From the NCBI RefSeq assembly GCF_006716765.1, contig NZ_VFPO01000001.1:992001-1056000 (forward strand): 64,000 nucleotides of DNA, given 5' to 3'. The stretch is from Actinomadura hallensis (lineage in GTDB: Bacteria; Actinomycetota; Actinomycetes; Streptosporangiales; Streptosporangiaceae). Below, in pieces: positions 1-64,000 of this stretch. The notes below the pieces were generated by a model. It was given only the letters and a program-made list of their open reading frames with translations. It had not been told where the DNA came from and ran no database searches. The translations under genes were made by a program, and so were the position numbers. Each line of letters starts with the position of its first letter. Position 1 is the first letter of the stretch.

Positions 1-72
1 CTGGCCATGATCGGCGTCGCGATCGTCGCGGGCCTCAAAGCACGAGGCAGGCGCGGCCGCATCGAACGTTGA
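1..72 (+). CDS. C-terminal end of a membrane protein (partial)
   Basis: The first 24 codons of the window are open and end in TGA at 70-72. The visible tail is a short hydrophobic stretch (LAMIGVAIVAGL) followed by a basic end (KARGRRGRIER). This is what the last transmembrane helix and cytosolic tail of an integral membrane protein look like. The family cannot be told from 23 residues. It is cut by the left edge. Confidence 0.5.
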   Translation: MAMIGVAIVAGLKARGRRGRIER

Positions 73-600
73 TCAGCGCCGTTCCCTGGGGCGACGGGAC
101 CGGCCGAGGCGTCGCCGCCATCCGATGCGCCGGGTCCCCCGCGCCGTTGTGAGGACGACGCTGCCCATCGGGTCTGCGTCGGGTCGGCTGCCTGCCGCCG
201 GAAGAGGGGCGCGTCAGCAGCGGACGTCGCCGTGCACTTGCCGCTCGCGCCCGCGAGGCCGTGGAACGGGGTGCCGGCGACCTTCGTGTAGGCCGCGCCG
301 AAGACGTGGGCCGGGTGTCGGACGGGTTCGCCGCCCGACAGTCGACACCCGGGCGTCGTCGGGCGCCGCATCGGGACGTTGCCGGTCCAGCCGGGCAGTG
401 GTTCTCCCTTCCAGCGCGCCGTCCCATGGGCGGGCCGCCGGGTTTCCGTCGTCCTCCGGGAGTAACGCTTGTCGTGCGCGGGCGGGCGGACGGGTTTCCG
501 GTACTGGTCTCGTCAAATGCGGGTTGCGGGCGGTGAAACTTTGCTCTCATAGAGCGATCAACTGATCGCTTAGGGTCACGTCGGGTCCAGGGGAGGCCAG
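73..600. other. Intergenic region, no gene seen
   Basis: About 530 bases without a convincing gene. Open frames exist on both strands, but they are arginine/proline-rich, lack domains and have no ribosome-binding site, as expected of chance frames in GC-rich DNA. The right end (about 530-600) is less GC-rich and holds the inverted repeat at 553-570 and the Shine-Dalgarno GGGGAGG just before the ATG at 601, so it is the control region of the symporter operon. Confidence 0.6.
553..570. promoter_or_regulatory. 18-bp inverted repeat, candidate operator of the symporter operon
   Basis: AGCGATCA and TGATCGCT form a perfect 8-bp inverted repeat with a 2-bp centre (AC), 31 bases before the ATG of the DUF485 gene. 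The surrounding 40 bases are AT-richer than the neighbourhood, consistent with a promoter. A dimeric repressor or activator (GntR-, TetR- or LuxR-type sites have this geometry) is the likely ligand; which one is not visible. Confidence 0.5.
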
Positions 601-936
601 ATGGCGGGGGACTCGAGGGTCGCGGGACGCCCGGGGAGCGGAACGGGACCTTCAGGGCAGTATGCGTCCATTGCTCGTTATGAGCGGTTCCGGCTGCTCA
701 GGGGCAGGTACCGGCGGGCGGCGCTGGCCGTCGCGACGGTGTTTCTGGGGTGGTATTCGGTCTACGTCGGGCTGAGCGCGTTCGCCCGGGACTTCATGGG
801 GCGGACGGTCGTCGGGCACGTCAACGTGGCGCTGCTGCTCGGCGTCCTGCAGGTCGTCTCGACTTTCGCGGTGGCCTGGGCGTACGTGGCGTACGCGCGG
901 CGGCGGCTCGATCCGCTGGCCGGTGAGCTGCGGTGA
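601..936 (+). CDS. DUF485 small membrane subunit paired with a solute symporter
   Basis: This 111-residue protein has a soluble N-terminus, the YERFRLLRGRYRR entry typical of DUF485, and two hydrophobic segments at about residues 42-62 and 75-100, ending in RRRLDPLAGELR. DUF485 proteins (the YjcH type) are small inner-membrane partners encoded just before acetate/monocarboxylate sodium symporters. The stop overlaps the next start in GTGA (933-936), so the two are translationally coupled. The start ATG has a strong GGGGAGG ribosome-binding site at the correct distance. The function of the subunit itself is poorly known; association with the symporter is inferred from pairing. Confidence 0.88.
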   Translation: MAGDSRVAGRPGSGTGPSGQYASIARYERFRLLRGRYRRAALAVATVFLGWYSVYVGLSAFARDFMGRTVVGHVNVALLLGVLQVVSTFAVAWAYVAYARRRLDPLAGELR

Positions 937-2600
937 TCGGGCACTACGGGGCGACGCTCGCGCTGTTCGTCGCGTTCGTCCTGATCACCATGGGCATCAC
1001 GGTCTGGGCGCGGGTGAACACCCGGGGCGCGGACGACTTCTACGCGGGCGGGCGGACGTTCTCCGGCCCGCAGAACGGGGTGGCGCTCGCGGGCGACTAC
1101 ATGTCGGCGGCGTCGTTCCTCGGCATCGCGGGCCTCATCGCGCTGTCCGGTTACGACGGGTTCCTGTACTCGATCGGCTTTCTCGTCGCGTGGCTGCTCG
1201 TGCTGCTGCTGGTCGAGATGATGCGCAACACCGGCCGGTTCACGATGGCGGACGTGCTGTCGCAGCGCGTCCGGCGGCAGGCGCCGGTGCGGCGGGCGGC
1301 CGTCGTGTCGACCGTGACCGTGTCGGTGTTCTACCTGCTGGCGCAGATGGTCGGGGCCGGGGCGCTGGTGTCGCTGCTGCTCGGCATCCACAGCGGGGAG
1401 CGGTTCCTCGGGATGTCCGCGGGCACCGCCAGGACGGCGACGATCGTCGTGGTCGGCGCGCTCATGATCTGCTACGTGGCGTTCGGCGGGATGAAGGCCA
1501 CGACCTGGGTGCAGATCATCAAGTCGGTGCTGCTGCTCACCGGTTCGGCGGTGCTGACGGTGATGGTGCTCGCCAGGTTCGGGTTCGACGTGAGCGCCGT
1601 GCTCGGGTCCGCCGCCGACGCGAGCGGGAAGGGCGAGGCGTTCCTGCGGCCGGGGCTGCGGTACGGGCAGGACGTCCCTGGCGACGCCTACCGGACGATC
1701 CTCAACAAGCTGGACTTCATCAGCCTCGCCGGCGCGCTGGTGCTCGGCACGGTCGGCCTGCCCCACATCGTCAACCGGTTCTTCACCGTCCCGGACGGGC
1801 GCGCCGCGCGCACGTCGGTCTCGTGGGCGATCGGGCTCGTCGGCGTCTTCTACCTGATGACGCTCGCGCTCGGGTTCGGCGCGGCGGCGCTGGTCGGACG
1901 GCGGGAGATCGCCGAGCAGGACCCGTCCGGCAACACCGCGGTGCCGCTGCTCGCGCGGGCCGTCGGGGAGCACCTCGGCGGGCATCTCGGCGGGGACGTG
2001 ATGCTGGCGTTCATCGGCGCGGTGGCGTTCGCGACGATCCTCGCGGTCGTGTCCGGGCTGGTGCTGGCCTCGTCCACGTCGCTGGCGCACGACTACTTCG
2101 GGCAGGTGCTGATGTTCGGCCGCCCGCGCGAGTCGCAGGAGGTGGCGGTGGCGCGGTTCGCGGCGCTGCTGGTCGGCTCGCTGGCCATCGTCCTCGCGGT
2201 CGTGTGCCGGAACATGAACGTGGCGTTCCTGGTGGCGCTGGCGTTCGCGATCGCGGCGTCGGCGAACCTCCCGGCGATCGTGCTGTCGCTGTTCTGGCGG
2301 CGGTTCACCTCGTCGGGGGTGGTCGCCGGGATCTACGGCGGGCTGGCCAGCTCGCTCGTGCTGGTGTTCTTCTCGCCGGTGGTGTCGGGGAAGGTCGATC
2401 CGGTGACGGGCGAGAGCAGGTCGCTGTTCCCCGCCGGGGTGGACTTCCACTTCTTCCCGCTGGAGAACCCCGGCATCGTGTCGATCCCGGTCGGGTTCGC
2501 GTGCGCGGTCGCCGGGACGTATCTGGGACGCGAGAAGCCCGATCCGGAGCGGTACGACGACCTTTCGGTCCGGGCGCTGACGGGGGTCGGCTCCCACTGA
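933..2600 (+). CDS. actP: Sodium:solute symporter, cation/acetate symporter type (ActP-like)
   Basis: The 555-residue product is hydrophobic throughout, with about 13 membrane helices, as expected for the SSS family (usual length about 550). Recognisable features are the early NTRGADDFYAGGR segment, GDYMSAASFLGIAG in the second helix, and the loop after KATTWVQIIK. Together with the preceding DUF485 gene this matches acetate/propionate/pyruvate uptake by sodium symport at the cytoplasmic membrane. The start is GTG, overlapping the upstream stop. No acetyl-CoA synthetase or sensor kinase is adjacent, so the substrate (acetate against another monocarboxylate) is inferred from family only. Confidence 0.87.
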   Translation: MIGHYGATLALFVAFVLITMGITVWARVNTRGADDFYAGGRTFSGPQNGVALAGDYMSAASFLGIAGLIALSGYDGFLYSIGFLVAWLLVLLLVEMMRNTGRFTMADVLSQRVRRQAPVRRAAVVSTVTVSVFYLLAQMVGAGALVSLLLGIHSGERFLGMSAGTARTATIVVVGALMICYVAFGGMKATTWVQIIKSVLLLTGSAVLTVMVLARFGFDVSAVLGSAADASGKGEAFLRPGLRYGQDVPGDAYRTILNKLDFISLAGALVLGTVGLPHIVNRFFTVPDGRAARTSVSWAIGLVGVFYLMTLALGFGAAALVGRREIAEQDPSGNTAVPLLARAVGEHLGGHLGGDVMLAFIGAVAFATILAVVSGLVLASSTSLAHDYFGQVLMFGRPRESQEVAVARFAALLVGSLAIVLAVVCRNMNVAFLVALAFAIAASANLPAIVLSLFWRRFTSSGVVAGIYGGLASSLVLVFFSPVVSGKVDPVTGESRSLFPAGVDFHFFPLENPGIVSIPVGFACAVAGTYLGREKPDPERYDDLSVRALTGVGSH

Positions 2601-2692
2601 CCCGACCGCCCGGCCGATGCTCTTCCCGGTCGTTCCGCCCGGGACGGGCGGTGCGCCCCGCGAGATCGTTAACATTGCCTGCCGAGGCTTGT

Positions 2693-2704
2693 TACCAGCT
2701 GGTA
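2693..2704. promoter_or_regulatory. 12-bp perfect palindrome upstream of the subtilase gene
   Basis: TACCAGCTGGTA is a perfect palindrome about 200 bases before the subtilase start, in a short AT-richer patch that also contains GTTAAC. It may be an operator for the protease gene. No regulator gene is adjacent, so the link is only positional. Confidence 0.3.
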
Positions 2705-2906
2705 TGGGAGGGCCGGGACGGGGCGGTCGCGGGCCGCCGGCGTCGCAGGGGCCTACCAGAGGTGTCGCAGGTCACGGAAAGAAGAACCTGGCTGTCCCGG
2801 ACGTGCCCCAATGCGTCGAGTGCCCGGGCCGCGGCCGGTTCGCGTGGCAGAATGTCAACCCGTCGCGGAGGCAGCGGCGGTCTGCCGGGGAGGGAGGTGC
2901 GGCGGC

Positions 2907-5357
2907 GTGTCCGAATCCGGTCGACGCCGTCCAGCGCGCGTCCGGCCGGCGACGGCGCTCGGCGCCCGGGTGACCGCGATCCTCACCGTCCTCACGCTCG
3001 CCGCGGCCGTGGCGGTCCCGGCGGCGATCATCATCGGCGGGCCGTCCGACCCGAGGTCGGCGGGTGCGCAGCGGGCCGCGGCGGGGACGCTCCTCAACGC
3101 GCCGACCGACCAGATCCGCGCCCGCGAGTGGCACCTGGAGGCGCTGCGCGTCCCGAAGGCGTGGCGGTACTCCCGGGGACGCGGCGTGACGGTCGCGGTC
3201 CTCGACACGGGCGTCGACGAGAACCATCCCGACCTCGTCGGGCAGGTCATCACCGGACCCGACCTCACCGGCGGGGTGCGCCGCCCCGGAACCCGCTACT
3301 GGGGTCTGCACGGCACGTCCATGGCGAGCATCATCGCCGGTCACGGCCACGGCCCCGGGCAGTCGCAGGGGATGCTGGGGATCGCTCCGCAGAGCAACAT
3401 CCTGTCCATCCGCGTCACGCTGGAGAACGACGACCCGCTGCGGCGAGACAACGGGCAGGCGAACGGGACGGGCGAGCGCGACGCCGTCGCCCAGGGCATC
3501 CGCTACGCCGTCGACCACGGCGCCGAGATCATCAACATGTCGCTCGGGGGAGGGCGGCAGTTCTACAACGGCACCAAGTCGCAGGAGGACGCGATCCGGT
3601 ACGCGCTCGACAAGGGCGTCGTCCTGATCGCGTCCGCGGGCAACGACGGCTCGGGCGCCAACCGGAAGAACTTCCCCGCCGCCTACCCGGGCGTGATCGC
3701 CGTGGGGGCGCTCGACCGGAGGCTGCGGCTCTGGAAGGACAGCAACCGCCGCTCCAACGTCTCCGTGTGCGCGCCCGGCGTGGACATCGTCAGCGCCGAC
3801 GCCAGCAACGGCTACGTCGTCGGGACGGGCACCAGCGCCTCGTCGGCCATGGTCGCCGGCGTCGCCGCCCTCGTCCGGGCCCGCTACCCGAGGCTGACCC
3901 CCGAGGAGGTCCGGCGGGCGCTGATCCACGGGTCGCCCCCGCGGGCGGGGCAGCCGACCGGCTCGTCCACCTGCCGCGGGACGGTCGACGCGCTGCGCAC
4001 CCTCTACGCCGCCCACGCCATCAACAAGACGTCCAGCGGGCCGGTGCAGGCGCCGTCTCCTTCGCCGACGCCTGAGCCGGTGGCGGAAGAGGTCGCCGAG
4101 GAGTCCGGCATCCTGCTGCCGCTGGTCCTCGGAGGCGGCGGGCTGCTGGTCGTCCTCGGGCTCGTGCTCGGCTGGCGCCAGCGGCGCCGCCCGGAGGACG
4201 ACCTCGACGACGCGGACGCCGTGCCCGACTACGGGCTCCCGGCCGTCGCCGCCGCGGCGCAGCGCCAGTCCGATGCGGCCGTGGCCGCCGCGCCACCGGG
4301 TTCCGCCGTCGCGGGGTCGGGGGTCGCCGGGTCGGCGGCCGCGGGAACCACGGTGGCCGGTACCGCCGTGGCCGGTTCCGCGGTTCCCGGGCCTGGGGTC
4401 GCGCCGGTCAACGCGCCGCTCTGGCAGAGCACCGACGTGTATCAGGGGCCGACCCTCCCGGCCTCTGGTGATGCGCCTTCGGATGACTCGTCCTTGGGCG
4501 GCCTCCACTCTGCGGACGTGCCCGTGGACGCGTCTCCCGATGAACCCATGCCGTGGGGGGAGGTGCCAGAGGACGACGCTTTCCAGCGGAGTGATGCCCC
4601 GCTCGACGGTTCGCCGACCACCCGCCCCCTGGGGGACGTGTCGCCCTTGGACACCGCGCCCCTGGACACCTACCTGGGGAATCCTGCGGACGCGTGGTCG
4701 GACCCGGAGGAATCGCCGTCGGCGTCGGTCATGTCGCATGAGCTGCGTCCGTTCGTCCCCGGGGAGTTCTCGTCGAACGGCGGGGACGGGCATGGTCGTG
4801 AGAATGGGCATGGTCGTGAGAATGGGCACGGCCTCGGCAATGGGCACGGCCTTGGGAACGGGCAGGGGCTTCTCAACGGGCACGAGCCGTCGAACGGGTA
4901 CGACTTCGGGAACGACCACGACCACGGCGATGGGCTGAGCGGTGGGTTGAGCGGTGGGCTGGACGGAGCCGATGGCGCGACTCTGAGCGGTTCCGGGTTC
5001 GGCGCCTCGGGCGGTACGGGCCCTGCCGAGGACGACGTTCCCGTCCTCGATGACGACGACTGGGAGGCGTTCCGGCGGCATTCGCTCGACGGGCCCGAGC
5101 CCTTCGACCAGGACGCCACCGCGGCCTTCCCCGCCGTGTCCCCGGAGCCGCCGTCCGGCACGCCTCCGACCACTCCGACCACTCCGCCCGCGGCCTCGCC
5201 GAACCCCGCCGACGAGTGGGCGACCGGCCCGCTGCCCGAGTCGCCCCCGCCCGCCCCCGGCCCGACGTTCGGACACGCCGACGACGAACCACGCGGACGG
5301 CATCCGCGGCCTCCGCGGCCCGCCGACGACGAGGACTACCGGCCGCCCTGGTGGTGA
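2907..5357 (+). CDS. Membrane-anchored subtilisin-family serine protease (mycosin-like) with a ~390-residue cytosolic tail
   Basis: From the GTG at 2907 (GGGAGGGAGG site just upstream) the protein has 816 residues. A signal/anchor helix lies at about 21-44. The S8 peptidase domain follows with Asp100 (VLDTGVDENHPD), His135 (LHGTSMA), Asn246 (SAGNDG) and Ser310 (GTGTSASSAMVAG), so the catalytic triad is intact. A second helix at 402-423 followed by RQRRR anchors it, the topology of the mycosins of type VII secretion. What is odd is the remaining tail: about 390 acidic, low-complexity residues with VAGSAVAG-like and GRENGHGLGNGHG repeats, placed inside the cell. Mycosins normally end soon after the second helix. 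No ESX genes (eccC, esxA/B) are nearby, so the secretion role is unproven. An ATG at 2811 in the same frame lacks a good site. Confidence 0.85.
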   Translation: MSESGRRRPARVRPATALGARVTAILTVLTLAAAVAVPAAIIIGGPSDPRSAGAQRAAAGTLLNAPTDQIRAREWHLEALRVPKAWRYSRGRGVTVAVLDTGVDENHPDLVGQVITGPDLTGGVRRPGTRYWGLHGTSMASIIAGHGHGPGQSQGMLGIAPQSNILSIRVTLENDDPLRRDNGQANGTGERDAVAQGIRYAVDHGAEIINMSLGGGRQFYNGTKSQEDAIRYALDKGVVLIASAGNDGSGANRKNFPAAYPGVIAVGALDRRLRLWKDSNRRSNVSVCAPGVDIVSADASNGYVVGTGTSASSAMVAGVAALVRARYPRLTPEEVRRALIHGSPPRAGQPTGSSTCRGTVDALRTLYAAHAINKTSSGPVQAPSPSPTPEPVAEEVAEESGILLPLVLGGGGLLVVLGLVLGWRQRRRPEDDLDDADAVPDYGLPAVAAAAQRQSDAAVAAAPPGSAVAGSGVAGSAAAGTTVAGTAVAGSAVPGPGVAPVNAPLWQSTDVYQGPTLPASGDAPSDDSSLGGLHSADVPVDASPDEPMPWGEVPEDDAFQRSDAPLDGSPTTRPLGDVSPLDTAPLDTYLGNPADAWSDPEESPSASVMSHELRPFVPGEFSSNGGDGHGRENGHGRENGHGLGNGHGLGNGQGLLNGHEPSNGYDFGNDHDHGDGLSGGLSGGLDGADGATLSGSGFGASGGTGPAEDDVPVLDDDDWEAFRRHSLDGPEPFDQDATAAFPAVSPEPPSGTPPTTPTTPPAASPNPADEWATGPLPESPPPAPGPTFGHADDEPRGRHPRPPRPADDEDYRPPWW

Positions 5358-5555
5358 AGCGCCCAGGCGGTGGGCCGCCCTCGGTAAAGAACAGCCGGCG
5401 AAAGACAGCTGGTGAGGCACGGGTTTGTGGGGCGCAGGGGTGGGCCGCCCGGATACTCCGGCGGGCGTAGCGCGAGAGTCTCCGGCCGGACGATGTGACC
5501 GCGCGTACCCGTCGCCGAGCATCGACGTATCCGCACCAAGGAAGGTCGATGAACG

Positions 5556-5846
5556 ATGTTGATGACATGGGCGACGCAGGTGGCGACGCAACTGAGTGCG
5601 GGAGGCTGGCACGAGCGGGGCGACGCGCCCGCGTTCTGGCCGGTCTTCCCGATCGCGTTCGGGCTGTTCTGGCTGGCCGTGCTGGGGATCGCGTTCTACT
5701 TCATCCGGCGCCGCATGAACAACGCCGCGGCGGCGGCCGATCCGACGGCCGGGGCGCGGTCCGTCCTCGCGGAGCGCTACGCCCGCGGGGAGATCGACGA
5801 GGACGAGTACCTGGCCCGCATCGCCACGCTCCGCCACAGGGAATGA
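5556..5846 (+). CDS. Small single-pass membrane protein with a SHOCT domain
   Basis: The product has 96 residues. A hydrophobic helix occupies about residues 28-50 (FPIAFGLFWLAVLGIAFYF) and the C-terminus carries the short SHOCT motif (LAERYARGEIDEDEYLARIATL). SHOCT modules are found at the ends of many bacterial membrane proteins and probably mediate oligomerisation. The gene follows AAGGAAGG at a workable distance; the ATG at 5562 is an alternative start. It stands alone between the subtilase and a convergent MarR gene, and its stop codon is the first base triplet of a tandem repeat. Confidence 0.75.
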   Translation: MLMTWATQVATQLSAGGWHERGDAPAFWPVFPIAFGLFWLAVLGIAFYFIRRRMNNAAAAADPTAGARSVLAERYARGEIDEDEYLARIATLRHRE

Positions 5847-5897
5847 CCGCGCGAGAAGGGGTGACCGTTCGAGAAGGGGTGACCGCTCGAGAAGGAG
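5844..5897. repeat. Three tandem 18-bp repeats starting at a stop codon
   Basis: Units TGACCGcgCGAGAAGGGG, TGACCGttCGAGAAGGGG and TGACCGctCGAGAAGGAG sit head to tail at 5844-5861, 5862-5879 and 5880-5897. The first begins with the TGA of the SHOCT gene. Each unit contains a Shine-Dalgarno-like GAAGGGG followed by GTGA, so each ends in a possible start/stop overlap. Slippage at a gene end is the simplest origin. Confidence 0.8.
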
Positions 5898-5938
5898 TGA
5901 ACAGGGCCCGTGCCGACCGGTGCCGGGGCGTTCCGGCG

Positions 5939-6736
5939 CTAGTCGGCGCGGGCCTCTTCGAAGATCTTGTCTATGCCGTCCGAGTATCCGGGTGCCCGGG
6001 CGGCGGCGTCCGCGAAGCGGGTGAGCAGCCGGGCGAACTCGGCCCGCTCCTCCGCTGTCCAGCCGGACATGAGCTCGTTGAGGTAGGCGCGGCGGAACCG
6101 GTCGGCGACCTGCTTGACGCGCCGTCCCTCCTCGGTCAGGCCGAGGTTGGCGCGGCGCGCGTCGACGGGGGACGGGCGGCGGGTCAGCAGCCCCGCGTCG
6201 ATGGCGTGCCCGACGAGGCGGCTCGCGGTGGACGGGTCGATCTCCAGGCGTTCCGCGACGGCGCCGACCGTGATCTCGCGGGACGACCCGGCCGCTTCGC
6301 CGGCCCGTACCGGCTCGCCGGTCCCGCCGTGGCGCGCGGCGTCGGCGGTGAGGGCGGCGACGGCGTTGACCACCATCAGGTTCGAGATCTGCAGGGGGCG
6401 CCCGTCGGTTCCCGCGGGGGTCTGCGCGCGGATCCGCTTCATCAGGTCGGGCTTGGCCCACGACTTGCGCAGCTGGAGCAGCGCCGCGCCTATGTCGGCG
6501 AGGATCCGGTCCGGGGCGGGCTCGTCGTCCTGGTCCTGCGCGGCGGGCGCCTTCGCGGCGGGCGTCTGCTCGGCGGCGCCGGTCCGAGGTGCCTCGGGAG
6601 GCTCGTTCCCGGCGGGGCCCCGGGTGGCGGGTTCACGGTCGTCGGGCCCCCGGTCGGCAGGCTCCTGCCCGGCCGGTCCGTGCTCGGCCGTGCGCCGTCC
6701 GTCCGGCCGGTTCCCGGCGGAGGTCTCCGTGGCCAT
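5939..6736 (-). CDS. MarR-family transcriptional regulator with a disordered N-terminal extension
   Basis: 265 residues from the ATG at 6736, which has CGGAGA nine bases upstream. Residues 1-70 are Pro/Ala/Glu-rich and probably disordered. The rest is a MarR-type winged helix: ITVGAVAERLEIDPSTASRLVGHAIDAGLLTRRPSPVDARRANLGLTEEG shown in pieces gives the recognition helix (DPSTASRLV) and the wing (DARRANLGLT). The final FEEARAD helix completes the dimer interface. MarR proteins usually repress a neighbouring exporter or degradative gene in response to small aromatics; no such target is adjacent here. A start at 6772 (adds 12 residues) is possible but its GGGAGG is too close to the ATG. Confidence 0.85.
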   Translation of the reverse strand: MATETSAGNRPDGRRTAEHGPAGQEPADRGPDDREPATRGPAGNEPPEAPRTGAAEQTPAAKAPAAQDQDDEPAPDRILADIGAALLQLRKSWAKPDLMKRIRAQTPAGTDGRPLQISNLMVVNAVAALTADAARHGGTGEPVRAGEAAGSSREITVGAVAERLEIDPSTASRLVGHAIDAGLLTRRPSPVDARRANLGLTEEGRRVKQVADRFRRAYLNELMSGWTAEERAEFARLLTRFADAAARAPGYSDGIDKIFEEARAD

Positions 6737-7016
6737 GCAAAGGTCTCCGTTTCCCCGTGCCCGTCTCGCCATGCCCTCCCGGACCCTGTGAACGTCCCAC
6801 TCTAACGACTGTAGTCTGCACACGTTCGGGACTCGTGTGACCCGTGTTTCCCGGGGGACACGCGGCGCTGAAGATCCCCAGGTGAACGGGGATGTGATGC
6901 ACTGAACCGCCGGAACCCGTTCCCCGCGAACCGCCGGAACTTGTCGGCGCGGGCGCGTAACATGACACCCGCCCGAACCCGGACGAGCCGGGATCAGTAA
7001 CCACAGAGGGGACCTG

Positions 7017-7397
7017 ATGCGAGCGGCGAACGCCCCCGGCGACCCCCGTGGTGACGTCCCCCCACAGGACACGACCATGGACGATGGCCCAGTCCCCCAG
7101 ACCGCGACCGACGAGGGCGGTGCGGACGACGCCGCCTTCCCCGCCGACCGACTCTCCGAGCGCGACCGCCGCATCCTCGCCTTCGAACGGCAGTGGTGGA
7201 AGTACGCCGGAGCCAAGGAGCAGGCCATCCGCGAGCTGTTCGACATGTCGGCGACGCGGTACTACCAGCTTCTGAACATCCTGATCGACCGCCCCGAGGC
7301 GCTGGAGTGCGACCCGATGCTCGTCAAGCGCCTGCGCCGGATGCGGTCGCAGCGGCAGCGCAGCCGCGCGGCCCGCCGTCTCGGCATCCGGCCCTGA
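7017..7397 (+). CDS. DUF3263 protein (small helix-turn-helix-like protein)
   Basis: 126 residues. After a disordered first 45 residues comes the DUF3263 core: LSERDRRILAFERQWWKYAG, then FDMSATRYYQLLNILIDRPEAL, and a basic end rich in Arg. The core resembles sigma-factor region 4 or a simple HTH and is found in one copy in most actinomycetes. Its function is unknown; DNA binding is inferred from the HTH-like pattern and basic tail. AGAGGGGACCTG precedes the ATG. The divergent MarR gene shares the 280-base control region. Confidence 0.82.
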   Translation: MRAANAPGDPRGDVPPQDTTMDDGPVPQTATDEGGADDAAFPADRLSERDRRILAFERQWWKYAGAKEQAIRELFDMSATRYYQLLNILIDRPEALECDPMLVKRLRRMRSQRQRSRAARRLGIRP

Positions 7398-7581
7398 CCC
7401 GGGCGCCCGGCCGCCGCCGCCCGGCCGGAGACGGTCCCGGCTCCGCGGACGCGACGGCCTCACCCCGGACGCGACGGCCCCGCCCGGCCGGACCGGCCCG
7501 CACCCCGGCCGCGTTCCTCCGGCGGCGGACTCGCGCCGCCCGGTTCTGGCGACCGCCGGGGCGAGAGGGTTCACTGGTCGG

Positions 7582-8403
7582 GTGACTTCTCCCCGTTCTG
7601 TGACGGCCGCCGGTGCGGACGGCCTCGACGCGATACGCAAGTCCCCCTCCGAGGCGGTGCTCGGCTTCGACTTCGACGGCACCCTCGCGCCGATCGTGGA
7701 CGATCCGGCGGCGGCCCGGGCGCATCCGGGCGCGGCGCCGGCGCTGGCCCGGCTCGCCCCGCTGGTGGGCGCCCTGGTGATCGTCACCGGGCGGCCCGCG
7801 GCGGTGGCGGTCGAGTACGGCGGGTTCGAGGACGTCGAGGGCCTGGTCGTGCTCGGCCAGTACGGGCTGGAGCGCTGGGAGTCGGGCGTCCTGACGGTCC
7901 CGGATCCCCCGCCCGGCGTGGCGGAGGCGCGCGCCAAGCTGCCCGGCGTGCTGGAGGCGGCGGGCGCGCCGCCGGAGACGTTCATCGAGGACAAGGGGCA
8001 GGCGGTGGCGGTCCACACGCGGCGGTGCGCCGAGCCGCAGGTCGCGTTCGAGCGCCTGCGGAGCATCCTCGCCGCGCTGGCGGAGCGCACCGGGCTGACG
8101 CTGGAGCCCGGCCGGTTCGTGCTGGAGCTGCGCCCGCCCGGGATGGACAAGGGCAGGGCGCTGCGCTCGTTCATCGCCGACCGCGGGGCACGCCCGTCGG
8201 CCGTGCTGTTCGCCGGCGACGACCTGGGCGACCTGGCCGCGTTCGACGCCGTCGAGGCGCTCCGCGCGGAGGGGGTGCCGGGCGTGCTCGTGTGCAGCGG
8301 GTCCGCCGAGGTCACGGCGCTGGCCGAGCGGGCGGACCTCGTGGTGGACGGGCCGTCCGGCGTCGTCGAGTTCGTCGGGAAGCTGGCCGACTCCCTGTCC
8401 TGA
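7582..8403 (+). CDS. otsB: Trehalose-6-phosphate phosphatase
   Basis: 273 residues of the HAD superfamily. The nucleophile motif is GFDFDGTLAP (Asp30, Asp32), the second HAD motif is VIVTGRP, and the metal-binding motif is FAGDDLGDLAAF near the C-terminus. Together with KGRALRSFI this is the OtsB pattern. The enzyme removes phosphate from trehalose-6-phosphate in the cytoplasm to make the compatible solute trehalose. Its partner synthase otsA is in this window at 16540-18081 on the other strand, so the pair is split by 8 kb and not co-transcribed. Start is GTG; the upstream site is weak (GGTTCACTGGTCGG). Confidence 0.9.
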   Translation: MTSPRSVTAAGADGLDAIRKSPSEAVLGFDFDGTLAPIVDDPAAARAHPGAAPALARLAPLVGALVIVTGRPAAVAVEYGGFEDVEGLVVLGQYGLERWESGVLTVPDPPPGVAEARAKLPGVLEAAGAPPETFIEDKGQAVAVHTRRCAEPQVAFERLRSILAALAERTGLTLEPGRFVLELRPPGMDKGRALRSFIADRGARPSAVLFAGDDLGDLAAFDAVEALRAEGVPGVLVCSGSAEVTALAERADLVVDGPSGVVEFVGKLADSLS

Positions 8404-8602
8404 TTCGTCCCCCCATGCCCTCCCTGACCACTGCGGAGGGACGACGTTTGTTACGCAAGTGACAACAGGCATGCCGGAGTTTGTTGCATCCCGAGTGTTT
8501 CCTGTGGTGTGCGCGGGCCATTGCTGCACGTGAGGCAAAATGTGGCGGATTGCGGCAAGCGTGCGGTTCTCGGGGGTCGCACGATGACAGGGAGGCTTCA
8601 GG

Positions 8603-9817
8603 GTGGACAGGGGACCCGAGATTCCGCGCGGTTCGGGCGATCTCAGGAACACGCCGCCCGGGGGGACTCCGTCACCGCGCGAGACCCCCTTGGACGGGCT
8701 GCCGGCCCACCCGCCGGCGCGGGAGCGGCCGGAGGGCCGGACGCCGCCGTCGGGCGCCCCGATCCCGCCGGACGCGCCGATGCGCCCCATCGTCCAGGGC
8801 CCGCCGAGGCGGGGTCCCGGCGGGCGGCCGGGCGCGTCCGAGCCGCCGCACGACCCGCACGAGACGCCGTCCGGTGCACAGGACATTCCGGACGTCTGGG
8901 GGCGCCCGCCCGAGTCGGGTCCGCCGTCCGGCCCGGGACGTCCCGGTCCTCACGGGCATGGGCCGGCGCCCGAGGACGAGGGGCCGTGGGGCGCCCTGCC
9001 CGAAGCGCAGGACCCGGTTCTCGAGAAGGCCGGAGCGCGGTTCGCCTCCGACCAGCCCGGCCCGCGGGAGACCGCCGGCGTGGAGGTGCGGCTCGGGACG
9101 CGGGCCGGCGAGCGGGCCCGGGAACGTGAACGCGAACGGGAGCGTGAGCGCCGTGAACCCCGGCGCAGGGGCGGCCGCGGCGTCCTGGCCGCGGTCGGCG
9201 TGCTGGTGGTGGCCGGGCTGGTCGCGGCCGGGCTCGTCCTGACGCGCGGCGCGGACGGCGGCGGCGAGCCGCAGGCGGGCGGGCCGCGGACGCAGCTGCA
9301 GGACGTCGAGCCGCCGCCCGCGGGGAAGCCCGTCGAGGTCGGCACGGTCGACGGATTCCGGTACCGGCTCGCCGCGGTGAGAAGCGGGCTGGACAAGGAG
9401 GCGGCGAGGGCGGCCCGTGGGTCGCTGCCGCCCGGCACCACCTACCCCTACATCGACTATCTCCTGTCGAACCCGACCGACGACGAGGTTCTGCTCGAGT
9501 ATCCGGGCGACGTGTTCCTCAAGCGCAACCTCATCGTGAGGCAGGCGCGGGGACGGTGCGAGCCAAAGCTCGGGGTCCCGAACTACATGTGCACTCCGCC
9601 GACCCAGAGCAAGGTCGTGCGGCGTCTCATCGGCGGTGAGCTCATTCCCGGCGATGGTGGCGACCAGTACATGCCGCCGAAGTCGACATACCTGGTGCGC
9701 ATCACGGTGCAGGTTCCGGTGGACAGCGACATCAGCTCAAGGGATCTCCGCCTGTACGTGTGGGAGCAGATTTACAGGGGCACGAATCCCGCCCTGCTCG
9801 TTCCCTTCCCGAGGTGA
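8603..9817 (+). CDS. Pro-rich single-pass membrane protein, paralogue 1
   Basis: 404 residues from a GTG preceded by GGGAGG. The N-terminal ~190 residues are cytosolic, Pro/Gly/Arg-rich and disordered, then a highly charged RERERERERER-like segment, one membrane helix at about 194-215 (GVLAAVGVLVVAGLVAAGL) and an extracytoplasmic domain of about 185 residues. That domain has YPYIDYLLSNPTDDEVLLEYPGDVF and two cysteines (RGRCEP...YMCTPP) likely to form a disulfide. I recognise no named family. The next gene at 10134 is a clear paralogue that keeps the helix, the Cys pair and several short cytosolic motifs (PRxxGxxRNTP, GAPIPPDAP). Confidence 0.75.
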   Translation: MDRGPEIPRGSGDLRNTPPGGTPSPRETPLDGLPAHPPARERPEGRTPPSGAPIPPDAPMRPIVQGPPRRGPGGRPGASEPPHDPHETPSGAQDIPDVWGRPPESGPPSGPGRPGPHGHGPAPEDEGPWGALPEAQDPVLEKAGARFASDQPGPRETAGVEVRLGTRAGERARERERERERERREPRRRGGRGVLAAVGVLVVAGLVAAGLVLTRGADGGGEPQAGGPRTQLQDVEPPPAGKPVEVGTVDGFRYRLAAVRSGLDKEAARAARGSLPPGTTYPYIDYLLSNPTDDEVLLEYPGDVFLKRNLIVRQARGRCEPKLGVPNYMCTPPTQSKVVRRLIGGELIPGDGGDQYMPPKSTYLVRITVQVPVDSDISSRDLRLYVWEQIYRGTNPALLVPFPR

Positions 9818-10133
9818 CGGGACAGGGCGAGGCCGCCGGGACGCGCCTTTCCCGTCCCGGCCGGACGAGTTCCGGGCGTCATCCCTGAGCGTCGTCCCTG
9901 AGCGTCGTCCCCGGGCGTCCGGACCGTCGGTCCTGACAGGCGCCACTGACAGTTCACCCATGTCGAACCCGCCGGTTATCGGGCGAGTGACAAGAGCGGA
10001 CTGACGATTTGTCGGATCACGCGCGACTCTGGTGACGGATGTAGACCATTCGTCCAATTGCGCCAAAATATGATGAAGTGCGTTGAGTGTGGTTCACGGG
10101 GAAGCCACGCATCGGACATGGGGAGGCTAGACG
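9818..10133. other. Intergenic region between the two paralogues
   Basis: About 315 bases without a gene. A short direct repeat (CCCTGAGCGTCGT twice, about 9883-9909) lies in the first half. The second half is AT-richer and contains the probable promoter and the GGGGAGG ribosome-binding site of the second paralogue. Part of it resembles the region before the first paralogue, in keeping with duplication of gene plus control region. Confidence 0.5.
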
Positions 10134-11432
10134 GTGGACACGGAACCGGTACTCCCGCGCCGCCCGGGGGAGTTCAGGAACACGCCCGCCCACGGCATCC
10201 CGGCCGCCAAGGCCACGCCCGTCGAGGGGACGCCGATCCACCCCCCGCCGTCCGCGCCGTCGCCCCACGCGCCCCCACCTCATGCGCCCCCATCTCGCCT
10301 AGCAGCGACTTACCCGGCAGCGCCTCACCCGGCAGCGGCGCCGCAGGCCCGGCCGGGAGGCGCCGGCCCGGCCGCCGACACCGGCGCGCGGCCCGGCGCG
10401 GGAACGACGCAAGGCGCCCCCATCCCGCCGGACGCCCCGACGAACCCCATCGTGCACGCGTCGCCCGGCCATCAGGAACCGCCCCAGGTGTGGGGTCGTC
10501 CGCCCACGTCGCCGCAGCCTCCCGCCCCGGAACCGGAACCGCTGCCCGCCGAGTCCCTGCCGGAACCCGAGGTGGGGCCTGGGCTGCGCGGTGACGCGGC
10601 ATGGGCCGGCGCGTCCGAGGCCCAGGATCCGTACGTGGAGCCCGTGGGCGGACCTTCGTCCACGACCGGGCCGATGGGCGTCCGCGAGACCAGCGGCGTG
10701 CAGGTGCGGCTCGGCTCGCTGGAACGGGAACGCGAGCGGGAACGAGAGCGGGAGCTCAGGCGCCGGGCGCGGCAGCGGGCCGGGCGCCGCAGCGGCCTCG
10801 TCGCGGCGGGCGTGCTCGTCCTGGCCGGGCTGGTCACGATCGGGCTCGTCCTGACCGGCGGGCCGGAGGACGGCGACTCGGGCACCGCCGCCGGCGGGCG
10901 CGGACAGGGCGGGGCGGGCGGCCCGCTGCCCCCGGCCGGGGCGCCCGTCGAGGTCGGCACCGCCGACGGCTACAAGTACCGGCTCGCCACCGTGACCAGC
11001 GGCGTGAGCGAAGGGTCCGTGACCACGTTCCACTCCACGCCGCCGTCGGGGACGTCGTTCCCCTACATCGAGTACCTGCTCACGAACCCGACGGACGAGG
11101 AAGTGCTGCTCGACTTCCCCGGCGACGTGTTCGTCAAGCGCGAGCTCGTCGCGCCCGAGGCGCGCGGACGCTGCATGCCGCAGGCCGGCGTCCCCGAGGA
11201 CATGTGCACGCCGCCCACCAAGAGCGAGGTCGTGCGGCGGATGGCGGGGGGCGCGCTGGTCGACGGCGACGGCGGCGACAAGTACATGCCGCCGGGCTCG
11301 ACGTACCTGGTGCGCGCGACGGTGGACGTCCCCGTCGAGAGCGGCGTCTCGCGTTCCGACATGGGGCTGTACGTGTGGAAGCAGCTCTACATGGCCGACC
11401 AGCTGGCCAAGCCGGTTCCCTACCCCGACTGA
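10134..11432 (+). CDS. Pro-rich single-pass membrane protein, paralogue 2
   Basis: 432 residues from a GTG preceded by GGGGAGG. Architecture as in the gene at 8603: disordered Pro/Ala-rich cytosolic half, a charged Glu/Arg segment (ERERERERELRRR), a single helix (SGLVAAGVLVLAGLVTIGL) and an external domain with FPYIEYLLTNPTDEEVLLDFPGDVFVKREL and the conserved pair RGRCMP...DMCTPP. Identity between the two external domains looks to be above half by eye. Function is unknown. A Ser/Thr kinase with a similar Pro-rich/helix/external layout lies 2 kb downstream, so the pair could be kinase substrates or cell-envelope sensors; this is speculation from context. Confidence 0.75.
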   Translation: MDTEPVLPRRPGEFRNTPAHGIPAAKATPVEGTPIHPPPSAPSPHAPPPHAPPSRLAATYPAAPHPAAAPQARPGGAGPAADTGARPGAGTTQGAPIPPDAPTNPIVHASPGHQEPPQVWGRPPTSPQPPAPEPEPLPAESLPEPEVGPGLRGDAAWAGASEAQDPYVEPVGGPSSTTGPMGVRETSGVQVRLGSLERERERERERELRRRARQRAGRRSGLVAAGVLVLAGLVTIGLVLTGGPEDGDSGTAAGGRGQGGAGGPLPPAGAPVEVGTADGYKYRLATVTSGVSEGSVTTFHSTPPSGTSFPYIEYLLTNPTDEEVLLDFPGDVFVKRELVAPEARGRCMPQAGVPEDMCTPPTKSEVVRRMAGGALVDGDGGDKYMPPGSTYLVRATVDVPVESGVSRSDMGLYVWKQLYMADQLAKPVPYPD

Positions 11433-11511
11433 TCCCCGTTTCCGGGGCGGAGCCTTCGGATCGGTGGCTCCGGGGAGGCTCACCCGGCTCTGGGCTCACT
11501 CGGTTTCGGGC

Positions 11512-12102
11512 TCACTCGGCCTCGGGGTCGTCGGCGAGGATCCCGTAGAGGCGTCGGCGCGCGTCGTTGACGACGTCGAGCGCGCGTTCCTTCTGGGTCT
11601 CGCTGCCGACCGTCATGACCTGCTGGAGCGCGCCCATCAGCTGCCCGATCGCCTCGCGGCCGCGCAGGACGTTCTCGCCGGCCTCGGCGGTGACCTCCTC
11701 CCAGGGGGCGGTCTCCTGCGCCGCCGCGGCTTCGCGTCCGGTCTCGGTGAGGGAGAACAGCCGCTTGCCGCCCTGCTCCTCGCTGACGACCAGCCCCTCG
11801 TCCTCCAGCATCTGGAGGGTGGGGTAGACGGAGCCGGGGCTCGGCCGCCAGACGCCGCCGGTCCGGCCGTCCAGCTCCTGGATCATCTCGTAGCCGTGCA
11901 TGGCCCGCTCGGCGAGCAGGGCGAGCAGGGCCGCCCGGACGTTGCCGCGCCTGATGCGGCGCCCGCGCCCGCCGTGCCCGCGGGGGCCGAAGCCGCCGCC
12001 GAACATCGGGCCGGGCCACCACGGGCCGAAGTGGTTCCCGTGGCGCATGCGCTTGTGGGGGCCTCCGGGACCCAGGGGTCCTCCCCTCGTGCCGTCACGC
12101 AT
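11512..12102 (-). CDS. PadR-family transcriptional regulator
   Basis: 196 residues. A glycine/histidine/tryptophan-rich leader (HGNHFGPWWPGPMFGGG) precedes the PadR winged helix: RRGNVRAALLALLAERAMHGYEMIQEL, then GSVYPTLQMLEDEGLV and the wing GGKRLFSLTETG. A C-terminal helical region provides the dimerisation arm. PadR proteins are phenolic- or drug-responsive repressors, often autoregulated. A perfect palindrome with ATAT core lies 39 bases upstream of the start, matching the autoregulatory sites often seen for this class. The upstream gene on the same strand is the kinase; 70 bases separate them, so PadR probably has its own promoter. Confidence 0.9.
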   Translation of the reverse strand: MRDGTRGGPLGPGGPHKRMRHGNHFGPWWPGPMFGGGFGPRGHGGRGRRIRRGNVRAALLALLAERAMHGYEMIQELDGRTGGVWRPSPGSVYPTLQMLEDEGLVVSEEQGGKRLFSLTETGREAAAAQETAPWEEVTAEAGENVLRGREAIGQLMGALQQVMTVGSETQKERALDVVNDARRRLYGILADDPEAE

Positions 12103-12140
12103 CGCCGCCCTCCCGCCTGTTCATCGGTTGCGATGCGTTG

Positions 12141-12152
12141 ACGATATATCGT
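12141..12152. promoter_or_regulatory. PadR-type operator palindrome
   Basis: ACGATATATCGT is a perfect 12-bp palindrome with a TATA core in an otherwise very GC-rich region, between the kinase stop and the PadR start. Its position over the expected promoter of the PadR gene suggests autorepression. Sites of this CGATATATCG form are, as I recall, common in front of actinobacterial padR genes. Confidence 0.6.
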
Positions 12153-12172
12153 CCGCCTGGACGGCCGTCAGG

Positions 12173-14359
12173 TCAGGGTCCGGTGACCTTGAGGCTGTCC
12201 AGGATGTCGTTGGTGGCCTTGCGGTCGTCGGTCTCCTTCACCCGGATCCACAGGCCGAACTCGCCGGTCTTGTTCCGCAGGCCCACCTCGGTGACGGACG
12301 GCGTGCCGACCTGGCAGTCGGTGAACCGCGTGATCGTCCCGCTCAGGGCCTTGTCGGGGGACGTGTAGTTCTCCGGCGCGGCCTTCGTGCACTGCGGATG
12401 GGCGGCCGCGGACGGCGGCGGGAGCTGCCCGTCCCGCACGTCGGTGGTGACGCCGATGAACACGCCCGGGCCCTTGCCGTCGCCGAGGAACGCGGCCTTG
12501 TCCGGCGTCGCGCGCAGCACCGGGCGCGGCTGGGCGTCCTGGAGGTTGACGGTGTTCGGCTCCCAGGTCTCGTCCGGCTGCTTCGGCCACGCCTTCGGCA
12601 CCGCGACCTCGATCTTGCCTCCGCCGCCGGACACCGCGGCGAAGTCCTCCGGGATCTTGGGGGAGTCGTCCTCGTCCTTCTCGTCGCCGCCGGAGAACAG
12701 CAGGCCGAGGGTCAGCCCGCCGACGAGCGCGATCGCCAGCACCGCGGCGGTGATGATCAGCGGGGTGACGAGCTTCTTCTTCGCCGCGCCGCCGCCCGGC
12801 TGCCCTGCGCCTCCCGGCTGACCTGCGCCTCCCGGCTGACCGGGGCCGCCAGGTTGACCCGGGCCGCCGCGCAGCCGGCTCAGCAGCCCGCCCTGCTTGC
12901 CGCCGGGTCCCTGGCCCTGTCCCTGGCCCTGTGCGCCCATCGGCCCCTGGGGAGGGGGCTGGAAACCGGTGGGGGGCGGCTGGCCGGGCTGTCCCGGCCC
13001 GCCGGGTGGACCGTAAGGGGGCTGGCCGCCGGGCCCTTGGCCCATCTGCGGGTGGCCGGGGGCGCCCTGCGGGCCGCCGCCGTTCTGCGGCTGCTGCGTC
13101 GGGAAGACGGCCGTCCTGCCGTCGTCGCCCGCCGCGCCGCCCTGCGGCTGCTGCGGCGGGTACGGCATGGCCGCCGTGCGGTCGTTGTCGTTGTCGGGGG
13201 AGGTCGGCTTCTCCGCCTGCCCGAAGGGGACGCCCCGCCCGCCGGGATCGTCCACGACCGTCTGCTCGCCGCCGCCCGGCGGGCCCTGGGGCCCCTGGGG
13301 TCCTTGGGGGCTCGGCGGGAGGCGCATCTCGGACGTCCGGACGTCGTCCTCGGCCGGCTGGTCGAGCCGCGTCCGCATCTCCTGCGGTGGCGGTCCCTGC
13401 GCCTGTCCCTGGACGGGGGTCACCGACTGGCCCGCGCCGGGAGCGGGAGCCTGGGCGGGGGCCTGGGAGCCGTCCCGGTAGAAGTCCTGGACGGTCGCGT
13501 CCGCGTCGATCTGCGGGGCGGGCGCGCCGGGCGGCGCGTACGACGGCGCGGCCGTCCCCGGCGTCGTCGTCGGGCGGAGGGTGGACAGCGCCTCGGCGAA
13601 CGCCTCGGCCGTCGGCCACCGCTTCTCCCGCTCGACCTCCAGGGCCCGCATGATCACCTGGTCGAAGGCCGGGGACAGCCCCTCCCGCAGCTCGCTCGGC
13701 CTGGCCTTGACCGGCGCCGGACCGGGAGCCCGTCCCGTGACCATGTGGTAGGTCAGGGCGCCGAGCCCGTACACGTCGGCGCGGACGTCCAGGCCCCCGC
13801 CGAAACGCGCCTGCTCGGGCGACATGTACCCGGGCGTGCCGACCGGCAGGGTGAACGCCCCGGACGCGTGCGCGAGGGCCTTCGCCAGCCCGAGGTCGGC
13901 GATCAGGACCTTCTCCCCGCCGTCCGGCGTCGACTGGAAGAGCACGTTCGTCGGCTTGAGGTCGCGGTGGATCACGCCCAGCGTGTTGATCACCTCGACG
14001 CCGTGCGCGATCTCCTCGGCGAGCGCCACCGCCTCGTTGACCGGAAGCGGCCGTTCGCGCATGCGGTCGGCCAGCGTCCCGCGATCCGCGTACGACATGA
14101 CGAAGTACGGACGTCCGTCCGGCAGCTCGCCGATGTCGTGGACGCGGACCAGCCGCTCGGAGTCGGCGCGGCGCAGGATCCGGGCCTCCTCGAGGAAGCG
14201 GTTGCGCACGTCCAGATCGTCGATCAGGCTGCCGGAGAGGACTTTGATGGCCACCGGGGAGTCCAGGGCCTCGTCTTGACCCAGCCACACGGAGGCGAAC
14301 GCCCCCGAACCCAGGACGCGATCGATCCGGTAACGGCCTACCGATGGTGGGAAAGACAC
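12173..14359 (-). CDS. Membrane Ser/Thr protein kinase with external C-terminal domain
   Basis: 728 residues from the GTG at 14359. The N-terminal Hanks-type kinase domain has the Gly loop (GSGAFASVW), catalytic Lys39 (AIK), HRDLKPTN, the metal site as DLG rather than DFG (IADLGLAKA) and the GTPGYMSPEQ activation-segment end. A ~250-residue Pro/Gln/Gly-rich linker follows, then one helix (PLIITAAVLAIALVGGLTLGLL) and about 160 external residues without PASTA repeats. So it is a receptor-like kinase with an unusual sensor. It is divergent from an ECF sigma factor gene, starts 52 bases apart, an arrangement that suggests shared regulation. The collagen-like PGQPGG repeats in the linker are encoded by short tandem DNA repeats near 12800-12860. 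Confidence 0.92.
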   Translation of the reverse strand: MSFPPSVGRYRIDRVLGSGAFASVWLGQDEALDSPVAIKVLSGSLIDDLDVRNRFLEEARILRRADSERLVRVHDIGELPDGRPYFVMSYADRGTLADRMRERPLPVNEAVALAEEIAHGVEVINTLGVIHRDLKPTNVLFQSTPDGGEKVLIADLGLAKALAHASGAFTLPVGTPGYMSPEQARFGGGLDVRADVYGLGALTYHMVTGRAPGPAPVKARPSELREGLSPAFDQVIMRALEVEREKRWPTAEAFAEALSTLRPTTTPGTAAPSYAPPGAPAPQIDADATVQDFYRDGSQAPAQAPAPGAGQSVTPVQGQAQGPPPQEMRTRLDQPAEDDVRTSEMRLPPSPQGPQGPQGPPGGGEQTVVDDPGGRGVPFGQAEKPTSPDNDNDRTAAMPYPPQQPQGGAAGDDGRTAVFPTQQPQNGGGPQGAPGHPQMGQGPGGQPPYGPPGGPGQPGQPPPTGFQPPPQGPMGAQGQGQGQGPGGKQGGLLSRLRGGPGQPGGPGQPGGAGQPGGAGQPGGGAAKKKLVTPLIITAAVLAIALVGGLTLGLLFSGGDEKDEDDSPKIPEDFAAVSGGGGKIEVAVPKAWPKQPDETWEPNTVNLQDAQPRPVLRATPDKAAFLGDGKGPGVFIGVTTDVRDGQLPPPSAAAHPQCTKAAPENYTSPDKALSGTITRFTDCQVGTPSVTEVGLRNKTGEFGLWIRVKETDDRKATNDILDSLKVTGP

Positions 14360-14411
14360 ACCCGTATCATCCCAACAACGGGGTGAGTGCGCGAACGAGC
14401 ATTGAGGCGGC

Positions 14412-14963
14412 ATGGCATTCGACGAGAGGACCGAGGAGCTCGCGGTCAAGGCCGCGCAGGGCGACCAGAGCGCCCTCAACGAGCTTCTCCGCAGGATCGA
14501 GCCGGACGTCCTGCGGCACAGCTCACGCTTCCTGCCCTGCCGGCAGGACGCCGAGGAGGCATGTCAGGACGCGTTGCTGCAGGTGGCGCGGAACATCCAC
14601 CGTTTCGAGGGGCGGTCGAGGTTCAGCACCTGGCTGCACGTCGTCGTCGCCAACTCCGCCCGCTCGACCTACCGGTCGCTGAAGCGCCGCTCGGTGGAGC
14701 AGGCCGGGGAGCTGCCCCAGCAGCGTCCCGACCCCCGCCGGACCAGCGTCATCGCCGGATCCCGCGTCGACATCCTGGACGCCATGGAGGACCTCGAGGC
14801 CCGCAAGCCCGACCTCATCCAGGCCCTCGTCCTGCGGGACGTCTCCCAGCTGGAGTACGCGGAGATCGCGGAGCAGCTGGGCCTGCCCCTCGGCACGGTG
14901 AAGTCGCGCATCCACGAGGCAAGGAAGCAGGTCAGGCAGACGTTGGGCGAGTCCTACACCTGA
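14412..14963 (+). CDS. ECF-type RNA polymerase sigma factor
   Basis: 183 residues. Region 2 is visible as DVLRHSSRFLPCRQDAEEACQDALLQVARNI with the following FEGRSRFSTWLHVVVANSARS, and region 4 as LRDVSQLEYAEIAEQLGLPLGTVKSRIHEARKQV. Length and order fit ECF sigma-70 factors. No anti-sigma gene with a zinc-binding HxxxCxxC motif follows, so control may come from the divergent Ser/Thr kinase, as in ECF groups that are phosphorylated by a neighbouring kinase. That connection is inference. The ATG is preceded by a weak site (GCATTGAGGCGGC). Confidence 0.9.
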   Translation: MAFDERTEELAVKAAQGDQSALNELLRRIEPDVLRHSSRFLPCRQDAEEACQDALLQVARNIHRFEGRSRFSTWLHVVVANSARSTYRSLKRRSVEQAGELPQQRPDPRRTSVIAGSRVDILDAMEDLEARKPDLIQALVLRDVSQLEYAEIAEQLGLPLGTVKSRIHEARKQVRQTLGESYT

Positions 14964-15066
14964 CGGCCGCGCAACGGCGACGCTGGACCGTCCACAGGGG
15001 ACGCTTCGTCAAACGTCCGTAAGCGGTGGGCAACGGTGGCTCCATGACCTGGGTGCGTCCAGGGGC

Positions 15067-16557
15067 GTGTGGGCCACGATGCCGTGCATGTCATCAGGCC
15101 CGGACCCCCGCCACGACCGCCCGATCTTCGTCCTCGGATGTCCCCGCTCGGGCACGACGCTCCTGCAGCTGATGCTGCACTCGCACGCCCGCATCGCGAT
15201 CCCCGCGGAGACCAAGTTCGTCATCCCGGCCTATGCGCGACGGTGCGAGTTCGGTGACCTCGAAGTGAGGGAGAACAGACGCGCGCTGGCCGAGTGGATC
15301 ACGGGCGAGCGGTCCACCAAGTTCCGCGTGCTCGGGCTGGACGCCGACGCGGTCGTCGAGGAGATCGTCGACGGGCCGCCCACGGTGGGGTCGGCGATCG
15401 GCATCGTGTTCCGCGCCTACGCCCGCCGTTTCGGCAAGGTGCGCTGGGGCGACAAGCGCCCCAGCTACTTCCGGCAGGCCGGCACGCTGCTGAGGATGTT
15501 CCCGGACGCGCAGTTCGTCCACCTCGTCCGGGACGGCCGCGACTGCGTCGCCTCGCTGATGGAGATGCCCTGGTACGACAAGGACGTCTACCACGCCATC
15601 TCCGCGTGGCGGGAGTCGATCGACCGCGGGCGCCGGCTGGCCGAGCGCCTCGGCCCCGACTCCTACTACGAGCTCCAGTACGAGCGGCTCGTCGCCGACC
15701 CCGCCGACGAGCTGGCCCGGCTCTGCGGCTTCCTCGGCGAGGACTTCGACCCGGCGATGACGCGGCCGGAGGGCATCGCCAGGCAGACCGTCTCCCCGAG
15801 CAAGAAGTGGCACCGGCGGACCCGCGACGGCGTCACCACGAGCCGCATCGGCTCCTGGGCGGAACGCCTCGACGCCTGGCAGATCAGCCTGGCGGAGGCC
15901 GCGTTCGGCGAGCGCCTCGCCGAGTACGGCTACGAGCCGAGCGGACTGCCGAAGCCGCCCGCGTCCCAGCTCGCGCGCTTCACCAAGACCAGCGCCCACC
16001 GCCGCATCGCCCAGCACAAGGCCGCACTGCGCGAACGCTGGAAGCAGCATCACGAACCGAACCCCGTCCGTTGCCTCCTCCCTCCTGCCTCCACGGTGTC
16101 GCTCACGGAAGCGACACCGACCGCACAGACCGAACAGGCCCAGATGGAGCAGGCACGGGCCGGATCGGCGGGGCCGGACGCGAAGCGCGCAGTGCCGGCG
16201 CAGGCGGGCCCGGAGCGCCCGCGGCCGGAGCCGGCTGGGCCGGAGCCGGCAGGGTCGGAGCGAGCAGGGTCGGAGCGAGCAGGGTCAGAGCGCGCAGGGT
16301 TGGAGCCGGCAGAGCCGGAGCGAGCGGAATCGGAACGCGCGAAGGCGACGCCCGCGTCGACGAGGCCGGAACGAACCAGGTCGGCGCGTGCGGACTCGGA
16401 GTCCCCGAAGAGGACGCCGACGCGCACGGGCGCGGGACGGACCGAAACGGCGCGTGCGGAACCCGCGGAGCCGGAGCGCACGGTTTCCGAGCGCGCCGTC
16501 TCCGAGCGCGCCGTCTCCGAGCGAGCGACGTCGGCGGAGTCAGTCCAGGGCGGCTAG
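15067..16557 (+). CDS. PAPS-dependent sulfotransferase with a repeat tail
   Basis: Up to 496 residues; starts at GTG 15067, ATG 15079 or ATG 15088 are all possible and none has a strong site. The sulfotransferase domain (about 330 residues) shows the 5'-phosphosulfate loop FVLGCPRSGTTLLQLML and the 3'-phosphate motif FVHLVRDGRDCVASL. Such enzymes move sulfate from PAPS to a sugar, lipid or peptide acceptor. The following ~165 residues are a Glu/Arg/Ala/Ser tail with AGSER and AVSER pentads, encoded by 15-base direct repeats. This tail has no family match and its last 18 bases overlap the end of otsA on the other strand. The acceptor is unknown. Confidence 0.85.
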   Translation: MWATMPCMSSGPDPRHDRPIFVLGCPRSGTTLLQLMLHSHARIAIPAETKFVIPAYARRCEFGDLEVRENRRALAEWITGERSTKFRVLGLDADAVVEEIVDGPPTVGSAIGIVFRAYARRFGKVRWGDKRPSYFRQAGTLLRMFPDAQFVHLVRDGRDCVASLMEMPWYDKDVYHAISAWRESIDRGRRLAERLGPDSYYELQYERLVADPADELARLCGFLGEDFDPAMTRPEGIARQTVSPSKKWHRRTRDGVTTSRIGSWAERLDAWQISLAEAAFGERLAEYGYEPSGLPKPPASQLARFTKTSAHRRIAQHKAALRERWKQHHEPNPVRCLLPPASTVSLTEATPTAQTEQAQMEQARAGSAGPDAKRAVPAQAGPERPRPEPAGPEPAGSERAGSERAGSERAGLEPAEPERAESERAKATPASTRPERTRSARADSESPKRTPTRTGAGRTETARAEPAEPERTVSERAVSERAVSERATSAESVQGG

Positions 16558-18081
16558 CTGGTCGGCGAACCAGCGCTGCGGGGGGAGAGCCGTCGCCGCG
16601 GCGGCGAGCCGGGCGCAGCGTTCCGCGCGTTCGGCGGGCGGCATCAGCAGGGCCTGGTGGAGGGTCTCGGCGGTCTGCGACACGTCGTACGGGTTGACCA
16701 TCAGGGCGTCATCGGAGAGCTCCGCCGCCGCGCCCGCCTCCCGGGACAGCACCAGCGCGCAGCCGCGTTCCGACAGCACCGGCCCCTCCTTCGCGACCAG
16801 GTTCATCCCGTCCCGGATCGGGTTGACGAGCAGGACGTCCGCCAGCCCGTAGGCGGCGAGGGAACGCGGATAGTCGTCGTTCACCTGGAGGATCAGCGGG
16901 TCCCAGTCCGCCGTTCCGAACTCGTCGGTGATCTGCTTCGCGATCCGCTGGACGGCCGCCGTGTACTCCCGGTACTCCGGCAGGTCGTAGCGGGACGGGT
17001 ACGCGAACGCCAGGTGCACCACGCGTCCGCGCCACTCGGGATGATCGACGAGCAGCTCCCGGTAGGCGGCGAGCCCGCGCACGATGTTCTTGGACAGCTC
17101 CGTCCGGTCGATGCGGACGATGAGCCGGCGGTCGCCCACCTGCTCGCGCAGCGCGCGCGTCCGCTCCACGACGTCCTGTTCGGCGGCGCGCCTGCGCAGC
17201 GCCGCCCCGTCGATGCCGAGACCATGCACGCCTACGCGCGTGACGTGACCGGAACAGGTGACGGTACGGGCGGCGCGGTCGACCCTCGCGCCGGGCAGCC
17301 GCTCGCAGCAGTCGAGGAACGCCGAAGCCCACCGCTCGGTGAGGAACCCCGCGTGGTCGGCGCCGAGGATGCCCAGCAGGACCTGCTCGCCGATGGCGTC
17401 GGGGAGCAGCCCGAAGTACTCCGGCGGCGCCCAGGGCGTGTGCGAGAAGTGCGCGATCCTCAGGTCGGGACGCCGTTCGCGCAGCATCCTCGGAGCCAGC
17501 GACAGGTGGTAGTCCTGGATCGCCGCCTTCGCTCCCTGCGCCGCGTCCCGGGCGAGGGCGTCGGCGAACGCCGCGTTGTACGCCTCGTAGGACTGCCAGT
17601 CACGGCGGGCGCGGGCGTCGAAGTGCGGGCTGCGCGGCGTGTCGTACAGCAGGTGGTGGACGAACCACAGCGTCGAGTTGGCCACCGCGTTGTACGCGCG
17701 CTGGAACGTGGCCTCGGGGATGTCGAGCATCCGCACGGCCGCGCCGCCCGTCTCGTAACCGGCGAGGTCGATGCGGCCGTCCGGTGAGCGGCGCGCGGCC
17801 GTCCGGTCGCCCTCGCCCAGGCTCGCGCACACCCACAGGACGTTCGGGTCGTCCGCCGGCGGCTCGGCCCCCGTGCCGGTGGCCCCTGTGGCTGTGGACC
17901 CTGTGCCGGGGGACACCGTGGCGGCCGCCGGGCGCGGCGGCCCGGGGTCGCGCGGAGCGCCCGTGACGGCGGCGAGCCCGGAGACCAGACCACCGCCCCC
18001 GCGCCGCATGGTGAGCGCACCGTCCTCCGAAAGGGAGAACGACACCGGGCCCCGGTTCGATGCCACCAGCACTTGGCTCAT
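16540..18081 (-). CDS. otsA: Trehalose-6-phosphate synthase
   Basis: 513 residues, retaining-type glycosyltransferase family 20. It begins QVLVASNRGPVSF, has the glucose-6-phosphate/UDP-binding GGGGLVSGL near residue 30, the LAPRMLRERRPDLRIAHFSHTPWAPPEYF segment seen in parts, DRTELSKNIVRGLAAY, and NPIRDGMNLVAKE near the C-terminus. It joins NDP-glucose and glucose-6-phosphate to trehalose-6-phosphate in the cytoplasm; otsB in this window finishes the pathway. An insertion rich in Pro/Gly/Thr at about residues 44-75 is longer than in the E. coli enzyme. The gene converges on the sulfotransferase tail, overlapping by 18 bases. Confidence 0.93.
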   Translation of the reverse strand: MSQVLVASNRGPVSFSLSEDGALTMRRGGGGLVSGLAAVTGAPRDPGPPRPAAATVSPGTGSTATGATGTGAEPPADDPNVLWVCASLGEGDRTAARRSPDGRIDLAGYETGGAAVRMLDIPEATFQRAYNAVANSTLWFVHHLLYDTPRSPHFDARARRDWQSYEAYNAAFADALARDAAQGAKAAIQDYHLSLAPRMLRERRPDLRIAHFSHTPWAPPEYFGLLPDAIGEQVLLGILGADHAGFLTERWASAFLDCCERLPGARVDRAARTVTCSGHVTRVGVHGLGIDGAALRRRAAEQDVVERTRALREQVGDRRLIVRIDRTELSKNIVRGLAAYRELLVDHPEWRGRVVHLAFAYPSRYDLPEYREYTAAVQRIAKQITDEFGTADWDPLILQVNDDYPRSLAAYGLADVLLVNPIRDGMNLVAKEGPVLSERGCALVLSREAGAAAELSDDALMVNPYDVSQTAETLHQALLMPPAERAERCARLAAAATALPPQRWFADQLAALD

Positions 18082-18190
18082 ACCGGCAGGGTCTCAGTTG
18101 GGGCCGAGGACGTTCAAAGTGACCCGGGTGGTCCGCACCACCGCCGGAACCCCCTTGATTACAGGGAAAAGCGACGGGTACCCGACGGGG

Positions 18191-18857
18191 ATGAGCAGCG
18201 CCGACACGACGAAGACCGTGCTCGTCGCCGGTGCGGCGAACCTCGTCCTCGCCTTCGCGAAGATCCTGGCCGGGGCGCTGGCGGGATCCAGCGCGATGCT
18301 CGCCGAGGGCGCGCACTCGATCGGCGACACCCCGCAAGGAGACGCGTGAGAGCCGGCGCGGCATCGTCGATCACGTCCGCCGGTCGCCCGACGTCACGTT
18401 CAAGGCGGCGCTGTTCGAGGACAGCGCCGCGATGCTGGGCCTCGTCCTCGCCGCCGCCGGGCTGATCCTGCGCGAGGCCACCGGCTCGGACTTCTGGGAC
18501 GGCCTCGCCTCCGTCCTCATCGGCGTGCTGCTCACCGGGCTCGCGTTCGCCATCGGACGGGAGAGCGCCGTCCTGCTGATCGGCCGCGCCGCCGACCCCG
18601 CCACGCAGCGCGAGATCCGCGCCGAGATCCTCGGCGCCCCCGGCGTGACCGGCCTCGAAGAGCTGCTCACCATGCATTTCGGCCCCGAGCAGCTCCTCGT
18701 CGCCGCGAAGGTCCACTTCGCCGACGACATCAGCGCCGACGAGGCCGAGGACATCGCCGGCGAGATCGACCGCAGGCTCAGGGAGCGGCTCCCGGTCGTC
18801 CGGCACGTCTTCCTCGACCCCACCCAGCGCACGACCCGCCGCGGCGAACCGGCGTGA
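18191..18857 (+). pseudogene. Cation diffusion facilitator, internally deleted and frameshifted
   Basis: The 5' part from ATG 18191 encodes 52 residues starting VLVAGAANLVLAFAKILAGALAGSSAMLAEGAHSIGDT, the first helices of a CDF zinc/cadmium exporter with the HSxxD metal site. It then meets a TGA at 18347-18349. The family resumes in another frame from about 18345 with RRGIVDHVRRSPDVTFKAALFEDSAAMLG and continues through the last helices and the cytosolic domain to 18857. About 80 residues that should lie between (the RPADxxHPFGYG region and the third and fourth helices) are missing. A deletion of some 240-250 bases that also shifted the frame explains this. The flanks are collinear, so I see no inserted element. 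Confidence 0.8.
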
Positions 18858-18983
18858 CCAAGAACTCACCCGGGTAACGTCTCAACCGGTGGACCGGCCT
18901 GTCTGCCATCCGGTCAGTTCATGTAAAGTCACGCACTAGAGCTCATAGTGGCTCGGAGCGACATCTGACGGACAACTGAATAT

Positions 18984-19130
18984 TGCTCATCCAGAGGGGT
19001 GGAGGGACCGGCCCTGTGAAGCCCCGGCAACCACCCGGCTGAAGCGCGCTCGCGATCCTGCGAGGCCGGCCGGGAAATGGTGCCAACTCCGGCCTGCGAC
19101 CAAGGTGGCGCAGGAAAGATGGGGAGAAAG
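18984..19130 (+). promoter_or_regulatory. SAM-I (S-box) riboswitch
   Basis: All hallmarks of the S-box are present in order: CTCATC (P1 5' strand, 18986-18991), CCAGAGGGGTGGAGGGA, CCGGCCCTGTGAAGCCCCGG (P2 with kink-turn), CAACC, a variable P3 arm at about 19035-19070, GGTGCCAACTCC, and GAAAGATGGGGAG closing P1. CUCAUC pairs with GAUGGG at 19118-19123. It sits directly before the thrC-like gene. The P1 3' strand runs into the GAGAAAGG ribosome-binding site, so SAM binding would be expected to hide the site and stop translation. No terminator hairpin with a T-run is seen, which fits translational control in actinomycetes. Confidence 0.95.
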
Positions 19131-19139
19131 GCCTCGCTC

Positions 19140-20384
19140 ATGGCACTCACGCCTGCCAATGATCTTGGACCCGCCACCGGCCTCGTGTGCCGCGAATGCG
19201 GGTCGACCCGTGACCTCGGCCCCTTCTACGCGTGCGAAGAGTGCTTCGGCCCCCTGGAGATCGCCTACGACTTCCAGGGAGTGACCCGCGCGAGCATCGA
19301 GTCCGGGCCGCGCAACATCTGGCGGTACCGGGGGCTGCTGCCCGTCCCGTCCACCGTGGCGGACACCCCGAACACCGAGCCCGGCCTGACGCGTCTCGTG
19401 CGCGCCGACAACCTCGCCGAGAACCTCGGCCTGCAGAGCCTGTGGGTGAAGGACGACAGCGGCAACCCGACCCACTCGTTCAAGGACCGCGTCGTCGCGG
19501 TGGCGCTCGCCGCGGCCCGCGAGCTGGGCTTCAAGGTGCTGGCCTGCCCGTCCACCGGGAACCTGGCGAACGCCGTCGCCGCCGCGGCGGCCCGCGCCGG
19601 GATCCGCAGCGCCGTGTTCGTCCCGTCGAACCTCGAGTCCCAGAAGATCATCACGACGGCCGTGTACGGCGGGACGTTCGTGACGGTCGACGGCAACTAC
19701 GACGACGTCAACCGGCTCGCGTCCGAGATCGCCGGGGAGCAGGACGACTGGGCGTTCGTGAACGTCAACGTCCGGCCGTATTACGCGGAGGGCTCCAAGA
19801 CCCTCGGTTACGAGATCGCCGAGCAGCTCGGCTGGCGGCTGCCGGACCAGATCGTCGTCCCGATCGCGTCCGGGTCCCAGCTCACCAAGATCGACAAGGC
19901 GTTCCAGGAGCTGATCTCCCTGGGTCTGGTGGAGGACAGGCCGTACCGCGTCTTCGGCGCGCAGGCCGCCGGCTGCGCCCCCGTCGCCGCCGCGTTCAAG
20001 GCCGGGCACGACGTCGTCCGGCCGGTGAAGCCCGACACGATCGCCAAGTCCCTCGCCATCGGCAACCCCGCCGACGGCCCGTACGTCCTGGACGTCGTCC
20101 GCCGCACGAACGGCGCCGTCGAGGACGTCACCGACGAGGAGGTGGTCGAGGGCATCCGGCTGCTCGCCGGCACCGAGGGCGTCTTCGGCGAGACCGCCGG
20201 CGGCGTCACCGTCGCGACCCTGCGCAAACTCATCGGGACCGGTGCCCTCGACCCGTCCGCCGAAACCGTGATCATCAACTCGGGGGACGGCCTGAAGACC
20301 CTGGACGCCGTCGCGCCCGTCGTCGCCCCGTCCGCGAACATCGCCCCGTCCCTGGAAGCCTTCCGCGCCGCCGGCCTGGCCTGA
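19140..20384 (+). CDS. thrC: Threonine-synthase-family PLP enzyme under a SAM riboswitch
   Basis: 414 residues from ATG 19140 (GAGAAAGG upstream). The N-terminus has a zinc-ribbon-like Cys17xxCys20...Cys32xxCys35. The fold-type II PLP core has SGNPTHSFKDR with Lys115 as the cofactor lysine, CPSTGNLANAVAAAAAR for phosphate binding, and IASGSQLTK. Threonine synthase turns O-phosphohomoserine into threonine. Two facts argue for a different nucleophile here: the upstream switch senses SAM, not threonine, and the next gene, ten bases on, is a MoaD/ThiS sulfur carrier. An enzyme of this fold could accept thiocarboxylated carrier instead of water and make homocysteine. The family call is firm; the altered reaction is inference. 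Confidence 0.9.
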   Translation: MALTPANDLGPATGLVCRECGSTRDLGPFYACEECFGPLEIAYDFQGVTRASIESGPRNIWRYRGLLPVPSTVADTPNTEPGLTRLVRADNLAENLGLQSLWVKDDSGNPTHSFKDRVVAVALAAARELGFKVLACPSTGNLANAVAAAAARAGIRSAVFVPSNLESQKIITTAVYGGTFVTVDGNYDDVNRLASEIAGEQDDWAFVNVNVRPYYAEGSKTLGYEIAEQLGWRLPDQIVVPIASGSQLTKIDKAFQELISLGLVEDRPYRVFGAQAAGCAPVAAAFKAGHDVVRPVKPDTIAKSLAIGNPADGPYVLDVVRRTNGAVEDVTDEEVVEGIRLLAGTEGVFGETAGGVTVATLRKLIGTGALDPSAETVIINSGDGLKTLDAVAPVVAPSANIAPSLEAFRAAGLA

Positions 20385-20394
20385 GAGGAGCACC

Positions 20395-20673
20395 ATGAGC
20401 ACCGTGTCCGTCCGAATCCCGACGATCCTGCGGAGCTACACCGGCGGCGAGGCGGAGGTGAAGGCCGACGGCTCCACCCTCCGGGCCGTCATCGCCGACC
20501 TGGAGTCGAGCTACACCGGGATCTCCGCCCGCATCCTGGACGACAACGGCAAGATCCGCCGCTTCGTGAACGTCTACGTGGGCGATGAGGACGTCCGCTT
20601 CGCCGACGGCCTCGACACCGCCACCCCCGAGGGCGTCCAGATCTCGATCATCCCCGCCGTCGCCGGAGGCTGA
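20395..20673 (+). CDS. MoaD/ThiS-family sulfur-carrier protein
   Basis: 92 residues with the beta-grasp pattern: VSVRIPTILRSYTGGEAEV, VIADLESSYTGISARIL, RFVNVYVGDEDVRF, and the essential C-terminal Gly-Gly (AVAGG). In such proteins an MoeB/ThiF-type enzyme adenylates the last glycine and it receives sulfur as a thiocarboxylate. The gene follows the thrC-like stop by ten bases with GAGAGGAG in front, so the two form one mRNA behind the SAM riboswitch. No molybdopterin or thiamin genes are nearby; this makes a role with the PLP enzyme the best reading, like CysO with CysM. Confidence 0.9.
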   Translation: MSTVSVRIPTILRSYTGGEAEVKADGSTLRAVIADLESSYTGISARILDDNGKIRRFVNVYVGDEDVRFADGLDTATPEGVQISIIPAVAGG

Positions 20674-20692
20674 CGGCCCGCACCGGATCCCC

Positions 20693-20729
20693 GGAGTCCC
20701 CGGCGCGCTCGCCGCGCGCCGGGGACTCC
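20693..20729 (+). terminator. Rho-independent-type hairpin after the sulfur-carrier gene
   Basis: A perfect 16-bp stem (GGAGTCCCCGGCGCGC with its complement) and a 5-base loop lie 20 bases after the stop at 20673. A clear T-run is lacking (TGCTCTTC follows), as is usual for actinomycete terminators. Confidence 0.8.
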
Positions 20730-20960
20730 TGCTCTTCGATCATTTGCGACATAGCTATACGCACGGCGAATACACGAGATTCCGGATATAAGTATCTGTC
20801 CGCCGTCTTAGCGGGCCGCTTCCGATAAACGTAGCTGTGCTTTCGTGCCACCTACTTAGAGCGGCCTGGTAATGCGCTTTGGTTTGCTCACATGTCTTCC
20901 CTGGAAAGGGTTGCGTGGGCGCTCAGAAGGGCGTGCACACACCACAGAGAGAGGAACGGC

Positions 20961-21842
20961 ATGAAGCGCATTGCGCGTGCTGTGACGATTACCGGGATCA
21001 CGATGGGGGCGGCCGTCCTTGCGGCTCCCACGGCGATGGCGGACATCAACATCTACGCCGTGGACAAGGCCGTCATCGGGCACTACGGCCCCACCTTCCT
21101 CAGCGAGAACGGGCCCGGCAACCTGTCGTTCAGCAGCGTCACGGGGTCGCCGAAGGCGTCTCCGAAGGTCGGCAACGACTCGGTGAAGACCGGTGACATC
21201 TCCACCAAGCTCAAGGGTGGCAAGGGCAACACCGTCGTCAACGAGATCGAGGGCTCCGAGCAGGACGAGGGCGAGGGCGCCGCCGAGGCGTCGGCCGAAG
21301 AGGCCTCGGCTGAGGAGGGCGCTGCCGAGGAGGCTGCTTCCCAGCAGGCGCAGCAGCTCGAGGCTGCTCCGCAGGAGGAGGCCGAGGCTGAGGAGGCCGA
21401 GGCCGCCGAGGCCGCTCCGCAGGAGGAGGCCGCTCAGGAGGAGGCTCCTCAGGAGGAGGCCGCCCAGCAGGAGGCCGCTCCGCAGGAGGAGGCCGCTCAG
21501 CAGGCGCAGCAGCTGCAGGCCGCCCCGCAGGAGGAGGCCGCTCAGCAGCGGATCGCGTCCGGTGGCAAGGACGGCAAGGGCCACGGCAAGGGCGACGACG
21601 AGGGCCAGTCGGTCAAGCACTCCATCATCGGCCACAACGGCCCGACCCTGGGGGTCGAGACCGGCCCGGGCAACCTGAACTTCAGCTCGGTGACCGGCTC
21701 GCCGTACGCCTCGCCGAAGGTCGGCAACGAGTCGGTGAAGACCGGTGACATCACCACCGTACTCAAGGGCGGCAAGGGCAACATCGCCGTCAACGAGGTC
21801 GAGGGCCCCGAGCAGGACGAGGGCGAGGGCGCGGCCAACTGA
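20961..21842 (+). CDS. Secreted protein with two homologous repeats around an acidic Gln/Glu/Ala-rich linker
   Basis: 293 residues from ATG 20961 (AGAGAGGAAC upstream). A Sec signal peptide ends near Ala27 (PTAMA-D). Residues about 38-108 and 222-293 are two copies of the same ~71-residue module, sharing IGHxGPT, GPGNLxFSSVTGSP, ASPKVGNxSVKTGDI, LKGGKGN, VNEIEG or VNEVEG and QDEGEGAA. Between them are about 100 residues of AAPQEEAAQ-like low complexity and a short GKDGKGHGKGDD stretch. I know no named family. It looks like a surface or matrix protein with repeated adhesive ends. An AT-rich control region of 230 bases precedes it and a strong terminator follows, so it is monocistronic and possibly highly expressed. 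Confidence 0.8.
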   Translation: MKRIARAVTITGITMGAAVLAAPTAMADINIYAVDKAVIGHYGPTFLSENGPGNLSFSSVTGSPKASPKVGNDSVKTGDISTKLKGGKGNTVVNEIEGSEQDEGEGAAEASAEEASAEEGAAEEAASQQAQQLEAAPQEEAEAEEAEAAEAAPQEEAAQEEAPQEEAAQQEAAPQEEAAQQAQQLQAAPQEEAAQQRIASGGKDGKGHGKGDDEGQSVKHSIIGHNGPTLGVETGPGNLNFSSVTGSPYASPKVGNESVKTGDITTVLKGGKGNIAVNEVEGPEQDEGEGAAN

Positions 21843-21917
21843 CTCGTCGCTGAGCAGAGAACCGCTCAGCTGCACAAGGCCGGACACAGAACCACCGGCC
21901 TGAACGAAACCCATCGG

Positions 21918-21959
21918 CCGCTCCAGACCGCAAAGCCGGTCTGGAGCGGTCGTTGTTTT
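21918..21959 (+). terminator. Strong Rho-independent terminator
   Basis: CCGCTCCAGACCG and CGGTCTGGAGCGG form a perfect 13-bp stem with a CAAAGC loop, followed by TCGTTGTTTT. It ends the secreted repeat-protein transcript, 75 bases after the stop. Confidence 0.9.
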
Positions 21960-22537
21960 CCGGCCGGCGTCGCGCAACCCGGGCCGCATAACCACGCACG
22001 GAAAATGAGTGAGCCCCCACCCGCCCACGGGGCCCGATGCCCGCCGAAATGAGCGACGAATATCTCTCCTGCGCGTTCGGAAAAGAAGAATCGGCACTTG
22101 GGCGCCCCGCGGGCTGAACGACTCTTCGTCTCTCTCGCGCCAGAAGACCCCAAACCCCGGACACGTCCGGGTTTGCCCGGTCGACACGCGACCGCGTCGC
22201 ACACGGTAGACCCGCCCTTACTCGCGGCGGTGTCAACCTGGCGGCCCGCATAACACGCGCAGCGCCGCGGCCTCCGGAGCCCTGGGGACCACCGTCCTCA
22301 TCACAACGACGCACCGAACCAGGTGATCCCGCGCTTCGACGGCGACGACCCGATGCCTCCCGCACCCACGCCGCTCGGTGCTCGACCCGCGAATCCGCGT
22401 TCCGCGAAATACCGGTGTACGGCCGCGCGCAGTAGGGCACGGCGACACGCGGACGATGCCTCCGGATCGGGTTTTGGTGCAGGTGGGGGCGGGTCTTGGG
22501 AGGCAGATCAACCTTCCTTCCGCGAGCGCGCGCGTCG
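21960..22537. other. Intergenic region before groEL, no gene seen
   Basis: About 580 bases. Open frames on either strand have no ribosome-binding site, domain or plausible composition. The left third is relatively AT-rich (around 21990-22150); nothing recognisable was found there. The right end leads into the groEL promoter and its operators. Confidence 0.5.
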
Positions 22538-22564
22538 CTTGCACTCGACGGGGTAGAGTGCTAA
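22538..22564 (+). promoter_or_regulatory. CIRCE-like HrcA operator, distal
   Basis: CTTGCACTC, nine bases, then GAGTGCTAA. The right half is the exact CIRCE consensus half; the left half departs from TTAGCACTC at two positions. It lies about 165 bases before groEL. HrcA repressor binding would give heat-inducible expression. Confidence 0.75.
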
Positions 22565-22572
22565 ACAAGCGG

Positions 22573-24357
<1,785 letters not shown>

Positions 24358-24396
24358 CCGGCGTCTGACCGGCGGCGTGTAGCCGAACGACGGGAA

Positions 24397-24426
24397 GGGG
24401 CGGCTCCTCCGGGAGCCGCCCCTTTC
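24397..24426 (+). terminator. Terminator of groEL
   Basis: GGGGCGGCTCC and GGAGCCGCCCC form a perfect 11-bp stem with a TCCG loop followed by TTT, 40 bases after the groEL stop. Confidence 0.88.
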
Positions 24427-24567
24427 GTCTGCGCGGATCTTCACCGGCGCCCGCCGCACCAGACCATGCCAGTCTCACTGGCCGACAATGATCGCACTGT
24501 TGCCGGGGCAAGATCGTCGCGCTGTGATGGGGCCGGTCCGGCCCTTCCCCGCACGAGGAGACGAGAC

Positions 24568-24834
24568 GTGGCCGCTCAGGTGAGGCGATCGCCGGCCCGG
24601 CCGATACCGGTTGCCGCGGTGATCAGGGCCGCGACGGGGACCGGCGCGGCCGCGCAGGCGCAGCCCGCGGATACCTCGAAGGCCGGCTCCATCTGGTGCC
24701 TGGAATACCCGGTCGTCCACTTCCGGTGGGCGCCCGGGGCTCCCGGGGCGGCTATTTCCGGACGGAGTGGCGCGTCCTGTTCTGCATCTGACTGCTCTGC
24801 GTCTGATCCCGCTCCGCCCTCGGACGCCGGATGA
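24568..24834 (+). CDS. Possible small protein, doubtful
   Basis: A GTG with a well-placed GAGGAG site opens an 88-residue frame. The first ~35 residues are basic then Ala-rich and could be a poor signal sequence; SIWCLEYPVVHFRW follows, then a Cys/Ser/Asp-rich end. No homologue comes to mind. The ribosome-binding site is the main support. The rest of the region between groEL and the next gene (24427-24882) shows nothing else. Confidence 0.25.
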   Translation: MAAQVRRSPARPIPVAAVIRAATGTGAAAQAQPADTSKAGSIWCLEYPVVHFRWAPGAPGAAISGRSGASCSASDCSASDPAPPSDAG

Positions 24835-24882
24835 TCTCGAAAGTTGCGCGCGGGCGGGTGGCGGCTGTCAGGATACGCGTCC

Positions 24883-25473
24883 ATGAACGATCTCTTCAGC
24901 TCCCCCGTCCTGCGCGTCGACCAGCCGCGGAACGCCCCGGCGGCCCGCTCCCGGTACACGGTGAAGGACGGCCGGGGAAACCTGCTCGCGACCGCGGAGG
25001 AGCGGGACGTCTCGCGGTTCCGGCAGGCGGTGCGGACGGCGCTGGGCGGCAACGACGGCCGCCGCGTCGTCCACGTCGAGAGCGCGCAGGGAGCACCGCT
25101 GATGATCGTGGACAAGGTGGGCTTCACACGGGGCGCCCGTGTGACCACCCCCGAGGGCGCCCCGATCGGGTCGATGACGCAGACCTCCAAGCCGTACACG
25201 TACACGCTCCTGGACGCGGCGGAACGTCCCGTCGGCGTGCTGGAGGGCAACCTCCGCGGCCGCAAGTTCGCCGTGATGGACGGCTACGGCAATCACCTCG
25301 CGCAGGTCGAGAAAGAGTGGAAGGGCATCGCCACCGAGCTGCTGACCACCGCCGACCGCTACTCCGTGCAGATTCACCAGCCGCTTTACGACCCGTTTCG
25401 CGCACTGGTCCCCGCCGCGCCCCTCGCCATCGATTTGATGTTCTACGAGACAAAGGACTGGCCCATCGGGTGA
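24883..25473 (+). CDS. LURP-one/scramblase-like beta-barrel protein, copy 1
   Basis: 196 residues beginning MNDLFSSPVLRVDQPR. The pattern of repeated short beta-strands (RYTVKDGRGNLLATAEE, APLMIVDKVG, YTYTLLDAAERPVGVLEG, KFAVMDGYGNHLAQVEKEW) is that of the LURP-one-related/Tubby-like barrel, in bacteria annotated as phospholipid-scramblase-related. No signal peptide or membrane helix other than a short hydrophobic patch near residue 180 (PAAPLAIDLM). The following gene at 25549 is a paralogue. Bacterial function is unknown; lipid binding at the membrane is a family-based guess. No strong ribosome-binding site is visible. Confidence 0.75.
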   Translation: MNDLFSSPVLRVDQPRNAPAARSRYTVKDGRGNLLATAEERDVSRFRQAVRTALGGNDGRRVVHVESAQGAPLMIVDKVGFTRGARVTTPEGAPIGSMTQTSKPYTYTLLDAAERPVGVLEGNLRGRKFAVMDGYGNHLAQVEKEWKGIATELLTTADRYSVQIHQPLYDPFRALVPAAPLAIDLMFYETKDWPIG

Positions 25474-25548
25474 TCCCGTCGGACGGGGGCTTTTCGCGTA
25501 CCGTATGCCTCGGCGAGACCACTCCGCACGATGAGGCTGGGAGAATGC

Positions 25549-26139
25549 ATGAGCGACCCGTTCAGTTCCTCCGCGTTGAAGGTTGAGCAGCCTCGCAGGG
25601 GACCGTTCGGCAAATCGCGGTACAAAGTGCTCGATGGCGATGACACCCTTCTCGCCATTGCGGCGCCGACGGCCGACGGGGGCCGCGCGGAGGCGATGCG
25701 GGGAATCCTCCCCGGCAAGTCGAATCTCGACGCCCGCGCCGTCCGCCTGACCACCCCGGACGGAGATCCCCTGCTGACCGTGGACAAGCAGCGGGGACGC
25801 GACTACACCGAGATCCTCGGCGTCAAGGACGAGGTGGTCGGCTCGTTCGTCACCGAGCGGGTCGGGCGCCGCTACGTCATCTACGACGGCGACGGCACCC
25901 TCCTCGGCGCCGTCGACGTGGACGTGCCGCGCACCAACTTCGCCGTCACCGACAACGACGGCACCAAGGTCGCGCACGTCCGCAAGCGGTGGGCGGGCCT
26001 CGCCACGCACCTGCTGACGACGGCCGACAAGTACGCGGTGGAGATCTACGACCCCGTTCCGCAGCCGCTGCGGACCATGGCGGTCATGACGGCGATCGTG
26101 ATGGACATGAACCTCCACGAGTCGAAGGAGATCACCTGA
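25549..26139 (+). CDS. LURP-one/scramblase-like beta-barrel protein, copy 2
   Basis: 196 residues, the same length as the previous gene and clearly related: MSDPFSSSALKVEQPR matches MNDLFSSPVLRVDQPR, HLLTTADKYAVEIYDPV matches ELLTTADRYSVQIHQPL, and both end with a Met-containing helix plus ESKEI or ETKDW. CTGGGAGAAT precedes the ATG. The two genes are 75 bases apart on one strand and may share a transcript. The strand-turn pattern GDGTLLGAVDVDVPRTNFAVTDNDG is typical of the barrel. Function is as uncertain as for its neighbour. Confidence 0.75.
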   Translation: MSDPFSSSALKVEQPRRGPFGKSRYKVLDGDDTLLAIAAPTADGGRAEAMRGILPGKSNLDARAVRLTTPDGDPLLTVDKQRGRDYTEILGVKDEVVGSFVTERVGRRYVIYDGDGTLLGAVDVDVPRTNFAVTDNDGTKVAHVRKRWAGLATHLLTTADKYAVEIYDPVPQPLRTMAVMTAIVMDMNLHESKEIT

Positions 26140-26242
26140 CCGGCCGCATCCCGGACGCCTTGCGCCCGGCCGGCCCCGGCGAGAAACCCGGCGCGCACGG
26201 CGCCGGGGCCGGCCGGGCGGCCGTGCTCCGCGGCCGCGGCGG

Positions 26243-26902
26243 TCACGGGCGCAGGCGGTACCCGACTCCGCGGACCGTCTCGATGCGGGCGGAGCCCAGC
26301 TTGCGCCGCAGGTAGCGGATGTAGACGTCCACGATGTTCGAGCCGGGGTCGAAGTCGAACCCCCACACCTGGCTGAGCAGCTGCTCCCGCGTCAGCACCT
26401 GGTCGGGATGGCGGCAGAACACCTCGGCCAGCGCGAACTCGCGGGCGGTCAGCTCGACCGTCCGGCCGCCGACGCGGGCCCGCCGCGTCCGCAGGTCCAG
26501 GTCGAGGTCGCCGGCGCGGAGGACGGTCGGCTCCTGGATCCGCTCGCTGCGCAGCCGCAGCCGGATGCGGGCGAGCAGCTCCTCGAAGGCGAACGGTTTG
26601 GCGAGGTAGTCGTCCGCGCCGCCCTCCAGGCCCGCGACGGTGTCCGCCACGCTGTCCCGCGCCGTCAGGATGATCATCGGGATGGTGACCCGCTCGCCGC
26701 GCAGCCGCCGCAGCACCGTGAAGCCGTCCTGCACCGGCAGGCCGAGGTCCAGGATCACCAGGTCGAACTCGCCGCTGCGCGCCTGCTCGTAGGCGGACAG
26801 CCCGTCCGTCACGACCCTGGTCGTGAACCCGTTCTTGTGCAGGCCCTTCTCCAGGAACGAGGTGATCCGCCGCTCGTCCTCGGCGATGAGGATCCTGTTC
26901 AC
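26243..26902 (-). CDS. OmpR/PhoB-family response regulator
   Basis: 219 residues from GTG 26902 (GGAGGAGGGCC upstream). Receiver domain: acidic pocket EDE at 8-10, phospho-accepting Asp52 (VILDLGLP), Lys102 (LAKPF). The C-terminal winged helix carries LTAREFALAEVFCRHPDQVLTREQLL seen in parts, then GSNIVDVYIRYLRRKLG and the RGVGYRL wing. It is activated by the kinase encoded just upstream on the same strand, with a 4-base GTGA overlap (26899-26902). The target is unknown; the DUF4956/VTC pair on the other side of the cluster is the obvious candidate. Confidence 0.94.
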   Translation of the reverse strand: MNRILIAEDERRITSFLEKGLHKNGFTTRVVTDGLSAYEQARSGEFDLVILDLGLPVQDGFTVLRRLRGERVTIPMIILTARDSVADTVAGLEGGADDYLAKPFAFEELLARIRLRLRSERIQEPTVLRAGDLDLDLRTRRARVGGRTVELTAREFALAEVFCRHPDQVLTREQLLSQVWGFDFDPGSNIVDVYIRYLRRKLGSARIETVRGVGYRLRP

Positions 26903-28500
26903 CGGCCCTCCTCCGCCGCACCGTACGTCCCCGCCCGACCGTACGTCGCCGTCTGAGCGGAAGGCGCGGTCTCGGCCCCCGCCGGCGGCGGCGCGGACGC
27001 CGCCGAGGCCGGGATACGCAGGTTGAGCGTGTCGGCCTCCGCGTCGACGTCGCCGTCCGCCCATGCGGCGGGCGCCGGGCGCAGCGGCAGCGTCAGGACG
27101 AACCGCGCGCCGCCGCCCGGCGGGCTCTCCACATGCGCGGTCCCGCCGTGCGCACGCGCGATGGACGCGACGATCGCCAGCCCGAGTCCCGCGCCGTCCC
27201 CCGTCCCGGAGGCGGTGTCGCCGGCCGCGCCCTGCCCGCGCCCGCCGCGGACGAACCGCTCGAAGATCCGCTCGGCGTCCTCCGGCGCGACGCCCGGCCC
27301 GCCGTCGCGCACCCACAGCAGCACCGACTCGCCCCGCACCGCCGAACCCACCTCGATCGTGTCGCCGTCCGCCGTGTGCCGCACCGCGTTGGACGCCAGC
27401 TGCATCAGCGCCTGCGTGAGCCGCTGCACGTCGCCCAGCACCCGCACCTCCGCGACCGCGCCGACCCGCCAGCGGCGGTCCCCGAGCCCGCGCGACTTCG
27501 CGACCACGTCGACGGTCAGGTCCGCGAGGTCGACCTCCCCGACGGTCAGGAAGTCCGGGCGGTCCGCCTTCGCCAGCATGATGAGGTCGTTGACCATCCG
27601 GTTCATCCGGTCGAGCTCCTCCATGAGCAGCGCCCGCGTCTCCTCCCGCTCGGCCGGGTCGTCGCCCATCAGCTCCAGGTGGCCGCGGATCACGGTGATC
27701 GGCGTCCGCAGCTCGTGGCCGGCGTCGTCGAGGAACCTGCGCTGCGCGGCGAACGCCGACTCCAGCCGGTCCAGCATCCGGTTGAACGTGGACGCCAGCG
27801 CCGCCACGTCGTCGTTGCCGCGGACGACGAGCCGTCGCGTCAGGTCCGACTCCCCGATCTGGTCGGCGGTCTGCCGGACGAGCCGGATCGGCGCGAGCAC
27901 CCGGCCCGCGATCAGCCAGCCGACGAGCCCCGCGACCGCCAGCGCCCCGAACGCGGTGAAGCCCAGCACCCGCGTCGTCTCCGTCACCTCGGCGCGCTGC
28001 GCGTCCCGGAACTGCACGACGACGAGCGCCGCCCGCCGCGGGTCGCCGGCCATCCGCACGGGCAGCACCGCGTACCGCACCTCCCCGGCCGTGCTGGTCG
28101 CCCACCCGTACGTCGGCCTCGTCGCCTTGGCGACCTCGGCGACGAACGCGGGATCGTTGTCGAGCCTGGCGGGAGGCCGCTGCGCACTGCGCCGCTCGGG
28201 CCGCCCGTCGACGACGGAGAAGAACGTCTCGTAGCTGTCGGGCAGGTTGTGGACGAGGTAGCCCGTCAGCAGCTCCGACACGTTCTCCGGGGGACGGCCC
28301 GTCGTCGCGTCCACCCCGTTCCGCGCGTAGCTGCGCAGCTTGTTGGCCTCGTGCGTGAGCTCGCCGTCGACCCGGTCGTCCAGCCGCGCCGACAGCACCG
28401 ACCAGGTCACCGCGACGGACCCGGCGAGCGCCAGCCCGACGAGCAGCAGCATCCAGCCCACGATGCGCGCCCGGGCGGTGATCCGCGCCTCAGTCGTCAT
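26899..28500 (-). CDS. HAMP-type sensor histidine kinase
   Basis: 533 residues from ATG 28500; ATGs at 28506 and 28518 in the same frame are alternatives. Helix 1 is at about 13-35, the external sensor at 36-175, helix 2 at about 178-198, then HAMP, the phosphorylation helix with His262 (LDDAGHELRTPI), and the HATPase domain with QLASNAVRHT (N box), VRDGGPGV (G1) and GLGLAIVASIARAHGG (G2). A Pro/Ala-rich tail of 50 residues follows. It pairs with the response regulator that overlaps its stop. Its start region overlaps the last codons of the poly-Asp protein upstream, so the three genes are one operon. The external signal is unknown. Confidence 0.94.
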   Translation of the reverse strand: MTTEARITARARIVGWMLLLVGLALAGSVAVTWSVLSARLDDRVDGELTHEANKLRSYARNGVDATTGRPPENVSELLTGYLVHNLPDSYETFFSVVDGRPERRSAQRPPARLDNDPAFVAEVAKATRPTYGWATSTAGEVRYAVLPVRMAGDPRRAALVVVQFRDAQRAEVTETTRVLGFTAFGALAVAGLVGWLIAGRVLAPIRLVRQTADQIGESDLTRRLVVRGNDDVAALASTFNRMLDRLESAFAAQRRFLDDAGHELRTPITVIRGHLELMGDDPAEREETRALLMEELDRMNRMVNDLIMLAKADRPDFLTVGEVDLADLTVDVVAKSRGLGDRRWRVGAVAEVRVLGDVQRLTQALMQLASNAVRHTADGDTIEVGSAVRGESVLLWVRDGGPGVAPEDAERIFERFVRGGRGQGAAGDTASGTGDGAGLGLAIVASIARAHGGTAHVESPPGGGARFVLTLPLRPAPAAWADGDVDAEADTLNLRIPASAASAPPPAGAETAPSAQTATYGRAGTYGAAEEGR

Positions 28501-28834
28501 CGTCATCGTCGTCGTCATCGTCGCCGTACGGTCCGTCGTCGTCATCGTCCGGTGCGACCGGCGGCGGCGCCACCGCGCGGCCCCCGGTGATCGCCGTGTC
28601 GGACGTGTTGGCCGGCGACGAGGGGGACCCCGGGGCCGGCGACGCGCCGGTCCCGCCGTCCGGGCCGCCCGCCGTCCGCGGCGCCTCGTCCCCGGCGGGA
28701 GGCGACGAGCTGACCTCGATGGTGTCGCCGAGCGACGGCGGGGCGGTCTCGTGGGCGCGGGCGAGCCCGGCCACGAGCCCGGCGACCAGCGCCCCGGCCA
28801 CCCCGATTCCGATGAACGGCGTGCGAACCGACAT
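28490..28834 (-). CDS. Small secreted/anchored protein with a poly-Asp C-terminus
   Basis: 114 residues from ATG 28834. One hydrophobic segment (FIGIGVAGALVAGLVAGLA) at about residues 6-25 acts as signal or anchor. Then a Pro/Ser/Gly-rich linker with TSDTAITGGRAV and an end made of two aspartate runs (five, then ten Asp separated by GPYG). Such a tail can bind Ca2+, Mg2+ or other cations. It is the first gene of the kinase/regulator operon, and its last codons overlap the kinase start. I infer a role in signal sensing at the cell surface; no family is recognised. Further upstream starts exist but would place residues before the helix. Confidence 0.7.
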   Translation of the reverse strand: MSVRTPFIGIGVAGALVAGLVAGLARAHETAPPSLGDTIEVSSSPPAGDEAPRTAGGPDGGTGASPAPGSPSSPANTSDTAITGGRAVAPPPVAPDDDDDGPYGDDDDDDDDDD

Positions 28835-29017
28835 GGGTACAACGTCGCACACGACTTGGAACGAATCGTTAACGCCACATGAGAGGTCCCTCATCTGGGC
28901 TGCTCAGCGCCCTTGTCCGACCCGTTCATGAGGGTTCTTTCATCTGCCTCTCACCCTCGTCCCATCGCGGGAGGGGACCGTACCGGCGGAAACGTCCCCG
29001 ACCAGATGGAGGTGTCC

Positions 29018-29656
29018 GTGGCCGCCCACGTCCTGTACGGACTCGCCGCCGACCTCGCCGCGATCACCGTGCTCGCGCAGGTGATCTACTTCCGCCGGCA
29101 TCGCCGCAGGGACCTGCGGCTCGCGTACATCGCGGTCAACGTGGGCGTCTTCACCGTCGTGTCGCTGCTGCTCGCCGAGCGCGCCGACGTCGCCGTCGGG
29201 TTCGGCCTGTTCGCCGTCCTGTCGATCATCCGGTTGCGGTCGGACGCCATCACCCAGGAGGAGATCGGCTACTACTTCGTGGCGCTGGCGCTGGGCCTGG
29301 TGAACGGCATCGCCGCGGTCATCCCCTGGCTCGCCGTCCTGCTCGACGTGGTCCTCCTCGCGATGATGTACGTCGCGGACCACCCGCGCTTCTCCCGACG
29401 CACCCACCACCAGGTGGTGACGCTCGACGTCGTCCACCGGGATCCGGAGGCGCTGCGAGCCGACCTGGAGTACCGACTCGGCGGGACGGTGCTCGCCCTG
29501 AACGTCACCGAGGTCGACTACGTGCGGGACGTGACCGTCGTGGACGTCCGTTACCGCCGGCATGCCTCGCCGGACGGGCCCGACGCCCCGGTGCCGTCCT
29601 CGCCCTATCCCACGTACGCGGTGACGGACGCGCGCCCCGGGCGGGTGGTCCGATGA
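29018..29656 (+). CDS. DUF4956 membrane protein
   Basis: 212 residues from GTG 29018, which follows ATGGAGG at five bases; ATG 29006 would place the site inside the gene. Four or so hydrophobic helices (AADLAAITVLAQVIYF, LAYIAVNVGVFTVVSLLL, VGFGLFAVLSIIRLRSD, VALALGLVNGIAAVIPWLAVLLDVVLLAMM as seen in parts) are followed by a C-terminal soluble domain. The FGLFAVLSIIRLRSDAI motif and length are those of DUF4956. These proteins are commonly encoded next to VTC-domain proteins, as here: the next ATG overlaps the stop (ATGA, 29653-29656). A joint role in membrane-linked polyphosphate or cell-wall polymer work is inferred. Confidence 0.88.
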   Translation: MAAHVLYGLAADLAAITVLAQVIYFRRHRRRDLRLAYIAVNVGVFTVVSLLLAERADVAVGFGLFAVLSIIRLRSDAITQEEIGYYFVALALGLVNGIAAVIPWLAVLLDVVLLAMMYVADHPRFSRRTHHQVVTLDVVHRDPEALRADLEYRLGGTVLALNVTEVDYVRDVTVVDVRYRRHASPDGPDAPVPSSPYPTYAVTDARPGRVVR

Positions 29657-30504
29657 CCGCCGACAGGGCTGTCGCCGGTACCGGCGACGACGCCACAGAT
29701 GGGGCCGCCGTCCTGGACCGCCTCACCACCGCACTGTCGCCGATCGGGCTTCCCCAGGTACTGGAACGGGCCGAACTGCAGACCCGGATCGACCGCAAGT
29801 ACCTGGTGCCCGCCGCCGTGTGCGAGGCGATGATCCCGCGGCTCGCCGAGGAGTACGCGGCGCTGGACATCGGCGGCCTCCGCCGGTTCCGCTACTCGTC
29901 CACCTACTTCGACACGCCCGACCTCCTCACCTTCCGCCAGCACCGGCAGGGCCGGCGTCACCGGTTCAAGATCCGCACCCGGGCGTACCTGGACAGCGGG
30001 GAGTGCACGTTCGAGCTGAAGCTCGCGGGCGCGCGGAACGTCACCGACAAGCGACGCATGCACTACGACATCGCGCGCCGCGGGGAGCTGACCGGTGCGG
30101 CGCACGCCTTCCTCGAGGACGTGCTGCTCACGGCCTACCGGATGAACCCGCCCGACACCGTCGTGCCGTCCGCGACGACCGAGTACCTGCGCTCGACCCT
30201 CGTCCATGTCGCCGGGGCCGGCCGCGTGACGCTGGACGCGGCGCTGACCTGCACGCGGGACGGCGTCGCCGCGTTCGCCGACCGGGGGCTCGTCCTGGTC
30301 GAGTCGAAGTCGGAGCGGGCCGACGCCCCCGTGGACCGGATCCTCCGCGAGCACGGCATCCGGCCCGTGAAGATCAGCAAGTACTGCGTGGCGGTGGCCG
30401 TCCTCTACCCGAGGGTCCGCGCCAACCCCTGGCATGCGGCGATGCGCGCGTGCTTCGGCGGCGCCGGGACGGCCTTTACGGGCCCGGTCCACCGGGGTAG
30501 GTAA
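29653..30504 (+). CDS. VTC-domain protein (polyphosphate polymerase-like)
   Basis: 283 residues, start coupled to the DUF4956 stop. The VTC tunnel fold is shown by the basic substrate motif RIDRKYLVP near residue 40, FRYSSTYFDTPDL, RHRFKIRTRAYLDSGECTFELKLAG in parts, VESKSE (metal-binding Glu) and KISKYCVAV near the end. In yeast Vtc4 this fold polymerises ATP gamma-phosphate into polyphosphate. Bacterial members paired with DUF4956 are largely uncharacterised. All expected basic and acidic positions of the tunnel appear present, so catalysis is possible. It is divergent from the poly-Asp/two-component operon, which may control it. Confidence 0.9.
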   Translation: MTADRAVAGTGDDATDGAAVLDRLTTALSPIGLPQVLERAELQTRIDRKYLVPAAVCEAMIPRLAEEYAALDIGGLRRFRYSSTYFDTPDLLTFRQHRQGRRHRFKIRTRAYLDSGECTFELKLAGARNVTDKRRMHYDIARRGELTGAAHAFLEDVLLTAYRMNPPDTVVPSATTEYLRSTLVHVAGAGRVTLDAALTCTRDGVAAFADRGLVLVESKSERADAPVDRILREHGIRPVKISKYCVAVAVLYPRVRANPWHAAMRACFGGAGTAFTGPVHRGR

Positions 30505-30510
30505 TGAACT

Positions 30511-30870
30511 GTGCAAGTCGCACCGAGGCAGACAGGCGAGTGGCGGATCTCACCGGCGATCCCGGCCGTGGCGAATCTCGCCCTCGCGGTGCTCTGGGCG
30601 TTCACCGCACTGGGCGGTTGGGCCGAGCAGGCGTTCTGCGGCCTGGGAGACGCCCGCGACCAGGTGTGCGTCGCGGACGTCCGGGACGCGGTGCTGGTGT
30701 CGCTGGCCGCCGTGGTCCCGGCAGCGGGAATCGTTCTGGTCTCCGTGGCGTTCCATCTCCTGCGGAGAGTCCCCGACCGCCTCGTCGGCATGCTCACAGC
30801 GGCGGCCTTCCTGTGGGTCGTCGCCGAGGCCGTCGTCTTCTTCGGCGGCCATCTCGCCCGGACGAGCTGA
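30511..30870 (+). CDS. Small integral membrane protein of unknown function
   Basis: 119 residues from GTG 30511, six bases after the VTC stop, so probably in the same transcript. Three hydrophobic helices: IPAVANLALAVLWAFTAL, VLVSLAAVVPAAGIVLVSVAF and LTAAAFLWVVAEAVVFFGG. Two cysteines (FCGLGDARDQVCVAD) lie in the first loop, probably external. No family recognised. It may be a third component of the DUF4956/VTC unit, but it could equally be independent. Confidence 0.6.
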   Translation: MQVAPRQTGEWRISPAIPAVANLALAVLWAFTALGGWAEQAFCGLGDARDQVCVADVRDAVLVSLAAVVPAAGIVLVSVAFHLLRRVPDRLVGMLTAAAFLWVVAEAVVFFGGHLARTS

Positions 30871-31517
30871 CCGCGTACCGCGAACGTGCAGGTAGATCGC
30901 CTGGCGGCCGGTGAGCCTTCGGGAGCGGGGCCGGAGACGCGTGAAAAACCGCGTGTGTCGGTTTGACGTTGCGTCCCCGGGGGCATAATGTTCTCTCCGC
31001 CCCACAGGGGAGCGGGACGCCGGAAGGCGGCCGGCCCGTGGGGAAGCCACCATCGACCGAGCAGACGCGGTTTCGCCGTGTCCGCCGATCGGCGGCATCA
31101 GAAAAAGCCGATTTTGACAATCGCGCCGGATCTGATGAAATGGCTTCACCGCCCGGAAGACGCCGCGCAAGCGGCATCGGAACGGCGCTGCCGGAAAAGC
31201 TTGAAATTGACATTCCAAGCGGCTCCGGTAGAGTAAAAAATGAGTCGCCCCGGGGCCGGGGTCCGTGTGAGCGGGTTTCGGCGCGGTGGGTGTCCGTTTC
31301 TTGAGAACTCAACAGCGTGTTAAAAGCCAGTGCCTTTATCGGCTCGGCCGGGTTTTGTCTGGTCGGGTCGCCCCGTCGCCATCCTCTTTGCGGGGGGTGG
31401 TTGGGGATTTCTTTGAGGCAGGAACCTCTTTTGGGGTTCATTGCCGGGATTGTTTTCCTCAAGGTTTTGGCCGGCGTCGCGGGACGTGTGTCTCGTGGTG
31501 TCGGTCGTTTCGAAGCC
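30871..31517 (+). promoter_or_regulatory. rRNA operon leader with tandem promoters
   Basis: No gene. At least three promoter-like pairs point toward the 16S gene: TTGACG 30963-30968 with CATAAT 30984-30989 (15-base spacer); TTGACA 31114-31119 with TGAAAT 31136-31141 (16 bases); TTGACA 31207-31212 with TAGAGT 31229-31234 (16 bases). The last is the best. TTTCTTGAGAACTCAACAGCG at about 31297-31316 resembles the antitermination/processing element also found before 23S at about 33360. Multiple promoters are normal for actinomycete rrn operons. Confidence 0.75.
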
Positions 31518-36574
<5,057 letters not shown>

Positions 36575-36709
36575 CAATCCGATCTTGATGAGTTGCTGTG
36601 TGGTGTTCGCGTCCCTGTGTGGTTCTCAGAAAACAACCTGGGCCAACCCGGTTGTTGATAAGTGAATCATTGGTTTGCCTGCCCTGTGTGTTGGGGTGGT
36701 GCGTTGGTC

Positions 36710-36826
36710 GTTCGGTGGTTTTGGCGAAGGGGAAACACCCGGTCCCATTCCGAACCCGGTAGTTAAGCTCTTCAGCGCCGATGGTACTGCATGGGAGACT
36801 GTGTGGGAGAGTAGGACGCCGCCGGA
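36710..36826 (+). rRNA. rrf: 5S ribosomal RNA
   Basis: TTCGGTGGTTTTGGCGAAGG start, CATTCCGAACCCGGTAGTTAAG loop and GGGAGAGTAGGACGCCGCCG end are the conserved 5S elements. About 117 bases, separated from 23S by a 135-base spacer without other genes. Confidence 0.95.
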
Positions 36827-36841
36827 CTCATATTAAAAGGG

Positions 36842-36878
36842 GGGTCCCGCCTTAGTGGCGGGGCCCTTCTTCTTTTTT
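36842..36878 (+). terminator. Terminator of the rRNA operon
   Basis: GGGTCCCGCC and GGCGGGGCCC form a 10-bp stem (one G-T pair) with a short TTAGT loop followed by a T/C-rich run (TTCTTCTTTTTT), 15 bases after 5S. It also lies at the broken 3' end of the opposing MFS gene. Confidence 0.93.
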
Positions 36879-36975
36879 GTTTTGGCTCGTGGTTTGTTCG
36901 CGTCTTCGTCAGGCGCGTCGCTGCCGTCGGTGCTTGGGGCCCGGGGTGGGGGGCGGCGTTGTTCGCGTCGTGTCG

Positions 36976-38055
36976 TGGAGCGAAGCCTGCGGTGTTGAGG
37001 ATGGTGCCTCCGGTTGCTCCGCCGATGGCGACGCCGATGTAGGTGCCGGAGGTGTTGAGGGCCAGCGCCTGTGTGGCCACCGGTCTGGCCAGCAGCTGCA
37101 GCCTGGACTGGACGGCCGGGAAGTTCCAGAACGCCGCGCCTCCCCACACCGTGACGATGGCGAACACCAGTACCAGCGGCACCGGACGCAGCGGCCACAG
37201 AACCACCAGCGCCGCCATCGTCGCGAGAAACGCCCCGACTCCGACGATGCGGGTGCGGTCGGGGCCCCAGGCGTCGGTGGCGCGTCCACCCGCCCAGATG
37301 CCGACCATGCCCGCCAGCCCGAACATGTGAAGAGGAGACCCCTGTCCGGTCACGCTCGCATCGGCCAACGCCGCCGCGAACGGAGCGAGGTACGTCAGCA
37401 GCATCATCGACCCGAACATCAGCACGACGTTCGCGGCCAGGCCGGGCGAGATGGCCGGGCGGCCGAGCACGGCGAGCTGGTCGCGCACCGGCAGGACCTT
37501 CTGCTCGGCGGCGGTGCGCGGCAGCGCGGCGGCGAACCCGAAGGCGACCAGGGCGCCCGCGGACGCCATCAGCGCGAACGTCGCACGCCACCCGGACATG
37601 CCGCCGATCCAGGCCCCGGCCGGGACGCCGAACGCGATCGCGCCGGTGACCCCGAACGCCACGGCCGCCACGGCGCGTCCCGCCCCCTCGGGCGGCGCGA
37701 GCCTCGCAACCGTCGCGAACAGGGCCGGCGTCGCGGTGGCGGCGGCGAGAGCCGCCACGATCCGCAAGGCCATCAGGACGGGGAACGCCGGGCTCACCGC
37801 CGCGCTGGCGTTGGCGGCGGTGAAGACGAGCGCGGCCGAGACCAGGACGGTTCTCCGGGGCGCCCGAGCCGTCGCGACGGCGGCGAGCGGCGCGGCGACC
37901 GCCACGGTCACCGAGAAGACCGTGCCGAGCTGCCCGGCGGTCCCCACGCTCACGTCCAGGGAGCGGGCGATCTCGGGCAGCACCCCGGCGATCACGTAGT
38001 CGTCGGTGTAGAAGACGAGGGCTCCCGCCGCGAGGGCGAGCAATCAGCGGGGCAT
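36976..38055 (-). pseudogene. MFS drug-efflux gene broken at both ends, beside the rRNA operon
   Basis: The frame encodes an MFS transporter of the chloramphenicol/sugar-efflux type (VFYTDDYVIAGVLPEIARSL, then APRRTVLVSAALVF, then FGVPAGAWIGGMSGWRATF). The natural start ATG at 38055, with GGAG upstream, is followed by CCC CGC TGA: a stop at codon 4, right before LLALAAGALV. At the other end homology stops after the eleventh helix (YIGVAIGGATGGTILNTAGFAP, about 36976); helix 12 is absent and the frame runs on as Pro/Arg-rich nonsense through the rrn terminator into 5S before stopping at 36772. A TTG at 38043 could restart translation, but the C-terminus would remain incomplete. Confidence 0.8.
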
Positions 38056-38104
38056 CGGCACTCCGGGAAACCAGGCGCGGACGATCATCAGCGGCCCACT
38101 TCAT

Positions 38105-38114
38105 GGAACGTTCC
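38105..38114. promoter_or_regulatory. Palindrome upstream of the MFS pseudogene
   Basis: GGAACGTTCC is a perfect 10-bp palindrome (TGGGAACGTTCCA in the minus orientation, with one more near match) 50 bases before the ATG of the efflux gene. It is a plausible operator for a drug-responsive repressor; no regulator gene is adjacent. Confidence 0.4.
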
Positions 38115-38516
38115 CATCGCTGCGCCAAGCCCTTTACCGAGACGGTGGTCGGCGCCTCACGGCGTCGCCGGCCGACGTGCGGAACAGGCGTTCGGTGAGA
38201 CCCCTGAGCAGGAGAAAGACCGTTCGGCAACGGTAATGGTTCGCATGCCGAGAATCGGCGGACGGTCGCCGGGAAGCCGATGTGAACGACCTGTCACTGA
38301 TCACCTATGGGGATGGGCAACTGCGGGTTCGAAACCTTTTCGTCGGCCGCCGAGGCTGGCGCTTCGGGATCATTGCCGTAAGCTCAAGGCAGAGCCGAAG
38401 CCATTTCGGTTCGAAGAGACGCATGTGCGTTCGGGTTCCGAACAACCGAAAGTACGCCTTTTGATTAAGGGGTTATGACGGGGAAGGAACCTCTCGATCC
38501 CAGGGAGGAAGATGGG
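38115..38516. other. Intergenic region, no gene seen
   Basis: About 400 bases between the MFS pseudogene and the DUF397 gene. No coding frame with domain or ribosome-binding site. The base composition drops to near 55-60 % G+C around 38330-38480, unlike the rest of the protein-coding part of the window. An HTH (XRE) gene that usually precedes DUF397 genes is not found here. Confidence 0.5.
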
Positions 38517-38723
38517 ATGGACCGTCTGGCTCTCCGGCGCGCCACCTGGCGCAAGAGTTCCCGTAGCAAGGCGTCGAGCAACTGTGTGGAGGTCGCCGGC
38601 CTGCGGTCGGGCGTCGGAATCCGGGACAGCAAGTCGCCCGCGGGTCCGACGCTGACCGTCACCGCCGCCGCATGGGCGGCGTTCGTCAACGTCGCCAAGG
38701 CCGGCGAACACGATCTCGGCTGA
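38517..38723 (+). CDS. DUF397 protein, without its usual HTH partner
   Basis: 68 residues from ATG 38517, after GGGAGGAAG; an ATG at 38475 would add 14 residues. The DUF397 signature is clear: ATWRKSSRS, SSNCVEVAGL, GIRDSKSP and a C-terminal AAWAAFVNVAK. DUF397 proteins of actinomycetes act with an adjacent XRE-family regulator (the BldB/Scr1-like pairs). None is adjacent, so this copy is an orphan. Whether it interacts with a distant regulator is unknown. Confidence 0.88.
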   Translation: MDRLALRRATWRKSSRSKASSNCVEVAGLRSGVGIRDSKSPAGPTLTVTAAAWAAFVNVAKAGEHDLG

Positions 38724-38795
38724 TGATGAAGGCCCGGTGCCCGAGCCGCACGAACCCGAGGCGCCGGACTCCTCGGGTTCGGTGGATGAAGGGCG

Positions 38796-39188
38796 TCAGA
38801 GCGGGTCGAGACGGGTTCTGAGCAGGCAGAACTCGTTGCCCTCCGGGTCGGCGAGGACGTACCAGGGCTCCTGCCCCGTCTGGCCGACGTCGGCGTGCCT
38901 GGCGCCGATGGCGAGGAGGCGTTCGAGTTCGGCGTCCTGGTCCCGGTCGGTGGCGTTGACGTCGAAGTGCAGTCGCAGCTGATGGGTCTTCGGATCGTCG
39001 TTGCGGCTGAGGACGATCGTGGGCTGCGGTCCGCCGAACCCCTCGCGCGGGCCGATCTCGATGGCCTCGACGGTCCCTCCGTCCTCCTCGCGTTCGAGGA
39101 CGACGAAGTCCAGGACCTCGCACCAGAACCGAGCGAGCGCCTCCGGGTCGCGGCACTCGAGGACGAACTCGCTGATACGGCATGCCAT
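38796..39188 (-). CDS. VOC-family (glyoxalase-like) protein
   Basis: 130 residues from ATG 39188, with GAGAGGAAG upstream. Two beta-alpha-beta-beta-beta halves of the vicinal oxygen chelate fold are visible: ISEFVLECRDPEALARFWCEVLDF and LRLHFDVNATDRDQDAELERLLAIGA, ending PWYVLADPEGNEFCLL. The last segment, with Glu, and His in LRLHFDV are the usual metal ligands. Members include glyoxalases, dioxygenases and antibiotic-binding proteins; substrate cannot be told. It is a single gene on the minus strand. Confidence 0.9.
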   Translation of the reverse strand: MACRISEFVLECRDPEALARFWCEVLDFVVLEREEDGGTVEAIEIGPREGFGGPQPTIVLSRNDDPKTHQLRLHFDVNATDRDQDAELERLLAIGARHADVGQTGQEPWYVLADPEGNEFCLLRTRLDPL

Positions 39189-39361
39189 GGACGGGACTTC
39201 CTCTCGGCGTGGAGACGCAGAGTGGCGGGACGGCCATGTACGGCCCCCGCTGGGGAACACGCCCGCGAACGGTACCTAACGAGACGTGCGGGAGCGAGCG
39301 CATTTCCAGGCCCTCACGCACCCGGTGAGCGCGAGGCGTCCCGTCCGGAGCCCGGCCCGGT

Positions 39362-41014
39362 TCAGATCTCCTCGCCCGCCAGGACCTTGTCCGCGTCGAC
39401 GATGCGGTAGGCGTAGCCCTGTTCGGCCAGGAAGCGCTGGCGGTGGGCCGCGTAGTCCTGGTCGAGCGTGTCGCGGGCGACGACGGCGTAGAAGCGGGCG
39501 CCGTGGCCGGACGCCTTGGGGCGCAGCAGACGCCCGAGGCGCTGCGCCTCCTCCTGGCGGGACCCGAACGCGCCGGAGACCTGGACGGCGACGGACGCCT
39601 CCGGAAGGTCGATGGAGAAGTTCGCGACCTTGGAGACGACCAGCACGTCGATCTCCCCGGAGCGGAACGCGTCGAAGAGCCGCTCCCGTTCGCGGACGCG
39701 GGTCTCGCCCTTGATGACGGGCGCGTCCAGCAGCGCTCCGAGTTCGTCCAGCTGGTCGATGTACTGGCCGATGACGAGGGTCTGCTCGCCGCGGTGCCGG
39801 TCCACCAGCGCCTTGACGAGCTTCGTCTTGGTGTCGGTGGTGGCGCAGAAGCGGTAGCGCTCCTCGGGCTCGGCGGTCGCGTAGGCGAGGCGTTCGGAGT
39901 CGGTGAGGGTGACGCGGACCTCGACGCAGTCGGCCGGGGCGATCCACCCCTGGGCCTCCATGTCCTTCCACGGCGCGTCGTAGCGCTTCGGGCCGATGAG
40001 GGAGAACACGTCGCCCTCGCGGCCGTCCTCGCGGACGAGGGTGGCGGTGAGGCCGAGGCGGCGGCGGGCCTGCAGGTCGGCGGTCATGCGGAAGATCGGC
40101 GCGGGCAGCAGGTGCACCTCGTCGTAGACGACGAGGCCCCAGTCGCGGGCGTCGAAGAGTTCGAGGTGGGTGTAGGCGCCCTTCCGGCGCGTCGTCATGA
40201 TCTGGTACGTGGCGATCGTGACGGGCCGGATCTCCTTCTTCGCGCCGGTGTACTCGCCGATCTCGTCCTCGGTGAGGGACGTGCGCCGGACGAGCTCCTG
40301 CTTCCACTGGTGCGCCGAGACGGTGTTGGTGACGAGGATCAGCGTGGTCGCCTGCGCGCGGGCCATGGCGGCGGCGCCGACGATGGTCTTGCCGGCGCCG
40401 CAGGGCAGCACGACGACCCCGGAGCCGCCGTGCCAGAACGCCTCCGCGGCCTCCCGCTGGTAGGAGCGCAGCTCCCAGCCGTCCTCGACGAGGGAGATCT
40501 GGTGGGCCTCCCCGTCGACGTAGCCGGCGAGGTCCTCGGCGGGCCAGCCGAGCTTGAGCAGCGCCTGCTTGAGGGCGCCGCGCTCGCTCGGGTGGACGGC
40601 GACGGTGTCGTCGCCGACCCGTTCGCCGATCATCCCCTTGATCTTCTTGGCGCGCAGCACCTCCTCCAGCACCGACCGGTCGGAGGACGCCAGCACGAGC
40701 CCGTGCGCCGGGTGCTTCTCCAGCCGCAGCCGCCCGTACCGGGCCATGGTGTCGGCGACGTCCACGAGCAGGGCGTGCGGCACGGGGTAGCGGGAGTACC
40801 GCAGCAGCGTGTCGACGACCTGCTCGGCGTCGTGCCCGGCGGCGCGGGCGTTCCACAGGGCGAGCGGCGTCACGCGGTAGGTGTGGACGTGCTCGGGCGC
40901 CCGTTCGAGTTCGGCGAACGGGGCGATCTCCTTGCGGCAGGCGTCGGCCAGCGGGTGGTCGACCTCCAGCAGCAGCGTCTTGTCGGACTGGACGATGAGC
41001 GGACCGTCGGTCAA
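39362..41014 (-). CDS. XPB/ERCC3-type DNA repair helicase
   Basis: 550 residues from TTG 41014. A ~170-residue N-terminal domain typical of bacterial XPB precedes the two RecA folds. Motif I is CGAGKT (Lys209), motif II is YDEVH (298-301), the XPB-specific RED triplet is at 328-330 (LVRED), and motif VI is QRLGRLLRP. The family unwinds DNA in nucleotide-excision repair and transcription in eukaryotes; mycobacterial XPB is a 3'-5' helicase. Next on the same strand, upstream, are a DUF4190 gene and a helicase-associated protein (41848-44229). The start codon choice is weak; no good ribosome-binding site is visible. Confidence 0.95.
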   Translation of the reverse strand: MTDGPLIVQSDKTLLLEVDHPLADACRKEIAPFAELERAPEHVHTYRVTPLALWNARAAGHDAEQVVDTLLRYSRYPVPHALLVDVADTMARYGRLRLEKHPAHGLVLASSDRSVLEEVLRAKKIKGMIGERVGDDTVAVHPSERGALKQALLKLGWPAEDLAGYVDGEAHQISLVEDGWELRSYQREAAEAFWHGGSGVVVLPCGAGKTIVGAAAMARAQATTLILVTNTVSAHQWKQELVRRTSLTEDEIGEYTGAKKEIRPVTIATYQIMTTRRKGAYTHLELFDARDWGLVVYDEVHLLPAPIFRMTADLQARRRLGLTATLVREDGREGDVFSLIGPKRYDAPWKDMEAQGWIAPADCVEVRVTLTDSERLAYATAEPEERYRFCATTDTKTKLVKALVDRHRGEQTLVIGQYIDQLDELGALLDAPVIKGETRVRERERLFDAFRSGEIDVLVVSKVANFSIDLPEASVAVQVSGAFGSRQEEAQRLGRLLRPKASGHGARFYAVVARDTLDQDYAAHRQRFLAEQGYAYRIVDADKVLAGEEI

Positions 41015-41251
41015 GGCGAGAGCCCCCGTCGAGATTCGGCGAACGGTGTCCGGTTCCGGCCGGGCACCGTCCGTGCACGCTACCCGAGGGGCGGTGCCGC
41101 GGAACCCGTGCCGGGCGGGACCACAGGACCCAACGTTCCGCGCCGCCGCGTTATTGCGTCACCGGGCGGACGCGGGACGCCCCGGTGGTCGCGGGCGACC
41201 GCCCGGCGGCGAACGGCGCCGGGACGGTGCGGCGACTACCGGTGGTGACGA

Positions 41252-41656
41252 TCAGTAGGTGGAATCGTAGCCGTTCGACTCGGCGTAGACGACCGCGACG
41301 ACGTAGATGACGATGACGATGAGGCCGAGGACGACCGAGATGCCGAACAGCACCCAGCTCCAGGTGGTGAGCCTCCGCGCGGACTCCGGGTCGGAATGCA
41401 TCCGGCCCATCGCGATGGCGGAGGTGACCACTCCGGGGATGGAGAGGACGCCGCAGCACAGCACCACGCTGACGATGTTGCAGACGAGCGCGGCGACGGT
41501 GGACCCGTTGTTCGGGGGCTTCGTCGGCATTCCGGGGGGTCCGTAGCCGTAGCCCGCGGCGTACGGGTCCGCCGCGTAGGGGTCCCCGCCCCAGCCCTGC
41601 GATCCGCCGTACGGGTCCTGCCAGCCGGGCGGCGGGCTCCCTCCGTATCCGCTCAC
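41252..41656 (-). CDS. DUF4190 membrane protein
   Basis: 134 residues from GTG 41656 (GAGAGGAGA upstream). Residues 1-50 are Gly/Pro/Tyr-rich (DPYAADPYAAGYGYGPPG), then two helices with the DUF4190 pattern: AALVCNIVSVVLCCGVLSIPGVVTSAIAMGRM in parts and WSWVLFGISVVLGLIVIVIYVVAVV. DUF4190 proteins are small actinobacterial membrane proteins of unknown function; the Cys-Cys in helix 1 may be lipid-modified or structural. It lies between the two helicase-related genes with 237 and 191 bases on either side, so it is probably transcribed alone. Confidence 0.85.
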   Translation of the reverse strand: MSGYGGSPPPGWQDPYGGSQGWGGDPYAADPYAAGYGYGPPGMPTKPPNNGSTVAALVCNIVSVVLCCGVLSIPGVVTSAIAMGRMHSDPESARRLTTWSWVLFGISVVLGLIVIVIYVVAVVYAESNGYDSTY

Positions 41657-41847
41657 GGACAGTCTCCTCTCGCCCAAGCTGGTTCAAAGTACGACTAAAT
41701 CGACAGAAGCAGGGTTCCGCCGCGGCCGCAACCGGCCTCTGTACGACCCCGTCCCGTGATCATCACAGAAATCCGGCGCGACGGACATGCGAGGAGTGGC
41801 GGCCGGGACTCACCGGACGGTGCCGCGCCGCGTTCGCCGGCCGGGCG

Positions 41848-44229
41848 TCACGGGGCGGGGTCGTCGGCGATCTCGGACACACCGGTGATGCGGTGCAGGG
41901 CGAAGCGGTGGACGGCGGCGCGGGTGGCGTCGTAGCCGGTGAGGAAGCCGCCCTCGACGCGGACGGGTTCCACGATGCGGCTGGACGCCTGTCCCTGCTG
42001 GTCGAGGTACCCGATCCAGACCCGCCCGCCGCGTTCGACGGCCTCGCGGAGACGCTCGATGGTGGCCAGCGCAGGGGACCGGGGAGGCGCGCCGGACAGG
42101 GCGTCGGCGGCGCGGAGCCGGGCCTGCTCGGCGCCGTGCGCGGACGCCTCGTCCCCGGCCCGCAGGGCGCGGACGGCCGCGGAGATCATGGCGGCGTCGG
42201 TGCGCTCCTCCGGCCGGACCCGGACGATCTCGGCGGTCGGCGGGGGATCGGCGCGCCGCGCGTCCGGCCGGGTCACGATCACGCCTCCGCCGGGCGCCTC
42301 GGCGACGGGCGCCAGGCCCATCGCGCGGAGCCCGTCGAGCAGGTCGGTGCGCTGCAGCGCGGACGCGAGGACGGTGGGGGCGAGACGGTGCAGCCGCAGC
42401 GCCTCCGAGCGGCGGTCGGCGAGGATCTCGTCCAGCGTGGCGGGCGAGTCGGTGCGGACGTAGGAGGACAGGGCCCCGACGCGCAGGTGGCCGTGCCGGC
42501 GCGCGACGTCCTCGATCAGGTAGACGAGCGGCTGCGGCAGCGGCGTCGCCGAGTGCCGGGTCAGCAGCTCGGTGACGTCGGCGGCGGTGCGCCCGGCGTC
42601 CAGCGCGCGGCGGATCGACTCGGCCGTGAAGCGGTACACGGTGGCGCCGCCGGTGGACTCGACGTCGGCGGCGAGGGCGAGCTCGCGGGCGAGGTCGGTG
42701 ACCAGCGGGCCCGGCGCGATCGCGGTGAGGTCGGCCTGGATGACGATCTCGTCGACCGGGTCGGGCAGGTGCTTCTCCAGCCGCGGCTCGGGGTCGTCGC
42801 CGGCGAGCAGGTCGCGGGCGAACGGGGCGAGCCCCCCGAAGCCGGTGACGCCGAGGGCGGCGGCCTCGCGCAGCGTCCAGCCGACGAGCCGGTCGCGGGC
42901 CGGCCCGCCGCGGCGGGGCCGCAGCCACGCGAGGCGGGCGCGCAGGGCGTCCTCGGCGACGGCGGCGCCCGGCCCGGCGTCGGCGAGGATCTCCAGCACG
43001 GCCCGGCGGATGGACGGCGCGCTGCTGCGCACCATCGCCTCGCTCAGCGCGTTGATGAGCCGGTCGCGGTCGTCGCGCTCCCCGGCGAGCCCGGCGACGC
43101 GGTCGGACTTCAGCCAGCCGCGGGCGAGCTCGGTCCAGCGGCCCGCGGTGTCGCGCATGAGCCACAGGTCGTAGGCGGGGGTGGGCAGCCATTCGCCGTC
43201 GAGGTCGCCGCTGCGGGTCAGCAGCCCGGCCGCGTACGCGACCTCGACGAGCAGCGCGGCGTGCCATTCGGGGACGTCCAGGAACCCGGCCGCGGCGCGC
43301 AGGTCGCGGACGGCGAGGCCGCCGCTGCGCAGGACGGGCGGCGGTTCCAGCCCCCAGCGCTCCAGCAGCTCCTCGGTGAGCCGGACCGTGGTCGCCGCCT
43401 CGCCCGCCGCGGCGCGCACCACGGCGTCCTCGCCGCGCGGCCCGCCCGGCGGCGGGGTGAGCGGCGGCGGCTCGGGCGGGACGTCGCGGAACAGGCGCCC
43501 GCCGCGCAGGTGCAGTGCGATCTCGCGGGGGAGGGTGACGGTGCGGTCGTCCTCGGCGGCGAGGAGGCCGCGGGCGAGGAGCCGCTCGATCGGGGTGTCG
43601 GCGATGCCGACCCGGACGGGGCGGCGCGCGTCGGCGACCCGCCCGACCGGCGGGCCCCACGTCAGGGCGTCGAGGGCGGCCCGCGCCTCCGGCCCGGCGT
43701 CGTCGATGAGGGGGCCGGGGTCCTCCAGGAGTTCGGTGAGGCGCCGCAGGAGGGCCGCGGCGTCGGGGAACCCGCGGGGCTCCTTTCCCTGCAGGTCGGT
43801 GACCAGGTCGGCGAGCCGTTCGGCGGGGTATCCGGCGAACGCCTCCCGGATCGGCGGGCCGAGGCCCGCGGGGTGCGGCAGGCCGTGCCGGACGCCGGGC
43901 GCCGGGCAGAGCGTCCCGTTCCCCCAGGCGAGCCCGTGCCGCCGGAGCGTTCCGAGTGCGCCGGCGACCTGCTCGGGGGAGGCGCCGACGGCGTCGGCGA
44001 GCGCGTCGGGGCCGGCGGGGGCGGGGACGACGAGCAGGGCCTCGAGGACGGCGAGCGTGAAGCGGTCGAGCCGGTCGAGGGCGCGGGAGATCGCGGCGGG
44101 CGTCGCGGCGCGGGCGGCGAGGGCGGTCAGGTCGGCGGGGACGGGCGCGAGCAGCTCGGGACGCGCGGACAGCAGCGCGTGAAGCTCGTCGTCGCCTCGC
44201 CCGCGCAACCAGTCCGCATACGTTTCCAT
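41848..44229 (-). CDS. Helicase-associated protein (XPB-linked, WYL-like end)
   Basis: 793 residues from ATG 44229, with GGGGAG upstream. It lacks Walker motifs, so it is not itself a helicase. The middle has the helicase C-terminal-type domain (DEIVIQADLTAIAPGPLV, then VYRFTAESIRRALDAG and RHGHLRVGALSSYVR), and the end resembles a WYL-type fold (RVWIGYLDQQGQASSRIVEPVRVEGGFLTGYD in parts). The family is annotated helicase-associated domain and occurs near XPB in actinomycetes, as here. It could recruit or regulate the helicase at damaged DNA; that is inference from linkage. Confidence 0.85.
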   Translation of the reverse strand: METYADWLRGRGDDELHALLSARPELLAPVPADLTALAARAATPAAISRALDRLDRFTLAVLEALLVVPAPAGPDALADAVGASPEQVAGALGTLRRHGLAWGNGTLCPAPGVRHGLPHPAGLGPPIREAFAGYPAERLADLVTDLQGKEPRGFPDAAALLRRLTELLEDPGPLIDDAGPEARAALDALTWGPPVGRVADARRPVRVGIADTPIERLLARGLLAAEDDRTVTLPREIALHLRGGRLFRDVPPEPPPLTPPPGGPRGEDAVVRAAAGEAATTVRLTEELLERWGLEPPPVLRSGGLAVRDLRAAAGFLDVPEWHAALLVEVAYAAGLLTRSGDLDGEWLPTPAYDLWLMRDTAGRWTELARGWLKSDRVAGLAGERDDRDRLINALSEAMVRSSAPSIRRAVLEILADAGPGAAVAEDALRARLAWLRPRRGGPARDRLVGWTLREAAALGVTGFGGLAPFARDLLAGDDPEPRLEKHLPDPVDEIVIQADLTAIAPGPLVTDLARELALAADVESTGGATVYRFTAESIRRALDAGRTAADVTELLTRHSATPLPQPLVYLIEDVARRHGHLRVGALSSYVRTDSPATLDEILADRRSEALRLHRLAPTVLASALQRTDLLDGLRAMGLAPVAEAPGGGVIVTRPDARRADPPPTAEIVRVRPEERTDAAMISAAVRALRAGDEASAHGAEQARLRAADALSGAPPRSPALATIERLREAVERGGRVWIGYLDQQGQASSRIVEPVRVEGGFLTGYDATRAAVHRFALHRITGVSEIADDPAP

Positions 44230-44374
44230 GCCGCTCCCCAACTTTAGGCGGCGCACACGCCGCCCCGTCCGGGCCCCTCAAGGGTAGGAGCCCGCGCGGA
44301 CCGCCCGGTTCGCCGCGGGCACGAGAACATCGGCGACCCGCGGGCGGCGCCGCGGGAGGCCGGTCCCGCCGGGG

Positions 44375-44992
44375 TCAGGTGGCGGGGGTGCGGTCCAGGT
44401 GCATCAGCCCGAGTCCGAGCCGCGCCCAGCCCTCCACGAACCGCTTCTCGTCGATGCGCTTCGGCGGCTCGTACATCGACTCGTTCGCCAGCCAGTAGTT
44501 CACGACCGCGCCGCCGAGGATCGAGGCGATGGCGGCCCAGTCCTCGTCGGCGCCCTCGAACTCGGGCTGCGAGGACAGCCAGGTCGCTATCCCGTCGTAC
44601 AGCGGGTTGACGATGCCCTCGCGCATCTCGGCGACGAGGTGGGGGAACTGGTCGAGGTCACGGAACAGCACCCGGATGAGGTCCTGCTCCTCGCGCATCT
44701 TGGCCAGCCCGGCCTGGCACGTCATCCTCAGCCGGACCTCCAGCGGCCGGTCCTCGTAGACGGTCGCCTGGTCGAGGACCTCGCTGATCTGCTTGCGGGT
44801 CCGCTCGATGTGCTCGCGGATGGCGGAGGCGAGGACCTCCTCCTTGGACCTGAAGTGGCGGTAGAGCCCGCCCGCGCCCGGCGACAGCCCCGCGGCCGCC
44901 TCTATCTCGGCGACCGAGGTCGCGGCGTAGCCGCGGTCGGCGAAGAGTCGGAGCGACTCGGCCACGATCCGATCGCGCGTAGATGTCGTCAT
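44375..44992 (-). CDS. TetR/AcrR-family regulator
   Basis: 205 residues. The N-terminal HTH is TRDRIVAESLRLFADRGYAATSVAEIEAAAGLSPGAGGLYRHFRSKEEVLA in parts. The following eight-helix ligand domain has no special motif. TetR repressors bind a palindrome near their own promoter; the 168-base divergent region to the GNAT gene contains CCGTACGG at about 45049-45056 as a possible site. The regulated gene could be the divergent GNAT gene. Ligand unknown. Confidence 0.92.
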   Translation of the reverse strand: MTTSTRDRIVAESLRLFADRGYAATSVAEIEAAAGLSPGAGGLYRHFRSKEEVLASAIREHIERTRKQISEVLDQATVYEDRPLEVRLRMTCQAGLAKMREEQDLIRVLFRDLDQFPHLVAEMREGIVNPLYDGIATWLSSQPEFEGADEDWAAIASILGGAVVNYWLANESMYEPPKRIDEKRFVEGWARLGLGLMHLDRTPAT

Positions 44993-45160
44993 GGTGATGA
45001 AAGCCTCCGTGAGAACACTAAGGCATCGGCGACCTGCGGGACGCCGCGTCCGTACGGCACGCCCCGAATTCGTGATCCGGCTCGCACCGGCCCGGAGGCG
45101 ACTAGAGTTTCACTCCTCCGCGCCCCGTCGCCGGAAGGGGCCGTCGTGGAGAGGTCGGCG

Positions 45161-45643
45161 ATGTTCATGTCTCCGCGGAAGGCGGCCGACGGAGCCTTCC
45201 TGCCCGAGGACTTCGTGGTCCCCACGCTGGTGGCCGGTCCCCGGTTCCAGATCCGCCCGATCACCGTGCACGACGTGGTCAAGGACTACGGCGCCGTGAT
45301 CGGCAGCCTGGACCGGCTCGCCGGGCGGTTCGGGCCCGAGTGGGGATGGCCGGACCGCGAGTTCACCTTCGAGCAGGCCCTGATCGACGTCGCGTGGCTG
45401 CAGAAGCAGGGGCAGCTCCGGCGCTCGTTCAGCTACGTCGTGATCACGCCGGACGGGGAGCGGCAGCTCGGCCGCATCCACGTCGCGCCGTCCGACGACC
45501 CGGACGCCGACGCGGTCGTGGTGTTCTGGGTCCGCGCCGACGAGGAGAACTCCGCCCTGGAGAAGGAGCTGGAGGAGTTCGTCCGGGAGTGGGTCACGAC
45601 CGCCTGGCCGTTCGAGACGGTCCGCTTCCCCGGACGGGACTGA
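45161..45643 (+). CDS. GNAT-like acetyltransferase
   Basis: 160 residues from ATG 45161 (GGAGAGG upstream; ATG 45167 also possible). The fold pattern agrees with GNAT: FQIRPITVHDVVKDY at the start, SYVVITPDGERQLGRIHVAPS as the central strands, VVFWVRADEEN, and a long helix LEKELEEFVREWV. The acetyl-CoA loop (RxxGxG/A) is not obvious in this form, so activity is uncertain. It is divergent from a TetR gene. Substrate unknown. Confidence 0.65.
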   Translation: MFMSPRKAADGAFLPEDFVVPTLVAGPRFQIRPITVHDVVKDYGAVIGSLDRLAGRFGPEWGWPDREFTFEQALIDVAWLQKQGQLRRSFSYVVITPDGERQLGRIHVAPSDDPDADAVVVFWVRADEENSALEKELEEFVREWVTTAWPFETVRFPGRD

Positions 45644-45695
45644 GCCCCCGGGCCGGCACCGAGCGTCCCCCGAGCGGGACTGGGCGGCCGAGGGG

Positions 45696-46175
45696 TCAGT
45701 CCAGGCGGCGGATGAGGCCGACCAGGATGCGGCCGGCCACGAGGTAGACCAGGGCGGCGAGGCCGTAGTTGACGGCGACCTCGACCTTGGGGTCGGCGGG
45801 CTGGAACACGTCCTTGAACTGCCACGACAGGTCGCCGGCGCGTTCGCCGAACCAGTTCACGATGCCGTTCGCGGTGTTGGCCTCGAACGCGACGAACACG
45901 ATGTGCACGGCGAGGATCAGCACGACGACCGTGGTGAGGACGGAGACGACCGTGGCGGCGACGCCGGCGGCCCGGCGGCGGACCGCCGCGGCGCCGGCCG
46001 CGAACGAGCGGGTCCGCGGGGCGCGGTGCTCGCCGCCCGGTTCGCTGCGGGCCGGTTCGCTGCGGGCCGGTTCGCTGCGGGCCGGTTCGGTGCGGGTCGG
46101 CGCGTGCTCGCTCGTCCGGGTGGGCCCGCTCCCGCCGGGATGCTGATCCAGCGGCCGATCGGGGTTCTCTGCCAT
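45696..46175 (-). CDS. Membrane protein with a pentapeptide-repeat N-terminus
   Basis: 159 residues. The N-terminal half is polar with four PARSE repeats, encoded by the 15-base unit TTCGCTGCGGGCCGG repeated at about 46030-46095. Two membrane helices follow: VVSVLTTVVVLILAVHIVFVAF and NYGLAALVYLVAGRILVGLI. The middle FGERAGDLSWQFKDVFQPADPKVEVAVNYG is typical of a small actinobacterial YggT-like/DUF membrane protein that I cannot name. It converges with the GNAT gene. GGAGG stands before the ATG. Confidence 0.7.
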   Translation of the reverse strand: MAENPDRPLDQHPGGSGPTRTSEHAPTRTEPARSEPARSEPARSEPGGEHRAPRTRSFAAGAAAVRRRAAGVAATVVSVLTTVVVLILAVHIVFVAFEANTANGIVNWFGERAGDLSWQFKDVFQPADPKVEVAVNYGLAALVYLVAGRILVGLIRRLD

Positions 46176-46486
46176 TGACGGCCTCCTTCACCGGGAGGGG
46201 ACTTCGCGGGGGCGGACGGTCCGGCTTGCGGCCAGATCGTCCTTTTGCTTCGGGTGGCGTGTTCGGGTCCTGCGTTTTCCCTGGTCAGATGGTTTGTGGT
46301 CGGGGGGTCGGGTATGACGTCGGCACGGGCCGCCGTTCGGTGGGAACCGGGTCCACCAGTCCCGGTCACAACGGAACGGCTCCCGCGCGGAAGGTTCCCG
46401 CGCTCTCCTACTCGGATCCCGTCGCATCGCCACTACCAGGAGAGCGCGGGTCTTCGCGCGTGTCCAGCCCCCCTACCCTGTGGGGC
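46176..46486. other. Divergent intergenic region, promoters only
   Basis: About 310 bases between the minus-strand membrane protein and the HAD gene. No gene seen. A TACCCT hexamer at 46474-46479, seven bases before the HAD GTG, is a possible -10 element for a leaderless transcript. The middle part (46240-46310) is AT-richer. Confidence 0.45.
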
Positions 46487-47131
46487 GTGTCCACCCTTGA
46501 TCCCCCGCGGTCCTCCGACACCGCCCTCGCCATCGGCTTCGACCTCGACCTGACCCTGGCCGACACCCGGTCCGGCATCGCCGCCGTGTACTCCGCCCTG
46601 GCCGCGGAGACCGGCGTGCCGATCGACACGGACCAGGTCGTCCGCCGTATCGGCCCTCCGCTGGAGGTGGAGCTCGGGTACTGGTTCCCGGAGGACGAGG
46701 TCCCCGCGATGGCGGCGCGCTACAGAGAGATCTACGCCGGCATCGCGATCCCGGCGACCGTCCTCATGCCGGGGGCGGCCGACGCGCTGGACGCGGTGCG
46801 CGCGAACCGCGGGAAGGTGGTGGTCGTGTCGGGCAAGAACCAGGCCGACACCGAGCGGACCGTCGCCCACCTCGGGCTCGACGTGGACGCGGTGGTCGGC
46901 GGGGTGTTCGGGGCGGGCAAGGGCGTCGCCCTGCGCGAGCACGGCGCGGCGGCCTACGTCGGAGACCACACGGGCGACGTGGACGCCGCCCGGGCAGCGT
47001 CGGCGACGGCGGTGGGGGTCGCGACGGGCCCGTTCGACGCGGAGGCGCTCGCCGCGTACGGGGCGGACGTCGTCCTGCCGGACCTGCTGGCCTTTCCCGA
47101 CTGGCTGAAGTCGTTCGCGGCGGTCCCGTGA
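46487..47131 (+). CDS. HAD-family hydrolase (phosphatase-like)
   Basis: 214 residues from GTG 46487. HAD motif I is GFDLDLTLADT, motif II VVVVSGK, motif III the Lys in GAGKGVALREHG, and motif IV YVGDHTGDVDAARA, so all catalytic parts are present. The cap domain is of the small helical type, as in phosphoglycolate phosphatases. Substrate cannot be read. No Shine-Dalgarno precedes the GTG; a TACCCT box seven bases upstream suggests a leaderless mRNA. It lies directly before the cold-shock gene. Confidence 0.9.
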   Translation: MSTLDPPRSSDTALAIGFDLDLTLADTRSGIAAVYSALAAETGVPIDTDQVVRRIGPPLEVELGYWFPEDEVPAMAARYREIYAGIAIPATVLMPGAADALDAVRANRGKVVVVSGKNQADTERTVAHLGLDVDAVVGGVFGAGKGVALREHGAAAYVGDHTGDVDAARAASATAVGVATGPFDAEALAAYGADVVLPDLLAFPDWLKSFAAVP

Positions 47132-47193
47132 CCGGTCGCGGCGGCCGGCGCCACGCCCCGTGCGGACGCGGAGGCGGACGGCGTACGATCAAG

Positions 47194-47213
47194 GTATGAC
47201 CATGTAGTCATAC
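47194..47213. promoter_or_regulatory. 20-bp inverted repeat before the cold-shock gene
   Basis: GTATGAC and GTCATAC form a perfect 7-bp inverted repeat with a 6-bp centre, about 160 bases before the cold-shock start and just after the HAD gene. It is AT-rich against its surroundings and of operator size. No regulator can be assigned. Confidence 0.5.
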
Positions 47214-47374
47214 GCGAGGCGCATCGCGATAATCGGATGCTCTCTTAGTGCGTGCGGGATAGCTTCTTTTACGGTCTCGCGGGCGTCGCGTAGGGCACCC
47301 CTGTGTGTACACCGGCGCGCGACGAGGCACTAATCTTGTGGTCGATTCAGGACGATTACCGAACGAGGTCTCCG

Positions 47375-47770
47375 GTGCCGACTGGCAAGGTCAAGTGGTA
47401 CGACTCCGACAAGGGGTTCGGCTTCCTCACGCGTGACGACGGCGGTGAGGTCTTCGTGCATTCCTCGGCGCTGCCGAGCGGGGTCGCGACGCTCAGGCCC
47501 GGCCAGCGCGTCGAGTTCGGTGTGGTCGAGGGGCGCAGGGGCCAGCAGGCGCTCCAGGTCCAGGTCCTGGAGTCGCTGCCGTCGGTCGAGAAGACCATCG
47601 CCAAGCAGCGGCGCAAGAAGCCGGACGAGATGGTCGTCATCACCGAGGACCTCATCAAGCTCCTCGACGGGATATCCAACACCTACCGGCGCGGCAAGCA
47701 CCCGTCCTCGGCGGAGGCCAAGAAGATCGCCACCGTGCTCCGGGCGGTCGCCGACGACCTGGCCCCCTGA
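47375..47770 (+). CDS. Cold-shock-domain protein with a C-terminal extension
   Basis: 131 residues from GTG 47375 (GAGGTCTCC upstream). The cold-shock fold is in residues 1-65: GKVKWYDSDKGFGFLTRDDGGEVFVHSSAL has both RNP motifs (KGFGFL and VFVH). The remaining 65 residues form a basic-acidic helical extension (KTIAKQRRKKPDEMVVITEDLIKLLDGI), double the usual CspA length of about 67. Such long forms are a distinct actinomycete subgroup. It binds single-stranded nucleic acid; the extension's role is unknown. The long 5' region (240 bases from the HAD gene) may hold regulatory structure. Confidence 0.93.
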   Translation: MPTGKVKWYDSDKGFGFLTRDDGGEVFVHSSALPSGVATLRPGQRVEFGVVEGRRGQQALQVQVLESLPSVEKTIAKQRRKKPDEMVVITEDLIKLLDGISNTYRRGKHPSSAEAKKIATVLRAVADDLAP

Positions 47771-47814
47771 CGCGCCCCTCCGGCGAAGCCGTCCCGGCGG
47801 GTTTCCGGGCGGTC

Positions 47815-49305
47815 TCATGAGCGCATCTCCGGATGCACGTGCTTGATCGTCTTGGCGCGGCGGGCGCGGTGCCGCCGGTGACCGGAACCGGACCGCCGCG
47901 TCAGCAGCAGCCCCAGCGACACTGCGAGCGCGGCGGCGACGAGGGCCAGCGCGACCCGCCCGTCCGCGACGATCGACATGCCGAGGCCGAGCAGCCCGCC
48001 GACCACCCAGGACAGCTGGTGCAGGGTCTCGGACACCGCGAACGTCGACGAGCGCATCTCCTCGCCGATCTCGCGCTGCACCACCGCGTCCATGGACAGC
48101 TTCCCGAGGACCTGCCCGAGGCCCGCCGCGGTCGCCACCGCCAGCGCCGCCCCCAGCCCGAAGAACGCCGCGGCGGCGGCGGTGACGGCGGTGACGGACA
48201 CCAGCGTCGCCATGACGATCGGCCGCGGCGCCCGCGCCTTCATCCAGGCCCCGAGCGCCGTCCCGGCGAGGCCGCCCGCCCCGGCGCACGCCGCGAGCAG
48301 CCCCAGCGCCACATGGTGGGACACCGGCTCGAACCGCTCCTGGCGGAGCAGGAACGCCAGGTAGATGATCAGGAAGCCGGAGAACGCGCGCAGCACCGCG
48401 TTCGCCTGCATCGCCTCCGCCACGACCGGCCCGACGCGCGGCAGCGTCCGCCAGTGCCCGGCCGGTTCCGGAGCCGGCTCTGAGCCTGTGCCCCGCTCGG
48501 AGCCCCGCTCCGTGTCCGGCTCGGGGGCCGGTTCCGGCCGGGGCAGCTCGGTCTCCCGTGAAGGCCCGGTCTCCGGCGAGAGCTCGGCGTCCGGGACGTC
48601 CACCGCGCGGGGCAGCCGCAGGGTGAACACGACGCCGAGCATGAACACGACGGTGCCGATGCGCAGCACCCAGCCGGGACCGATGAGCGCCGCGAGGCCC
48701 GCCGCGACCGGCGCGGTGACCGACGCGGCGATCAGCCCCGCGAACGCGCACCGCGCGTTCGCCGTCACCAGCGTGATCTCCCCGGGCAGGACGCGCGGCG
48801 TCACCGCCGCCCGCAGCACCCCGAACGCCTTGGACAGCACCAGCACGCCGAACGCGGCGGGCAGGAACGTGACCTGGTCGCCGTGCGGGAGCGCGCTCGC
48901 CATCCCCCAGCACAGCAGCGCGCGCATGACGAACGTGCTCGCGAGCGCGTACCGGCGGACGTGCCGCGCCCGGTCCAGCGCCGGGCCGATCAGCGGCGCG
49001 ACCAGCGCGAACGGTGCCATCGTGACGATGAGGTAGAGGGCCACCTGGCCGCGCGCCTGGTTGACGTCCAGGCCGAAGAACAGCGTCCCGGCGAGGGCGA
49101 CGGTGACCATCGCGTCGCCGGCGGAGTTGAACGCCGACGACTCGATCAGGCTGCCGAGGCCGCTGCGTCCCGCGCCCTGGGCGTGGGTGACGCGGCGGGT
49201 CAGCCGGCCGGTGCCCAGCGCGACCGCGCGGGCGCGGCGCAGCGCCCGCGCCGTCCCGCCGGCGCCGGCCCGGGCGGCCCGCCCGAACCGTGTCCGGTCA
49301 CCCAT
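47815..49305 (-). CDS. MFS transporter with an acidic central loop
   Basis: 496 residues from ATG 49305, after GGGGGAGA. About 12 hydrophobic segments. The link between helices 6 and 7 carries an acidic Pro/Glu/Thr-rich stretch (ETGPSRETELPRPEPAPEPDTE) of some 45 residues. The first 45 residues are basic and cytosolic. Typical signatures of the DHA family are weak (DRARHVRRYALA after helix 2). Position between the cold-shock and DUF3027 genes, as I recall, is conserved in related genera. Substrate unknown. Confidence 0.85.
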   Translation of the reverse strand: MGDRTRFGRAARAGAGGTARALRRARAVALGTGRLTRRVTHAQGAGRSGLGSLIESSAFNSAGDAMVTVALAGTLFFGLDVNQARGQVALYLIVTMAPFALVAPLIGPALDRARHVRRYALASTFVMRALLCWGMASALPHGDQVTFLPAAFGVLVLSKAFGVLRAAVTPRVLPGEITLVTANARCAFAGLIAASVTAPVAAGLAALIGPGWVLRIGTVVFMLGVVFTLRLPRAVDVPDAELSPETGPSRETELPRPEPAPEPDTERGSERGTGSEPAPEPAGHWRTLPRVGPVVAEAMQANAVLRAFSGFLIIYLAFLLRQERFEPVSHHVALGLLAACAGAGGLAGTALGAWMKARAPRPIVMATLVSVTAVTAAAAAFFGLGAALAVATAAGLGQVLGKLSMDAVVQREIGEEMRSSTFAVSETLHQLSWVVGGLLGLGMSIVADGRVALALVAAALAVSLGLLLTRRSGSGHRRHRARRAKTIKHVHPEMRS

Positions 49306-49481
49306 GCGCGATGATCTCCCCCTGCGTTCCGGCCCGCCGGCCGGGGCCGCCGTCCGGGCCGCCTTCCGGGGCACGGCCTGCGCGGCCTCTCCGACCGAGA
49401 GTACGTTCCCCGCCGGAAGGCCGGATCACACGGCGGTCCCGCCCATGGAACGGCGGCACCGCACGGCGGCGCGCACCGGGC

Positions 49482-49517
49482 GCGCATCGGGACGCGCATC
49501 GGGACGCGCATCGGGAC
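49482..49517. repeat. Three tandem 12-bp repeats
   Basis: GCGCATCGGGAC occurs three times head to tail at 49482-49493, 49494-49505 and 49506-49517, in the divergent region between the MFS and DUF3027 genes. Exact copies point to recent slippage. It is close to the DUF3027 promoter, so copy number might alter spacing. Confidence 0.85.
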
Positions 49518-49557
49518 GAGGGTCCGGCCACGCCGTTCCATAGGCGAGAATTGGGGC

Positions 49558-50427
49558 GTGAGCCCATCGCGTCAGTCCACCACCGCGCGTTCCACCGTCC
49601 GCTCCACCGCCGCTGGTCCCCCCTCCGGGCCGGCTCGCCGGACGCGCACGCCCGCGGTCGACCCCGCCTGCGCCGAGGCGGTCGACCTCGCCCGTGAGGC
49701 CGCGGAGGAGACCGCGCGACCCCAGCCCGTCGGCGAGCATCTCGGTCTCCGCGCCGAGGGCGACCGCGTGGTCACGCACTACTTCGAGTGCCTCGACCCC
49801 GCCTACAAGGGGTGGCGCTGGGCCGTCACCGTGACGCGGGCGGCGCGCGCCAAGGTCGTGACCGTCAGCGAGTGCGTCCTGCTGCCGGGCGAGGACGCCC
49901 TGCTCGCCCCGGAGTGGGTGCCGTGGCTGGAGCGGCTGCGTCCCGGCGACCTCGGCCCCGGCGACCTGCTGCCGACCGCGCCCGACGACGTCCGGCTCGC
50001 TCCCGGCTACACCCAGGTCGAGGAGGACGGCGACCGGCAGGCGCTGTGGGAGCCGGGGCTCGGGCGCGTCCGGGTGCTGTCGAAGGAGGGCCGCGACCGG
50101 GCCGCCGCCCGCTGGTACGACGGCGTCGGCGGGCCCCGCGCCCCCATCGCGATGTCCGCGCCCGCGCAGTGCTCCACCTGCGGGTTCTACGTCCCGCTGT
50201 CCGGGGAGCTGCGGCAGATCTTCGGTGTGTGCGCGAACGAGTACGCCCCCGACGACGGCCGCGTCGTGTCCGCCGACCACGGCTGCGGCGCGCACTCCGA
50301 GGCGGTCTCCGTTCCCGCGGTGTCCGAGCACGGCCCGCCGGTCGTGGACGAAATGGGCTACGAGGTCGTCCCCACCGGCGGTGAGGACGAAGCGAACGGG
50401 GACGACGAGGCCCTCGGCCACAGCTGA
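49558..50427 (+). CDS. DUF3027 protein
   Basis: 289 residues from GTG 49558. A disordered first 30 residues precede the core, with EHLGLRAEGDRVVTHYFECLDPAYKGWRWAVTV in parts, and a C-terminal segment with CSTCGFYVPL, FGVCANEYAPDDGRVVSADHGCGAHSE: four cysteines and a histidine that look like a metal site. The family is actinobacterial and of unknown function. The start codon has no Shine-Dalgarno; GAGAAT six bases before it could be the -10 box of a leaderless mRNA. The next gene begins four bases after its stop, so the two are one operon. Confidence 0.88.
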   Translation: MSPSRQSTTARSTVRSTAAGPPSGPARRTRTPAVDPACAEAVDLAREAAEETARPQPVGEHLGLRAEGDRVVTHYFECLDPAYKGWRWAVTVTRAARAKVVTVSECVLLPGEDALLAPEWVPWLERLRPGDLGPGDLLPTAPDDVRLAPGYTQVEEDGDRQALWEPGLGRVRVLSKEGRDRAAARWYDGVGGPRAPIAMSAPAQCSTCGFYVPLSGELRQIFGVCANEYAPDDGRVVSADHGCGAHSEAVSVPAVSEHGPPVVDEMGYEVVPTGGEDEANGDDEALGHS

Positions 50428-50431
50428 CCCG

Positions 50432-53400
50432 ATGACGGACGTCCAGATCGGGGACGAGGCGGTCCCGGGCGGCGATCCCTTCGGGACGCGGGCGATCCGC
50501 GAGCGGGTGCTGCGCGCCTGGGGCGAGTCGCCGGCCAGGTTCCGCGAGGACGCGAACGCCGAGGAGGACTTCGCCCTCGGCGGCTACCGCGACCGCGTGG
50601 TGATCGAGCTGGCGCAGAACGCCGCCGACGCGGCGTTGCGCGCGGGCGTCCCCGGGCGTCTCCGCCTGACCCTCCGCACGACGGGCGGGCCCGCGGGCGA
50701 CTCGGCGGGCGGGGCCGGGGAGGCGGTGCTGACCGCGGTGAACGCGGGGGCCCCGCTGGACGCGGCGGGGGTGGAGGCGCTGTCGACGCTGCGGGCCTCG
50801 GCCAAGCGGGACGACACCGGCGCGGCGGGACGGTTCGGCGTCGGGTTCGCCGCGGTCGTGGCCGTCAGCGACCGGCCCGCCATCGCGTCCCGGACGGGCG
50901 GCGTGGCGTGGTCGCGGGAGCGGGCCCGTGCGCTGGCCGGGGGCGTCCCGGCGCTCGCCGGCGAGCTGGAGCGGCGCGGCGGGCACGTCCCGCTGCTGCG
51001 GCTGCCGTTCGCGGACGGAGACCCTCCCGAGATTCCGGCGGGGTTCGACACCGCCGTGCGGCTGCCGCTGCGGGAGGACGCGGCCGAGTCCGTCCGGCGG
51101 CAGCTCGAGCAGGTCGACGCGGCGCTGATGCTGGCCTTGCCCGCGTTGACGACCGTTGAGATCGACGTTGACGGGGACGTCCGCGAGCTGACCGCCTCAC
51201 ACCCCGGCCAGGGCGAGGTGGTCATCGACGGGGCGGTGTGGCGCACGGTCGAGGCTCACGGGGAGATCCCGGCGGCGCTTCTGGAAGACCGTCCGGTGGA
51301 GGAACGGACGCGACCGTTCTGGCAGGTTCGCTGGGCTCTGCCCGAGGGCGGGCTGCCGGAAGGCACGCCGGGCGTCCTGCATGCGCCCACCCCCACCGAC
51401 GAGCGGCTGGATCTGCCCGCGTTGCTCATCGCGTCGTTTCCGCTCGCGCCGGACCGGCGGCACGTCGCGCCCGGGGCGCTGACCGACTTCCTCGTGGATC
51501 GCGCTGCCGAGACCTACATCCGGCTGCTGACCGAGCTTCCGGTCTCCCCACGGGTGCTCAGGCTCGTGCCGGGGCCGGTCGGGGCCGGGGAACTGGACGC
51601 GAAGCTGCGCCGGGGCATCCGGGAGCGGCTTCCCGAGGCGCCGTTGCTGCCGCACCGCATGCGCGGCCGGGACGCGGTCGCGGTGGACGCCCCGGCCCCG
51701 TTCGTCGAGCTGCTGCGCGGCGCGGACGGGCCCGGGGAGGACGGGCTCGGGGAGGACGCGGTCGTCGTCGGGCTGCTCCCTCCGGAGTGGCCCGCCCGGG
51801 ACCCGGCGCTCGCCGCGCTCGGCGTCCGGAGGGTCGAGCTGGCCGACGTCATCGACGAGCTGGCCGCTGTGGACCGGGAACCGGCGTGGTGGCACCGGCT
51901 GTACGGGACGCTCGCGGAGGCCGCCACGGACGCCCTGGGCGCCCTCCCGGTGCCGCTCGCGGGCGACGGCGACGGTGACGAGGGCGCTGACGGCCGTGTC
52001 GCACGGATCGTCCGGGGACCGCGGGGGCTGCTGATCGCGGACGGCGTCGATCCGGGCGGGCTCGGCGCGCTGGGCCTGCGGTTCGTCCATCCCGACGCGG
52101 TGCATCCGCTGCTGTCCCGCCTCGGGGCGGTCGAGGCGGGGCCGCGGGCCGTCCTCGGCGATCCCGCCGTGCGGGCGGCCGTCGAGGAGTCGTTCGACGC
52201 GGACGACCCCGACGCGATCGCCGAGGCGGTCCTGGGACTGGTCGCGGCGGCGCGGCTCGACCCAGGCGAGGAGCCCTGGCTGTCGGAGCTGGCGCTGCCG
52301 GGCGACGACGGTGACCTCTACCCCGCCGGAGAGCTGCTTCTGCCGCAGAGCCCTCTGCGCGACCTCATGGCCGACGACGCGCCCTTCGGCGTGGTGGACG
52401 GCGAGGTTCTCGAACGCTGGGGCGCGGACGTCCTCACAGCGGTGGGCGTCCTGGACGGCTTCGCCCTCGCCCACGCGGAGGACGTGAGCCTCACAGGGCT
52501 CGCGGACGAGGCCGAGACCCTCGAATTGGACGACGAGGACCTGTGGGCGGACGACGTCCTGCGGCGGATCGGCCCGCAGGACCTCCCGCCCCTCGTACCG
52601 GAGCTCCTCGCCGTCCGGGACCTGGAACTGGTCGACGACTGGTCGGCGGCGCTGCGCATCCTTTCGGGACCTCCGTGGCGGGCGGCGATCGTGGACCCCG
52701 TGCACGTGACGCTGCACGACGGCCGCCGGGTCCCCGCGCGGTCCTATACGGCGTGGTGGCTGAGCCGTCACCCCGTCCTGGACGGTCGTCGGCCCGGTGA
52801 GTACCGGCTGCGCGGCGACGAGTCCCTCGACGGCCTGTACGACGTCGCACCAGAGGGCTTGGACGACCGCTTCCTGGTCGCCCTGGGAGTCCGGACATCG
52901 CTGGCCGAGTTGCTGGACGAGCCCGGCGGCGCGCAAGAGCTGCTCGACCGCCTCGCCGACCCGGGACGGCGCGTTCCCCGCGCCCGCCTGGGCGAGCTGT
53001 GGACCGCCTTGGCCGACGCTCCCGAGGTGGACGTCGAACCACCCGACCACGTGCGAGCGGTCGTGGACGGCAAGGTCGAGGTCGTCGATGCCGTGGACGT
53101 TCTCGTCCTGGACAGTCCCGACGTCCTGCCCCTGCTGGAAGGCCAGCCGCTCATCATCGCCGCTGAGGGACGCGAAACGCGCCTCGCCGAACTCCTCGAC
53201 CTGCCCCTGGCCGGTGACGAGGTGGCGGGCGTCGTGCAGTCGCAGGGTGAGAAACGCCCCGTGCCGGACGTGGTGAGCGCCATCCTGCCGGACGCTCCGG
53301 CCCACTACCTCGCGCACGAGCGCCTGGTCGTGGACGGGCAGGACGTGCCCTGGTGGACGGAGGACGGCGAGATCCACGCGAGCGGGACCGGCGGGCTCGC

Positions 53401-53515
53401 CCGCGCGCTCGCCTGGGTCACGGGCCGCTGGGCCGACCGGTTCGTGGTCGAGGCCGTCCTGCGCGATCCGGACGCCCTGCCGCGCCTGCTGGCCGAGACC
53501 GACCTGGAGCCTTAG
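50432..53515 (+). CDS. Large GHKL ATPase, sacsin N-terminal-like
   Basis: 1027 residues from ATG 50432, four bases after the DUF3027 stop. The N-terminal ~200 residues form an Hsp90/GHKL ATP-binding fold: ELAQNAADAA (N box, Asn63), NAGAPLDAAGVEALSTL in place of the usual DxGxG, and GRFGVGFAA (133-141). The other 800 residues have no known domain and are rich in acidic and Leu residues. Sacsin-like ATPases in bacteria are found in defence and in chaperone-like roles; this one sits in a housekeeping-type neighbourhood with DUF3027, which speaks against defence. Function unknown. Confidence 0.85.
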   Translation: MTDVQIGDEAVPGGDPFGTRAIRERVLRAWGESPARFREDANAEEDFALGGYRDRVVIELAQNAADAALRAGVPGRLRLTLRTTGGPAGDSAGGAGEAVLTAVNAGAPLDAAGVEALSTLRASAKRDDTGAAGRFGVGFAAVVAVSDRPAIASRTGGVAWSRERARALAGGVPALAGELERRGGHVPLLRLPFADGDPPEIPAGFDTAVRLPLREDAAESVRRQLEQVDAALMLALPALTTVEIDVDGDVRELTASHPGQGEVVIDGAVWRTVEAHGEIPAALLEDRPVEERTRPFWQVRWALPEGGLPEGTPGVLHAPTPTDERLDLPALLIASFPLAPDRRHVAPGALTDFLVDRAAETYIRLLTELPVSPRVLRLVPGPVGAGELDAKLRRGIRERLPEAPLLPHRMRGRDAVAVDAPAPFVELLRGADGPGEDGLGEDAVVVGLLPPEWPARDPALAALGVRRVELADVIDELAAVDREPAWWHRLYGTLAEAATDALGALPVPLAGDGDGDEGADGRVARIVRGPRGLLIADGVDPGGLGALGLRFVHPDAVHPLLSRLGAVEAGPRAVLGDPAVRAAVEESFDADDPDAIAEAVLGLVAAARLDPGEEPWLSELALPGDDGDLYPAGELLLPQSPLRDLMADDAPFGVVDGEVLERWGADVLTAVGVLDGFALAHAEDVSLTGLADEAETLELDDEDLWADDVLRRIGPQDLPPLVPELLAVRDLELVDDWSAALRILSGPPWRAAIVDPVHVTLHDGRRVPARSYTAWWLSRHPVLDGRRPGEYRLRGDESLDGLYDVAPEGLDDRFLVALGVRTSLAELLDEPGGAQELLDRLADPGRRVPRARLGELWTALADAPEVDVEPPDHVRAVVDGKVEVVDAVDVLVLDSPDVLPLLEGQPLIIAAEGRETRLAELLDLPLAGDEVAGVVQSQGEKRPVPDVVSAILPDAPAHYLAHERLVVDGQDVPWWTEDGEIHASGTGGLARALAWVTGRWADRFVVEAVLRDPDALPRLLAETDLEP

Positions 53516-53541
53516 CCGAGCGACCTGGAGCCCTAGCCCCG
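53500..53541. repeat. 21-bp tandem duplication across a stop codon
   Basis: CGACCTGGAGCC(T)TAGCCGAG at 53500-53520 is followed directly by CGACCTGGAGCC(C)TAGCCCCG at 53521-53541. The copied unit contains the stop of the GHKL ATPase gene, so the second copy is a vestige of the gene's 3' end. Confidence 0.75.
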
Positions 53542-53543
53542 CC

Positions 53544-53801
53544 CTAGCCCGCGGTCTCCCGTTCGCGGCGTGCGGCCTCCTGTCTGGCGCGGGCCGCCTG
53601 CAGCCTGGGGATGTACCAGATGCCGAACAGGCCGATGCCGATGCCCGCGACGCACACCCACAGCCACCAGCGGTCGTCGGACGGCAGCCCGACGATGAGC
53701 AGGACCACCAGGGCCACGGCCCAGGCGGCGGTGCCCGCCACCGCGATCCGGACGTCGTTGGTCTTCATCGGCGGCGGATCGGGACGGCGCGGTCGGGTCA
53801 T
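53544..53801 (-). CDS. DUF2530 small membrane protein
   Basis: 85 residues from ATG 53801 (or 74 from ATG 53768). Two helices, VAGTAAWAVALVVLLIVGL and WWLWVCVAGIGIGLFGIWYIP, followed by a basic amphipathic tail (RLQAARARQEAARRERE) match DUF2530, a small actinobacterial membrane family of unknown function. It is convergent with the ATPase gene and divergent from the MarR gene. A tandem repeat array lies just upstream of its start. Confidence 0.85.
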   Translation of the reverse strand: MTRPRRPDPPPMKTNDVRIAVAGTAAWAVALVVLLIVGLPSDDRWWLWVCVAGIGIGLFGIWYIPRLQAARARQEAARRERETAG

Positions 53802-53808
53802 GCGGCCA

Positions 53809-53872
53809 GGGTACGTCGCGGCCGGGGTACGTGGCGGGCAGGGTACGTCGCGGCCGGGGTGCGCAGCGGCCG
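53809..53872. repeat. Four tandem 16-bp repeats in a divergent promoter region
   Basis: GGGTACGTCGCGGCCG, GGGTACGTGGCGGGCA, GGGTACGTCGCGGCCG, GGGTGCGCAGCGGCCG fill 53809-53872 without gaps. Copies 1 and 3 are identical. They lie between the DUF2530 and MarR starts. GTAC in three copies could be a binding site, but slippage is the simplest origin. Confidence 0.85.
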
Positions 53873-53979
53873 GGCGGGGCTCCGAGTGCGGCCTCCGGGC
53901 ATGGCGTGGCAGCATGGTCGGCACAGGAGACGAACGACGTCCCCTGACGACGTGACCCGACAGACATGACTCGACCGAC

Positions 53980-54447
53980 ATGACCGCGCAACCGACCCGG
54001 GGACGCTCGTCGTCCGTGCCGGGCCTCGCCGAAGAGCTGCGCATCTCGATCGCGCGGCTCTCACGCAGGCTGCGCACGCTGCGGCCGGCGCCGGGCGACG
54101 GCGGCCCCGGCCCGCTGTCGCTCGCCCAGTTCGCCGCGCTCGCCGCGATCGAGCGGCACGGGTCGATGACGCCGCGCGAGCTGGCCGACCACGAGAAGGT
54201 CCAGCCGCCCTCGATGACCCGCGTCATCGCCCACCTGGAGGAACGCGGTCTCGTGGCGCGCCGCCCCCACGCGACGGACGGCCGCCAGGTCGTGCTGAAC
54301 GCGACCGAGGAGGGCGCCGCCCTGCTCGCGGACGAGCGGCGCCGCAAGGAGGCGTGGCTGGCCAAGCGGCTCGGCGAGCTCACCGAGGACGAGCGGGAGA
54401 TCCTCCGCCAGGCCGCCCCGATCATCGACAAGCTCAGCCGCGCCTGA
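53980..54447 (+). CDS. MarR-family transcriptional regulator
   Basis: 155 residues. The winged helix is clear: LAQFAALAAIERHGSMTPRELADHEKVQPPSMTRVIAHLEERGLVARRP in parts, then DGRQVVLNATEEG as the wing. The 209 bases to the following MFS gene, same strand, hold the 21-bp repeat array and an AT-rich promoter. The pair MarR-MFS is a common drug-responsive efflux arrangement, with MarR repressing the exporter. Confidence 0.92.
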   Translation: MTAQPTRGRSSSVPGLAEELRISIARLSRRLRTLRPAPGDGGPGPLSLAQFAALAAIERHGSMTPRELADHEKVQPPSMTRVIAHLEERGLVARRPHATDGRQVVLNATEEGAALLADERRRKEAWLAKRLGELTEDEREILRQAAPIIDKLSRA

Positions 54448-54455
54448 CCCATAAC

Positions 54456-54602
54456 CGCCCGCGCCAGGCCCGGGACCGCCCGCGCCCGGCCCGGGACCGC
54501 CCGCGCCCGGCCCGGGACCGCCCGCGCCCGGCCCGGGACCGCCCGCGCCCGGCCCGGGACCGCCCGCGCCCGGCCCGGGACCGCTCACGCCCGGCCCGGG
54601 AC
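54456..54602. repeat. Minisatellite of seven 21-bp repeats
   Basis: The unit CGCCCGCGCCCGGCCCGGGA + C is present seven times without gaps. Copy 1 has A for C at position 11; copy 7 has CGCTCACG at its start; the five middle copies are identical. It begins eight bases after the MarR stop and ends 54 bases before the MFS start. The unit contains GGCCCGGG-type palindromes, so each could form a hairpin in RNA, giving possible multi-hairpin termination between the two genes. Confidence 0.92.
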
Positions 54603-54656
54603 GACCGCCCGTGGTTTGGCGGAATCAATCCGCACCGCATATCGTTAGCAGAGTTA

Positions 54657-56282
54657 ATGACTTCTGTTGACGATGGACGCGGTGGGGCCGAGGCGACCGC
54701 GGGGCGCGGCGCCCGCGGCCGGCGCCCCCTACGCGCTCCCCGCGCCGCCTCCTTCGCCGCGATGTCGCCCATGACCGTGAAACCCCGTCCCGCCGAGATC
54801 CGCACCCGCCCCGTCCGGACGGACCCGCGTACGGCGCCGGCCGCCCCGGCGGCTCAGGCCACCCCGGCCGCTCCGGCCGCCGAGGCCGCGCGTCCCCAGG
54901 ACGCCCCCGCTCCCGCCCCCGAGACCCCGGCCGAGCCGGAAGACCCCGACGAACGCGACGCCCCCGCCGACGGCGACGGGGGCGAGGGGAAGGAGGGCCG
55001 GGCCGTGGGGGGAATGTTCCGGTCGCTGCGGAACCGGAACTACCGGCTGTTCGCCGCCGGGCAGGTCGTCTCCAACACCGGGACCTGGATGCAGCGGGTC
55101 GGGCAGGACTGGCTCGTCCTGGAGCTCACGCACGGCAGCGGGACCGCGCTCGGCATCACCACCGGGCTCCAGTTCCTCCCGATGCTGCTCTTCGGGCTGT
55201 GGGGCGGTGTCATCGCCGACCGGTACGCCAAGCGCCGCGTCCTGATCGCGACGCAGGTGTCGATGGGCGTGCTCGCGCTGGTCCTCGGCCTGCTCGCGGT
55301 CACCGGGACGGCGCAGGTGTGGCACGTGTACCTGCTGGCCTTCGGGCTCGGCATCGCGACCGTCGTCGACACCCCGACCCGGCAGTCGTTCGTGATCGAG
55401 ATGGTCGGCAGGCGCGACCTGCCGAACGCGATCGCGCTGAACAGCGCCATCTTCAACGGCGCCCGGCTGGTCGGCCCCGCCGTCGCGGGAGTGATGATCG
55501 CCCTGATCGGCACGGGTCCGGTGTTCCTGGTGAACGCCGCGTCGTTCGGCGCCGTCCTGCTCGGCCTCTACGCGATGCGCCCGGGGGAGCTGCACCCGGT
55601 GGAGCCGGTCAAGCGCGCCAAGGGCCAGCTCCGCGAGGGCCTGCGCTACGTGGCCGGGCGCCGCGACCTGACGCTGGTCATGGTGCTGATCGGGTTCATC
55701 GGCATGTTCGGGATGAAGTTCTCCACGACCGTGGCGCTGATGACCAAGGAGGTCTTCGGCACCGGCGCCACCGCCTTCGGGGCCGCGTCCAGCATGCTCG
55801 CGCTCGGCGCGCTCAGCGGCGCGCTGCTCGCGGCGCGGCGGGCGGACCGGCCGCGGCTGCGGCTGCTGGTGGGGACGGGCGTGGTGTTCGGCGTCCTGGT
55901 GATGGTCACCGGCCTGATGCCGACGTACTGGTCGTTCCTGGCGCTGCTGGTCCCGACCGGCATCGCGATGATGACGATCACGACGGCGGCCAACTCCACC
56001 GTGCAGCTCGGCGTCGCGCCGGAGATGCGCGGACGCGTCATGGGCCTGTACATGCTCGTGTTCCTCGGCACGAACCCGGTGGGCGCGCCGGTGGTCGGCT
56101 GGCTCGCCGAGCACCTCGGCGCCCGGATGGCCCTCGTCCTCGGCGGGCTGATCTCGGCGTTGGCCGCGCTCGCCGTGGGCGCCCTCGCCGCGCGGGGGAC
56201 GGCCCGTCCCACGGTCGCCCAGATTCTGACAAGAATCGACAAAGACGGACTGAGGCGGTGGCGGGACGGCCGATCGGCGTGA
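54657..56282 (+). CDS. MFS exporter (MarR-linked)
   Basis: 541 residues from ATG 54657; ATG 54762 or 54771 would remove the first 35 or 38. The first ~115 residues are Pro/Ala/Glu-rich. Then 12 helices of an MFS carrier of the TetA/EntS-like type: LFAAGQVVSNTGTWMQRVGQDWLVLEL, GGVIADRYAKRRVL (motif A), and LGVAPEMRGRVMGLY near helix 10. Enterobactin-type and drug exporters share these. ATATCGTTAGCAGAGTTAATG before the start is AT-rich and is the probable promoter/operator for the MarR protein encoded upstream. Substrate unknown. Confidence 0.9.
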   Translation: MTSVDDGRGGAEATAGRGARGRRPLRAPRAASFAAMSPMTVKPRPAEIRTRPVRTDPRTAPAAPAAQATPAAPAAEAARPQDAPAPAPETPAEPEDPDERDAPADGDGGEGKEGRAVGGMFRSLRNRNYRLFAAGQVVSNTGTWMQRVGQDWLVLELTHGSGTALGITTGLQFLPMLLFGLWGGVIADRYAKRRVLIATQVSMGVLALVLGLLAVTGTAQVWHVYLLAFGLGIATVVDTPTRQSFVIEMVGRRDLPNAIALNSAIFNGARLVGPAVAGVMIALIGTGPVFLVNAASFGAVLLGLYAMRPGELHPVEPVKRAKGQLREGLRYVAGRRDLTLVMVLIGFIGMFGMKFSTTVALMTKEVFGTGATAFGAASSMLALGALSGALLAARRADRPRLRLLVGTGVVFGVLVMVTGLMPTYWSFLALLVPTGIAMMTITTAANSTVQLGVAPEMRGRVMGLYMLVFLGTNPVGAPVVGWLAEHLGARMALVLGGLISALAALAVGALAARGTARPTVAQILTRIDKDGLRRWRDGRSA

Positions 56283-56334
56283 CAACGGGCGCCATCTGCT
56301 GAAAAGCTGTCCAGGTGGCCCTCCGGACGCTCCA

Positions 56335-56958
56335 ATGAGGCTTTTTGTGGCGCTCGTGCCGCCGCCGGACATCCTGGACGAGCTCGAGGAGGCCGTCCTG
56401 CCGCACCGCGATGCGGTCCCCGGGCTGAGATGGGTGCGGCGCGAACTGCTGCACGTCACGCTGACGTTCCTCGGCGAGGTCGACGACCGCACGCTGGAGC
56501 GGCTCCTTCCCCGGTTGGAACGCGCCGTCGGCCGCCATGAGCGGATGTCGCTGTCGCTGGCCGGCGCGGGCGCGTTCCCCGGCTCCGGCACGCACGCCCG
56601 CGTCCTGTGGACGGGCCTGTTCGGCGACCGCCGCGCCGTCGCGCGGCTCGCGGCGTCCACCACCGCCGCCGGGCGCCGCGTCGGGACGCTGCCCGACAAG
56701 TACCGCACGTTCCGTCCCCACCTGACCCTGGCGCGTTCAAGGAAGCCGGTGGACGTGCGGTCCCTCGTCGAGGAGCTGTCGGCGTTCGCGGGCGCCACGT
56801 GGGTGGCCGACTCCGTCCACCTGATGCGCAGCCACCTTCCCGGCAAGGACCACGACCAGGTGCGGTACGAGTCGCTGAAGACGTGGTCGCTGCGTCAGAG
56901 CTCGGGAGGCGGCGAGGCGGGCCGGTCCGCGTCGGGCGGACCCCAGGGGACGCCGTAG
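56335..56958 (+). CDS. thpR: RNA 2',3'-cyclic phosphodiesterase
   Basis: 207 residues. The two-His (2H) phosphoesterase signature is complete: LHVTLTFLG (His40, Thr42) and FRPHLTLAR (His129, Thr131). It opens MRLFVALVPP as in LigT/ThpR proteins. The enzyme opens 2',3'-cyclic phosphate on RNA to the 2'-phosphate and can join tRNA halves in vitro. Length is about 25 residues longer than usual owing to a Gly/Ser tail that lies across the end of the opposing gene (overlap 56895-56958). Confidence 0.93.
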   Translation: MRLFVALVPPPDILDELEEAVLPHRDAVPGLRWVRRELLHVTLTFLGEVDDRTLERLLPRLERAVGRHERMSLSLAGAGAFPGSGTHARVLWTGLFGDRRAVARLAASTTAAGRRVGTLPDKYRTFRPHLTLARSRKPVDVRSLVEELSAFAGATWVADSVHLMRSHLPGKDHDQVRYESLKTWSLRQSSGGGEAGRSASGGPQGTP

Positions 56959-59045
56959 CGTTCGCAGGCCCGGCGCAGCTCGCCCAGGTCCGGCGGGAAC
57001 GCGATGTGGCGCAGCACCCGCCCGGACGGCCCCCACACCACCAGGCGCGGCATCCGCTCCCGCGCCTCGTCGATGCCGACGCCGCCGATGCGGTCGCGGG
57101 GCAGGTCCCACTCGACCCTGCCGCGCCTGGTCACGACCGCGAGCCCGGCGGACGACACGCGCAGCTGTGAACGGTCGCGGTCGTGGAGCCAGTAGCCGAC
57201 GAGGCCGATGACGAACCCGGCGGGCACCGACCACGTCGCGGTGGCGTTGAACCCGCCGAGCTCCGGGCCGAGCCACACCGCGCCCAGCAGCGCCACGGCC
57301 TCGCACAGCAGCACGCTCATCGCGTAGGTGCCGACGCGGGATCGCCGGGTCGCGTCCAGGAGCGCGCCCGGCGCCGTCACGGGACTGGGCGGGGGCGGGG
57401 CGGGGAACGCCGCGTCCTGCTCGCCGGACGGTCCCGGCAGGGGCGCCGGGCCCTCCTGCCCCGCGCTCTGCGAGGACAGCGCGGCCGCCGCGGGCTCGGG
57501 CTCGGTCCCGGGCTCGGGGACGGTGAGCGTGGACACGGCCGAGTGGAACGCGGCGCTCATGTACGCGTCGTACTCGGCGTCGTTGACCGGCAGCCCGGCG
57601 CGGCGGGCCGAGTCGCGCAGATCGGTCCGGGAGATCCGCAGCGCAGACAGGGGCGCGGCGAAGAACTCGTCGCCGTCGTTGTCGTACAGCCGGACCCACG
57701 CGTGCCCGGAGATGGTGAGCAGCTCGATGCCGCCGATGCGGTCCTCCGGCATCTTCAGCACGACGTCGCCGGCGGCGTCCGCCCAGCCGAGGCCCCCGTC
57801 GGCGACGACGAGCCGCCCGCCCGGGACCTGCGCGAAGATCTCGGGCAGCCCCTCCAGCCCGTACTCGGGACGCCGCGGCGCCCGCGCGCCCGGCGTGATC
57901 ACCCGGTAGCCGTGGTCGTCGAGGGCGTGCGCGAGCTGGAAGCCGTCGAGGCCGTGCGCGGGCAGCCGGGCGACCAGCTCCAGCCGGTGCCCGAACGCCA
58001 GCGCGGCGAGGTCGGCGCGGCGCGGCTCCCCGCTGACCGGGTCGAGGCGCAGGCCGGGGCCCACGACGACCGCGGCGACGTCCCGGGCCGGCAGGTCCTG
58101 GGCCTCGCGGCGGCGGCCGGGCCGGGCCCGCACCAGCAGCCGCTCCGCCGTGATCGTCCAGCTGACCTGGGCGGCGCGCAGCAGGCGGCGGCGCGCCACC
58201 AGGACGCCCGTGAACGCGGCGAGCACCCAGCAGCCGGCCGCGAGCCGCGCGCCGAACTCGCCCGTCCCGTCCAGCGCGATCCGGACGATCATGATGGCGC
58301 CGAGCAGGGCGGTCAGCGCGCCGAGCGCCGCGATCCGGCGGCGGCTCGGCAGCGGTTCCGGCGTGTCCAGCCGCTGCCCCGCTCCGCCGCGGGGCGCGGG
58401 GCGGCCCTCGCCTCCCGACCCCTCGCCGGGCTCCTCGCCGGACGGGTCGTGGGCCGCCGCGAGGAGGGCGGCCTCCTGGTCCAGGAGGCGCTTCTCGGCC
58501 GCGTGGTCGCGCGGCAGGGTGCTGCCCTCGGGGACGTCGTCGTCCAACCCTGGGATGCGCATCGTCTCGTCTTGCGCGGGGTCCATCAGGTCGGTGGCCT
58601 CGCCGTCCAGGACGTGCACGGGGATTCCGAGCCTGCGGGCCGTCACGAACACGGCGAGGGGCTCCATGCCCATGGCGGTGAGCCCGCCCACCGCGGTGCG
58701 CCCGAACCGGTGGAACACGGTCAGGACGCCGTCGCCGGTGGTGATGGCCAGCGCGTCGATCCTGTCCCGCTCGTAGGAGGCCAAGACCTCCCCGTCCGGC
58801 CCGATCCGCTCCAGGCCGGCCGCGGACAGCCGCCAGTACGCCCGGCCGCGCCGCCGGTCGGGGAGCAGCCCCAGCGCCCACGGGACGGCGGCGACGACGC
58901 CGATCAGCGCCGCCCACAGCCACACCGGGCGGATCGGCAGCAGCGCCAGCACCACCGCCAGGAGAGCGAACGGGCCCGCGGCGACGGGACGCCATCTGCC
59001 ACCGGGACCCGCGAGCCCCACAAGCTCATGCTCCACAGTCCGCAT
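56895..59045 (-). CDS. Large membrane protein with three helix-pair/PH-like modules
   Basis: 716 residues from ATG 59045 (a longer form from 59111 is possible). The pattern two helices followed by a beta-rich cytosolic module occurs three times: helices at about 15-60 then AYWRLSAAGLERIGPDGEV, helices around 235-285 then SWTITAERLLVRARPGRR, and helices around 585-635 then SQLRVSSAGLAVVTRRGRVEWDLPRDRIGGV. The soluble parts resemble bacterial PH domains (bPH). The loop between modules 2 and 3 is Pro/Ser/Glu-rich. I know no name for this architecture. The gene overlaps thpR tail-to-tail by 64 bases. Confidence 0.7.
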   Translation of the reverse strand: MRTVEHELVGLAGPGGRWRPVAAGPFALLAVVLALLPIRPVWLWAALIGVVAAVPWALGLLPDRRRGRAYWRLSAAGLERIGPDGEVLASYERDRIDALAITTGDGVLTVFHRFGRTAVGGLTAMGMEPLAVFVTARRLGIPVHVLDGEATDLMDPAQDETMRIPGLDDDVPEGSTLPRDHAAEKRLLDQEAALLAAAHDPSGEEPGEGSGGEGRPAPRGGAGQRLDTPEPLPSRRRIAALGALTALLGAIMIVRIALDGTGEFGARLAAGCWVLAAFTGVLVARRRLLRAAQVSWTITAERLLVRARPGRRREAQDLPARDVAAVVVGPGLRLDPVSGEPRRADLAALAFGHRLELVARLPAHGLDGFQLAHALDDHGYRVITPGARAPRRPEYGLEGLPEIFAQVPGGRLVVADGGLGWADAAGDVVLKMPEDRIGGIELLTISGHAWVRLYDNDGDEFFAAPLSALRISRTDLRDSARRAGLPVNDAEYDAYMSAAFHSAVSTLTVPEPGTEPEPAAAALSSQSAGQEGPAPLPGPSGEQDAAFPAPPPPSPVTAPGALLDATRRSRVGTYAMSVLLCEAVALLGAVWLGPELGGFNATATWSVPAGFVIGLVGYWLHDRDRSQLRVSSAGLAVVTRRGRVEWDLPRDRIGGVGIDEARERMPRLVVWGPSGRVLRHIAFPPDLGELRRACERYGVPWGPPDADRPASPPPEL

Positions 59046-59145
59046 CCTCACACGGGTCCCCGCGGGACCGTCGCCTCCTTCCAGCAACTGGCCGCCGACC
59101 GTCACCGACATCCATCGTGCCGGTCAGATCGGCGTCTCACTCCCG

Positions 59146-60228
59146 TCACCCGCTTCCCTGCGTCCCCCCTCGCCTGCGCAGCAGCCCGTAGCCGACGGCG
59201 GCCGCGATCGCCAGCGCCAGGAACAGGCCCGTCCGGGTGTTGGAGGCGTCCTTGCGCTCGCCCTCCGCGCCCGACGCGTCCGCGGGCGCCGCGGAGGTCT
59301 CCGGCGACGGGGCCGTCGACGGCAGCGCCTCCTCGGGCAGCGGGATGCGGTACACCGGCTGGTTCGTCCCCTCCGACCCGACGAGGAGGGCGGTGCCGTC
59401 GGCGGTGTAGGTCACCGACTCGCCCTGCTTCTGCATGGGCAGGCCGATCGACGTCAGCGCCTTGCCGGGGCTGCCGTCGGGGTTCACCGAGTACAGGCGG
59501 GCGCCGAGGTAGGTCCGGATGACGCAGGTGCGCCCGTCGGGGGCGAACGCGCCGCCGGTCGCGATGGGCGGGGCGCCCGCGACCCGCCGGACGACGTTGA
59601 ACCCGTCGGTCCGCAGCCGCGCCGGAGCCTCGTAGACCTTGCCGCCGAACAGCTTGCTGGCGAGGTAGAGCCGGTTCGTCCGCGGGTTGATCATGAGGGT
59701 CTCGGCGTTGCGGGGCCCGTCCTCGTACTTGATCTTGAAGGCGGTGGCGCGGATCGTCTGGCTGCGCAGCACCGCCGGCTCGGGGATCCGGTACACGGTC
59801 ACGTACGGCCACGCGCCGCCGAGGTTGTCGCCGATGTCCCCCACGTAGATCGCCGGGCGGCCGCGCTCGTCCCGCCCGACCGCGATGTCCTCCCAGTCGC
59901 GGGCGTTCGCGCCGCCGAGCGTCAGCACCGCCCGCACGGTCCCGTCCATGCCGAGCGCGAAGATCACCGGGACGTCGCCGGAGTCGTTGTGGGTGTACAC
60001 CACGCCCTCGTGCCGCCTGCTGACGGCCAGCCCGCTGGACTCGGTGATCCGCTCGTCCCGGATCGTGAAGGCCACCTGCTCGTCGGCCGCCGCGGACGGC
60101 GCGGGCAGCCACGCGAACGCCGCGGCGAGGGCGAGCGCGGCGGCCGCGCGCGTCAGCCGGAACGGGCGACGGCGGGCGCGGGGCCGGAGCCGGCGGGCGG
60201 GCGAGGTTCGAGAACGGCGCGACGGCAT
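59146..60228 (-). CDS. Secreted beta-propeller-like protein with a C-terminal membrane anchor
   Basis: 360 residues from ATG 60228. An Arg-rich N-terminus and hydrophobic helix (AAAALALAAAFAWLPAPSAAA-D) form a signal peptide. The body has repeated propeller-like blades (ITESSGLAVSRRHEGVVYTHNDSGDVPVIFALG in parts, DWEDIAVGRDERGRPAIYVGDIGDN, NPRTNRLYLASKLFGGKVYE), as in phytase-like or esterase-like propellers. A Pro/Ser/Ala linker and a final helix plus RRR anchor it outside the cell. An earlier ATG at 60414, one base after the stop of a 27-codon frame, would put 62 residues before the signal and is less likely. Confidence 0.75.
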   Translation of the reverse strand: MPSRRSRTSPARRLRPRARRRPFRLTRAAAALALAAAFAWLPAPSAAADEQVAFTIRDERITESSGLAVSRRHEGVVYTHNDSGDVPVIFALGMDGTVRAVLTLGGANARDWEDIAVGRDERGRPAIYVGDIGDNLGGAWPYVTVYRIPEPAVLRSQTIRATAFKIKYEDGPRNAETLMINPRTNRLYLASKLFGGKVYEAPARLRTDGFNVVRRVAGAPPIATGGAFAPDGRTCVIRTYLGARLYSVNPDGSPGKALTSIGLPMQKQGESVTYTADGTALLVGSEGTNQPVYRIPLPEEALPSTAPSPETSAAPADASGAEGERKDASNTRTGLFLALAIAAAVGYGLLRRRGGTQGSG

Positions 60229-60415
60229 GGCCCGATCATCTCGGGTCCGCCCCCCGCCGATCACGCGTCCCTCGCGATCGGGTCCCGTGTCGCCCGGCCG
60301 GGCGACACCCGGTGGCGCGCCGGGCCTGGCGCCGTCCGGCGCGGCGTGAGACGCGTCTTGGTCGCTTTGCCCCGCGTCGTCCTGTTCTGTGCTTCGCTGC
60401 TCCGGCTGCGCCATG

Positions 60416-60499
60416 TCAGGTCAGCAACGCGCCGACGACCACGGTCAGCACGAGCGCGGTCAGCACAGTGGGAAGGAGCCATCGGGGCGCGCGGTTCAC
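60416..60499 (-). CDS. Possible 27-residue membrane peptide
   Basis: GTG 60499 to TGA 60416 encodes NRAPRWLLPTVLTALVLTVV plus VGALLT: a basic start and a single perfect membrane helix. Its stop is one base from an ATG (60414) in the frame of the propeller gene, which would allow coupled translation. No clear ribosome-binding site. Short membrane peptides of this form are often missed by gene finders; coding composition cannot be judged at this length. Confidence 0.4.
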   Translation of the reverse strand: MNRAPRWLLPTVLTALVLTVVVGALLT

Positions 60500-60566
60500 G
60501 CTGCCGAGCTTATTCGCCCCCGTGCCGGAGTCGAACCGGCCGCCCATGATCTGCATCTCATCTGGC

Positions 60567-62963
<2,397 letters not shown>

Positions 62964-63037
62964 GGGGCCAATCATGGCAAACACGCCCCGGCTCGCGGGA
63001 CGGGCGACGCTCGCGGTGCCATGGGGAGCATGACGAA

Positions 63038-63060
63038 GGCCCCCGGTTGGACCGGGGGCC
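63038..63060 (-). terminator. Hairpin terminator of the citrate synthase gene
   Basis: GGCCCCCGG and CCGGGGGCC form a perfect 9-bp stem with a five-base loop, 44 bases after the stop of the minus-strand citrate synthase. Read on the minus strand it is followed by TTCGTC. No long T-run. Confidence 0.8.
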
Positions 63061-63103
63061 TCGGGTGCTCGATCGGGGGGCGGGGGGCGCCGGCTCGGCC
63101 GGC

Positions 63104-64000
63104 CTAGCGCTTGAGAACTTCCGCCGCTCCGGGCACGTCGTCGATGGAGCGGCTCCCCGGGCCGGTGTACCTGGCGCTCGGCCGGACGAGGCGCCCGGTG
63201 CGCTTCTGCTCCAGGATGTGCGCGGCCCAGCCGGCGGTGCGCCCGCAGGTGAACATCGCCGGCATCATCGCGGTCGGGACCTCCGCGAAGTCCAGCACGA
63301 CCGCGGCCCAGAACTCCACGTTCGTCTCGATCGGGCGGTCCGGGCGGCGCTCGCGCAGCTCGGCGAGGGCGGCGTCCTCCAGCGCCTTGGCGGCCTCGTA
63401 GCGGGGCGCGCCCAGCTCCTTGGCGGTGCGGCGCAGCACGCGGGCCCGCGGGTCCTCGGCGCGGTAGACGCGGTGGCCGAAGCCCATCAGCCGCTCGCCG
63501 GAGTCGAGGATGTCGGTCACGACCTTGCGGGCGTCGCCGAGCTGCTCGACCTTCTCGATCATCGGCAGCACGCGGGCGGGGGCGCCGCCGTGCAGCGGTC
63601 CCGACATCGCGCCGATCGCCCCGGACATGGCCGCCGCGACGTCCGCCCCGGTGGAGGCGATCACCCGGGCGGTGAACGTGGAGGCGTTCATGCCGTGCTC
63701 GGCTGCCGAGACCCAGTACGCGTCGATGGCCCGGACGTGCTTGGGGTCGGGCTCACCGCGCCAGCGGACCATGAACCGCTCGGTGATCGTCGTGGCCTCG
63801 TCGATCCTGCTCTGCGGCACCATCGGGACGCCGATGCCGCGCGCCGACTGGGCGACGAACGACAGCGCCGTCACCGACACCCGCGCGAGGTCGGCGCGGG
63901 CCTCCTCGTCGGAGATGTCGAGCAGCGGGCGCATGCCGTACGCGGTGGCCAGCGTGGGAAGCGCGCTCTGCACGTCCACCCGCACGTCGCCGGAGGTGAC
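63104..64000 (-). CDS. Citrate synthase (N-terminus beyond the window)
   Basis: 299 codons are visible; the start lies past the right edge. Signatures of citrate synthase are HGMNASTFTARVIASTG (first catalytic His), MSGPLHGGAP, and the active-site MGFGHRVY followed by EDPRARVLR; FAEVPTAMMPAMFTCGRTAGWAAHILEQ gives the catalytic Asp region in altered form (the usual Asp-Phe-Tyr reads LDFAEV). The C-terminus ends near RSARYTGP. It condenses oxaloacetate and acetyl-CoA at the head of the citric acid cycle. The YxG pattern and shorter length of the shown part fit the second (CitA-like) actinomycete type rather than the main GltA. Confidence 0.93.
   Translation of the reverse strand, partial: VTSGDVRVDVQSALPTLATAYGMRPLLDISDEEARADLARVSVTALSFVAQSARGIGVPMVPQSRIDEATTITERFMVRWRGEPDPKHVRAIDAYWVSAAEHGMNASTFTARVIASTGADVAAAMSGAIGAMSGPLHGGAPARVLPMIEKVEQLGDARKVVTDILDSGERLMGFGHRVYRAEDPRARVLRRTAKELGAPRYEAAKALEDAALAELRERRPDRPIETNVEFWAAVVLDFAEVPTAMMPAMFTCGRTAGWAAHILEQKRTGRLVRPSARYTGPGSRSIDDVPGAAEVLKR

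Follow-up and report, generated by a model that had tools for sequence, protein, structure and literature searches.

Hasebe and colleagues reportedly described a pair of Streptomyces proteins, MetM and MetO, that forms homocysteine from O-phosphohomoserine and a carrier thiocarboxylate, in a genus whose members are said often to be without the canonical genes. The HcyS/HcyD/MetY system of Wolinella, associated with the names of Krishnamoorthy and Begley, is said to use MetY, an enzyme of another PLP fold, together with O-acetylhomoserine. In the available text of PMC12172450, the metM gene of Streptomyces albulus is described with a SAM riboswitch upstream and with MetO as its carrier partner (Hasebe et al. 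2024, AEM 90:e01247-24), and no other MetM papers were found among the matches listed in the open-licence literature. According to the same text, a Microcystis homologue with 51.6% identity to MetM, whose gene adjoins a metO-like one, acts in vitro as a threonine synthase and as a deaminase, and methionine was not raised in threonine-treated cells (PMC12172450). This result counts against a blanket transfer of the MetM function, though the Microcystis gene is described there as being without a SAM riboswitch. The accessible part of PMC5764234 (2018) cites work on the Wolinella thiocarboxylate route to methionine (Krishnamoorthy and Begley 2011), describes a further homocysteine route that involves DUF39, and lists Acidimicrobium ferrooxidans as being without the routes to homocysteine that were known at the time.

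The locus that we describe here, from the soil actinobacterium Actinomadura hallensis, very probably encodes MetM and MetO in one operon controlled by a riboswitch of the SAM-I class, which would respond to SAM, a product of methionine; its predicted role is in homocysteine synthesis for methionine. Its enzyme is distinct from ThrC in a phylogenetic tree, a carrier with a Gly-Gly end adjoins it, and a SAM riboswitch lies upstream. As far as the published description of the S. albulus system is available, the two share a ThrC-like PLP enzyme, a carrier, a SAM riboswitch, and the O-phosphohomoserine route; the likeness is one of description, and here metX and metY are present as well. The system is thus already published for Streptomyces, and this locus matches it by that description; what we add is its distribution in the phylum, its coexistence with metXY, the lone SAM-I riboswitch on metM, an active-site signature of the enzyme, and the existence of tailed carriers.

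Two other systems are close enough to be compared. The locus resembles the CysM/CysO/Mec system of Mycobacterium in having a CysO-like carrier, and MoeZ and a Prok-JAB protein are encoded in this genome too. Unlike in that system, the enzyme beside the carrier falls in the ThrC rather than the CysM branch, its best families being threonine synthases, and a CysM-like/CysO-like pair lies elsewhere in the genome (L035). The first-pass annotation had also called on the Wolinella scheme, in which, as here, a protein thiocarboxylate would be the sulfur source for homocysteine. That parallel stands, but it is an analogy only, since MetY is reportedly the enzyme used there; the enzyme here is of the PALP family, and MetY (Cys_Met_Meta_PP) is absent from the locus.

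Layout of the locus and its riboswitch

The window (the whole stretch of DNA that was analysed, 64,000 nucleotides) corresponds to positions 992001-1056000 of the 6.70-Mb A. hallensis genome, which is in one contig. The features of the locus and its neighbors are collected in Table 1.

Table 1. Features of the locus and neighboring genes, in window coordinates
Feature	Position	Strand	Basis
Sulfotransferase-family protein gene	15067-16557	+	
CDF cation-efflux transporter gene, split	17771-18857	+	PF01545
SAM-I (S-box) riboswitch aptamer	18984-19125	+	RF00162
P1 strands of the aptamer	18984-18991 and 19118-19125	+	RF00162
Shine-Dalgarno stretch GGGGAGAAAGG, putative translational expression platform	19121-19131	+	sequence
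GGCCTC element	19130-19135	+	sequence
metM-like gene, 414 aa, ThrC-fold PLP enzyme, predicted homocysteine synthase	19140-20384	+	families, clade, active-site signature, fold
metO-like gene, 92 aa, CysO-like beta-grasp sulfur carrier	20395-20673	+	Pfam ThiS, structure match
Gene for a secreted-looking protein	20961-21842	+	by eye
GroEL-like gene	22729-24357		named by eye

The aptamer scored 77.6 bits against RF00162 (gathering score, 44.4; E 1.6e-16) and aligned along the full model, positions 1-108, thereby matching a SAM-I riboswitch in sequence and structure. It is the sole RF00162 match in a whole-genome scan at E 0.001. Fourteen bases separate its end from the ATG of the metM-like gene, and the metO-like gene starts 10 bases beyond the metM-like stop. 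A longer frame that starts inside the aptamer, at 19077, also appears in the lists of open reading frames; we placed the metM-like start at 19140 because homology in relatives supports this position. The first-pass annotation had reported a complete S-box aptamer, a ThrC-family PLP enzyme with an intact Lys115, and a 92-residue Gly-Gly carrier ten bases on. All three parts were recovered by our searches, and its coordinates and description of the locus proved exact.

Relatives of the enzyme were confirmed in named genomes in 325 cases, and the best 80 of these 325 were analysed. Among them, the closest to the enzyme come from Actinomadura species, with an identity of up to 96%. An RF00162 match lies upstream in 80/80, no more than about 130 nt from the matched stretch and at 60.4-79.9 bits, one of these matches (L122) being cut by a contig start. 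A carrier lies downstream in 76 of the 80, at a spacing of -7 to 276 nt; the carrier of one relative (L055) runs off its contig, and the four relatives without a downstream carrier are L113, L116, L120, and L122. Given this recurrence of both the aptamer and the carrier, the aptamer-enzyme-carrier grouping exceeds chance.

The Shine-Dalgarno stretch starts within the 3' strand of P1, and no terminator-like site was found in window positions 18800-20800, on which account transcription attenuation was dropped as a candidate mechanism. Given this overlap with P1 and the lack of a terminator-like site, translational occlusion by P1 would be the natural reading of the switch: when SAM is plentiful, P1 would form, the ribosome-binding site that begins inside it would be occluded, and translation would go down. 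RNA folding placed the free, P1-less, and P1-forced states within about 2 kcal/mol of each other, and the GGGG of the Shine-Dalgarno stretch was mostly paired in the folds even when P1 was absent. By a crude count that skips 8 bases, the next ATG, GTG, or TTG is found 9-19 nt past the aptamer in 80/80 relatives. The GGCCTC element, which sits between the Shine-Dalgarno stretch and the start codon, is present in 67/80 relatives. In the portion of PMC3766115 that is available, which deals with riboswitch regulons, thrC is not named, and the actinobacteria covered are the Corynebacteriaceae and Mycobacteriaceae only.

Several neighboring genes were noted in passing. The CDF cation-efflux transporter gene that immediately precedes the riboswitch is broken up over two frames and covers PF01545 positions 2-37 and 128-197 only, with the middle of the model missing; it is probably a pseudogene or a sequencing error. 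The secreted-looking protein encoded between the metO-like and GroEL-like genes consists of two similar modules around a long Ala/Gln/Glu-rich linker and has no Pfam match. The sulfotransferase-family protein has a long, repetitive Ala/Glu/Arg/Pro tail.

The MetM-like enzyme and threonine synthase

The metM-like protein scored 271.2 bits against TIGR00260 (thrC; cut-off, 167.1) and matched Pfam PALP at E 4e-71. Its NCBIfam label is threonine synthase, and it carries an N-terminal CxxC..CxxC. The PLP lysine, Lys115, corresponds in the alignment to Lys61 of Thermus ThrC, with conservation of at least 95% in both groups. The best PDB matches of the predicted structure (mean pLDDT, 71) are threonine synthases; this model is weak at the loops that hold the signature residues (109-114, 211-217, and 296-310) and was used for the fold only. 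Compared with the ThrC proteins of Thermus (1uim) and Mycobacterium tuberculosis (2d1f), the fold and the PLP lysine are alike, at about 30-37% identity. Such family and fold matches, together with the in vitro activities of the cyanobacterial homologue (PMC12172450), would favor an enzyme that is a second threonine synthase, or a threonine synthase/deaminase, beside a carrier that serves another enzyme, for example, CysM.

The residues of the active site argue against this reading. In a tree of 40 MetM, 25 ThrC (1uim included), and 7 intermediate sequences, all 40 MetM sequences form one clade (support, 0.878), as do all 25 ThrC sequences (support, 1.0), and the 7 intermediate sequences form no clade of their own. 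Six residues that are invariant in 25/25 ThrC sequences (Thermus T88, S155, N157, R160, N188, and R242) give way to others in 39 or 40 of the 40 MetM sequences, the residues in the same columns being L142, N210, R212, Y215, S244, and A306, respectively. Judged by T88, S155, N157, R160, and N188, the MetM sequences thus fall outside ThrC. The motif STGNL is found in 80/80 relatives and in 40/40 MetM sequences of the phylum survey, in the place where 23/23 ThrC sequences have STGNT. His112 is fixed in the 80 relatives but occurs in only 23/40 sequences of the wider MetM clade.

The rest of the genome weighs in the same direction. The search for a second thrC that the first-pass annotation had proposed as a check was run and returned a hom-thrC-thrB cluster, in which the gene for a separate ThrC (L038; TIGR00260, 317 bits) is flanked by one for homoserine dehydrogenase (NF004976, 551 bits; cut-off, 205) and one for homoserine kinase (TIGR00191, 200 bits; cut-off, 168). 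SAM-I control would be unexpected for a threonine gene, yet it is found on all 80 of the relatives analysed. The CysM-like cysteine synthase gene of the genome has a CysO-like gene of its own alongside, with a Prok-JAB gene upstream. A plain threonine synthase was rejected as the main reading in view of the additional thrC, the SAM-I switch, and the residue replacements, and a role of the carrier as a CysM partner was rejected in view of the CysM-like/CysO-like pair and the JAB protein elsewhere in the genome. We therefore consider a second threonine synthase with an unrelated carrier very unlikely.

Several of the Thermus ThrC residues listed above hold the phosphate of the substrate, and the phosphate that is released helps to make threonine. 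From the replacements, we infer that MetM could not hold the phosphate in the ThrC manner, by which threonine formation would be suppressed and the addition of sulfur at C-gamma favored.

Homocysteine routes in the genome, the genus, and the phylum

The genome also encodes canonical enzymes. MetX (NF047917, 546 bits) adjoins MetY (NF005872, 816 bits) at about 2.15 Mb, 1.1 Mb from the metM locus, and both exceed the curated cut-offs. The region near 1.33 Mb contains a cystathionine beta-synthase gene and a metB-like one, and another MetY/MetB-family relative lies near 5.22 Mb. No Rfam families above their gathering scores were found in the 13 kb around metX-metY. The first-pass annotation had also suggested looking for homologues of metX, metY, and metB; all were present, which speaks counter to MetM as the sole route. 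Given that metX-metY and a metB-like gene are present, the need for methionine does not demand MetM here, and the metM locus is an additional route in this organism.

Within the genus, a MetY-level match (at least 644 bits) was found in 10/60 genomes, 8 of them above the curated cut-off, and the other 50 reached at most 242 bits, in a count that covers MetY only, not MetX or MetM. MetXY looks like the patchy partner in the genus and MetM like the standing one. The strong metX and metY matches in this genome and the patchiness of MetY, as expected for a later gain, would also fit a locus that is a redundant relic here, metXY having taken over. This is highly improbable, however, in view of the intact aptamer, ribosome-binding site, and both reading frames, the close identity of the enzyme to its named Actinomadura homologues, and a riboswitch score that exceeds the 66.6-74.7 bits of the first 20 relatives listed.

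We surveyed the phylum in 118 genomes, evenly drawn and at least 95% complete. The MetM profile matched in 40/118 at 464 bits or more, the next match being at 260 bits, and 38 of the 40 MetM genomes have a further profile match (ThrC or a relative), in two cases with an internal stop. SAM-I lies at most 263 nt upstream of metM in 27/40 (26 above the gathering score and one partial at a contig start); the 13 without a detected SAM-I include at least one whose upstream region is cut by a contig end, and the filters of the scan were strict. A carrier adjoins metM in 30/40 (24/30 and 6/10 loci), with a gap of up to 238 nt; of the 10 without a detected carrier, one lies at a contig end, and the single-query tblastn may miss diverged carriers. 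None of the 7 next-best profile matches (201-260 bits) has a carrier beside it. One family (f13; genomes G007, G021, G033, G043, and G054) has metM without a detected adjacent carrier or SAM-I.

MetM was set beside other routes in the same genomes, among them Pfam HcyBio, which we take to be the DUF39 route. MetX, counted at E 1e-40 (the TIGR01392 cut-off of 500 bits was reached in 0/118, and the 45 best matches have at least 371 bits), was found in 45 genomes, HTS in 17, and HcyBio in 28. The overlap with MetM was 10 genomes for MetX (Fisher p 0.045, weak), 3 for HTS (p 0.17), and 0 for HcyBio (p 1.5e-6). MetX, HTS, or HcyBio is present in 13/40 genomes with MetM versus 70/78 genomes without it (p 2.6e-10), in Fisher tests that treat genomes as independent and ignore shared ancestry. 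Counted over 44 families, MetM (19 families) and HcyBio (9 families) never occur together (p 0.006). MetM is the only one of the four homocysteine routes searched in 27/118 genomes. Taken across the phylum, MetM tends to replace other homocysteine routes, as would be expected of enzymes that are alternative makers of a single product. None of the four routes was found in eight of the 118 genomes (G020, G025, G031, G039, G062, G076, G100, and G107), which are either methionine auxotrophs or users of a route outside the four.

The survey also bears on the substrate. The presence of metX in this genome, and the use of O-acetylhomoserine that is reported for the Wolinella thiocarboxylate route, would be consistent with homocysteine being made from MetX-supplied O-acetylhomoserine, with the pair as an adjunct to the canonical route that draws its sulfur from the carrier. 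We consider this extremely unlikely, given that a MetX match at E 1e-40 is absent in 30/40 MetM genomes, 27 of which are also without HTS, so that an acylhomoserine enzyme was not found in those 27. The published route also runs through O-phosphohomoserine, according to the title of Hasebe et al. as cited in PMC12172450.

Where MetM and MetX occur together, the riboswitch keeps to metM. SAM-I was found upstream of metM in 10/10 of these genomes and within 600 nt upstream of metX in 0/10, and the scan gave no further SAM-I in 8/10. Genome G096 has a SAM-I some 1.5 kb ahead of metX that could head the metX operon. SAM-I precedes metX in 12 of all 45 MetX genomes, in one case with a match under the gathering score; MetM is absent from each of the 12, of which 11 come from a single family, so that the contrast between metM and metX is confounded by ancestry. 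The distribution of SAM-I in the two-route genomes suggests that metMO may be the SAM-sensing branch, and our guess is that it is used when free sulfide is scarce. We tentatively consider a wider reading, which is possible but rather doubtful: MetM would have arisen from a ThrC-like ancestor by a dismantling of the phosphate pocket (T88L, S155N, N157R, R160Y, N188S, and R242A), turning beta-hydration into gamma-thiolation, and metMO would serve beside metX as a SAM-sensing branch under scarce sulfide, metX itself having no SAM-I switch as its direct control.

The carrier and the predicted reaction

The metO-like protein scored 50.8 bits against Pfam ThiS (cut-off, 22.5). Among solved structures, its top match is 3dwg chain C (E 1.5e-29), presumably the CysO of a CysM-CysO complex. 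It ends in IPAVAGG; its identity to the CysO-like protein that is encoded elsewhere in this genome is 51%, and the two share the AVAGG end. The genome has five ThiS-family places, and MoeZ (NF005902, 715 bits) is its only ThiF-family protein over the cut-off.

Not all MetO-like carriers stop at Gly-Gly. Among the 105 with a readable end, 16 continue for 1-16 residues past it, as GGC (L111, L118, L119, L121, L126, and L133), GGAR (L115 and L117), GGA (L178 and L179), or with other tails (L180, L131, L148, L067, L149, and L181). The tailed carriers would need trimming before activation, though frameshifts may account for the three longest tails. A tblastn search of the flanks with the genome's own JAB protein as the query found no Mec-like gene beside the carriers.

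The first-pass annotation had proposed that the enzyme combines O-phosphohomoserine with the carrier thiocarboxylate to form homocysteine under the control of SAM, and this predicted role fits the evidence from the genome and the surveys. The Gly-Gly end of MetO would be activated by MoeZ, through adenylation and then sulfur transfer, to give the thiocarboxylate. MetM would take O-phosphohomoserine from the threonine pathway, and its phosphate would be eliminated on PLP. The sulfur of the thiocarboxylate would then be added at C-gamma, giving free homocysteine at once or a MetO-homocysteine adduct from which it is released by hydrolysis, possibly by the JAB protease encoded beside the CysO-like gene.

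Because the NCBIfam name of the enzyme is threonine synthase, actinobacteria using MetM can seem to have no methionine synthesis. The locus also offers an evolutionary comparison in which one PLP fold and one substrate have two outcomes, threonine or homocysteine, and which of the two is reached may hinge on a handful of active-site residues.
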